Below the pieces are notes generated by a model. That model saw only the letters and a program-made list of their open reading frames with translations, was not told the DNA's origin and searched no databases. Position numbers and translations under genes: made by a program. A stretch of DNA of 37,484 bases from an uncultured bacterium (GTDB lineage Bacteria > Patescibacteriota > Minisyncoccia > Phycocordibacterales > UBA9973), in NCBI GenBank assembly GCA_903888625.1, contig CAISUD010000003.1, positions 1 to 37,484 of the forward strand. Reading direction: 5' to 3'. Positions 1-37,484 of this stretch are shown piece by piece. The first letter of the stretch is position 1; every line of letters starts with the position of its first letter.

Positions 1-47
1 TGGGTTTTTTATTTATGTCTCGTCGTGAGAAATAAACTGCTTTATTT

Positions 48-132
48 CGGGTAGGATTCGAAAAGCTTTTCATTATTCGCCTAGCGAATTGAAAAGGTAT
101 ACTGCTCCTGTAAGGAGAGAAATTCCTACCCG
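48..132. other. Cloverleaf-like structured element
   Basis: An outer 9-bp stem (48-56 with 124-132, cgggtagga/tcctacccg) closes a region with three small hairpins: the palindrome gaaaagcttttc at 60-71, attcgc/gcgaat at 75-80/84-89, and ctcct/aggag at 105-109/113-117. The layout resembles a tRNA cloverleaf, but no 7-nt anticodon loop or standard T-arm can be drawn on either strand. It sits just before the accessory island and directly abuts the first copy of the gcacactttt repeat. It may be a small RNA, a mobile palindromic element or a recombination site; I cannot tell which. Confidence 0.4.
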
Positions 133-133
133 A

Positions 134-180
134 CGCACACTTTTTTTGAACCTTATTTTCCAAGGCATATTTTGTCATAT
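134..180 (+). repeat. Direct repeat A, copy 1
   Basis: This stretch, containing gcacactttt and the hairpin ccttattttccaagg, recurs at 2050-2095 with a few differences. Each copy lies about 60-100 bp before a plus-strand gene of the accessory island (238 and 2185). It may be a shared leader or promoter region, or a cassette boundary. Confidence 0.6.
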
Positions 181-203
181 AGAAGTTGGTTGAAAATATC
201 TAT

Positions 204-231
204 TTGATTAATACAGTAAAAAGGTTAGAAT
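204..231 (+). promoter_or_regulatory. Promoter of the coiled-coil gene, leaderless type
   Basis: A TTGATT -35 (204-209), 16-bp spacer and TAGAAT -10 (226-231). The -10 ends 6 nt before the ATG at 238, so transcription should begin at or next to the start codon. No Shine-Dalgarno sequence is present. Confidence 0.5.
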
Positions 232-237
232 AAAACT

Positions 238-843
238 ATGGAAAATATATGGGTAGATAAAAATTTCAATGATCCTGAAGAAATAGATCAAATTGGTGAG
301 CATGCTATGAAGAAGCTTAATTCGGTAAATAATGCACCAACAAAAGAAGTTTTGGGAGCTGAAAATCAAGCTCATGTTGAAGAGAGGTTCCTAAAGACAA
401 ACGATGACACATTGCAAGAAGACTATGCTCAGCATTTAATTAAGGGTAATTATCCTGAAGAAAAAATGGAAGATATGGCTGAATTCGCCAAAGAAACAGA
501 AGAAAAATTAATAGAAAAAAAGAATAAAAAAAAAGAACAGGATGAAGAAATACATGAATTAATAAATAAACTTGTTAGAGCAAGAAATAAATGGGAGAAT
601 CTTATAAATTCAAAACCTAAACATTATTTACCCAAAGAAGCTTTAGAGATTATTAATGAAGAAATAGCGAAAGCAAAAGCTGAAATAGCTCTTGCAGAAA
701 AAGAATTAGTGAAAAAAACAAATTCAGCTAATTTTAATGAAGAAGTGAGTGATAATTCTCGTAAAATTGAAAAAGAGTACGTTGATTTATTGGATAGACT
801 ATCTCCCGAAGAGTCTTTAGATGATTTTTTTACTTCTCATTAA
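238..843 (+). CDS. Coiled-coil hypothetical protein
   Basis: A 201-residue, highly charged, soluble protein that I do not recognise. There is no signal peptide or membrane segment. Residues about 75-170 are rich in E, K and A with a heptad-like pattern and lysine runs, suggesting a long helical or coiled-coil core; the C-terminus is acidic. The ATG is supported by a -10 hexamer 6 nt upstream. The gene converges on and overlaps by 14 bp the 3' end of the guanidino-modifying-enzyme gene. Its place in the accessory island, between repeat A and repeat B, suggests it travels with that gene, but no function can be given. Confidence 0.75.
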   Translation: MENIWVDKNFNDPEEIDQIGEHAMKKLNSVNNAPTKEVLGAENQAHVEERFLKTNDDTLQEDYAQHLIKGNYPEEKMEDMAEFAKETEEKLIEKKNKKKEQDEEIHELINKLVRARNKWENLINSKPKHYLPKEALEIINEEIAKAKAEIALAEKELVKKTNSANFNEEVSDNSRKIEKEYVDLLDRLSPEESLDDFFTSH

Positions 844-1843
844 ACCCAATCTTGTTTAAAAATTTAGGATCTTTTGAGTTAAGTTCATTGGTCATGCAAC
901 GCATTCCGCCTTCGTTGTTATCAACAACACCAGCTAGAAATTCAGACATTTCATATACTCCGATTTTATTGTTTTTTAATGTATCTTTTACAAAAGATGG
1001 AGTATCAGGATGTAAATAAGCACATATCTTTCCAGAAGAATTTTCTAAATATAAAATATTTAAAGGACAATTAATGGAAGATGGTGGTATTTGAATTGGT
1101 TCATATCCAAGTTCTTCTAGATTTTTTAATTTACCTGAATTTTTAATTTTTTCATAATATCCATTTTCGATTAGTGCTTTTTTTGTATTAGGGATGACCG
1201 AAAAGTGAGTATCCATGTGTGGAGTACCGTCAGGAGAAGGTAGTACTTCAACTTGTATATCTTCTCCAAAAATTTTCTTATGCATTTCTTTTATTTTATT
1301 ATCAGTTTCTTCTTTCGAGAAAGGATTACCTTCGGAAACAATACTTTCTGAAACAAACAAAGTTTTATTATCATGATCAGGGAAATATAAACCACCTTCT
1401 CCCATAGCTAAAATTGCTTCATTAGTATCTGTGTTGGTTCTTTTTATTATACTCTCTAGACTTTTATCTCTGGAGTATGATTTTGCTCCAGCCATTAACA
1501 ATACGAAAGATTCTCTTTCAGGCCTTGATTGACCTTTGGTGTCTACCCAACGCCATGAGAAATATGTTCCGTTAAAATATAAATAGCTATCTCTTTGCCA
1601 AGCTGTTTTTAGAAATTGACGCATTGGTCTTGTTTCTATTAAAATTTTATCCATTGAAGATTGTTTAAAAAGCTGATCTAAATCTTTTCTAATTTCGTTA
1701 TTAATTATGTTTCTAGTATTTTCATCTGGCATTGCCAAGGAATATGACAAATAGGGCATTTGCCTAGGATTTTCTTTTTGTTCTGTTTTTACTGCGAATC
1801 TTTCGAATGGGACGAATTTTATTTCGGGTGCTTTTTCTTGCAT
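830..1843 (-). CDS. Guanidino-modifying enzyme superfamily protein (deiminase/amidinotransferase-like)
   Basis: A 337-residue protein with the signature motifs of the pentein fold shared by arginine deiminase, agmatine deiminase, DDAH and amidinotransferases. In order: WQRD near residues 82-85 (the W-x-RD substrate-binding motif), GEGG at 148-151 (catalytic acid region), HMDT at 209-212 (catalytic His), and GGMRCMT with Cys316 near the C-terminus, very like GG-x-RCM of arginine deiminase and DDAH. All expected catalytic residues are therefore present. The family acts on arginine-like guanidinium groups through a covalent Cys intermediate; the substrate here is unknown. TATAAT at 1850-1855 lies 6 nt before the ATG. 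The gene lies opposite its neighbours in the accessory island. Confidence 0.75.
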   Translation of the reverse strand: MQEKAPEIKFVPFERFAVKTEQKENPRQMPYLSYSLAMPDENTRNIINNEIRKDLDQLFKQSSMDKILIETRPMRQFLKTAWQRDSYLYFNGTYFSWRWVDTKGQSRPERESFVLLMAGAKSYSRDKSLESIIKRTNTDTNEAILAMGEGGLYFPDHDNKTLFVSESIVSEGNPFSKEETDNKIKEMHKKIFGEDIQVEVLPSPDGTPHMDTHFSVIPNTKKALIENGYYEKIKNSGKLKNLEELGYEPIQIPPSSINCPLNILYLENSSGKICAYLHPDTPSFVKDTLKNNKIGVYEMSEFLAGVVDNNEGGMRCMTNELNSKDPKFLNKIGFNEK

Positions 1844-1994
1844 AAATTGATTATAACATATAGAGAAGTAGTACCATTACATTTTTATAAAAACAACCGG
1901 GGGTATTTGTGAAAGGGGATCCCCCGTCTACTAAAATATATAGTGAGTAGGGGTGTGGGGTAAAAATCATTTTGTCCAAGCAGATAGATTTGGA

Positions 1995-2055
1995 ACATAC
2001 AAAACCCCTTTATAATTCATCAATTCAGTTCTAACGTTCTCTATTACGTTGCACA
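1995..2055 (+). repeat. Direct repeat B, copy 1
   Basis: About 60 bp containing ataattcatcaattca and ctctattacgttgcaca, repeated at 4173-4234 with scattered substitutions. The two copies flank the 2185-4143 gene. The right end runs into repeat A at the shared acgttgcaca junction. Confidence 0.7.
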
Positions 2056-2095
2056 CTTTTTTCAGCCTTATTTTCCAAGGCTTGTTTTTGCCATA
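2050..2095 (+). repeat. Direct repeat A, copy 2
   Basis: Second copy of the gcacactttt / ccttattttccaagg stretch first seen at 134-180. It follows repeat B without a gap and leads into the EAD-like gene. Confidence 0.6.
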
Positions 2096-2167
2096 GGTTA
2101 GTGGGTTGGAACTGTAATATTTTAATTAAGAAAATATTACTAAGATTACTTTCTCCCTTTTTATATT

Positions 2168-2173
2168 TATGAT
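2168..2173 (+). promoter_or_regulatory. Possible -10 of the EAD-like gene
   Basis: TATGAT lies 11 nt before the ATG at 2185. The hexamer 17 bp upstream (2145-2150) is not a good -35, so this is a weak prediction. Confidence 0.25.
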
Positions 2174-2184
2174 AAACTGTAAGA

Positions 2185-4143
2185 ATGAATCTAAAGAATG
2201 AAAATTTTACAAAATTTGAAAATATTAATATTCATTTAAATAAAATAATGGAGATGATTTCCGGCAATAAGCTTTCAGAAGCTTTGGAATTTCTTATAAA
2301 TTCTAGGATAGATAATGCATTAAAAGATAAAATAAGGAACTTGAGGGCAATATTAATCGATAATAAAGACAAGGAAGGTACTTTGTTTTATGATGAAAAG
2401 TTAGGAAGTTTGATAAACTTTAGTCTGCTAGGACTTGCGAATAATAATTTAGATGATTACAACAAGCTTGATTCTTTAGTGCACAAGAAACCAGAAAAAA
2501 AGAAATTTACAGATAAAGACATAAGAGTAGGTTCAGTAAGTGACTTAGATATTTTTAAAAATGAGTTTCATAATTTGGAGATTTATGGTAATTTTGACGA
2601 AAAATTTCCTCCACTAAATATTTCTTTTTTAGAAGAAAAGAAAATACAGTTTTCTTCAACACTTAATCAAGTTGAAAAATTTTTATACACCGGTAAAACC
2701 AAAGAAGCATTTGAAAAACTTAAAGAAAATAAAATTTTTCCAGAAATTAAAAATTTAGTTGTTGGGCTAGAAAGTATTTATGAAAAATTGAAGAAAGAAT
2801 CAACGACTGGAACAATAAATTTTCAATTTGAATCAAAAGTATCAAATACAATTATTAGATACCTATTAAGGATTTTAGAAACTATTACCCCAAAGAATAT
2901 TAAAGAAAATGAATTATCAAAGCAGAAAGATACCAGGATAGGAATTGAGGAGGTAAAGGTGAATCTTGAGAAGAAAGACCTCGCTCCTAAAAATAAGATA
3001 TTTGAATTTAAGGAGATACATCCAGAAAACATTGATCAAAATATCTTTTCAAACGAAGAACTTGCAATTATTTTTAGTCAAATAGAACAACGTAATTTAG
3101 CGGAACTTTTTAAATATCTTATCGATTTAATAAAACAAAAACCCCAAAGTGAATCTCTAAAAAACCTAAATAATAATCTTATCTTACTCTCTAGTTCTTT
3201 TAACGAGTTCCTAAAAAACAAAGAAGATAAGAGTATTGGTGCTTATAATTTAAAAATATCAGAGAATAAAATTATAGAAAGTATTGAACTTATGCTTGAA
3301 ATAGAAGGAGTGACAAAAAAAAATTTAAAAGAAGAATATATCTCAAAATCTTCTATTAATAAAGCATTTAGGCAGGGAGACCTTGGAAGAGTGCTATTTT
3401 ATCTCAATCATCTTACAAAAAGTGAATATGTTAATGAAAGCAGGTTATTATCAGCACGGTATTTTAATGATATTAGCGACGAAGCAAAAAGAAATATTAA
3501 TGACAATCAAGCAACTAGGCTTTTTTGTCAAAAAATATATTCTATCTCAGAGCTTTTGAAGAAAATGAAATTAATGGACAATGAGAATTTGGTTGATGAA
3601 AATAATTTGGGACCTGGAAAATATAAAATTGAAGAATATTTAAAACAGGCGGATCTTGAGAGTCTGTTTGATTATATTTTTACTATTCCTGAAGTGAACA
3701 ATGACGATGATTTATGCACCTCATTAAGAACTTTGGCTGCAAGGTATTTTAGATTAAAAGAGAAAGAAACTAGAGGAAGCGTAAGTTTCAATGATTTAAA
3801 TATAAGTAATAATCAGCTTATAGGTGCGATACTTTCTACAATTGATAATATTCAGTGGGAAGGCAAAGGGCAAGATCTTGAAATCCCTGGTCATAGCCTG
3901 GACAAGGGAAAGCTTTCTAATTATTTGGATCAAAAAAATTTCCAAGTTTTTTTTGAGGATATATTTCGAACGAAAGAAGTAATTAATGATAAAGAAATAC
4001 AAAAACAATTAATACATAACAATTTTTCTTATAATAACGTGGAGAAGGCTAAGAAAAATGAAAATATCCCAAATGATATGTATAATCAAAATTTAAATCG
4101 TATAAAATATTCGCTTGATCATATTCTAGAGGAATTAGATTAA
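2185..4143 (+). CDS. Tandem array of six EAD11-like effector-associated domains
   Basis: A 652-residue soluble protein built from about six divergent 70-80-residue helical modules at roughly 17-88, 156-235, 290-374, 386-460, 477-556 and 574-652. The shared pattern is an amphipathic helix with a short xGxxxxA turn, a second helix, a central L-x(2)-xSRYxxL-like helix, a basic stretch plus Gly-(T/S)-(I/V/L), then a final helix of the form N-x-I-x(3)-xLLxxI. Module 3 (NLNNNLILLSSSFNEFLKN) and module 5 (LAARYFRLKEKETRGSVSF) match best what I know of EAD11, a death-fold-like adaptor domain of NTPase-based conflict systems. Modules 4 and 6 are degenerate at the Gly position. No enzymatic effector or NTPase domain is visible. 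I infer an adaptor or scaffold role; the family assignment is from memory of the pattern, not a search. Confidence 0.6.
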   Translation: MNLKNENFTKFENINIHLNKIMEMISGNKLSEALEFLINSRIDNALKDKIRNLRAILIDNKDKEGTLFYDEKLGSLINFSLLGLANNNLDDYNKLDSLVHKKPEKKKFTDKDIRVGSVSDLDIFKNEFHNLEIYGNFDEKFPPLNISFLEEKKIQFSSTLNQVEKFLYTGKTKEAFEKLKENKIFPEIKNLVVGLESIYEKLKKESTTGTINFQFESKVSNTIIRYLLRILETITPKNIKENELSKQKDTRIGIEEVKVNLEKKDLAPKNKIFEFKEIHPENIDQNIFSNEELAIIFSQIEQRNLAELFKYLIDLIKQKPQSESLKNLNNNLILLSSSFNEFLKNKEDKSIGAYNLKISENKIIESIELMLEIEGVTKKNLKEEYISKSSINKAFRQGDLGRVLFYLNHLTKSEYVNESRLLSARYFNDISDEAKRNINDNQATRLFCQKIYSISELLKKMKLMDNENLVDENNLGPGKYKIEEYLKQADLESLFDYIFTIPEVNNDDDLCTSLRTLAARYFRLKEKETRGSVSFNDLNISNNQLIGAILSTIDNIQWEGKGQDLEIPGHSLDKGKLSNYLDQKNFQVFFEDIFRTKEVINDKEIQKQLIHNNFSYNNVEKAKKNENIPNDMYNQNLNRIKYSLDHILEELD

Positions 4144-4172
4144 AATTATTGTTTCCAGTTTTTTAAATTAGG

Positions 4173-4234
4173 CATATACAAAATTCCCTTATAATTCATC
4201 AATTCATTTCTAACATTCTCTACTACGTTGCACA
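4173..4234 (+). repeat. Direct repeat B, copy 2
   Basis: Second copy of the repeat at 1995-2055, ending in the same acgttgcaca junction but followed by unrelated sequence (aaaactccacggag) rather than repeat A. It separates the island from clpB. Confidence 0.7.
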
Positions 4235-4276
4235 AAAACTCCACGGAGATTAAACCTCGATATTTTTTGGTATTTT

Positions 4277-6961
4277 TTATTTTTTTTGCTTTTCGGATTT
4301 AGCAACAAAGTTGCTTTTGATTTTAGTTTTTTTGGCTTCGATTACTAATTCACCAGCTTTTGCAGAAACCAAGACTGTATCCCCTTTCTTCACATTATTT
4401 GAAATAATAAAGGACGCTACGGGGTTTAAAATTTTATTTTGAATCAAACGGTTTAATGGCCTTGCTCCATAATGCGGATCGTAACCACCACGAGCTAGAT
4501 ACAAAAGTGCATCATTCGAAATTTCAAATTTAATATCTTTAGTTGCCAATCTATCACGAACAACTTTAATTCTTAAATTCACAATTTCTTTAATTGCATT
4601 CTCGGATAAAATATCAAAAACGATAACTTCATCTAAACGATTCAAAAATTCTGGACGAAAATTGTCTTTCAAAGCTTCTAAAACTTTATCTTTTGTTTGC
4701 ACGTAATCTTCTTTATTGGAATTATTTGAAAAACCGATTGATTCCATTTTTTCAACAAATTGTGAACCAATATTTGAGGTCAAAATAATTACTGTATTTT
4801 TAAAATTTACTACTCGCCCCTTGCCATCGGTCAATCTACCTTCATCAAGAATTTGCAATAGAACATTAAAAACTTCTGGATGAGCTTTTTCAATTTCGTC
4901 AAAAAGTACGACTGAATATGGTCGGTGCCGAATTGCTTCGGTAAGTTGGCCGGCTTCCTCATAACCAACATAGCCCGGAGGTGAACCAATCAATTTTGAA
5001 GTTGAATGACGTTCCATATATTCTGACATATCCACTCGAATAAGGGCTCGATCGTCGTTAAACATAAATTGGGCTAGGGTTTTCGTCAATTCTGTTTTTC
5101 CAACTCCAGATGGACCAAGAAAAATAAAAGAACCAATTGGTCGATTTGGGTCGCCAATACCGGCTCGCGAACGACGAATCACATCTGAAATTCTTTTTAC
5201 TGCTTCATCCTGACCAATAACTCTTTTCTCAAGTTCACTTTCCATTTTTTCTAATTTTACTCGTTCTTCTTCCAGCATTTTTGTCAGTGGAATTCCCGTC
5301 CAACGAGCTACGACTTCAGCAATATCTTCGGCCGTAATTTCTTCTTTCAAAATTCGGCGAAACTTTTGTAGTTTTTTCAAGCGAATAAGTTTTGTTTCTA
5401 ATTCCTTTTTCAAAGTTGGAATTTTGCCATAACGAATCTCAGCTGCTGTGGTAAGGTCGGCATGCATCTCTGCATTTTCAGCTTCTAAACGCAAAGTTTC
5501 TAATTCTTTTTTAATTGAACGAATTTCGATCACGATGGCTTTCTCGTTTTGCCATTTTAATTCTAATTCTTTAGTTTTCTCTTTTAGATTACCAATCTCT
5601 TTATCAATATCTTTAATCCTTTCTTTATTATTTTTACTTTCCGGATTATTATTCTCAACTTCTGTTTTCAAAGCTTCTTTTTCAATTTCCAAACGCATTA
5701 TTTTCCGATCTGCATCTTCTAAAATTGGTGGTTTATTTTCAAGAGCAATTTTAAGTGAAGAAGAAGCTTCGTCTATTAAATCCACTGCTTTGTCTGGTAA
5801 AAATCTATTGGTGATGTATCGCGAAGAAAGATTAACTGCAGAAATGATAGCATCATCAGTAATTCGAACTCCGTGAAAAAGTTCATATTTTTCTTTTAAT
5901 CCTCGTAAAATTGTAATTGCATCTTCAATCGAAGGCTCGTCTATATAAACAGGTTGAAATCGTCGAGCCAAGGCCAAATCTTTCTCAATATTTTTTTGAT
6001 ACTCTTTTATGGTGGTTGCCCCAATTGCTCGTAATTCACCTCGTGAAAGTGCTGGTTTAATCATATTTGAAGCATCCATTGTCCCTTCTGCACCTCCAGC
6101 TCCGACAATAGTATGAATCTCATCTATAAAAAGAATTATTTTACCGTCGGCTCTTTCTATTTCTTTCATTATTCCTTTCAATCGTTCTTCAAATTCTCCA
6201 CGATATTTTGTCCCAGCGATTAATGAACCTAAGTCAAGAGAAACTAATTCTTTATCTTTCAAGGATTCAGGCACGTTGCCTTTACTAATCATTTGAGCTA
6301 AACCTTCAACCACTGCTGTTTTACCAGTCCCTGCTTCGCCGATTAAAATCGGATTATTTTTTGTTCGACGAGAAAGAATTTGCATAATTCTAGTTATTTC
6401 ATTATCCCGTCCAATAACTGGATCAAGTTTATCTTCCTTAGCAAGCTTGGTAAGATTACGAGTATATTTCAAAAGTAATTTAAATTTCTTTGGTTCGCTC
6501 GATTCAGTAATATTTTGACTTCGCAAGTCTTCTAAAATTTTCATCACCGGATCTTTAAAGATTTTAAATCGAGCGAGTGTTTCGCGAGCTTCCCCTACTA
6601 CATCTAAAATTGCAATAAAAAGATGCTCAGTTGAAACAAATTCATCTTTTAAATATTCAGCCAATTTAACTGAATGCTCTATCACTTGTGCTAAATCTGG
6701 GTTTAAATAAATTTGATAAGCTGGAGAAAGAGTCGTGCGAGATTCTGGCATTTCAATTAAATCTAAAATTGAATCAGTTAATAGCATGGTATCAATTTCC
6801 ATTTTATCTAAAATTGCATTCACCATACTTTCTTCTTGCAAAAGCAAAGCTGCTAGTAAATGCAAAGAAGAAACATGATTTTGACCACGTTCAATAGCGA
6901 GCTCGTGAGCTTTTTTAATGGCATCTTTGGCTTTAGTTGTAAATTTGTTTAGTGGTGGCAT
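4277..6961 (-). CDS. clpB: ClpB-type AAA+ disaggregase with an IGF loop
   Basis: An 894-residue Hsp100 ATPase that threads aggregated or tagged proteins through its hexameric pore. Residues 1-150 are a double Clp N-domain. AAA-1 has Walker A GEAGTGKT (208-215) and Walker B ILFIDE (276-281). Residues about 405-535 form a long coiled-coil middle domain of ClpB type. AAA-2 has Walker A GPSGVGKT near 615, then [11 protein letters not shown] and the [11 protein letters not shown] segment. Unusually, IGF occurs at 742-744, 11 residues after TSN, exactly where ClpC carries its ClpP-docking VGF tripeptide; ClpB normally lacks it. It may thus work with ClpP as well as, or instead of, DnaK. No SD; a weak TTAACT lies 6 nt before the ATG. 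Confidence 0.93.
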
Positions 6962-7006
6962 AAAATAAGTTAAAATTTATAAAGTAGAAAGTTTATAAAG
7001 TTAATT

Positions 7007-7564
7007 CTATTGAACTACTGGTGTAACTGATGTATCGGGAGTCACAGGAGTAGTTGTATTAGGAGTTGTAGTCGTTGAAGTGGTAGATGCATCTGCGTCA
7101 ACTAATTCAATAATTGTAAAATCATTCTCTTGTGTAACTTTTGAAACTTTTTGTTCACCTAAAATACTTTTGACTACATAATTTTCTCCTTCTTTCGGTG
7201 GATTTATCAAAGATGCGATTACAACTTTGTTGTCTCCTAAAAATAATCCAGTACCTAAAACCTTATCTTTGTCAGAATTTTCTCCTTTTAGAAATAAAGA
7301 AACGGTTAATGGTTTAATTGCTTTTAATTGTTCAAGTAAGGCTTTTTGTTCATCAGATAAAACGGGAGTATTGTTTGGTACCAGACTAGCTGGTACAATT
7401 TTCTCTACCGTTTGTTTTACCACTTGTGTAATCGGAGTCGTTATCGAAGCTGGTGCTTGTTGCATCAAAGTGACCGTCACGATACCGGTCGCAATTGAAG
7501 TAATAAAACTAAGCAAAATAGCCAGCAGTATAAGTTGTGATTTATTTAATTCTTTTATATCCAT
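7007..7564 (-). CDS. Membrane-anchored protein with a degenerate trypsin-like-protease-type domain
   Basis: A 185-residue protein with a short cytoplasmic start, one membrane helix (about residues 8-32), a Thr/Val-rich stalk, a small beta-rich segment containing GTGLFLGDNKVVIAS and ENDFTIIELV, and a Thr/Pro tail. The segment resembles the first barrel of Do-like serine proteases (GTGF...VTN..., D-A-V-L) but is too short and lacks a recognisable His-Asp-Ser triad, so protease activity is unlikely. I chose ATG 7564 because the upstream extension (to 7645) is a translated palindromic repeat. The repeat itself supplies this ATG and a TAGAAT hexamer 10 nt before it. It follows the cysteine desulfurase gene. 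Confidence 0.6.
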   Translation of the reverse strand: MDIKELNKSQLILLAILLSFITSIATGIVTVTLMQQAPASITTPITQVVKQTVEKIVPASLVPNNTPVLSDEQKALLEQLKAIKPLTVSLFLKGENSDKDKVLGTGLFLGDNKVVIASLINPPKEGENYVVKSILGEQKVSKVTQENDFTIIELVDADASTTSTTTTPNTTTPVTPDTSVTPVVQ

Positions 7565-7641
7565 CCCGTACGAAATTCTATCATTATTGTTTCTGATAAA
7601 ATTATTACTTAGTAAGTGAACCCCGTTATTTCGTACGGGAT
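7563..7641. repeat. Inverted-repeat element family 1, copy a
   Basis: A 14-bp perfect terminal inverted repeat (atcccgtacgaaat at 7563-7576 and its complement at 7628-7641) encloses 51 bp. Related copies lie at 12438-12507, 14823-14890 and 15344-15423. Read on the minus strand it encodes a DPVRN-like peptide. Confidence 0.8.
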
Positions 7642-7649
7642 CCATACGG

Positions 7650-8852
7650 TCAATTATACCACCTTTTTAGTTTTTGCAAAATTTCATTTAAGGATTTTAT
7701 TACATAATCAAGATCCGCTTTAGAGGTTTCCCTTCCTAAAGAAAAACGTAAAGATCCTTCTCCTTTTTTGCATATTTTATTATTACCAGAACATAAAGCT
7801 AAAATCACGTATGAACCAGCTTTATCTCCAGATTTACATGCACTTTTTTCTGAAACATAAATTCCTCGAGCTGAAAGTTCTAAAACAAGAAGGTCGCTTG
7901 GGATTTTAGGAATAGTAATATTCACATTGTTTGGTAACCTCTTTTTTAAATCACCATTTATCTTTATGTCAAAGAGACTCTTTGACAATTTTATAATGAA
8001 ATAATCACGGAGTTTGATTAATCTTTTAACTTCTTTTTCTTTTATTTTTTCAGTAATTTTTAGCGCTTCTGTTAAACCAACTACTCCAACAAGATTTTCT
8101 GTCCCTGCTCGTAAACCAAATTCTTGTGCCCCACCATGGATGATACTAATTATGGGAGTATTTCTTTTAACATACAAAATTCCAATTCCTTTTGGACCAT
8201 AAATTTTCCCAGCATTAAAAGACAATAAATCTATGCCTAATTTTTCAACTTTTATCGGTAAATAATTTATCGCTTGAACAGCGTCGGTATGAAAAATTAT
8301 TTTTGTTGAATTAATTTTATTATAATGTCGAATTTCTTTAGCAATTTCTTCTATCGGCTCTATAGTGCCAATTTCATTGTTCGCATACATTACTGAAACC
8401 AAAACGGTATTTGGCTTAAGTGCTTTTTTTATTTTCTTTGGATCAACAATTCCATTTTCTTCGACAGGAACATATGTTACTTCTATTTTCCTTCCGCCAA
8501 CTGGCAGATTTTCTAAATATCGACAAGTTTCAAGCACAGAGGAATGTTCAATATTTGTAGTTACAATATGCTGTATGTCAAAGAAACTCTTTGACAGCAC
8601 CCCCATAATCGCCAAATTATTTGCTTCAGTAGCCCCAGAAGTAAAAATTATTTCATCACTATGCGCACCTAAAATTCTAGCTATTATTGCTCTATTTTCC
8701 TCCAAAATTTTTTTACTATTTACCCCAAGGTCATGGATAGAACCAGGATTAGCAAAATTTTCCTTTAAAACCTTTTGTATTACTTGAAAAACTGTGGGAT
8801 CAATCGGAGTTGCTCCAGCATTATCTAAATATATTTTAATTGATTTTGACAT
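7650..8852 (-). CDS. Cysteine desulfurase, NifS/IscS family
   Basis: A 400-residue PLP enzyme that takes sulfur from cysteine for Fe-S clusters or tRNA thiolation. Diagnostic features are TSGATEANN (71-79), EH at 102-103, HTDAVQ (188-193) with the PLP-binding Asp190, the Schiff-base Lys216 in NAGKIYGPKG, RAGTEN (248-253), and catalytic Cys339 in SACKSG. The residue before the Schiff-base Lys is Gly where most relatives have His. Two copies of a 21-bp palindrome (7967-7987 and 8576-8596) lie in frame and encode nearly the same peptide, LSKS(L/F)FDI. TATACT (complement of 8859-8864) sits 6 nt before the ATG. No Fe-S scaffold gene is adjacent. Confidence 0.92.
   Translation of the reverse strand: MSKSIKIYLDNAGATPIDPTVFQVIQKVLKENFANPGSIHDLGVNSKKILEENRAIIARILGAHSDEIIFTSGATEANNLAIMGVLSKSFFDIQHIVTTNIEHSSVLETCRYLENLPVGGRKIEVTYVPVEENGIVDPKKIKKALKPNTVLVSVMYANNEIGTIEPIEEIAKEIRHYNKINSTKIIFHTDAVQAINYLPIKVEKLGIDLLSFNAGKIYGPKGIGILYVKRNTPIISIIHGGAQEFGLRAGTENLVGVVGLTEALKITEKIKEKEVKRLIKLRDYFIIKLSKSLFDIKINGDLKKRLPNNVNITIPKIPSDLLVLELSARGIYVSEKSACKSGDKAGSYVILALCSGNNKICKKGEGSLRFSLGRETSKADLDYVIKSLNEILQKLKRWYN
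7967..7987. repeat. 21-bp perfect palindrome inside the cysteine desulfurase gene (copy 1)
   Basis: tgtcaaagag / ctctttgaca with a single central base. A second copy lies 609 bp away in the same gene and the same reading frame. Confidence 0.8.
8576..8596. repeat. 21-bp palindrome inside the cysteine desulfurase gene (copy 2)
   Basis: tgtcaaagaa / ctctttgaca, one substitution from copy 1. It lies in the loop after EANNLAIMG. Confidence 0.75.
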
Positions 8853-8876
8853 AGAAATAGTATATATTATATATCT
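8853..8876. promoter_or_regulatory. 24-bp divergent promoter with two back-to-back -10 boxes
   Basis: The whole gap between two opposed ATGs is 24 bp. Minus strand: TATACT (8859-8864), 6 nt before ATG 8852. Plus strand: TATTAT (8865-8870), 6 nt before ATG 8877. The hexamers abut. The -35 elements must lie in the opposite gene; a TTGTAT (complement of 8881-8886, 16-bp spacer) fits the minus direction. Both mRNAs would be leaderless. Confidence 0.5.
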
Positions 8877-9335
8877 ATGAATACAAAGCTTTACAGCATC
8901 TTTTTAATTTTGCTAGGAATAATCGCTCTAATCGAGTTCATTTGGATTTTGAGGACAGAAAAACGTTTAAAAAAATTTTTCGCAGGAAAGAAAGCAAAGG
9001 ATCTAGAAGATACCATAACTATCTTAGAGAGTGATATCACAAAGTTAAAAAAAGCAAAAGAAAATACTGAACAGGAAATTGCTAACATCAATATTAAACT
9101 CAAAAAAAGTATTCGTGGACTTGAAACAATTCGTTTTAATCCTTTCCCCGATCAAGGCAGTAACCAAAGTTTTGCTATTGGTTTCCTTAATGAAGAAAAC
9201 GATGGCTTAGTGCTTTCAAGTTTATATTCTCGAGAACGAATGAGTGTTTTTGCCAAACCAATTAAGAATGGCAAATCTCTATATGAACTCTCAACGGAAG
9301 AAAAAGAGGCTTTAAAAAAAGCAGAAATTAAATAG
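8877..9335 (+). CDS. DUF4446 family membrane protein
   Basis: A 152-residue protein with an N-terminal membrane helix (about residues 7-26), a charged coiled-coil (about 45-80), and a C-terminal domain with the family pattern R-x-N-x-F-x-D-x-G...SFAIGFLNEENDGLVLSSLYSRERMSVFAKPI...LSTEEKEALKKA. That pattern is characteristic of DUF4446, whose function is unknown; the membrane anchor and coiled coil suggest a scaffold at the cytoplasmic face. It is the first gene of a plus-strand run with infB and rbfA, 27 bp before infB. Confidence 0.85.
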   Translation: MNTKLYSIFLILLGIIALIEFIWILRTEKRLKKFFAGKKAKDLEDTITILESDITKLKKAKENTEQEIANINIKLKKSIRGLETIRFNPFPDQGSNQSFAIGFLNEENDGLVLSSLYSRERMSVFAKPIKNGKSLYELSTEEKEALKKAEIK

Positions 9336-9349
9336 TTCGACAAGCTCAC

Positions 9350-9355
9350 TATAAA
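9350..9355 (+). promoter_or_regulatory. Possible -10 of infB
   Basis: TATAAA ends 7 nt before the infB ATG at 9363, with TTAAAT 16 bp upstream. No SD is present, so infB may have its own leaderless transcript besides read-through from the DUF4446 gene. Confidence 0.35.
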
Positions 9356-9362
9356 TAAAACT

Positions 9363-10871
9363 ATGGAAGAAAATAAAAATAAAAAAATAATAGAACGACC
9401 ACCAATCGTAGTAGTAATGGGTCATATCGACCATGGTAAATCTACGTTGCTTGATTACATCCGAAAAACAAATGTGGTGGAACATGAAGCTGGTAGTATT
9501 ACCCAGCATATTTCTGCGTATGAGGTTATCCACCCTTCAACGGACTCAGGGCAAGAAAAGAAAATAACTTTTCTTGATACTCCTGGTCATGAGGCTTTTT
9601 CTAAAATGCGAGAACGGGGGGCTAAAGTAGCCGATATTGCAATTTTAGTAGTTTCGGCCGAAGACGGAGTAAAACCACAAACTATTGAAGCTTGGAAAAC
9701 AATCGTTGAAAGCCAAATCCCCTGTTTAGTAGCAATTAATAAAATTGATAAGCCAAATGCTAATATTGAAAAAACAAAAATTGAATTGGCTGAAAATGAA
9801 ATTTATTTAGAAAATTACGGTGGTAAAATACCCTTTGCTGAAATTTCTGCCAAAGCTGGTACTGGGGTAGACAATTTATTATCTTTGATTTTGATTTTAG
9901 CAGAAATGGAAAATTTTCAAGCTAATCAATCTGAAAATGCTTCTGGTTATGTAGTTGAAGTCAATCTCGACCCTAAAAGAGGGATAGAAGCAACTTTAAT
10001 CATAAAAAATGGAACCTTAAAAAAAGGTATGTGTGTACTTGTCGAAGAAGCTTTTTGTGCTGTTCGAATAATGGAAAATTTTTTAGGCAAGCCAGTCGAT
10101 ACTGCTACTTTTTCTTCTCCAATCCGATTAATTGGTTTTAATAAAATGCCAAGCATTGGAGCAGAATTTAAATCTTTTCAAAAAAAATGTGATGCCGAAG
10201 AAACTATAAAAAATTACAAAAACCAAGATTTTTCTAAAAAAGTTTCTCAAAATGAAGGCACAAATAAAAAAATAATTCCTGTGATAATTAAAACGGATGT
10301 TTCTGGATCACTAGAAGCAATTGAAAAAGAAATTGGTAAAATAATAAGTGAAAATGCTGAGTTTAAAATAATTCAAAAAGGGACTGGCCCTATTTCTGAA
10401 TCTGACATCAAAGCTGTGGGTTCTTCAAAAGATACTATTGTTATCGGCTTTAATGTTAAAGCCGACAGAAATGCTATCGATTTAGCCGAAAAACAAAATA
10501 TAACTATTTCCTTTTTTGATATCATTTATAAAATGAGCGAATGGTTAGCAGAAGAAATGGAAAAACGCCGACCAAGAGTTGAAACCACAGAGGTTACTGG
10601 TAGAGCAAAAATTCTAAAAGCCTTTAGTCGTACCAAGGAAAAACAAATAATAGGCGGAAAAGTTATTGAAGGCAATATCACCCTCGATGGTATTGTAAAA
10701 ATTATTCGCCGAGATTTTGAAATTGGTCGTGGAAAAATCGTAAATCTTGAAAAGGGCAAAACAAAAACTTCTAAAGTTGAAGAAGGTACTGAATTCGGAA
10801 TGATGCTCGAATCAAAGATCGAAGTTGCCGGAGGTGACATTATTGAATCTTTTACTATTAGTCAGAAATAA
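9363..10871 (+). CDS. infB: Translation initiation factor IF-2 (short form)
   Basis: A GTPase that brings initiator tRNA to the 30S subunit and promotes subunit joining. G motifs are clear: GHIDHGKST (20-28), ITQHI (46-50), DTPGH (72-76), NKID (126-129) and SAKAG near 159. Domain II, the linker helix and the C-terminal fMet-tRNA-binding domain follow (WLAEEMEKRRPRV...GRAKILKAF). At 502 residues it lacks the long variable N-terminal region of typical IF-2, as often seen in reduced genomes. The usual AGGITQHIGAY reads AGSITQHISAY. A small insertion (HPSTDSGQEKK, 57-67) precedes G3. It is followed by rbfA, a common infB neighbour. Confidence 0.97.
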   Translation: MEENKNKKIIERPPIVVVMGHIDHGKSTLLDYIRKTNVVEHEAGSITQHISAYEVIHPSTDSGQEKKITFLDTPGHEAFSKMRERGAKVADIAILVVSAEDGVKPQTIEAWKTIVESQIPCLVAINKIDKPNANIEKTKIELAENEIYLENYGGKIPFAEISAKAGTGVDNLLSLILILAEMENFQANQSENASGYVVEVNLDPKRGIEATLIIKNGTLKKGMCVLVEEAFCAVRIMENFLGKPVDTATFSSPIRLIGFNKMPSIGAEFKSFQKKCDAEETIKNYKNQDFSKKVSQNEGTNKKIIPVIIKTDVSGSLEAIEKEIGKIISENAEFKIIQKGTGPISESDIKAVGSSKDTIVIGFNVKADRNAIDLAEKQNITISFFDIIYKMSEWLAEEMEKRRPRVETTEVTGRAKILKAFSRTKEKQIIGGKVIEGNITLDGIVKIIRRDFEIGRGKIVNLEKGKTKTSKVEEGTEFGMMLESKIEVAGGDIIESFTISQK

Positions 10872-10903
10872 CCTCACCCTGCCCTCTCCTGGGAGGAGAG
10901 GAT
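10871..10903. repeat. Palindromic repeat family 2, copy 1
   Basis: acctcaccctgccctctcct followed by gggaggagag; stem ctctcct/aggagag at 10884-10890/10894-10900. It begins at the last base of infB and fills most of the gap to rbfA. Confidence 0.7.
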
Positions 10904-10917
10904 AAAATACAAAATTT

Positions 10918-11241
10918 ATGACAGAAAGAAATGAAAAATTAGCCAATTTAATAAAGGAGCTTTCGGCTCAATTTTTAAATCGAGAAAATAACAGGACATC
11001 ACTCATCACCGTGACAGCCTGCACTACTTCGCCTGACCTAAAAAGAGCCACGGTCTTGATCACAGTACTCCCAGATAAAAAAGAACACGGTGCCCTAGAC
11101 TTCGCCAAAAGAAAAAGAGGTGAATTACGAGAATTTTTAAAGAAAAATATGAAAGTAAAAATAATCCCCTTCTTGGACATCCAAATAGACAAAGGTGAAA
11201 AGAACCGCCAAAAAATTGACGAATTGCTAAGAGAAAAATAA
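10918..11241 (+). CDS. rbfA: Ribosome-binding factor A
   Basis: A 107-residue KH-like protein that helps mature the 16S 5' end in the small subunit. The family pattern is visible: an N-terminal helix (LANLIKELSAQFL), then ITVTACTTSPDLKRATVLITVLP, a helix with LREFLKKNMKVKIIPFLDIQID, and a basic tail. Length is usual. The gene lies 46 bp after infB, the classic order. A purine-rich aggagagg occurs 16 nt before the ATG but belongs to the palindromic repeat and is too distant for a normal SD. Confidence 0.93.
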   Translation: MTERNEKLANLIKELSAQFLNRENNRTSLITVTACTTSPDLKRATVLITVLPDKKEHGALDFAKRKRGELREFLKKNMKVKIIPFLDIQIDKGEKNRQKIDELLREK

Positions 11242-11258
11242 ATAAATTTTTAAAATTG

Positions 11259-11331
11259 TCCGCCCTCTCGGGATCGAACCGAGGACCTTATCCTTAAGAG
11301 GGATCTGCTCTACCAGCTGAGCTAAGGGCGG
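11259..11331 (-). tRNA. tRNA-Lys(CUU)
   Basis: A complete cloverleaf: acceptor ccgccct/agggcgg, D-arm gctc/gagc with AGCTGGTAGA loop, anticodon loop CTCTTAA giving CUU, T-arm CTCGG-TTCGATC-CCGAG. The outermost anticodon-stem pair is G-A. CCA is not encoded. Confidence 0.95.
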
Positions 11332-11384
11332 AAAACATTTTTAATTATAACACTTCTTTCGTAAATAATTTGTTGAATCCGCTA

Positions 11385-11401
11385 CAGCTGAGCTAAGGGC
11401 G
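11385..11401 (-). pseudogene. Fragment of tRNA-Lys 5' end
   Basis: 17 bp identical to 11314-11330, the 5' acceptor strand and D-arm of the tRNA-Lys gene, with partial similarity for a few more bases. No anticodon or T-arm follows. It is a broken duplicate or a recombination scar. Confidence 0.6.
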
Positions 11402-11439
11402 CATTACTACAATATAAATTTAACATAAAAATTAAAATT

Positions 11440-11467
11440 TTGAAAGTTTTTTAAAAAATGTTAGACT
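11440..11467 (+). promoter_or_regulatory. Promoter of the tRNA-Cys/Leu/Leu cluster
   Basis: TTGAAA (11440-11445), 16-bp spacer, TAGACT (11462-11467), placing the start of transcription within a few bases of the tRNA-Cys 5' end at 11476. Confidence 0.5.
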
Positions 11468-11475
11468 ATTTAAAT

Positions 11476-11547
11476 GGCCTGGTAGCCAAGTGGTAAGGCA
11501 TTCCTCTGCAAAAGGAATATGCGCCGGTTCAATTCCGGCCCAGGCCT
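11476..11547 (+). tRNA. tRNA-Cys(GCA)
   Basis: Acceptor ggcctgg/ccaggcc, anticodon arm ttcct-CTGCAAA-aggaa (GCA), T-arm GCCGG-TTCAATT-CCGGC, U discriminator as is usual for tRNA-Cys. CCA is not encoded. Confidence 0.95.
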
Positions 11548-11569
11548 CAGGTCTTATAAAAATAAATTT

Positions 11570-11651
11570 GCCCGAGTGGCGGAACTGGTATACGCGCACG
11601 ACTTAAAATCGTGTCTCGCAAGGGATGTGGGTTCGATTCCCACCTCGGGCA
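11570..11651 (+). tRNA. tRNA-Leu(UAA)
   Basis: Acceptor gcccgag/ctcgggc, anticodon arm cacga-CTTAAAA-tcgtg (UAA), long variable arm of a class II tRNA, T-arm GTGGG-TTCGATT-CCCAC, A discriminator. 22 bp after tRNA-Cys. Confidence 0.95.
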
Positions 11652-11683
11652 CAATCACAAAAGTGATTAAAGTCATTATTCAT

Positions 11684-11767
11684 GCCGGGATGGCGAAATT
11701 GGCAGACGCACTTGCCTTAGGAGCAAGCGGGAGTAATCCCATGGGAGTTCAAGTCTCCCTCCCGGCA
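11684..11767 (+). tRNA. tRNA-Leu(UAG)
   Basis: Acceptor gccggga/tcccggc, anticodon arm cttgc-CTTAGGA-gcaag (UAG), class II variable arm, T-arm GGGAG-TTCAAGT-CTCCC, A discriminator. Last of the plus-strand tRNA run. Confidence 0.95.
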
Positions 11768-11791
11768 CAATTTAACAATCTATTTAAGGGC

Positions 11792-11820
11792 TTGACTTTT
11801 ATATTTGAATATGCTATACT
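11792..11820 (+). promoter_or_regulatory. Strong promoter with extended -10, leaderless type
   Basis: TTGACT (11792-11797), 17-bp spacer, TGC-TATACT (hexamer 11815-11820). The ATG at 11827 is 6 nt after the -10. A near-copy of this promoter occurs at 12507-12535. Confidence 0.7.
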
Positions 11821-11826
11821 TAAGAT

Positions 11827-12360
11827 ATGAAAATGATAAATAACAAATTAATAGTTTTTGGCTTTATTTTATTCACTTTTTTAGCTTTTGGCTCTATGGC
11901 TCCAAAAGCAAATGCTTATTATTTCGTTGGTTTTGTGAATGGAAATTACATTGGCTGTGAGACAGATCTTGGCTTAAATGGAGAGTTCTTGGGTTGTGGA
12001 CATCATACAAATTACCCAACCTATACAACAACTACATTAAATAATGTAGTTGGAAACAACAATCAAACAAATAATTCAACAAACTCAAACGCTAACACTT
12101 CTACAAATCCAAGAAATGCCGCTGCTGGAACTGCGACCAAAAATACAGTAAACAATACCACTACTAACAAGACAACCAATACTAGTACTAATGGAAATAG
12201 TTTATCGGCCAACGCTCTTTTTGGAGCAAATGGCTTCCTCCCAAACACTTTTGTTCAATGGATTTTACTTATAGTTCTAGTATTGTTAATTGTCTTTGTT
12301 TGGAGAAAAATCTCTGGAGCAAACCAAAAATACCACGAATCACCAATGAAGCATGCGTAA
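11827..12360 (+). CDS. Secreted or surface protein with Asn/Thr-rich linker and C-terminal membrane anchor
   Basis: A 177-residue protein I do not recognise as a named family. It has an N-terminal signal peptide (hydrophobic residues about 8-23, likely cut after ANA near residue 30), a short domain with two cysteines (CETDLG, GCGHH), a long Asn/Thr-rich low-complexity linker (about 75-130), and one C-terminal membrane helix (VQWILLIVLVLLIVFVW, about 144-160) followed by basic residues. This suits an outward-facing protein tethered at its C-terminus. The start follows the strong leaderless promoter; Met3 is an alternative. Confidence 0.75.
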   Translation: MKMINNKLIVFGFILFTFLAFGSMAPKANAYYFVGFVNGNYIGCETDLGLNGEFLGCGHHTNYPTYTTTTLNNVVGNNNQTNNSTNSNANTSTNPRNAAAGTATKNTVNNTTTNKTTNTSTNGNSLSANALFGANGFLPNTFVQWILLIVLVLLIVFVWRKISGANQKYHESPMKHA

Positions 12361-12380
12361 AAGCCTCTCCAAAGGAATTC

Positions 12381-12420
12381 AAAACCCTAACCCCTCTCCT
12401 AATTAAGGAGAGGGGTTTTG
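12381..12420. terminator. Terminator-like palindromic repeat, family 2, copy 2
   Basis: Stem cccctctcct/aggagagggg (12391-12400/12406-12415), 5-nt loop, then tttt. It is placed as a terminator 20 bp after the gene ending at 12360 and belongs to the ccctctcc repeat family. Confidence 0.6.
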
Positions 12421-12437
12421 GTTTAAATATGGGGTTG

Positions 12438-12507
12438 ACCCCGTTAGAAGCCACCCTCGCTTTGCGAGTGCTACGGTCACCTTGGGGCGACCTGCTTCTA
12501 ACGGGGT
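12438..12507. repeat. Inverted-repeat element family 1, copy b
   Basis: 14-bp arms accccgttagaagc (12438-12451) and complement (12494-12507) enclose a GC-richer interior with its own hairpin (ctcgctttgcgag). The right arm's last base starts the TTGACT -35 at 12507. Confidence 0.75.
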
Positions 12508-12535
12508 TGACTTTTTGTTTGTAATATGCTAAACT
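12507..12535 (+). promoter_or_regulatory. Promoter before the SPFH-like gene
   Basis: TTGACT (12507-12512), 17-bp spacer, TGC-TAAACT (hexamer 12530-12535). The core closely copies the 11792-11820 promoter. Transcription would give a leader of about 190 nt containing a family 2 palindrome. Confidence 0.5.
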
Positions 12536-12623
12536 TAAACACAGAATACGCTTTTTGACAAAAAGTTATTAATTAAATTTAAGTGGTTTGTTTATTTTAA
12601 AAGTTGATATCAAATTCACAGAA

Positions 12624-12660
12624 CCTCACCCCCTACCCTCTCCTTATTAAGTAGAGGGGG
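12624..12660. repeat. Palindromic repeat family 2, copy 3
   Basis: cctcaccccctaccctctcc then ttattaagtagaggg; stem ccctct/agaggg (12636-12641/12653-12658) with an inner ctt/aag. Almost the same sequence lies inside murD at 29582-29617. Confidence 0.7.
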
Positions 12661-12730
12661 GATGCAAATCGACTATTGGAATAAACAAATCACACAAATA
12701 AATAAATTAATAACTAAAAAACAAAACAAA

Positions 12731-13927
12731 ATGGCAACAAAAAAGAATTGGTTAGAAAATTGGTTTGGAATAGAACCAGATTCAACCGCAGCAATTACTC
12801 TATTCTGGATTCTGAATGGAATTGGATCTCTACTCCCGTGGATTATTATTATATTCATGTGGATATTTTTTCCTTCAACTGGAAGGATTGAATTTACAAA
12901 TGACAACAACACGAATATCTGGCTAATACTTTTTTTTATATGGCCATTTATTGTATTTAAGATTTCATGGCAAAAAGTTGCACCAGAACAAATTGGAGCA
13001 ATCTATTTCTGTGGTTTAGCACTTTTAACGGTAGCACCGGGTCCATATTTTGTTTTTCCTGGAATTTTCCAATTAGATCTTGATTCAAACCAAAACATGG
13101 CTTTCCTTATAACTGCCATGGACGATGATGGAATCAAAAAAGAATTTGGAAAAGATGCATTAGAAAAAATGGAGATATATAGATTATCTTCTATTACAAC
13201 CGCAACCCCAGAAATTGCTAATTGGGATGATATGGATGACCCTGTAATAAGAAAAAAAATTGAGAATGACCCAAATAACAAACAAATTGTATTGGAACCA
13301 TCAATTTTTATAACTCTTACTAAAGGTGACTACATTAAATACCGCAAAAATGTTGATGGGAAAAACCCAGCTGAAAGACGGTCTGAAGTAGGCAGACAGT
13401 TACAATCTATGGCAAAAAGCAACTTGAATACTGAATTTAAAAAAAGAACTTACGCCCAACTTATTTTTTTACAGACAGGAAAAGTTCTTGATAGTGCTTT
13501 AGAAAAAGATATAGATATGCTTGTAAAAGGATACAATAAACCAGATCACGATGGAAGCCTTGGGTTAAGAGCATTGGATGCTCGTGTTGTAGCACTTGGA
13601 GCTCCAAAATCAATTCATGATGCTGTAAACAGTGCTTTACAAGAAAAATTCATCGCCGACAAAAAAGAAACTGAAGGTGATGGTGACAGAAGAAAAGCAT
13701 TTAAGGTTGCACTAGGAACTGAAGAAACTCTTAAAAAAATAGGGTCGGGAGAAGCTAGTGCAATGTATAGTAAACTTACAAAAGCAAAAGAAGCTGGATT
13801 AGATCCAACAACAGCAGCTTTCCTTGAAATGCAAATTGAAGCATTTAAACAAGGAAAACATACTTACATAACGAGTTTAAATTTTGAAGAAATACTCAAA
13901 AATTTTATGAAAGGAGGTAAGTCATGA
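12731..13927 (+). CDS. SPFH/Band-7-like membrane protein
   Basis: A 398-residue protein (from the chosen ATG) with two hydrophobic segments near the N-terminus (about 25-45 and 62-80), then EQIGAIYFCG...VAPGPYFVFPGIFQ, which fits the start of an SPFH/Band-7 domain (V-x-E-x-G...PG...P). The C-terminal half is helical and charged (ALQEKFIADKKETEGDGDRRKAFK), as in SPFH proteins that assemble on membranes. Function is unknown; the family scaffolds membrane microdomains. An upstream in-frame ATG at 12662 would begin inside a palindromic repeat, so MATKKNW is preferred. It overlaps the next gene by 4 bp (ATGA), implying coupled translation. Confidence 0.65.
   Translation: MATKKNWLENWFGIEPDSTAAITLFWILNGIGSLLPWIIIIFMWIFFPSTGRIEFTNDNNTNIWLILFFIWPFIVFKISWQKVAPEQIGAIYFCGLALLTVAPGPYFVFPGIFQLDLDSNQNMAFLITAMDDDGIKKEFGKDALEKMEIYRLSSITTATPEIANWDDMDDPVIRKKIENDPNNKQIVLEPSIFITLTKGDYIKYRKNVDGKNPAERRSEVGRQLQSMAKSNLNTEFKKRTYAQLIFLQTGKVLDSALEKDIDMLVKGYNKPDHDGSLGLRALDARVVALGAPKSIHDAVNSALQEKFIADKKETEGDGDRRKAFKVALGTEETLKKIGSGEASAMYSKLTKAKEAGLDPTTAAFLEMQIEAFKQGKHTYITSLNFEEILKNFMKGGKS
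13910..13918 (+). promoter_or_regulatory. Strong Shine-Dalgarno site
   Basis: aaaggaggt lies 5 nt before the ATG at 13924, one of few clear SD sites in the window. It fixes the start of the overlapping downstream gene. Confidence 0.85.
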
Positions 13928-14379
13928 GTTTAATCATAATTCTAAGCCTAATTTGTGTTATATTATTTTCAGGTTATTTAATTAAATTCATTACAAAAAT
14001 TGTAGGTTTAATTATCGGTGGAATTATCTTAGTAGCAATTATTATTATGCTAATAATGCATTTCCACAATACCACACCACCAGAACCTAAAAATACCAGC
14101 AACGAAAATAATACAAATACAACAAATACAACAACTAATGTTGGCCAACAGAAAAAATATTATAACTTTGCTGATTATCCAGATGGAAAAGTTATAGTAT
14201 ATTTAGGTAGCGAAGCAACATTTTATCCGGTTGGAGGTGAAATAAAAATTGAAACACCTTCAAGGAGAATTAATACCTTAAGACCGGGACAAAAAATTGT
14301 TTTTCCAAGCGAAAATGCTGGAGATTTTACATTTTCGGCAAATGAAAAAAGTGCCACAGGTGTAGATGTGTGGCAATAA
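13924..14379 (+). CDS. Membrane-anchored small beta-domain protein
   Basis: A 151-residue protein with a long hydrophobic N-terminus (about residues 2-42, probably two membrane passes or a hairpin), an Asn/Thr linker (about 52-74), and a C-terminal domain of about 75 residues rich in beta-forming residues (KVIVYLGSEATFYPVGGEIKIETP...GQKIVFPSENAGDFTFS). I do not recognise the domain. The start has an excellent SD and overlaps the SPFH gene by 4 bp, so the two are probably made together and may interact in the membrane. Confidence 0.75.
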   Translation: MSLIIILSLICVILFSGYLIKFITKIVGLIIGGIILVAIIIMLIMHFHNTTPPEPKNTSNENNTNTTNTTTNVGQQKKYYNFADYPDGKVIVYLGSEATFYPVGGEIKIETPSRRINTLRPGQKIVFPSENAGDFTFSANEKSATGVDVWQ

Positions 14380-14406
14380 TAGTAATAATTTGATATTTAT
14401 CAAAAA

Positions 14407-14435
14407 GCCGTTCACTTTCGTGGACGGCCTTTTTT
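14407..14435. terminator. Bidirectional terminator
   Basis: Stem gccgttcac/gtggacggc (14407-14415/14420-14428) with loop tttc, T-run on the right and A-run on the left. It separates convergent genes ending at 14379 and 14459. Confidence 0.85.
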
Positions 14436-14458
14436 ATTTCCAAAATTAAATTTATTTT

Positions 14459-14824
14459 TTATTGTGTACCTACCGCTGGATAACTCGGAGAATATTCACT
14501 TAATTGCACTTGTCCCTTTTCTGGAACAATATTATTAATACCAAGAGTATTTAGAATAATTCCTAGAATTGTCCATACTCCCAACATTATCGCAAGCCCA
14601 ATAATCCCCCAGATCATGTGTTTCTTGCCTTCTGTTTTTTTCTCTTCATTTTCAGCATTTGAAATAAATTGAAATATTCCAAATAGAAAAACAACCAAAG
14701 CAATAGCAAACATCAACATAATCAATGGGTTCACTATATAGGTATCTACTTTGTGAATGAAAGTATCGATACTCTCTCCAGGTTGAGTACTGGCATAAGC
14801 AATATTTATTAAAAATAAATTCAT
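14459..14824 (-). CDS. TrbC/VirB2-like small membrane protein (paralogue 1)
   Basis: A 121-residue protein with a short signal-like start (NLFLINIAYAS), two membrane helices (about 28-50 and 70-95) and the loop ISNAENEEKKTEGKKHMIWGIIG. That loop, (F/Y)(I/V)xx(A/S)xxEExKKxxxxxMIxGIIGL, recurs in the next two genes and marks them as paralogues of the TrbC/VirB2-type pilin-like family common in CPR. The chosen ATG is the last codon of a family 1 inverted repeat; a longer form from 14869 would translate the repeat. It is last in its minus-strand cluster, ending at a terminator. Confidence 0.75.
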   Translation of the reverse strand: MNLFLINIAYASTQPGESIDTFIHKVDTYIVNPLIMLMFAIALVVFLFGIFQFISNAENEEKKTEGKKHMIWGIIGLAIMLGVWTILGIILNTLGINNIVPEKGQVQLSEYSPSYPAVGTQ

Positions 14825-14890
14825 CCCGTTAGAAATTATATACATTAACAATTCTTGATAATATCCCAATTAGTAAATTTCTAACGGGAT
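14823..14890. repeat. Inverted-repeat element family 1, copy c
   Basis: 15-bp perfect arms atcccgttagaaatt (14823-14837) and complement (14876-14890), interior 38 bp. On the minus strand it ends in cgggATG, the likely start of the downstream gene, with TATAAT 10 nt before that ATG. Confidence 0.85.
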
Positions 14891-14905
14891 TAAACATAAA
14901 TACAA

Positions 14906-15280
14906 TTAGTATTGAACAGTAGGAATTTGACCAGATTGCAATTGGTTACTTGTTCCGTTAGTGCCAAGAGTAGTTGTAACAATATTTACTAACCCCCAAA
15001 GAGCTACAATAACGACTAAACCAATTATGCCATAAATCATATGACTTTTGGCATTCTTTTTTGCTTCCTCACTACTTGAAATAACAAATTGGATAACTCC
15101 CCAGATGAAATAAACAACTGCTAAAATAATCATCACTGGGATAAGAATATTTAAAATATTCCCAATCTTACAAATAAGGGCTTCAATCCCACCAGTTGGT
15201 GCAGAATCACAGCCAGCTGCTAAAGCTAAAAATGGTGCAAATGCAATTAAACCCGACAAAACTAATTTCTTTTTTAACAT
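14906..15280 (-). CDS. TrbC/VirB2-like small membrane protein (paralogue 2)
   Basis: A 124-residue protein with a clear signal peptide (KKKLVLSGLIAFAPFLALAAG), two cysteines likely disulfide-linked outside the membrane (GCDSA and LICKIG), two membrane helices, and the shared loop VISSSEEAKKNAKSHMIYGIIG. The tail is hydrophilic (QLQSGQIPTVQY). The start MLKKK is chosen over an upstream ATC/ATG extension (to 15367) because it yields a normal signal peptide. Function by family: pilin-like subunit or channel component of a type IV secretion-like or surface apparatus. Confidence 0.8.
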   Translation of the reverse strand: MLKKKLVLSGLIAFAPFLALAAGCDSAPTGGIEALICKIGNILNILIPVMIILAVVYFIWGVIQFVISSSEEAKKNAKSHMIYGIIGLVVIVALWGLVNIVTTTLGTNGTSNQLQSGQIPTVQY

Positions 15281-15343
15281 AAAATTTTTACTTACTAATA
15301 AATAATAATTCGACGACTTATAATAATATTCACTAATTATAAC

Positions 15344-15423
15344 ATCCCGTACGAAAATTACAATCAAGTTTATCCACAGTACACAATAAAACTAAATAAA
15401 ACAATTCAATTTTCGTTCGGGAT
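15344..15423. repeat. Inverted-repeat element family 1, copy d
   Basis: 16-bp arms (atcccgtacgaaaatt at 15344-15359; complement at 15408-15423, one mismatch). It lies in the gap between two pilin-like genes. Confidence 0.75.
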
Positions 15424-15447
15424 AACAACAAAATACATGGCAAGCAA

Positions 15448-15840
15448 CTACTTAGTCGCTGTCAACGGGATACCACCATTAATACCAAAGGTATTTGTCA
15501 CGATATGGACCAACCCCCAGACTGATACCATTACTGCTAATGCTATTATTCCCCAAATCATAAACATTCTACCTTCAGCTTTCTTTTTTTCTTCACTGCT
15601 ATTTATCACGTATTGTACTACTCCCCAAATAAACATTGCTAAGGCTAAAGTAAAAATGAGTGGAATCACTGAACTAGAAATCAAACAAATAACATACTTG
15701 ATCAAAGTTGATAAGGTTGCTCCACTTGAAACAAAAGTACACCCGACGGCGGTTGTGGTAGTAGCAGCTAAAGAAACAATAGGTGAAATACTTCCAAATA
15801 AAACAATAACTCCAATAATATATTTTCTAAAATTTTTCAT
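15448..15840 (-). CDS. TrbC/VirB2-like small membrane protein (paralogue 3)
   Basis: A 130-residue protein with signal peptide (residues about 7-25, ending SLAA), two cysteines (VGCTF, VICLI), two membrane helices and the shared loop VINSSEEKKKAEGRMFMIWGIIA. The W-G-L-V-H-I-V-T-N-T-(F/L)-G ending closely matches paralogue 2 (WGLVNIVTTTLG). It lies 4 bp after the stop of the preceding gene, so it is co-transcribed with it. Confidence 0.8.
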   Translation of the reverse strand: MKNFRKYIIGVIVLFGSISPIVSLAATTTTAVGCTFVSSGATLSTLIKYVICLISSSVIPLIFTLALAMFIWGVVQYVINSSEEKKKAEGRMFMIWGIIALAVMVSVWGLVHIVTNTFGINGGIPLTATK

Positions 15841-15844
15841 AATT

Positions 15845-16210
15845 TTACAGTGCCAAAACTGTATTTGATATTAATTGAGCGATTGCCCACGACCCTAGCA
15901 ATATCGCTGCTCCGATTAAACTATAAGTGATAGCTTTTTTGGCTGTTTTTAATTTTTCGGTATTCCCCTGTGCTGTCACAAATAAAAATCCAGAATAAAT
16001 AATAGCCAGAGCAATGATCGGAATCCCGATTTTTATAACTCCAATCAAAATTGTTTTTATAAAGCCATCAACTGTAGTAATGCTTGGAATTGGATTATTA
16101 ATTTTTGTTGTAGAATTAATTGGCTGCACCCCTTGTGCAAAAGATAAAACTGGTAAAAAAACAATTGCTAATAAAGCTAGAGTAACAAAACTTTTTTTAA
16201 TAAATTTCAT
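15845..16210 (-). CDS. TrbC/VirB2-like small membrane protein (paralogue 4)
   Basis: A 121-residue protein with signal peptide (MKFIKKSFVTLALLAIVFLPVLSFAQ) and two membrane helices around the loop FVTAQGNTEKLKTAKKAITYSLIGAAILLGSWAIAQLI. This variant (GN-x-EKL-x-x-AKK) is the classical TrbC/VirB2-like form and matches the C-terminus of the next gene rather than paralogues 1-3. The start is set by TATAAT (complement of 16217-16222) 6 nt before the ATG; longer forms run into the upstream gene's 3' end. Confidence 0.8.
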   Translation of the reverse strand: MKFIKKSFVTLALLAIVFLPVLSFAQGVQPINSTTKINNPIPSITTVDGFIKTILIGVIKIGIPIIALAIIYSGFLFVTAQGNTEKLKTAKKAITYSLIGAAILLGSWAIAQLISNTVLAL

Positions 16211-16233
16211 ACAATAATTATACATCATTAATA

Positions 16234-17349
16234 TTAAAAACCAAAATAAGTGGCATCGGTATAGCCAACTATTGCCAGGACTGCATGCACAATAAGCCAA
16301 GCAGCAACAGCAATAATAAGCCCGATTACAACATTGGTAAATATTTTTTTAGCTTTAGTTAATTTGGAGGTCTCCCCACCGGCTGTCAGAAGCTCGAAGC
16401 CAGCATAAACAAACATAATAGCTGCAATCGGCACTAGTAATCTAAATAAAATAAAATTAACTACATTATTTATTAAAGTCATTAAAAACCCCCAACCATT
16501 TGCCCCATCACAAGGAGTGTTATTAGCTACCGTGCCACAGGGAATTAGTTTTTTAGAATCAGTAGTGACTGTTGTTCCAGAACCAGAGGAATTTGTAGTT
16601 GTAGCAGTATTTTGAGAATTATTTGTATCAACTAAATTATAGTAAGATGTTATAACCGGAAAAACAGCCTTTACTACTCCAGAATTTGCATCATTCGTTG
16701 TAGTTGCTCCATCAACTTTAAAAAAGTTTGCTGGTATTCCTTCTAACGTATAACCTTGTGTGGGAGCAAGAGTAATTGTCGCAGTATATGAAATACCAGA
16801 GACAAAAGTATCCCCAATTGTATTCCAAGAAATTGTGCCTGTATATTGTTCATTACCAGACAATACAGTTGATGGTGATGTGTCAGCTACCGGAGCAGAT
16901 ATTCCAATGATACTTGGCTGGTTAATTGTAGTAAACGTTTTAAAAGTATTATCTTGACCTAAAGTAAAAGTTCCATTACTACTCATCATTCTAACTCTAA
17001 AATGATATGTTTTCCCTGGAGCTAATGGACTTTGACCAATAGGTGGAATATCAACACTCACTGAAATATCTCCATTGCTTGAAGTATTTTGAATAACAAT
17101 ATAATGATCAACTTTGTCATAAATTGAATTAACATCAAAATTTGGATTATCTGTATATTGAAAAGAAATATTCGCATTTAAATCTCCACCAGTATTTACA
17201 ACAGCATTTAAAGTCGCAGATGTTCCTGTAATGTCTGTAGCATCTCCTGTTTCAGCTTTTAAAACAGGAGTCTGTGCCAAAGAAATTCTCGGTAAAACAA
17301 AAATAGACAAGATTAGGAAGGCGATAAAAAATTTTGATATTTTTTTCAT
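16234..17349 (-). CDS. Fn3-like domains fused to a TrbC/VirB2-like membrane module
   Basis: A 371-residue protein: signal peptide (1-25), a fibronectin-type-III-like domain (about 28-135, with ATDITGTSATLNAVVNTGG and GKTYHFRVRM, the usual Fn3 landmarks), a second beta-rich region (about 140-245), a Ser/Thr linker, then two membrane helices with FELLTAGGETSKLTKAKKIFTNVVIGLIIAVAAWLIVHAVLAIVG. The C-terminus is homologous to the small pilin-like neighbours, so this is an adhesin-like ectodomain carried on a pilin-like anchor. Two cysteines (PCGTV, PCDGA) precede the first helix. It begins 1 bp from the stop of the solute-binding-protein gene. Confidence 0.75.
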   Translation of the reverse strand: MKKISKFFIAFLILSIFVLPRISLAQTPVLKAETGDATDITGTSATLNAVVNTGGDLNANISFQYTDNPNFDVNSIYDKVDHYIVIQNTSSNGDISVSVDIPPIGQSPLAPGKTYHFRVRMMSSNGTFTLGQDNTFKTFTTINQPSIIGISAPVADTSPSTVLSGNEQYTGTISWNTIGDTFVSGISYTATITLAPTQGYTLEGIPANFFKVDGATTTNDANSGVVKAVFPVITSYYNLVDTNNSQNTATTTNSSGSGTTVTTDSKKLIPCGTVANNTPCDGANGWGFLMTLINNVVNFILFRLLVPIAAIMFVYAGFELLTAGGETSKLTKAKKIFTNVVIGLIIAVAAWLIVHAVLAIVGYTDATYFGF

Positions 17350-17350
17350 A

Positions 17351-18664
17351 TTATTGACTAGTATTATATTGATTTAATAATAAAGATAATTTTGAATTAG
17401 CATCTTGCACTGCATTATAAACTTCCATATTACCAGATAAAACATTTTCTACCATTGTTTGGAAAATATTATTACTATCCTTTGGTGATGGATCCAACCA
17501 ACTTTTAGCATATAAAGCTGAACCATAGAAAATCGGAGAAAAGGCATCAGTTTGTTTTACCGCTAAAAGATCTCGTCTGGCTGGAGGCAAAGCAAGAGCT
17601 TTCGCAAATTCTGAAGCAAAATCACCAGTCGCCATCAAGCTCGCCGCCGTCACTGCTGTATTTAAATTTTTTGAAAAAGCTGAAATTGCAATACCAGTGA
17701 CCCTAGCCGAAGTAAGTTTAAAATTAGCATCTTTGGTTTGTGGAATTGGAGCGACAGAAAAATCTAAATTTGGATTTTTCTTTACAATATCTGGAAGTTC
17801 GCTGGCAAAACCAAAATAAATTCCTAAATTATTGGCACTAAAAAAATCTTGAGAATTAGATAAAGATTTATTCCAAGAATAAATAGTGTTTAGTGGGTCA
17901 GCAAAATTACTATAAAAAGTTAAAGCAGAACTCAAATCAATACTACTATAGCCAGCATTGTCAGATAAAGTTGAATAATATGAATTATTTTTTTCAGCAA
18001 TAATTGGATTCCCAGCTTGCATAAATAAAGTTACCAAAATATCTTTAGCATTAGAAATATTTGAAAATTGACCGAGAGCAACAGCACTTTTTGTAATTTG
18101 ATTGTTAGTATTTTTTTTATTCAAAAGTGGAACTAAACTAGAAAAATCATCCCAAGATTTCGGTGGAGATACAATATTATTTGCATCAAACATACTACGA
18201 TTGTAATACATCACAAGTGGGTCAATCGTCAGTGGAAAAGCTAAAATCCCATTTGAATTTAAAAACACTTCTCCTGCCCCAGCAAAAGTAGTTTTGAAAG
18301 AGGCAAGTGGATAGCTTTGATATGGAATTGTATAAATTTTATTTGAATAATGATAAGCTAAATCATCTGGTAAAAGAAACATGTCGGGACCAGTGCCAGA
18401 AGCCAGTGCCTCAAGTAAATCTTGGTCAAAAGTATCTGCATCTTTCTGCACATATTTTACGGTAAAACCTGTATTCACACGATTAAAGTCATCCAAGGCT
18501 GTTGAAATATTTGCCAAGCTGACAGTTCCCCACAAAACAACAGTACCACTAGCACCATTTGTACCCCCAGAACTCCCAAGTGGGATTGCTCCAGAAAAAA
18601 CCAAAAGACCAAAAACCCCAGCAGCGATGAATACTATTAAAATGATTATTTGAAAATTCTTCAT
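17351..18664 (-). CDS. Family 1 extracellular solute-binding protein
   Basis: A 437-residue periplasmic-binding-protein-fold protein of the sugar ABC-transporter type. It has an N-terminal membrane anchor (about 5-26) without a lipobox Cys, a Gly/Ser linker, then VVLWGTV...FNRVNTGFTVKYVQ, GTGPDMFLLPDD, IDPLVMYYNRSMFD, WDDFSSLVPLL and ARVTGIAISAFSK, typical of family 1. No ABC permease or ATPase lies in the window. Its setting beside pilin-like genes suggests recognition or adhesion rather than ordinary import, but this is inference. Confidence 0.85.
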   Translation of the reverse strand: MKNFQIIILIVFIAAGVFGLLVFSGAIPLGSSGGTNGASGTVVLWGTVSLANISTALDDFNRVNTGFTVKYVQKDADTFDQDLLEALASGTGPDMFLLPDDLAYHYSNKIYTIPYQSYPLASFKTTFAGAGEVFLNSNGILAFPLTIDPLVMYYNRSMFDANNIVSPPKSWDDFSSLVPLLNKKNTNNQITKSAVALGQFSNISNAKDILVTLFMQAGNPIIAEKNNSYYSTLSDNAGYSSIDLSSALTFYSNFADPLNTIYSWNKSLSNSQDFFSANNLGIYFGFASELPDIVKKNPNLDFSVAPIPQTKDANFKLTSARVTGIAISAFSKNLNTAVTAASLMATGDFASEFAKALALPPARRDLLAVKQTDAFSPIFYGSALYAKSWLDPSPKDSNNIFQTMVENVLSGNMEVYNAVQDANSKLSLLLNQYNTSQ

Positions 18665-18696
18665 TGATTTTGCGAAACTATGTCACGCAACCGTCC

Positions 18697-19230
18697 TTAT
18701 GGCGCGACGCTTCCCTTTTTAAATATCATACCATAATGATGCTCCGAAACGTTAATTTCTTTTTCTAGAATAAAACCTCTAGCCTTAAAAACCTCTTCGG
18801 CTTTTTCCTTTGGGACAATTTTTCTTAAATTTGAATGAATAGACGAGGCGTCAGACCAATCAACTAATAGAACTTTCCCAGTCATTTTTAAAATTCTTTT
18901 TATTTCCTCAATAAATCTGTCTTTATTTTCAATTTGAAAAAGAATGTTGGAAGCAATTACTCTATCTACGGTTTCATCCCCTAAAAGTGTCCCTCCGATT
19001 TTTTCAACATTTCCTAAAAAACAATTTACATTATTGAAACCTTTTTCTTTAATTTTATTTTTAATAACATTTACAAAGTCTGCTTGAATTTCAATAGCAT
19101 AAACCTTTCCTTGGGGCACCATCTCGGCTGCTGCTAATGTATAAAAACCAGTTCCCGCTCCTAAATCTGCCACTACCATATTTTCCCATAAACCGAATTG
19201 TTTTAAATTTTTTACCGGGTCAGTGAACAT
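18697..19230 (-). CDS. Class I SAM-dependent methyltransferase
   Basis: A 177-residue protein with the Rossmann-like methyltransferase motifs: VADLGAGTGFYT (motif I, about 20-31), VYAIEIQ (motif II acidic residue binding ribose, about 43-49), VIASNILFQIENKDRFIEEIKRILKMTGKVLLVDW. It resembles the UbiE/Methyltransf_25 group; the substrate is unknown. It is slightly short, lacking a substrate-specific cap. TATAAT (complement of 19237-19242, with a TGT extension) lies 6 nt before the ATG, so it likely has its own leaderless promoter, 33 bp after gyrA. Confidence 0.85.
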   Translation of the reverse strand: MFTDPVKNLKQFGLWENMVVADLGAGTGFYTLAAAEMVPQGKVYAIEIQADFVNVIKNKIKEKGFNNVNCFLGNVEKIGGTLLGDETVDRVIASNILFQIENKDRFIEEIKRILKMTGKVLLVDWSDASSIHSNLRKIVPKEKAEEVFKARGFILEKEINVSEHHYGMIFKKGSVAP

Positions 19231-19236
19231 AGATAT

Positions 19237-19242
19237 ATTATA
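19237..19242 (-). promoter_or_regulatory. Extended -10 of the methyltransferase gene
   Basis: TGT-TATAAT ending 6 nt before ATG 19230. The -35 position has no good match, as is common for extended -10 promoters. Confidence 0.5.
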
Positions 19243-19263
19243 ACATTTTTATTATTAGAAACT

Positions 19264-21729
19264 CTACACACAAGCAAGTGAGGCAATGCCGTCGCCGGAT
19301 CTGAGACGCATAATGGTAACACCTTGGGTTTGACGGCCAAGAGATGGAATGTCTTTCAAGGCCGTACGGATAACTTGACCTTTTTTAGACATCGCGATCA
19401 ATTCTTCTTCACCACCCGTCACAACTTTGGCTACGATCAATTTACCAGTTTTTGGAGTAACCTTTGCAGTTTTAATTCCTGAACCACCACGTTTTTGAAC
19501 TTTATATTCTTTTAAATTGGTCTTTTTACCAAAACCATTAGCGCTCATTGTCAAAAAAGCTCCATCCTTACTGAAATCCTTCTTTATGACATCAACGCTA
19601 ATAACTTCATCACTTTTTGAAAGTTTTATACCTCGGACACCTCCGGCTGTACGTCCCATTTCTCTGATATCACCTTCTTTAAATCTGATAGATTGGCCAC
19701 CGGAAGTTGCAATCATAACTTCATCCCCTTTCTCGGTAATTAAAGCAGAAACTAATTGATCGCCTTTATCCAAACGAATAGAAATAATTCCACTCCTGCG
19801 GACATCTTTGAAACTCTCCCCCGACATCTTTTTAGTTGTACCATTTTTTGTAACCAACATTAAAGAAACAGGAGTTTTTTTGATTTCTTTTGGCATCGAC
19901 AATATTGAAGTAACTTTTTCATCACCTGAAAGTGACAAAAAATTCATGATAGATTTCCCTTTGGTAGCTCTACGTCCTTCTGGAATATCATACATTTTCA
20001 TTTGATAGGCTTTACCCAAATTAGTAAAAAAGAGTAAATCACTATGAGTAGAACCAGAAACTAGCATAGTCACAAAATCTTCTTCTTTAGTTTCTAAATC
20101 AACAACCCCAACTCCACCACGTTTCTGGGCTCGATATTCACCAGGATCAGTACGCTTAACATAACCTCCAGCCGTAAAGACTAACATAGTTTCTTTCTCT
20201 GGAATTAAATCTTCATCAGAAATTTCTTTAACTCCACCCTTGATAATCTTAGTTCGACGTTCATCACTGTATTTTTCTCGAATTTCAATAAGCTCATCGG
20301 AAATAACTTTCAACATTTTCTTTGGACTAGCAAGCAATTCTTTAATGGCCTTGATAAATGCTTGACGTTCTTTTAATTCTTCTTCAATTAATTTACGTTC
20401 TAAACCAGCCAACTTTTGTAATTTCATTTCCAAAATTGCTACAGCTTGTAAATCTGAAAACTTAAATTCTTTCATCAAATTTATTTTTGCTGTCGGGCCA
20501 TCTTTGGAGCCACGAATTGTTTTGATTACTTTATCAATAAAGTCCAGTGCTTTTTTCAAACCTAGCAATATATGTTCACGTTCTTCAGCACGACGCAATT
20601 CATATAAAGACCTTCTTTTGACTACTTCTTTTCGATGGGCAATAAATTCATTTAAAATAGATTTTAAGGAAAGAGTTTGTGGAACTCCATCAACGAGTGC
20701 CACCATATTAAAATTAAAATTTTGTTCAAGTTGCGTATTGCGATAAATATAATTCAAAACTTTTTCTGGATGAGCACCATTTTTTAAATCAATTACCACT
20801 CGAATATCTTTGGTTGATTCATCTCGTAAGCCTTTGATACCATCAATCTTTTTTTCTTGCACGAGTTCAGCAATCGCCATTATTAAATTTGCTTTATTTA
20901 CTCGAAATGGAATTGAGGTAATAATAATTTGAAACATTCCACCTTTGGTTTCAATAATTTCTGCTTCACCTCGACAAACAACTCCACCTCGGCCAGAAGA
21001 ATAAGCATGCAACATATCTTTGGACCCATAAGCAATTCCCCCAGTAGGAAAATCTGGACCTTTAATAAATTCGAGTAAATCTTCAGTCGTAGCCTCCGGA
21101 TCATTTATTAAACAAATACAAGCATCGATAACTTCCCCCAGATTGTGAGAAGGGATATTGGTTGCCATTCCTACAGCAATACCGAGAGTACCGTTTAAAA
21201 GTAACGTGGGCACTCTGGCTGGCAAGACTATTGGTTCCTTTCGTGTCTGATCGTAGTTTGGTCGAAAATCCACTGTTTCTTTTTCTAAATCACTTAAAAG
21301 CTCGTTAGAAATTTTAGACATTTTTGCCTCAGTATAACGCATCGCAGCAGGGTTATCGCCATCAATAGAACCAAAGTTCCCTTGTCCAATTACAAGTGGA
21401 TAACGATAAGAAAATTCTTGAGCCATACCTACCATAGAATCATACACAGCAGTATCACCATGAGGATGATATTTTCCCAAAACATCTCCGACAATTGCAG
21501 CAGATTTTCGAAAACGAGCCGAAGAAGTAAGTCCCATTTCATTCATTCCAAATAATATTCTACGATGCACTGGTTTTAAGCCATCTCGGACATCTGGCAA
21601 AGCTCGCGCAGTAATAACTGACATTGCATATGCCAGATATGATTCTTTCATTTCTGGAACAATGTCTATTGTCACAATTCCATCTGTTCGTACTTTTTTT
21701 TCTTCAGGTTCGATTTCTTTTTTTGCCAT
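19264..21729 (-). CDS. gyrA: DNA gyrase subunit A
   Basis: An 821-residue type IIA topoisomerase subunit that cuts and rejoins DNA while GyrB supplies ATP energy. The breakage-reunion domain has [16 protein letters not shown] (43-58), [13 protein letters not shown] (85-97) and the DNA-linked Tyr132 in [10 protein letters not shown]. At the quinolone-relevant positions it carries Thr93 (Ser83 in E. coli) and Asp97. A coiled-coil region and the C-terminal beta-pinwheel follow, with a GyrA-box-like QKRGGVG near 533-539 and a second QKRGGSG. The Gly-Val-Gly ending deviates from the usual basic residue. gyrB is not in the window. Confidence 0.95.
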
Positions 21730-21759
21730 TTTTAAAATTAATTATAAATAAAATTTTTG

Positions 21760-21993
21760 TTAATTTTGACCGGAAACACCTTTATAACCACCGACAATAT
21801 TATCTTTCAAAACTGAAAATGGTTGCAAGTCTTGTTTCATTTTTATTTTAGTATCTGGACTCGCAATACTTTTACCAAGTGAATATGTCCAAAGGATAAT
21901 CATAATAATCGCCACAATCACAATTGTAATATGCAAAATATGTCGACGATGCTCTTCTGGTTGTTTTCTCAAATGGTGAATTATTTTTCTCAT
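21760..21993 (-). CDS. Small single-pass membrane protein
   Basis: A 77-residue protein with a basic His/Arg-rich start (KIIHHLRKQPEEHRRHI), one membrane helix (about 22-42) and a short hydrophilic tail. I do not recognise it. It lies 30 bp before gyrA and 20 bp after the metallo-beta-lactamase-fold gene, so it is probably part of that transcript. The composition and coding-like spacing support a real gene. Confidence 0.65.
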   Translation of the reverse strand: MRKIIHHLRKQPEEHRRHILHITIVIVAIIMIILWTYSLGKSIASPDTKIKMKQDLQPFSVLKDNIVGGYKGVSGQN

Positions 21994-22013
21994 ATATTTT
22001 ATAAAAAATTAAT

Positions 22014-22646
22014 TTATAAACTTTTTAAAACTACAACTTCTCCTTCTTTACCATCTAAATCCTTTCTTTTTAAAGTTAATTTGTCTACGACTTCAGCTTT
22101 TTCTTCTCCAATTTCCTTCAAGAATAATTTTAAGGATGCTGGATCATAATCCATTGGAATAATCATTTTTGGTTCAAGTGAAGATGCTAGTTTGGCGGCT
22201 TGCTTGGCATCTATCAAACCAACATTACTACCTCCAACTGGCACAAATAAAATATCTGGTCCATCTATTGCCTCCCAGGCTTCTTTAGAAATTTCTACAT
22301 CCGACATGGCACCCAAGAAAACTATATTAATATTATCTACCGAAAGTTGATAAATAGTATTGATATATTTTTTATTGGAAAGGAGTGCATTAGACATAAC
22401 TCCTTTTATAAAAATATCTTTCACTTCATAATCTCCAGGGCCGGTAACTAAAAAAGGCTCTCTATCACCATGAGAAAGTTGCTCGACTCCATTGTAATCT
22501 GGATGATTGGTAGTAACAAGAGCGATATCCGAACCAAACTTAGCAGTAATGCCTGTTTTAGAACTCTTACTGACTGGATTAAAAGCCAAAACCATCTCCC
22601 CTTGCCCAATCTTAAAAAATTGTTTCCCAAAATATGAAATAATCAT
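22014..22646 (-). CDS. Metallo-beta-lactamase-fold protein with degraded metal site
   Basis: A 210-residue protein of the UlaG/YtkL-like branch of the metallo-beta-lactamase fold. The overall order of strands and loops is kept (ISYFG.FFKIGQG, LVTTNHPDYNGVEQL, FLVTGPGDYEV, NIVFLGAMSDV, FVPVGG, MIIPMDYD). The metal motif HxHxDH reads NHPDYN, the later Asp region reads GAMSD, and the usual final His of I-P-x-H reads IPMD. It is therefore probably not a metal hydrolase; a binding or structural role is likely. It has a leaderless promoter and leads the 77-residue gene and gyrA. Confidence 0.75.
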   Translation of the reverse strand: MIISYFGKQFFKIGQGEMVLAFNPVSKSSKTGITAKFGSDIALVTTNHPDYNGVEQLSHGDREPFLVTGPGDYEVKDIFIKGVMSNALLSNKKYINTIYQLSVDNINIVFLGAMSDVEISKEAWEAIDGPDILFVPVGGSNVGLIDAKQAAKLASSLEPKMIIPMDYDPASLKLFLKEIGEEKAEVVDKLTLKRKDLDGKEGEVVVLKSL

Positions 22647-22653
22647 TATCTAT

Positions 22654-22682
22654 ATTATAGCAATAAGTGAGGAGCAAAGCAA
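22654..22682 (-). promoter_or_regulatory. Promoter of the metallo-beta-lactamase-fold/gyrA run, leaderless type
   Basis: TTGCTT (complement of 22677-22682), 17-bp spacer, TGC-TATAAT (hexamer 22654-22659), 7 nt before ATG 22646. Confidence 0.6.
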
Positions 22683-22782
22683 AAGCATTTTTTGCTTTTA
22701 TTTTGTCCGAACACCATTGCTATATGGTACTCCATATATCAAAATTTCTTTAAAAAAGAAACAAAAAATACACTAAATTCCC

Positions 22783-22810
22783 TTGCATTTTTTATTAATT
22801 ATAGTAAGAT
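22783..22810 (+). promoter_or_regulatory. Promoter of the S1-protein gene
   Basis: TTGCAT (22783-22788), 16-bp spacer, TAAGAT (22805-22810). It would yield a leader of roughly 120 nt, unlike the leaderless genes. Confidence 0.45.
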
Positions 22811-22857
22811 ACTAATACAAGCGAATATTTATTATTACGGGATTTTAGGTTAACACT

Positions 22858-22906
22858 TCACCTCTCTTGGTGGAACGCCTAAGCCATAAATCCACCGTAT
22901 GGTGGA
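22858..22906 (+). promoter_or_regulatory. Leader with alternative hairpins before the S1-protein gene
   Basis: Four short complementary blocks in order: tcacc (22858-22862), ggtgga (22869-22874), tccacc (22891-22896), ggtgga (22901-22906). Blocks 1-2, 2-3 and 3-4 can each pair, the layout of an attenuator or translational switch. The last hairpin has a 4-nt loop and is followed by an AT-rich stretch. No SD precedes the ATG. Confidence 0.4.
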
Positions 22907-22939
22907 ATTTTAGTTTTAATTCGCTCGACAAATATTATT

Positions 22940-24025
22940 ATGAAAAAAGAAGAAATAATTGAAGAAAATGAGAATTTAGTTTTAAAGTCAATTACTGACC
23001 GAAGTGCAAGTAGGCCAGAAGTAGATTCATTAGTCGAAGGTCCAGTAATTACTATCAAAAAATCGTCAGTTTTTGTCGACCTATCGCCTTTCGGAACCGG
23101 TATTATTTATGGTAGAGAATTTATCAATGCTAAAGATATTATCAAAAAAATTAGTCTCGGTGACATCATCAAGGCTAAAGTTGTCGAAGTTGAAAATGAA
23201 GACGGTTACACAGAGCTTTCATTAAAAGAAGCCAAACAAGCTCTCATTTGGAGTGAAGCTGAAAAAGCTATCAAGGCCAAAACTGTGATGGATTTGGAAA
23301 TTAAAGAAGCCAACAAGGGTGGACTCATTTTAGAATGGAATGGCATCGCTGGATTCTTGCCAGCTTCCCAATTAAAATCTGATCACTATCCAAAAGTTGA
23401 AGATTCTGACAAAGATAAAATCTTAAAAGAATTGAAAAAATTAGTCGGTCAAAAAATTTCAGTCATGATAATTTCTACCTTACCTAAAGAAGGCAAATTA
23501 ATCTTCTCAGAAAAAGACAACAACCCAGAAGAAAAGAAAGAAATTTTGAGCAAATACAACGTTGGTGATGATTTGGATTGCACCGTGGCTGGGATCGTGG
23601 ACTTCGGAATTTTCTTGAAGCTTGAAGAAGGCTTAGAAGGCTTAGTCCACATTTCTGAACTCGATTGGGGTCTGGTTGAAGATCCACGCAGTATGTTTAA
23701 AATTGGAGATAAAATTAGAGCTAAAGTAATTGAAATCAAAGATGGCAAAATCTCCCTTTCTATCAAGGCTCTAAAAGAAAATCCTTGGACAGAATATGAA
23801 GGAAAACTTAAAAAAGGTGACATTATCAAAGGCGTCGTAATTAAATACAATAAACACGGTGCCCTTGTTTCTATCAAAGAAGGCGTAGCTGGACTTGTCC
23901 ATAATTCTACCTTTGGTGGAGAAATCAAACTTCGTGAAAAATTGGAACTTGGCAAAACTTACAATTTCCAAATCACTCTCTTTGAACCAAAAGACCACAA
24001 AATGACATTAATGCATTTAGAATAA
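22940..24025 (+). CDS. rpsA: Ribosomal protein S1-type protein with four S1 domains
   Basis: A 361-residue RNA-binding protein. Four OB-fold S1 domains lie at about 30-100, 115-195, 205-278 and 290-360. Domain 3 (LDCTVAGIVDFGIFLKLEEGLEGLVHISELDW) and domain 4 (IKGVVIKYNKHGALVSIKEGVAGLVHNS) are canonical; domains 1 and 2 are more diverged, as in S1 where they dock on the ribosome. S1 helps mRNAs without strong SD sites bind the 30S subunit, relevant given the many genes here without one. It is shorter than the six-domain E. coli form. The gene ends at a strong bidirectional terminator. Confidence 0.9.
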   Translation: MKKEEIIEENENLVLKSITDRSASRPEVDSLVEGPVITIKKSSVFVDLSPFGTGIIYGREFINAKDIIKKISLGDIIKAKVVEVENEDGYTELSLKEAKQALIWSEAEKAIKAKTVMDLEIKEANKGGLILEWNGIAGFLPASQLKSDHYPKVEDSDKDKILKELKKLVGQKISVMIISTLPKEGKLIFSEKDNNPEEKKEILSKYNVGDDLDCTVAGIVDFGIFLKLEEGLEGLVHISELDWGLVEDPRSMFKIGDKIRAKVIEIKDGKISLSIKALKENPWTEYEGKLKKGDIIKGVVIKYNKHGALVSIKEGVAGLVHNSTFGGEIKLREKLELGKTYNFQITLFEPKDHKMTLMHLE

Positions 24026-24042
24026 AATCCAAAAAACCTCAT

Positions 24043-24077
24043 AAAAAAGTGCGAAAGCCTTGCTTTCGCACTTTTTT
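24043..24077. terminator. Strong bidirectional terminator
   Basis: A perfect 15-bp stem (aaaaaagtgcgaaag/ctttcgcactttttt, 24043-24057/24063-24077) with a 5-nt loop, between convergent genes. Its core gcgaaagccttgctttcgc also occurs inside murE (32440-32458, one change). Confidence 0.93.
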
Positions 24078-24083
24078 AAATAT

Positions 24084-24815
24084 TTATTGAACCACAATAG
24101 TGCTAGAAAACATATCCATAGTTTTACCTTGTCCGTTAGTAGCAATTACATTCAAATTTGATGTTCCATTAGTTAATGTTTTGAATGTATATATTTCATA
24201 TCCAAAATTACCATTACTACCAGCAGGTACCATACTAGTATCATTGGTTTTATTAATTAATTGTAAAATTGAAGAATTATATTGTAGGGTATTTTGATAA
24301 CCTAAATCCTCTGGATTACCAACCTTAATAATAATCGTCTGTCCTTTTGCAACCGTAAAACTTTTTCCAGTATCTTGAGTTGTTAATTTTAATATTGAAA
24401 CTGGTAAATTTATAACATCAGAATCAATTTTAATATCAGTTAATTCAATTCCTTTCCCAATCATACAAACACTATTCACAGACTTTTCTTTATATTTTAT
24501 TAATACAGGAAGACTATCTTTCTTAAATTCACTAGATAGATTGGTGGGTTCAAGTCTTTGACCATTCGATAATTCTATCTCATAACCACAACCATCCACT
24601 CCAGTTAAATTTATAATTTTTGCTTTTTGGTACCCAGCTGGTACATTTTTAATATCATTCTGAAGCTCTTTTACTGGATTACTTTTTTCAATATCCCCGA
24701 AAGGTAAAATACTAGTACTAGAATGCTTACCTAAATAATAAGCACCACCTAAAGCCAAAACAACGATAATTGCTATTAAAATTCCTACTCCTGCAAAACC
24801 TTTATTATTTTTCAT
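24084..24815 (-). CDS. Pilin-like N-terminus membrane protein A
   Basis: A 243-residue protein beginning KNNKGFAGVGILIAIIVVLALGGAYYLGK: a short basic leader, Gly-Phe, then a 20-residue hydrophobic helix, reminiscent of type IV prepilins but without the usual Glu at position 5. The rest is a secreted beta-rich region with two cysteines (DGCGYE, NSVCMIG), ending in an Ig-like segment (GKSFTVAKGQTIIIKVGNPEDLGYQ...GTSNLNVIATNGQGK). The N-terminus is nearly that of the next gene; the rest differs. I infer a surface protein, perhaps a pseudopilin or simply anchored. Confidence 0.7.
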   Translation of the reverse strand: MKNNKGFAGVGILIAIIVVLALGGAYYLGKHSSTSILPFGDIEKSNPVKELQNDIKNVPAGYQKAKIINLTGVDGCGYEIELSNGQRLEPTNLSSEFKKDSLPVLIKYKEKSVNSVCMIGKGIELTDIKIDSDVINLPVSILKLTTQDTGKSFTVAKGQTIIIKVGNPEDLGYQNTLQYNSSILQLINKTNDTSMVPAGSNGNFGYEIYTFKTLTNGTSNLNVIATNGQGKTMDMFSSTIVVQ

Positions 24816-24861
24816 ATTTCTTAAATTAATTAATAATAATTTTAATTAAACATAAAACTAT

Positions 24862-25749
24862 TTAATGAAGGCAAACTCCAAAAAGATGCTCATGAATAGT
24901 TGATGCTCCAGCAAAAGGATAATCTTTTTGATTAGTCATAGTTGGTCCATTATATCCAGAAGCATTAATACTAGTTGCTAATAAAGAACTAGCAGGCAAT
25001 GACCAAGTTTGAATTCCACCAGAAGTACCAACAAGATTCATAGTACCAAAAAGCTCTTGGGAGATTGTTTCTGTTCCAGTAGAAGTACTATAAATTTTAA
25101 CTGAAGTTAAACCAGATGATGTTGCTGAAAAATTTCCACCACAACCTGAAAAAGAAATTAAATTTGGAACTAGCATATTTTGGTTAGATATCAAACTATC
25201 TACAGTATCGTCTAAATTCGAATTAAATTCTGATTGTCTATTTTTACATTCGTTGTATTGAACTCCACCATTACTTGAATTATCTCTATAAACTCCGCAA
25301 TCAACATATCTTAAAGTAAAAGTAGTAAAGATAGTGCTTCCTTGAATACCAAAAGTTTTATAAGTATATGTATAATAAAAACTTCCTGCGGTTCCATCAC
25401 TTGTAGTAGTCACACAATAATCTCTTTTGTTAATAGTTTTAATTATTGTATCACCCATCTCTGTATGTGAAAGTTTACATGAATATGCTTCTCCAGAATC
25501 TTTAATTACTGGAGGCCAGCCACTTTGAGCTGTGATGTATGGCGTTGGTAAAGTTGTCGAAACTGGATTATTATTTACTGGAATATTTTGTACTGGCACG
25601 TTTTGTTGAATAGGATTGTTCACTCCTTCATTTTGTGGCAAAACATTATTGTTTGAACTCTTGCCAAAATAATATGCCCCGCCGATCGCTAATAAAACTA
25701 CGATTATGATTAATACTCCTATCAAACCAAAACCTTTATTATTTTTCAT
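24862..25749 (-). CDS. Pilin-like N-terminus membrane protein B
   Basis: A 295-residue protein starting KNNKGFGLIGVLIIIVVLLAIGGAYYFGK, a close match to the neighbouring protein A, followed by an Asn/Pro/Val linker (about 38-65) and a secreted region with about six cysteines (YSCKL, DYCVT, DCGVY, NECKN, SGCGG, GVCLH), probably disulfide-bonded. I do not recognise the ectodomain. TACAAT (complement of 25756-25761, TGC extension) lies 6 nt before the ATG, just past the terminator of the upstream gene, so it begins a new transcript. Confidence 0.7.
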   Translation of the reverse strand: MKNNKGFGLIGVLIIIVVLLAIGGAYYFGKSSNNNVLPQNEGVNNPIQQNVPVQNIPVNNNPVSTTLPTPYITAQSGWPPVIKDSGEAYSCKLSHTEMGDTIIKTINKRDYCVTTTSDGTAGSFYYTYTYKTFGIQGSTIFTTFTLRYVDCGVYRDNSSNGGVQYNECKNRQSEFNSNLDDTVDSLISNQNMLVPNLISFSGCGGNFSATSSGLTSVKIYSTSTGTETISQELFGTMNLVGTSGGIQTWSLPASSLLATSINASGYNGPTMTNQKDYPFAGASTIHEHLFGVCLH

Positions 25750-25755
25750 ACTAAT

Positions 25756-25761
25756 ATTGTA
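25756..25761 (-). promoter_or_regulatory. Extended -10 of pilin-like protein B gene
   Basis: TGC-TACAAT, 6 nt before ATG 25749. The expected -35 falls inside the terminator hairpin and is poor. Confidence 0.45.
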
Positions 25762-25806
25762 GCATAAAAAAACGCCCTGAGTTTGCCGAAGGACGTTTTT
25801 TTATGC
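25762..25806 (-). terminator. Terminator after the wall-hydrolase gene
   Basis: 13-bp perfect stem gcataaaaaaacg/cgtttttttatgc (25762-25774/25794-25806) with an inner ccct/agg region and U-run. It overlaps the last codons of the upstream gene and its stop at 25801. Confidence 0.85.
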
Positions 25807-26439
25807 ATTCGAATCATTATTATTTGAGGTAGCTAAATCATTATCTCCAATATCATTCATTATTTTCATTACTTGATCAGAATAGTTTTTCACAATGGAA
25901 GGAGGATTATACTCTTGAAGAATTTCTTTAGTTGTATGTCCCAAATAGTGACTTGCCGTATTAGGATTTTTACCAGCCAAGTTCATGGCCACCGTCTTGA
26001 TAGCTTCTTCATCTGAAATAAAACCACTTTTACAAGAATGCCAACCGAAAAAGTTATGTTCAACACTAGTACACTTTTGTCTGCCTCCGGTAGATTCTCG
26101 AGCAGCAATTGCAGGTAAAAGACGGTAGTCTAAACCATATTGATCGGCAGCTTTAGCCATAGTTAGACCTGTACCAGCAAGAGGCATGTTTTTCTCTGCG
26201 AAATAAGCATCAATAGCATCGGCCTCGGCTTGTATGGTTTTAGCTTTCTCATCATCCGCTTGGTTAAGAGCGAGTAATGACAGAGCTCCAGTATTTTGTT
26301 TTTGTGATAATACAGATTGAGAAGCCAAAGTTATACCATTATTAAGGTCTGTTGGAATGTTTCCAAAAGGCATTAACATTGTCACAATAGGTAAAACGAG
26401 GAATGACTGACTAAACCGTATTAATTTTTTTTTATTCAT
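25801..26439 (-). CDS. Glucosaminidase-type peptidoglycan hydrolase
   Basis: A 212-residue secreted protein with an N-terminal signal or anchor (KKKLIRFSQSFLVLPIVTMLMPFG) and a C-terminal lysozyme-like domain: ADQYGLDYRLLPAIAARESTGG, where the Glu is the likely catalytic acid, then HNFFGWHSCKSGFISDEEAIKTVAMNL, HYLGHTTKEILQEYNPPS and YSDQVMKIM. This is the endo-beta-N-acetylglucosaminidase pattern used to trim cell-wall glycan. Cysteines in KCTSVEH and SCKSG may be bonded. I use ATG 26439; a TTG-started extension to 26487 does not look like a signal peptide and falls in the structured leader. Confidence 0.85.
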   Translation of the reverse strand: MNKKKLIRFSQSFLVLPIVTMLMPFGNIPTDLNNGITLASQSVLSQKQNTGALSLLALNQADDEKAKTIQAEADAIDAYFAEKNMPLAGTGLTMAKAADQYGLDYRLLPAIAARESTGGRQKCTSVEHNFFGWHSCKSGFISDEEAIKTVAMNLAGKNPNTASHYLGHTTKEILQEYNPPSIVKNYSDQVMKIMNDIGDNDLATSNNNDSNA

Positions 26440-26536
26440 ATTTTGACGGTTTAGCTCCGCCAACTCCGAGACCAATTTAAGCCTCAACAGAAACGACCCT
26501 TGTTTAATAAGCTAAAAGCCACTAAAGAAGGATCTA
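26440..26536 (-). promoter_or_regulatory. Possible structured leader of the wall-hydrolase gene
   Basis: About 95 nt between the predicted transcription start and the ATG, with conserved-looking GC-richer blocks (ggtctcggagttggcggag and aaccgtca). Wall hydrolases are often preceded by riboswitches, but I cannot fit a known class. Confidence 0.25.
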
Positions 26537-26541
26537 CCTAT

Positions 26542-26570
26542 ATACTAGCATTTTAGTAAACAAAAGTCAA
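26542..26570 (-). promoter_or_regulatory. Promoter of the wall-hydrolase gene
   Basis: TTGACT (complement of 26565-26570), 17-bp spacer, TAGTAT (complement of 26542-26547). Confidence 0.55.
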
Positions 26571-26604
26571 TAGTTATGAAACAATTTTAGTATATGTCAA
26601 ATTG

Positions 26605-26632
26605 AAAATATCCTTTAAAATAAGGATATTTT
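26605..26632 (-). terminator. Possible terminator after murC
   Basis: 11-bp stem aaaatatcctt/aaggatatttt with a 6-nt loop, about 40 bp beyond the murC stop. The stem is AT-rich and the U-run short, so it is a weak terminator at best. Confidence 0.4.
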
Positions 26633-26673
26633 ATACCCTACCCATTGACAAATAAGGCTAAAATAGCGATAAT

Positions 26674-27927
26674 TTAGCTAAAGTGGAAAACTTTATCGAC
26701 AATCTTGTAGGCTTCCCCGGCTCCCATTGTCACCAAGATGTCATCTTTTCCAAAAATTTGACCCCTCAAATACTCTTCGGCTAGTTCAAAATCTGGAAAA
26801 GCTATCGCTTTGTCATCATTTTCACAGATAGCCTCCGCCAACTTCTGACTTGAGACACTTTCATCTTTATCCTCACGGGCAAAATAGATTGGTAAAAGGA
26901 TAATTTTGTCGGCTCCATGGAAACATTTGGTAAAATCGTTAAATAGTGCCTTGGTCCTTGAATAAAGGTGTGGTTGAAAAAGAATAGTAATCTTCTTTTC
27001 CCCGATTGGGTAGAGCTCTCGAAGAGCCTCGATACTTGCCCGAACTTCGGTCGGATGGTGAGCATAATCGTCATAAATAATAGTGCCTGCCTCTGTTATT
27101 CCTCTTTTTTCAAGTCTACGCCAAGTACCTTCAAAGTTCATAAGTGATTTTTTGGTAATCTCTTCATCAATGCCTAAAATTTCAGCTATAGCCATAGCTA
27201 ATGCTGCATTTTGACGATTGTGTTCGCCTGGAATAGAAAGTTTTGGAACCTTGTCTAAATATTTTTTGTAATCCGAAACCTTAATCTCACTTTGCTCTAA
27301 AAATTTATCAAAAGCACTTTTTATCTCGGCTAAGTCTTTGTAATAATCTAAGTGATCTGCCTCAATATTTGTAATGCCTCCGATGTATGGATGGAGGTGT
27401 AACATGTGCCGATTGTATTCATCCGCTTCGACGACCAAGTATTCACTATTGCCCTTTCTAAAATTAGAACCAAACTTTTTGACAAATGATCCGACGATGA
27501 CGGTGGGGTCGAGTCCAGCATCTATTAAAATATCCGCTACCATGGCTGTCGTCGTCGTCTTGCCGTGGGTACCTGAAATAGCAATCGTCTTGTAACCTTC
27601 GGCAAAGACTCCAAGGGCTTCCGCATAACTTAGTACTGGTTTGCCAGTAGCTTTAGCACTTTCTAAAATTTCTGGACCTCTATTTAGCCAAGCATCAGAA
27701 TAAACATACGCGTCCGCCGTAGCCTCGGCGAAGGCAGGCAAATCTGCCTTCATAAAAACTTCAATTCCTGCCTCTCGAAGTGAATCCAATGTTTTCCCTT
27801 CATCATCATTCACCCCAGAAACTTCCATCCCGCGACTCTTGGCCAATTTCGCCAAAGCCGAAATCCCAATCCCCCCGATTCCGATGAAGTATACCTTTTT
27901 AATTTTTGATAAATCTATGTTTTGCAT
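26674..27927 (-). CDS. murC: UDP-N-acetylmuramate--L-alanine ligase
   Basis: A 417-residue ATP-dependent ligase adding L-Ala to UDP-MurNAc, the first peptide step of wall precursor synthesis. It has the N-terminal nucleotide-sugar-binding motif FIGIGGIGISALA (14-26), the ATP loop SGTHGKTTT (118-126), EADEYNRHML, the family signature TNIEADHLDYY, and YDDYAHHPTEV. Residues 62-73 (DLPAFAEATADA) are a translated palindromic repeat inserted between two strands of domain 1. It overlaps the upstream phosphatase-like gene by 13 bp and ends the mur operon. Confidence 0.96.
   Translation of the reverse strand: MQNIDLSKIKKVYFIGIGGIGISALAKLAKSRGMEVSGVNDDEGKTLDSLREAGIEVFMKADLPAFAEATADAYVYSDAWLNRGPEILESAKATGKPVLSYAEALGVFAEGYKTIAISGTHGKTTTTAMVADILIDAGLDPTVIVGSFVKKFGSNFRKGNSEYLVVEADEYNRHMLHLHPYIGGITNIEADHLDYYKDLAEIKSAFDKFLEQSEIKVSDYKKYLDKVPKLSIPGEHNRQNAALAMAIAEILGIDEEITKKSLMNFEGTWRRLEKRGITEAGTIIYDDYAHHPTEVRASIEALRELYPIGEKKITILFQPHLYSRTKALFNDFTKCFHGADKIILLPIYFAREDKDESVSSQKLAEAICENDDKAIAFPDFELAEEYLRGQIFGKDDILVTMGAGEAYKIVDKVFHFS
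27713..27750. repeat. Palindromic repeat within murC
   Basis: Two adjoining hairpins: cgccg/cggcg (27715-27719/27726-27730) and aaggcag/ctgcctt (27731-27737/27744-27750). Read in frame as an FAEATADA-type peptide. GC content is higher than the surrounding gene. Confidence 0.7.
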
Positions 27928-28343
27928 GAGTTTATTAATTCTAACACTTTTTCTTTTATACTTTCAATTACATCTTTTGCTATTTTACTACCAAAATAAT
28001 CTGGGTTAATTATTTCCCAGTATTCGTATTTATAATTATTCAACCATAATGGAATATATTCCTTATCGGCCATTACCACTATTTTGTCTACACTCTTTAA
28101 ATATTCTTCTTTTAACTCATCACAACGTTCATTTGAAATATCAATTCCTTGTTTCATTAACTCATTAATAGTTACGTTCATTCCCTTTACAGAAGAAATC
28201 AATATCCCTTGTCTACCCTTAGCCTCTACTCGTGTTCCATAACTATATGCAATCGAACCATCTTTTGCTAATTTGTTATATATGGCTTTAGCTATTTGGC
28301 TTCTTAAAATATTCCCATTGCAAATAAAAACAACTTTTTTCAT
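27915..28343 (-). CDS. Low-molecular-weight phosphotyrosine phosphatase-like protein
   Basis: A 142-residue protein starting KKVVFICNGNILRSQIAKAIY. The phosphate-binding loop C-x5-R is present (Cys8, Arg14, Ser15), with Leu replacing the usual second Cys. A general-acid Asp is likely in NPDYFG near residue 118. Members dephosphorylate phosphotyrosine proteins, or reduce arsenate in a related branch. It overlaps the HAD gene by 4 bp and murC by 13 bp, so it is translated with them. A role in envelope regulation is possible, but the substrate is unknown. Confidence 0.8.
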   Translation of the reverse strand: MKKVVFICNGNILRSQIAKAIYNKLAKDGSIAYSYGTRVEAKGRQGILISSVKGMNVTINELMKQGIDISNERCDELKEEYLKSVDKIVVMADKEYIPLWLNNYKYEYWEIINPDYFGSKIAKDVIESIKEKVLELINSCKT

Positions 28344-28945
28344 AAATTTATTTCTAACTTTTTTAATTCTTCCTTCGATTGTTCGTTATTTATATATAAT
28401 ATTGGAATATACCCTATCTTGTCAGCACCTACTAGTGATGATTTAGAATCATCTATAAAAACTAATTCATTCATATCGACTCCGAGTTTTTTTACTAAAA
28501 TTTCAAAAATTTCAGGTTGTGGCTTTTGACATCCAACTTCAGAAGAATTGATTAAAACATCAAAATATTTTATCGTACCTTCATCTATCATTTGTTGTCG
28601 CAACTTAATATAATTATTACTTAATAAACCAATTTTATATCCTTTGCTTTTTAATTGTTTAATTATCTGAATTAGTTCCAAATTAATTTCCCTTGTTTCC
28701 ATATTTTCCTTCATCATCTCATGAATAGAAGATATCTGAATATCAGAAGCATTAAATTTTCTTGCAACAAGTTCGTAAACTTCTTCATAGCTATTTTTAC
28801 CAGTATTACATAAATAATTTAATGACATGTATTCTTTTAACCAATCTTGCAAAGAAACCCCTAAAAAATCAGAAATTTTTTTCATTAAATCTCTGTCTGT
28901 TATTTCGATAACTCCTCCATAGTCAAACGCAATTGCTTTTATCAT
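28340..28945 (-). CDS. HAD-superfamily hydrolase
   Basis: A 201-residue haloacid-dehalogenase-like protein of subfamily IA. Motif I is AFDYGGV with nucleophile Asp8; the usual Asp two residues later is Gly, as in YihX/epoxide-hydrolase-N-like members, so phosphatase activity is uncertain. Motif II is LLSNN, motif III CQKPQPEIF with the conserved Lys, motif IV FIDDSKSSLVGADKIGY. A helical cap lies at about 15-90. It sits between murD and the phosphatase-like gene with a 3-bp gap and a 4-bp overlap. Confidence 0.85.
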   Translation of the reverse strand: MIKAIAFDYGGVIEITDRDLMKKISDFLGVSLQDWLKEYMSLNYLCNTGKNSYEEVYELVARKFNASDIQISSIHEMMKENMETREINLELIQIIKQLKSKGYKIGLLSNNYIKLRQQMIDEGTIKYFDVLINSSEVGCQKPQPEIFEILVKKLGVDMNELVFIDDSKSSLVGADKIGYIPILYINNEQSKEELKKLEINL

Positions 28946-28948
28946 GTT

Positions 28949-30355
28949 TTATTTTAATCCTTTAATTATTTTCATAAACAAATCGTTACGTTCATACTCA
29001 TTATTAAACATTCCAAAAGAGGCAAAGGCAGGAGAAAAGAGGATAATATCTCCGCGTACGGCAAGACCTAACGCATTTTTTACAATTTCTTTTAAATCCT
29101 TGCCTATCTTGTTGGTAACTTTCAATTTATAATTTTTAATTAAATAATCTGTCCCAGTCCCTGGAATCAAAGAAACTGCTTTACAATTTTTATTTACTTC
29201 TTTCACAAAATTAGTTAAATCAAGCTTTTTGTCTGCTCCACCACAAATCAACACTAAATTATTTCTTTTCAACAGGCCTTGCCTGTTTATAACAGGCAAG
29301 GCCTGTTTATTTAAGGCTTTAATTCCAGCAATAGTTGCCTCTGGTGTGGTAGCATTATTATCATTATAAATTTTTATTCCTTTATAATTTCGTAAATATT
29401 GCAAGCGTCCCTCCACTCCGCCAAATCCACCTACTGCCTTTTTAATTTTCTCTATGGGTATTTTAAATTGTTTTGCCACTTCAACTGCATAAGCCAAATT
29501 TTGTCTTTGGTGTTCTCCCGGAACGACAAACTTAAAATCAGCCACACTCTTTTTATCAGGTAAAATAATCTTACCATTAAGAACCTCACCCTTACCCTCT
29601 CCTTTTAAAGTAGAGGGAGAATTTTGAATTAATTTTTTTACATCTTTACTAGTAATCAAAACATCTCCAGCTTTTTGGTTTTTGAAAATCAGAGCTTTGT
29701 CATTAAAATAATCTTCCATACTATTTTTATAGTAATTCATATGGTCCGGCATCAAATTTGTAAAAACAGAAATATGCGGTGAAATTTTTGCTTCACCAAA
29801 CCCTTGTAATTGCCAAGAATCTAACTCACAAACTAAAATATCTCCAGCTTTTACTTTTTTCAAAAGTGGTAAAGTGGCTACTCCTCGAATATTTCCACCA
29901 AGATAAACTTTCTTTTTTAAAAATTTTTCATTTGCTTTCAAGATTTCGTAAATCAGCATTGTCGTCATCGATTTTCCACGCGTACCTGTAACTCCAACAA
30001 CTATTGTTTTTGGTGCAGATTTAATAAAAAGAGATACATCCATTTCAATATTAGCTCCTGTTTTTTGGGCTTCTTCTATATAAATAGAATCTAATGGGAC
30101 TCCAGCCATTTTCATAATAATATCCCTATTACGAAAATCTTCTAATTTGTGTTTACCAATTGTAAATTTAATATTTTTAAATTTAGCGAGGGCATCCAAT
30201 GAACTTGCCAATTGTTCTTTTGATTTCAGATCAGTCACAATTAAATCTGCCCCACATTCTGCTAAAAATTTTGTATAACCCAACCCCCGCCCCAAAATCC
30301 CCAAGCCCATTACTGTAATTTTCTTCCCCTTAAATTGTTGTTTATAATTTTGCAT
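28949..30355 (-). CDS. murD: UDP-N-acetylmuramoylalanine--D-glutamate ligase
   Basis: A 468-residue Mur ligase adding D-Glu to the growing stem peptide. Domain 1 has ITVMGLGILGRGLGYTKFLAECGAD, the ATP loop reads GVTGTRGKSMTT, LMPDHMNYYKN marks the central domain, and YNDNNATTPEAT plus LICGGADKKLDL mark the C-terminal domain. It carries two in-frame palindromic repeats: 29582-29617 (NSPSTLKGEGKGEV) and 29271-29307 (NKQALPVINRQGLL). The ATG at 30355 is chosen because gaggtgat lies about 5 nt upstream; the longer form from 30382 would overlap the previous gene. Confidence 0.95.
   Translation of the reverse strand: MQNYKQQFKGKKITVMGLGILGRGLGYTKFLAECGADLIVTDLKSKEQLASSLDALAKFKNIKFTIGKHKLEDFRNRDIIMKMAGVPLDSIYIEEAQKTGANIEMDVSLFIKSAPKTIVVGVTGTRGKSMTTMLIYEILKANEKFLKKKVYLGGNIRGVATLPLLKKVKAGDILVCELDSWQLQGFGEAKISPHISVFTNLMPDHMNYYKNSMEDYFNDKALIFKNQKAGDVLITSKDVKKLIQNSPSTLKGEGKGEVLNGKIILPDKKSVADFKFVVPGEHQRQNLAYAVEVAKQFKIPIEKIKKAVGGFGGVEGRLQYLRNYKGIKIYNDNNATTPEATIAGIKALNKQALPVINRQGLLKRNNLVLICGGADKKLDLTNFVKEVNKNCKAVSLIPGTGTDYLIKNYKLKVTNKIGKDLKEIVKNALGLAVRGDIILFSPAFASFGMFNNEYERNDLFMKIIKGLK
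29271..29307. repeat. 37-bp perfect palindrome within murD
   Basis: 17-bp arms (aacaggccttgcctgtt and complement) with a 3-nt loop. Despite the strong hairpin the reading frame is open through it. Confidence 0.9.
29582..29617. repeat. Palindromic repeat family 2, copy 4, within murD
   Basis: aacctcacccttaccctctc then cttttaaagtagaggg; near-identical to the intergenic copy at 12624-12660, here translated in frame. Confidence 0.75.
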
Positions 30356-30357
30356 AT

Positions 30358-32028
30358 TTATATCACCTCTTGCTGATAACATTTTTCACAATACATTATC
30401 GGAGCAACTTCTTTGGTTAAATTTGTATTTGTCTCTTCCCCGCAATTGTCGCATTTTCGAATGAAAAATTTAAAAGGCCCCCGGCGAATTACTCTATCCT
30501 TATGTCGACAAAAGAAACATTTTCGTGGAATTGGTAAAACCATTTTACGGTAAAACAACAATTCTTGCTCTGTTATTTTATAATTTCTTTCACAATCAAT
30601 ACAACGTAAAATTTCATGAGTTATTGAATCTGTAATATCTTTGATATGATCTGGAATTTGATTTGGTAAAATAGTTTCTTTTCTAGTGGTCATTTGAATG
30701 TCATCTTCCCATCTAAAGCCTTGTGCCAAAGCTTGCTCTTTAGATAAAGGCATATTGTCTTGTGCAATAGTTTCATTATAAGCAAAAGGAGCAATCTCTG
30801 GTGGCATCATAAGTCCATGAATTCCCAAATCTGTAAGTTCTTTCACAATATGTTCTTTTATTTCTTCGTATTCCTGTTTACTATATTCCCTATTAAAAAT
30901 TGAATTTTTTGCATGCCGAACCGCATCACAACCAATACAATCTTGACAATTGGCAATATAAAAACTATATAAAATATCTCTAGAATGCTCAGCCCAATAA
31001 GAACCTATTACATTATTACAATAGCCAGTAGCTACAACTTCGAGTAATAATTCTGAATTAGTACCGTAGCCAATCGTGCCCAAAGAATCCTTAGTCATTT
31101 TAGAAGAAAATATGTATCTAGAATTTTCACCTTTAGCTACCTCAAAAGAATCTTTTACATTCCTACATTCATTAAGATAATCACCAGTAGAATTTACTGT
31201 TTTTAAATTATTATTTGCCCTGCGTGGTAACGTTTTACAAAATTCTTGAAATTGCTTTTTAAATTCTTCAGATTTTTTATAACTTCCTTTTATCTCATTA
31301 ATTCTTTTAGAATATTCATCTGTACTTAATTGTTCATTAAAAAAACAATTGCTTTTATTTCTTAGATTCATACAACCAAAACAATTTGTTAGCCCGCTAC
31401 CATTTAAAATAAATTGTGAATCAACACATCCTGAAACATTTTGCCCCCAAAAAACATTCGCCGATTCTTGAACATTTATGCATTCATAACAACGTTCAAA
31501 ACCAACTCCAAAATAAATGTCAGAAGCATCTAGCCCTTTTTTTACTCCTCTTGAATACATTACTTCCTCAGCTGGACTTGTATTAAAAACAAGATAACAA
31601 TTCTTACAGCCACTCGCCATATTGGTATATTCACTATTAATATTTACCCCATCACCAAAAGACAACCCTAAATTTATTTTCGGAACCTTAATTAAAAAAT
31701 TATTCATTTGTTCAAAAAATGGTTTTGATTTATCATAATCTTGAGCATAATCCTTCGGGTCCCACTTATCAGAATAAAAACAATCATAGCAATAAATAGT
31801 GTAAGGCAATTTTGGATTATACATTGTGATAATCCCTTTTCCACACAAATCACATTTTCTTCCAGAATATAAAGACATCTCATTTCGCCATAATGCTCGC
31901 ATTTTAAAACGACAATCTGGACAGATATTTGGTGCTGGGACCTTCATTTTTTCGTAAAAAGAAAAATCGTCTTGGTCTAAATCAAAATCCTGTTTACACC
32001 TATTACATTGTCGTGTTTCTGTTTCCAT
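30358..32028 (-). CDS. Duplicated zinc-ribbon protein with Cys-rich repeat core
   Basis: A 556-residue protein with homologous Cys4-Cys4 modules at both ends. N-terminal cysteines: 8, 11, 36, 39, 59, 62, 80, 83; C-terminal: 476, 479, 504, 507, 526, 529, 547, 550, with almost equal spacing, and both contain FY-x-KM-x(2)-P-x-P between the first two pairs. The core (about 100-400) is rich in Cys, Asn and Gly with short strand-like units (NCYLVFN, CYECINVQES, CVDSQFILNGSG), suggesting a beta-helix. I recall similar proteins in Parcubacteria, sometimes annotated CaiB/BaiF without good reason. Function is unknown. It lies 3 bp before murD and abuts murE, so it is tied to the mur operon. Confidence 0.7.
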   Translation of the reverse strand: METETRQCNRCKQDFDLDQDDFSFYEKMKVPAPNICPDCRFKMRALWRNEMSLYSGRKCDLCGKGIITMYNPKLPYTIYCYDCFYSDKWDPKDYAQDYDKSKPFFEQMNNFLIKVPKINLGLSFGDGVNINSEYTNMASGCKNCYLVFNTSPAEEVMYSRGVKKGLDASDIYFGVGFERCYECINVQESANVFWGQNVSGCVDSQFILNGSGLTNCFGCMNLRNKSNCFFNEQLSTDEYSKRINEIKGSYKKSEEFKKQFQEFCKTLPRRANNNLKTVNSTGDYLNECRNVKDSFEVAKGENSRYIFSSKMTKDSLGTIGYGTNSELLLEVVATGYCNNVIGSYWAEHSRDILYSFYIANCQDCIGCDAVRHAKNSIFNREYSKQEYEEIKEHIVKELTDLGIHGLMMPPEIAPFAYNETIAQDNMPLSKEQALAQGFRWEDDIQMTTRKETILPNQIPDHIKDITDSITHEILRCIDCERNYKITEQELLFYRKMVLPIPRKCFFCRHKDRVIRRGPFKFFIRKCDNCGEETNTNLTKEVAPIMYCEKCYQQEVI

Positions 32029-32029
32029 T

Positions 32030-33286
32030 TTATTTCCCGCCTGCATCAGCTATGCTGGAAGCATTGCGGGCAGGTAAATATTTTTTTAATTCTTCCATAT
32101 CATTAAATGGATATTTAACACCTTTTATTTCTTGATATTGTTCATGGCCTTTACCAGCAAGTAGTATGATATCCCCTGACTTTGCCAACTCACACGCTTT
32201 CTTTATCGCTTCATCTCTTTTTTCAATAAAGTAAATTTCTTTTCGCAAGGACTGTCCTTGCGAAATTGGCAGGCCTTTTTTCATATCAGAAAATATATTT
32301 TGAATATCTTCACTGCGAGAATTGTCCGATGTGGCTATCGTAATATCACTATTATCATATACTATTTTAGCCATCAATGGTCTTTTTGACGTATCCCTGT
32401 CTCCCCCACAACCAAAAAGTGTGATTATTTTACTTTTCTGCGAAAGCCTTGCTTCCGCAGAAATATTTTGAATAGTTTTCAAAACATTCAAGAGTGCATC
32501 CGGCGTATGGGCAAAATCAACTATTCCAGTTATACCAGACTCACTTTTAAAGTGATTAAATCTTCCAGCTACTGGTTCTAAATTTTTTATAATTTCTTTA
32601 ACCTTTATTTTATCAAGACCAAGCAGAACAGTGGTTGCATAAACTACTAAGACATTATAAGCATTAAATTCCCCAAGTAATTTTGTTTTAATTTTCTCAT
32701 TAAAATTTGCAACATTTTTAAAACCATAAGTATATTTTTTGGCCTTAATTCCATCCAACATTTTCTCTCCATATGGGTCATCAATATTGGATAAGGCAAA
32801 AGCATTTTTGGGAAGAAAATTAAAAAACTTCTTTTTTGCTAAAAAATATTTCTCCATACTTTTGTGATAGTCTAAATGATCTTGAGTAAGATTGGTAAAA
32901 ATTCCTCCAGTGAATTTGATACCAGCCACTCGACGTTGATCGGCCGCATGCGAAGAAACTTCCATAAAAACATATATACAACCCTCTTTTACCATTTGAT
33001 CAAAAAGTTTTGTTAGAGAAATAGAATCTGGTGTAGTACCGGGACTTTTTTCATCATGTGGAATGACCTTTTCACCAATTATATTTTCTACCGTGCTAAT
33101 AAGTCCAACCTTATAGCCTAGAGCAGTTGTGGTTTTGTACAAAAGCGTAGCCACTGTAGTTTTACCGTTTGTCCCAGTAATACCAATAATCTTTAGCTTT
33201 TTTGCCGGAAAACCATAGCGATAATTCACCGCTTTAGACTTTATTTTCCATTTGAGAGTTCTCCACTTTTTAGTTACATTCACCAT
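32030..33286 (-). CDS. murE: UDP-MurNAc-tripeptide synthetase, MurE type lacking the N-terminal domain
   Basis: A 418-residue Mur ligase adding the third residue of the stem peptide. It has GITGTNGKTT (35-44), MEVSSHAADQRRV (108-120), TNLTQDHLDYH (131-141), and LFGCGGDRDTSKRPLM. The specificity motif is DNSR (321-324), near the DNPR of meso-diaminopimelate-adding enzymes; the kept Arg argues for a diaminopimelate-type substrate. The usual N-terminal UDP-binding domain is almost absent. Three palindromic repeats are translated in frame (275-286, 340-349 and the C-terminal PARNASSIADAGGK). TTGATA-17-TATCTT with the -10 6 nt before the ATG gives a leaderless promoter inside the upstream gene's 3' end. 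Confidence 0.93.
   Translation of the reverse strand: MVNVTKKWRTLKWKIKSKAVNYRYGFPAKKLKIIGITGTNGKTTVATLLYKTTTALGYKVGLISTVENIIGEKVIPHDEKSPGTTPDSISLTKLFDQMVKEGCIYVFMEVSSHAADQRRVAGIKFTGGIFTNLTQDHLDYHKSMEKYFLAKKKFFNFLPKNAFALSNIDDPYGEKMLDGIKAKKYTYGFKNVANFNEKIKTKLLGEFNAYNVLVVYATTVLLGLDKIKVKEIIKNLEPVAGRFNHFKSESGITGIVDFAHTPDALLNVLKTIQNISAEARLSQKSKIITLFGCGGDRDTSKRPLMAKIVYDNSDITIATSDNSRSEDIQNIFSDMKKGLPISQGQSLRKEIYFIEKRDEAIKKACELAKSGDIILLAGKGHEQYQEIKGVKYPFNDMEELKKYLPARNASSIADAGGK
32036..32073. repeat. Palindromic repeat forming the MurE C-terminus
   Basis: Nested inverted repeats cccgc/gcggg (32036-32040/32066-32070) and cagc/gctg around tat. It encodes the last 14 residues of MurE and its tail gives the purine-rich bases just before the next start codon. 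Confidence 0.65.
32241..32265. repeat. 25-bp perfect palindrome within murE
   Basis: 11-bp arms tttcgcaagga and complement, loop ctg; read in frame as ISQGQSLRK. Confidence 0.8.
32435..32463. repeat. Palindromic repeat within murE, sharing the S1 terminator core
   Basis: 12-bp arms tttctgcgaaag/cttccgcagaaa with one mismatch, loop ccttg. The core matches the terminator at 24043-24077. Confidence 0.7.
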
Positions 33287-33292
33287 ATTCTA

Positions 33293-33321
33293 AAGATATA
33301 CGAAAAATTGCTAAATATCAA
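33293..33321 (-). promoter_or_regulatory. Internal leaderless promoter of murE
   Basis: TTGATA (complement of 33316-33321), 17-bp spacer, TATCTT (complement of 33293-33298), 6 nt before ATG 33286. Confidence 0.5.
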
Positions 33322-34957
33322 ACTCTCTATTCAAAACCCCATTTTTCACTTCAATCATTTCAGATTTAAAAGCAATGGTATATGTACCCTCCTGATTTTT
33401 ATTTTCAACCTGCACATAATAATTCCCATTTGGTACTAGGCAAGAATAACGTCCCATTTTATCTGCTACTTGGTGAGCTATCTCAACATTTGTTGCAAAA
33501 GAAAAAATTCGAATCAAGGCAAATGGTAGCGACTCTCTTGTATTTTTGTCTATTAATTTACCTCGGGCTCTTTTTTTGAAACTAACTTTCCGCAAAATAA
33601 ATATCAGAACGTATAGAATAAATATAATAAAGTTATAAGGCTCTGGTGCAACAAGCAGGGCTACAGTAGCTAAACCTAAACCAAGTCCAAATAAAAAATT
33701 AGAAACACGATAAAGCCAAACTTCCCTCTTGGAATAAAACTTCAATAATTGTTTTTTATTTTTAGCAAATTCATTCCAATCAAAATTAAGTGGATCCATA
33801 GGTATATTTTTAGCGATTGTTTCTCCTTCGGCAACATTCAAATAGTCACCAAAATATAAATCTTGATAAAGTTCATCATTGATATGTTCCGATAATTTTT
33901 CAGATGGGAAAATATAATTTGTTTTCTTTGGCATAACTTTATAAACTCCGGGAGTAATTAAAAATCCATAACGTCCATCAATATCGGTAATAGCCGAAGC
34001 TACTTCAACTCCTTCCAAATTAAATAAAGAAACATAAGCTGGATCGAGTGGCTGTTTGGTGACAGAATCATAAATGACGCCCCATGGTTTAATTCTTTTT
34101 TTCAAACCAAGAGCAGTAAGAAGTAGTGACCATAAACGAAAAGGAATCAAAAACAGTTCAGGCATACCAATTGGATTTAAAAAGAGTAATGATGCCAAAG
34201 ACACTACCCCAGCCACAGCTAAAGATACAATTGTTCCAATTTTCAAACTTGTGCTAATTTTTTTAATTGTTTCAATAGAAAAAAATCTATTCGAAAATCC
34301 TTGTGTATGGGAAATAATATTTGGAACTATCACAATAGGATTTATTGGTAAAGGATTTGGAATTGGCGTAGGTATTGGGGTAGGAATTGGATTTGGGGTT
34401 GGGATAGGATTAGGTATTGGTGGTGGTGGAATTGGTATTGGGGTAGGTGTTGGAGTAGGACCAGGATGTGGTGGAGGTGGTGGTGGATTTATAATATCAA
34501 TTTTTACACAATAATTTGCTCCAAGTGAACAATCAAATTTTATCCAGCCAGAATTTTGCGCCCAAGCATAACCTGAAAATTCTCCCGTCGTAAGATTTAT
34601 TGTCACTCCACCATGGGTAGGATGAAAATTTATCCAGCCAGTATTTTCTCCAAATGCATAACCGCTCAATACTCCATTTAGATTCGTCACGCCACCATGC
34701 ATTGGATTTAAGTTTATCCAACCGACACTTTCTCCCCAAAGATTCCCCGTCACCTTTATGTCAGAAACATTTACCGGAGCACCATTGGTCGTCCGCCAAA
34801 CAATTCTACTTCCAATTGTACAATCCTGATTTCCACACAAAAATGAAGTGAAATTATTTACATCAATCATACCACTTACAGCATTTGCTTTAAAAGCAAA
34901 AACAGAAAAAAATATTATCGAAATTGAAAGTATGTGAAAATATTTTTTATTGATCAT
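33311..34957 (-). CDS. Surface protein with GWINF repeats, Pro-rich stalk and carboxypeptidase-regulatory-like domains
   Basis: A 548-residue protein: signal peptide (1-26); about 2.5 repeats of 28-30 residues with the core G(Y/N)x(W/F)xxNxGWIxF (71-142); a striking Pro/Ile/Thr stalk (about 158-207); a membrane helix near 232-252; a carboxypeptidase-regulatory/SpaA-like beta domain (about 285-350, AYVSLFNLEGVEVASAITD then DGRYGFLITPGVYKV); a further hydrophobic hairpin (about 390-430); and a second such domain (about 440-530). The repeats are known in secreted CPR proteins. Substrate or partner unknown. It lies 5 bp after the O-antigen-ligase-like gene and is probably co-transcribed. Confidence 0.75.
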   Translation of the reverse strand: MINKKYFHILSISIIFFSVFAFKANAVSGMIDVNNFTSFLCGNQDCTIGSRIVWRTTNGAPVNVSDIKVTGNLWGESVGWINLNPMHGGVTNLNGVLSGYAFGENTGWINFHPTHGGVTINLTTGEFSGYAWAQNSGWIKFDCSLGANYCVKIDIINPPPPPPHPGPTPTPTPIPIPPPPIPNPIPTPNPIPTPIPTPIPNPLPINPIVIVPNIISHTQGFSNRFFSIETIKKISTSLKIGTIVSLAVAGVVSLASLLFLNPIGMPELFLIPFRLWSLLLTALGLKKRIKPWGVIYDSVTKQPLDPAYVSLFNLEGVEVASAITDIDGRYGFLITPGVYKVMPKKTNYIFPSEKLSEHINDELYQDLYFGDYLNVAEGETIAKNIPMDPLNFDWNEFAKNKKQLLKFYSKREVWLYRVSNFLFGLGLGLATVALLVAPEPYNFIIFILYVLIFILRKVSFKKRARGKLIDKNTRESLPFALIRIFSFATNVEIAHQVADKMGRYSCLVPNGNYYVQVENKNQEGTYTIAFKSEMIEVKNGVLNREFDI

Positions 34958-34962
34958 ATTTT

Positions 34963-37059
34963 TTACTTTTTGGTCGTTGTTTTAGTCGTAGTTTTTGAAG
35001 TAGTATTTGTTGCCTGCGTAGGTGCTGGAGCAGAATTATTTTGCAAAGAATTTACATATTGTAACAAACTTGCATCATTTGGAGAATATGAAAGGGCAAT
35101 TTCTGCGTAAGACAATGCATCAGTATTATTCCCTTCACTCTTGGCAATTTGTGAAAGCACAACGAGTGCATCTATATAATCTCCTTTTAAACTAAGTGCT
35201 TGATTTGCATAATTTTTTGCCCCAGTTACATCTTTATTTTGAAAAGCTAGACGGGCAAGTTCTAATTTGATACTTGGATCAAGCGGGCTTAAACTGGAAG
35301 CTTTTTGATAAGCTAAAACTGCTTGATCGTATGAACCAGAAACTCCAAGCAAGATACCAGCCGTATAAACAGAACCCAGGGATTCATAATTTAAAAAATT
35401 TGTCGGATCATAGCTTTCAGCCAACTCGGCACTATTCATTGCTTCGGTAAAACTATTTTTCAAATCTGTTTTATCAGATTCAGAAAGAGAACTTTTGGAA
35501 GCTAAAGAATCCACCTTCAAAAGATACACTTGGGTATATGTTCGCAAATATAAATCATTGGAATAAAGTGAAACAGTTTTATTGATAGAGGTCTCGGCAT
35601 TATCGACACTTGAAGCAGAAAAAGTTTTCTGGAAATATGACACTGAAGCAAAATACTCGATATATTTAAAGCAAGCTGAAGCAGCCACTAGCATAATTAA
35701 AATCAAAATTAAAATTGAAAAGAAACTTTTTCTAGGATCATCTAAAAAGGACATCTTTATTTCTTTTTTATTTTCATTTCCAACTAATCCCAAGAATACT
35801 CCAAGGAAAATAAAAGCCAGCAAGAAAATAACTGGACCAACAGAATAAAAGAAAGAAGTTGTGAACAAATACAAGGACATAATGAAAAATAATATTATTT
35901 CCAAATTAAGTAAATTTTTCTTCTGACCAATAAAAAGAGCTCGGGCTCCAGAGAGCAACAATAAAACTAAAAATGAAAGCCATGCTAAAATTCCAAGACC
36001 ACCAGTCGTGACAATAAAAGTTGGCAATAATCCAGAACCAGCATCAAAAGATGAATTCCAAAAACTTGAAAGGTTTACTACCGCTGGTTTATGTAATGCC
36101 CACATTTCGGCAAATCTATTTGGGCCAGCTCCAACAATTGGATTTTTTAATAATGTGGCTTTTGCAACCGACATCGTTGCAGAAAATGATGGCCTGATCT
36201 CAAAGTTGGAAACACCAAAATGATTGGGTAAAAATCCTCCGATAAATTGCCCGGCAATTAGAAATAAAAGAGAGAGCATAATTACCACAAAAGAAAAAGC
36301 TGGGAAACTTCTTTTTTGCTCGCTATTTACAGTACCTGCAGAAAAAGAAACTTTGTAAACAAAAATAATTAAGGCAAAAACTCCCAATATAACCCAAATA
36401 GCTGTAAAATTAACTAAAACTACAAAAAATAAAGACAAAAATAAAAGGACTCCAAGAAAAATTTTCCTTATTTTTGAAATAATAAAAAATTCAATCACAA
36501 ATAAAGAAATAACCGATAAAAATCCAGCAAAAACTCCAAAGGTATTCCAAGAACCAAGTAGATTGTCGGTATTGGCTGATAAAACTCCAAGCGATAAAAA
36601 GTGTGGAAAAAATAAACGAAAAACTTGAAAAACTACAAGAAGAGTTGCTGAAAGAATACTTCCAAAAAGAAGTACCCGGGCATACTTAAAATCTCGAAAT
36701 GTAATCGCACTAAAAAGCATAATTAAAAAAGTAGCTAAAATAAAATAAAAGGTCCCAGAATCAAGCATCGTACCAAAAAAAGACACTTTCAAAGCTGGTG
36801 AAAATAAAGCAGAAATTAAAAAAGCTAAAACAATTCCAAAACTAGAAAGCAATAGCCAAGATTTGGGTAAAACAATTTTACCATCCGAGAATCGAGCTAC
36901 TGTCCAGAAAATAATTGAAATTGATAAACCAACTACCAATAATAAACTTTTGGAAATTTCTACTGGAATTTTAGTGAAAGGTAAGAAAAATATTGGTAAT
37001 AATACGACAGTGACAAAAAGAGCCCAAAACGAAATTCTATCTAAAATATTTGATAACAT
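34963..37059 (-). CDS. O-antigen-ligase-like polytopic protein with TPR tail
   Basis: A 698-residue membrane protein with about 12 hydrophobic segments (residues 12-470) and a periplasmic loop containing NPIVGAGPNRFAEMW, the landmark of the Wzy/WaaL O-antigen ligase family. After the last helix (about 455-470) comes a soluble tail with tetratricopeptide-type helices (YDPTNFLNYESLGSVY, AVLAYQKASSLSPLDPSIKLELARLAF, NYANQALSLKGDYIDALVVLSQIAK, ALSYAEIALSYSPND) and a Thr/Lys-rich end. By family it transfers lipid-linked glycan to an acceptor at the outer face; in CPR this may be glycoproteins, possibly pilin or S-layer. A TATAAT (complement of 37092-37097) is the likely -10. Confidence 0.82.
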   Translation of the reverse strand: MLSNILDRISFWALFVTVVLLPIFFLPFTKIPVEISKSLLLVVGLSISIIFWTVARFSDGKIVLPKSWLLLSSFGIVLAFLISALFSPALKVSFFGTMLDSGTFYFILATFLIMLFSAITFRDFKYARVLLFGSILSATLLVVFQVFRLFFPHFLSLGVLSANTDNLLGSWNTFGVFAGFLSVISLFVIEFFIISKIRKIFLGVLLFLSLFFVVLVNFTAIWVILGVFALIIFVYKVSFSAGTVNSEQKRSFPAFSFVVIMLSLLFLIAGQFIGGFLPNHFGVSNFEIRPSFSATMSVAKATLLKNPIVGAGPNRFAEMWALHKPAVVNLSSFWNSSFDAGSGLLPTFIVTTGGLGILAWLSFLVLLLLSGARALFIGQKKNLLNLEIILFFIMSLYLFTTSFFYSVGPVIFLLAFIFLGVFLGLVGNENKKEIKMSFLDDPRKSFFSILILILIMLVAASACFKYIEYFASVSYFQKTFSASSVDNAETSINKTVSLYSNDLYLRTYTQVYLLKVDSLASKSSLSESDKTDLKNSFTEAMNSAELAESYDPTNFLNYESLGSVYTAGILLGVSGSYDQAVLAYQKASSLSPLDPSIKLELARLAFQNKDVTGAKNYANQALSLKGDYIDALVVLSQIAKSEGNNTDALSYAEIALSYSPNDASLLQYVNSLQNNSAPAPTQATNTTSKTTTKTTTKK

Positions 37060-37091
37060 AATTTTATTTTTTAATTAATAATAACTAATAA

Positions 37092-37097
37092 ATTATA
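37092..37097 (-). promoter_or_regulatory. -10 of the O-antigen-ligase-like gene
   Basis: TGT-TATAAT 32 nt before the ATG at 37059; the -35 position is poor. An AT-rich leader of about 26 nt follows. Confidence 0.4.
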
Positions 37098-37114
37098 ACA
37101 TACTTTTGCAAAAA

Positions 37115-37484
37115 CTATTGTGAAGAATCCGGGCTGATAGTTTCAGTAGTCCCAGTAGCGACATTAGAGGAATTATCAATTATTGGATTTGAATCTGTAG
37201 TGGTACTTGTATCTGTATTTGTAGTAATTATAATTGTGTTAGTATTCACATTTTGATTTAATAATAATTGATCAAGCTCTGTTTTAGTGACACAAGTCGG
37301 TATTCCCCCATTATCATCAGACAAACAAATTTCTTTAGTTGCTACTTTCCCCGTATCCACCTCAGTCGCCATATTAGTAATCTTTAAATTAAGTTCTTGA
37401 ATAGACTTAACCATAATCGGAGTTAAGCCAATGGTGTTTAATTCTTTAAATCCATTACTATCAGTCACAACTAATTTAGGGAAA
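37115..37484 (-). CDS. C-terminal end of a Peptidase_S74-type surface protein (partial)
   Basis: The last 122 or so residues of a gene that continues past the window edge. The visible start FPKLVVTDSNGFKELNTIGLTPIMVKSIQELN matches the end of the Peptidase_S74 intramolecular chaperone domain, which trimerises and then cuts itself from tail-spike-like or surface proteins (the catalytic Ser/Lys lie upstream, outside the window). A helical segment, a short piece with two cysteines (EICLS, TCVTK) and a Thr/Asn/Ser-rich tail follow. It does not start at an ATG within the window. Confidence 0.7.
   Translation of the reverse strand, partial: FPKLVVTDSNGFKELNTIGLTPIMVKSIQELNLKITNMATEVDTGKVATKEICLSDDNGGIPTCVTKTELDQLLLNQNVNTNTIIITTNTDTSTTTDSNPIIDNSSNVATGTTETISPDSSQ

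Follow-up and report, generated by a model that had tools for sequence, protein, structure and literature searches.

Palindromic segments inserted in frame in murC, murD and murE of a Candidatus Nomurabacteria genome are probably related to a REP/RAYT system

Palindromic segments in the mur genes

The locus considered here raises the question of where palindromes lying in frame inside three mur genes come from, and how the encoded enzymes accommodate them. The host belongs to Candidatus Nomurabacteria (Patescibacteria), has a tiny cell, and is represented by a draft assembly of 64 contigs. The mur genes and their segments in the window, that is, the whole analyzed stretch of 37,484 nucleotides, are as follows.

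26674-27927, minus strand: murC, host gene, ORF open throughout
~27712-27738, minus strand: weak segment in murC, peptide PAFAEATAD, below the hairpin threshold
28949-30382, minus strand: murD, host gene, homologues begin at about ORF residue 10
29054-29074, minus strand: additional palindrome-like 21-mer GCGTTAGGTCTTGCCGTACGC in murD, peptide ALGLAVR, length-neutral, missed by the original prediction
29271-29307, minus strand: two inverted copies of the palindrome AACAGGCCTTGCCTGTT in frame within murD, REPIN-like, peptide KQALPVINRQGLLK
29595-29617, minus strand: imperfect palindrome in murD, dispersed CCCTCTCC...GGAGAGGG family, peptide SPSTLKGEGKGEV, hairpin score 8
32030-33286, minus strand: murE, host gene, ORF open throughout
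32036-32074, minus strand: 39-bp imperfect palindromic repeat forming the MurE C-terminus PARNASSIADAGGK, below the hairpin threshold
32241-32265, minus strand: in-frame palindrome TTTCGCAAGGACTGTCCTTGCGAAA in murE, peptide ISQGQSLRK, 12-nt perfect arms, 1-nt loop
32435-32463, minus strand: in-frame palindrome TTTCTGCGAAAGCCTTGCTTCCGCAGAAA in murE, peptide SAEARLSQK, near-perfect hairpin, score 10

The original prediction listed six palindromes that all keep the frame. All six segments were found at the positions given, in frame within the open murC, murD, and murE ORFs, but their hairpin strength is uneven: the murC and murE C-terminal segments lie below the hairpin threshold, and the segment at 29595 is imperfect. 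The predicted perfect 37-bp palindrome of murD is confirmed at 29271-29307, where two 17-nt arms are 100% complementary and separated by 3 nt; the segment consists of two 17-bp palindromes joined head to head. Markov shuffling of the window yielded only one hairpin of score at least 11 per shuffle (two shuffles). The six segments represent several sequence families and are not of one kind.

The segments were also predicted to be insertions relative to the mur genes of relatives. The extra residues are indeed absent there, apart from the 29595-29617 insertion, which is common to one relative only (G026), but the net gain does not always match the palindrome. The 29271-29307 and 29595-29617 insertions each lengthen MurD by about 10 aa or more, QALPVINR being an insert peptide within this protein; the murE insert at 32435-32463 adds about 8 aa, and the C-terminal extension of MurE about 13 aa. 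The net gain is less than the palindrome length for the murE segment at 32241 (about 4 aa) and for the murC segment (about 2 aa). In AF2 models the MurD and MurE peptides fall, as anticipated, in predicted loops or in the tail. The 29271-29307 peptide falls in a loop region flanked by H347-358 and E376-381 (pLDDT 56 for the block) and the 32435 peptide lies between H262-280 and E287-292, while pLDDT drops below 50 at residues 259-264 in the region of the 29595-29617 peptide, at 343-346 in the loop with the murE 32241 peptide, and at 408-418 in the MurE extension.

The relationships of the segments to other repeats differ. The unit of the murD dimer shows a 22-bp identity to the palindrome on both sides of a RAYT (REP-associated tyrosine transposase) gene of the same genome (G000:C34). 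For the murE palindrome at 32241-32265, 23/23 bp agree with palindromes adjoining RAYT genes of the sister species G005 (L107) and G010 (L108). These two of the six segments have a direct RAYT match, and the other four are without one. The 32435 family is dispersed in its own genome (L026, L022 as an in-frame dimer, L020, and a further copy in the window, see below). The 29595 family occupies about nine places in a 273-kb genome sample, and no RAYT match was found for it. Several other Nomurabacteria have copies of the murE C-terminal element, at about 85-97% identity and in differing locations, and no RAYT link was found for this element. The murC element has one weak second match in its own genome, and the relative G022 carries a related sequence at this very position; no RAYT match was found for its family.

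Insertions across the genus and outside the mur genes

Among 81 genomes, rare in-frame insertions in murC, murD, and murE are palindromic in excess, with a hairpin score of at least 10 in 19% of them versus 0.7% of control windows, a 27-fold difference; the search was ORF-based, and frame-breaking insertions are invisible to it. Filled and empty genes paired at 71-90% amino acid identity differ by a net gain near the palindrome length. The inserts vary between species in both sequence and site, and most species are without them. The frequency of palindromic inserts is about 10 per 100 kb in the mur ligases and 0 in seven neighbouring gene families, so that the mur ligases look like an insertion hotspot relative to neighbouring genes. 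The additional murD 21-mer is carried by 12 of the 81 murD genes, with a same-codon fraction of 0.90 compared to 0.50 across the remaining gene, and its perfect version, GCGTTAGGTCTTGCCTAACGC, is dispersed across the genus.

The emphasis of the original prediction on the mur cluster thus captures a hotspot-like density, but essential genes far from the cluster carry inserts as well, namely ligA, pheT, recR, lepA, and murB. In-frame inverted dimers were observed in murD, ligA, and pheT, and single palindromes are also common. Two further copies lie in the window.

7967-7987, minus strand: TGTCAAAGAGACTCTTTGACA, a palindrome of RAYT type, in frame inside the coding sequence of a class-V aminotransferase (PF00266), missed by the original prediction
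24042-24078, no strand assigned: intergenic, terminator-like copy of the 32435 family, TAAAAAAGTGCGAAAGCCTTGCTTTCGCACTTTTTTA

The former resembles palindromes adjoining the RAYT genes L087 and L110. REP elements characteristically number more than 100 copies and lie mainly outside genes. Within the 273-kb sample, which covers about 30% of the genome and is biased to contigs with RAYT or repeat matches, the count of RAYT-type palindromes was about 30, spread over several families, of which 9 are coding, 10 intergenic, and 11 at ORF edges. An ORF on contig C23 with a 48-bp dimer was considered as a candidate ftsZ and rejected, the Pfam assignment being pyridine nucleotide-disulphide oxidoreductase.

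RAYT genes and their palindromes

The genome has RAYT genes on contigs C34, C39, and C23, and all three are flanked on both sides by their own palindrome; the C23 gene also contains a palindrome in frame. The RAYT proteins carry a Y1_Tnp domain (PF01797) with the HuH motif and MPNHFH-type and YIHLNP-type motifs. Their best family match is the REP transposase family NF047646 of NCBIfam, at 44, 40, and 26 bits, which does not reach the equivalog cut-off of 80 bits. Across the genus, matching palindromes on both sides were found for 43 of 86 RAYT genes, the other half lacking a recognised pair, versus 0 of 24 control ORFs.

The palindrome centre tracks the RAYT phylogeny (RAYT identity against palindrome-centre similarity, Mantel r 0.44, p 0.0005). 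Conserved motifs, e.g., GGYCTTGCC and AGGACWGTCCT, occupy the hairpin centre; in the one family checked, the 4-nt flanks of 72 listed GGYCTTGCC hairpins showed no consensus of the GTAG-type foot tetranucleotide. AATAAACAGGCCTTGCCTGTTTATT is a candidate single-stranded hairpin substrate of the C34 RAYT. In a phylum-wide sample, ordered by the strongest PF01797 matches and so favouring IS200-type genes over RAYTs, Y1_Tnp genes are present in 67 of 145 genomes. Clear both-sided palindromes were seen at only two of the 20 Y1_Tnp loci read in this sample, and the RAYT-palindrome pattern is therefore not established beyond the genus.

Origin of the insertions

We consider it probable that most of the segments are non-autonomous REP-like palindromes, single or in head-to-head dimers, of a Nomurabacteria RAYT/REP system. 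The cognate palindrome flanks the gene of a small HuH (Y1) transposase, and this enzyme would take the palindrome in its single-stranded, hairpin form and insert copies at other sites. Given how short the palindromes are, the reading frame is preserved in some copies; where these fall in a loop or the tail of an essential enzyme, they may persist as short extra peptides, tolerated without acquiring a new function. Only by analogy do we tentatively include the 29595, murE C-terminal, and murC families in this scheme.

The absence of a RAYT match in these same three families would agree with dispersal by an unrelated mechanism resembling that of the Rickettsia palindromic elements (RPE), the RAYT genes being just frequent landing neighbours. 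This appears unlikely given the both-sided flanking, seen in half of the RAYT genes and in none of the control ORFs, and the co-variation of RAYT relatedness with the palindrome centre. It is quite unlikely that the inserts are selected, either as hairpins regulating mur operon mRNA or transcription or as functional peptides of MurC, MurD, and MurE. The insert density of the mur ligases, compared with the seven neighbouring families, and the unusual constancy of the murD 21-mer at the codon level are in line with selection, but loop tolerance accounts equally well for the hotspot, and the inserts vary by species, are absent from most of them, and fall in low-confidence loops of the models.

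Templated inverted duplication by replication slippage or hairpin-primed synthesis could make palindromes locally, with no transposition, and the gain of about 12 nt at murE 32241, which equals one arm, and of about 6 nt in the murC segment would suit it. Such duplication does not yield sequences common to distant loci, other species, and RAYT flanks; it is disfavoured for most families because their copies are dispersed, and we regard it as very unlikely overall. Strong hairpins within genes might also be bypassed in translation or removed at the RNA level, in which case no such peptides would be produced. This is highly improbable, as it would not require inserts to be stop-free and in frame, yet all those listed are, with the caveat that the ORF-based search selects for this. 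Finally, the draft state of the genome leaves an extremely small chance of an assembly artefact or contamination, against which stands the occurrence of like inserts in many independent assemblies.

Within the RAYT/REP interpretation, it is conceivable, though rather doubtful, that the Patescibacteria systems form a distinct class, recognised at the hairpin apex and not at a GTAG foot, that keeps adding in-frame length to the essential proteins of streamlined genomes, with the mur ligases as a hotspot and at least one copy, the ALGLA 21-mer of murD, now part of a folded enzyme. The many natural filled and empty pairs offer a way to test how essential proteins acquire new stretches of peptide. 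They also call for caution, since protein length differences in Patescibacteria can stem from mobile DNA.

Comparison with known systems

The original prediction likened the segments to RPE. The likeness, drawn from the insertion pattern, holds insofar as the palindromes are dispersed, lineage-specific, and in frame in many genes with homologues lacking them, the peptides being tolerated; REP/RAYT is the better match because cognate palindromes flank RAYT genes. We know of no transposase for RPE. In-frame palindromic insertions, familiar from Rickettsia with no identified mover, can now be linked, in a lineage with streamlined genomes, to a specific pairing of transposase and palindrome. Both in-frame REPs and RPEs were known already; the lineage, the apex motif without a GTAG foot, and the mur-ligase hotspot are new.

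As in the REP/REPIN and RAYT (TnpA-REP) systems (PMC2817692, PMC3116915, PMC8266576), the palindromes are short, single or in inverted dimers, with cognate copies flanking an HuH Y1 gene and with transposase-palindrome co-variation. Unlike in those systems, the motif that is conserved occupies the middle of the hairpin, and the single family inspected at the foot of its stem showed no GTAG-type tag; copies per family are few, but each genome has several families and several RAYTs; and about one third of the sampled copies are in frame inside genes. No paper joining RAYT or REPIN with Patescibacteria was found in open-licence full text.

Intragenic GTAG/CGTC REPs have been described in uvrA, DNA ligase, tRNA synthetases, and other genes, more than half of them in dimers or groups (PMC3733652). 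The palindromes considered here similarly lie within ORFs, whereas those REPs are tagged at one palindrome end; the terms TM7 and candidate division do not occur in that paper. The same paper describes TIRYT elements, RAYT-like genes with a terminal inverted repeat on either side, which our loci resemble, except that the flanking units here are hairpins and are also found alone. The C23 RAYT gene with its in-frame palindrome is reminiscent, by that feature alone, of TnpA-REP subclasses 2.4 and 2.8, in which a REP lies inside the transposase gene (PMC6006769).

Palindromic segments in murC, murD and murE

The genome analyzed (0.90 Mb in 64 contigs, the window being contig 3) has Candidatus Nomurabacteria as its nearest named relatives by MurD. 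The six palindromes originally predicted in its mur genes, all on the minus strand, are present and in frame; four are hairpins or palindromes, while two fall below the hairpin threshold. Net gains are approximate and relative to same-genus proteins.

27712-27738, murC: below hairpin threshold; 2 aa
29271-29307, murD: dimer, perfect or nearly perfect hairpin; about 10 aa or more
29595-29617, murD: imperfect palindrome, score 8; about 10 aa or more
32241-32265, murE: perfect or nearly perfect hairpin; 4 aa
32435-32463, murE: near-perfect 29-bp palindrome; 8 aa
32036-32074, murE C-terminus: below hairpin threshold, nevertheless a dispersed repeat; 13 aa

In alignments of MurC, MurD, and MurE from up to 20 same-genus genomes, the inserted residues are absent from nearly all relatives; the 29595 insertion is shared with genome G026, and murC of G022 has sequence related to the murC segment. 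By net gain, four segments escape the refutation named with the original prediction, equally long and unrelated sequence at the same sites in relatives; murE 32241 escapes it weakly, and murC barely. In filled/empty pairs with 71-90% amino-acid identity, the net gain is mostly near palindrome length; in murD of locus L227, for instance, a 30-bp palindrome comes with a gain of +30 nt.

In AlphaFold models of MurD (pLDDT 88.5) and MurE (pLDDT 83.1), the inserts fall between elements of secondary structure or belong to the C-terminal tail, and confidence is locally low there. Judged by loop position and pLDDT, they probably lie in surface loops, as had been proposed.

Aligned with solved MurE chains, the murE product (32030-33286, ~420 aa) leaves roughly their first 90-100 residues uncovered, and the N-terminal domain appears to be missing in the window and many relatives. 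Between murD and murE lies a cysteine-rich 562-aa ORF of unassigned function (30358-32046), whose first ATG falls inside the murE C-terminal repeat.

RAYT genes and their palindromes

Each of the three Y1_Tnp (RAYT) genes in this genome, located on contigs C34, C39, and C23, has its own palindrome on either side.

C34 RAYT: AATAAACAGGCCTTGCCTGTTTATT
C39 RAYT: AAAACGACTAGGTCTTGCCTAGTCGTTTT
C23 RAYT: ACTGAGAGGCCTTGCCTCTCAGT, with an extra in-frame copy within the gene (L011:1475-1499)

The C34 unit is the building block of the murD dimer (identity over 22 bp), and the murE 32241 palindrome matches RAYT-adjacent palindromes in relatives G005 and G010. The genus search yielded 88 RAYTs, 86 with complete flanks; both-sided matching palindromes were found for 43 of the 86, versus none of a small control set of 24 other ORFs at the same loci. 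RAYT protein identity correlates with palindrome-centre similarity (Mantel r 0.44, p 0.0005; permuted values reached at most 0.14). The centre is constant within a RAYT clade, for example AGGCAAGACCT or AGGACTACCCT, and the outer stem is variable. In hairpins centred on GGYCTTGCC, the 4-nt flanks showed no GTAG-like tag; the list of these hairpins includes native murD copies of the 21-mer GCGTTAGGTCTTGCCTCACGC.

The best supported explanation, from sequence comparison, is that RAYT-type HuH transposases would mobilise their own hairpins and that copies landing in frame within loops would persist. In vitro, E. coli TnpA-REP carries out both cleavage and joining of single-stranded REP (PMC8266576). 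No mover was found for three of the families, namely CCCTCTCC, PARNAS-type, and murC. REPs were already known from within genes such as those for DNA ligase and tRNA synthetases (PMC3733652) and from within RAYT genes (PMC6006769), as were REPINs (PMC3116915). New are the lineage, with no Patescibacteria report found among open papers, palindromes conserved at their apex, an arrangement of many families with few copies each, and the apparent mur-ligase hotspot.

Insertions across genomes

Among 81 genomes, murC, murD, and murE contain 115 rare in-frame insertions of at least 4 residues. A hairpin score of at least 10 occurs in 19% of them versus 0.7% of control windows drawn from these three genes. 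Since most are not strong hairpins, palindromes are a major but not the sole insertion source.

At the loci of 80 relatives, palindromic insertions number ~10 per 100 kb in mur ligases (MurC and MurD mixed) versus 0 in roughly 170 kb of only seven neighbouring gene families, and thus the mur cluster looks like an insertion hotspot.

A 273-kb genome sample contains 30 palindromes with RAYT-type centres, versus 2-3 in shuffled sequence. Of these, 9 are in-frame genic, 10 intergenic, and 11 across ORF edges; ORFs were called by length only, and some weaker coding matches may be chance. Coding sequence is depleted per base, though about one third of copies are genic. Genes hosting these or other GC-rich hairpins include pheT, recR, ligA, murB, lepA, an oxidoreductase, and an aminotransferase.

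L027:8037-10247, ligA: three different in-frame palindromes in one DNA ligase gene
7967-7987 (window), class-V aminotransferase gene: in-frame RAYT-type palindrome
24042-24078 (window), intergenic: murE 32435 family copy, terminator-like with A/T tails

REP-type repeats may serve as terminators.

A length-neutral murD element

The palindrome-like GCGTTAGGTCTTGCCTCACGC (29054-29074) occupies one site in 12 of 81 murD genes with length unchanged. Its codons are 90% identical among carriers versus 50% elsewhere in murD, a value inflated because carriers were chosen by DNA similarity to the 21-mer; no other 5-codon murD window matches it. Carriers are scattered over the MurD tree (10 Fitch changes). 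This family includes a perfect palindrome that recurs at dispersed places in the genus; on contig C72 of G035, copies at 172-192 and 870-890 bracket a RAYT match (416-652). In the murD frame the perfect palindrome would give the stop TAA; carriers have TCA instead, and the window GTA.
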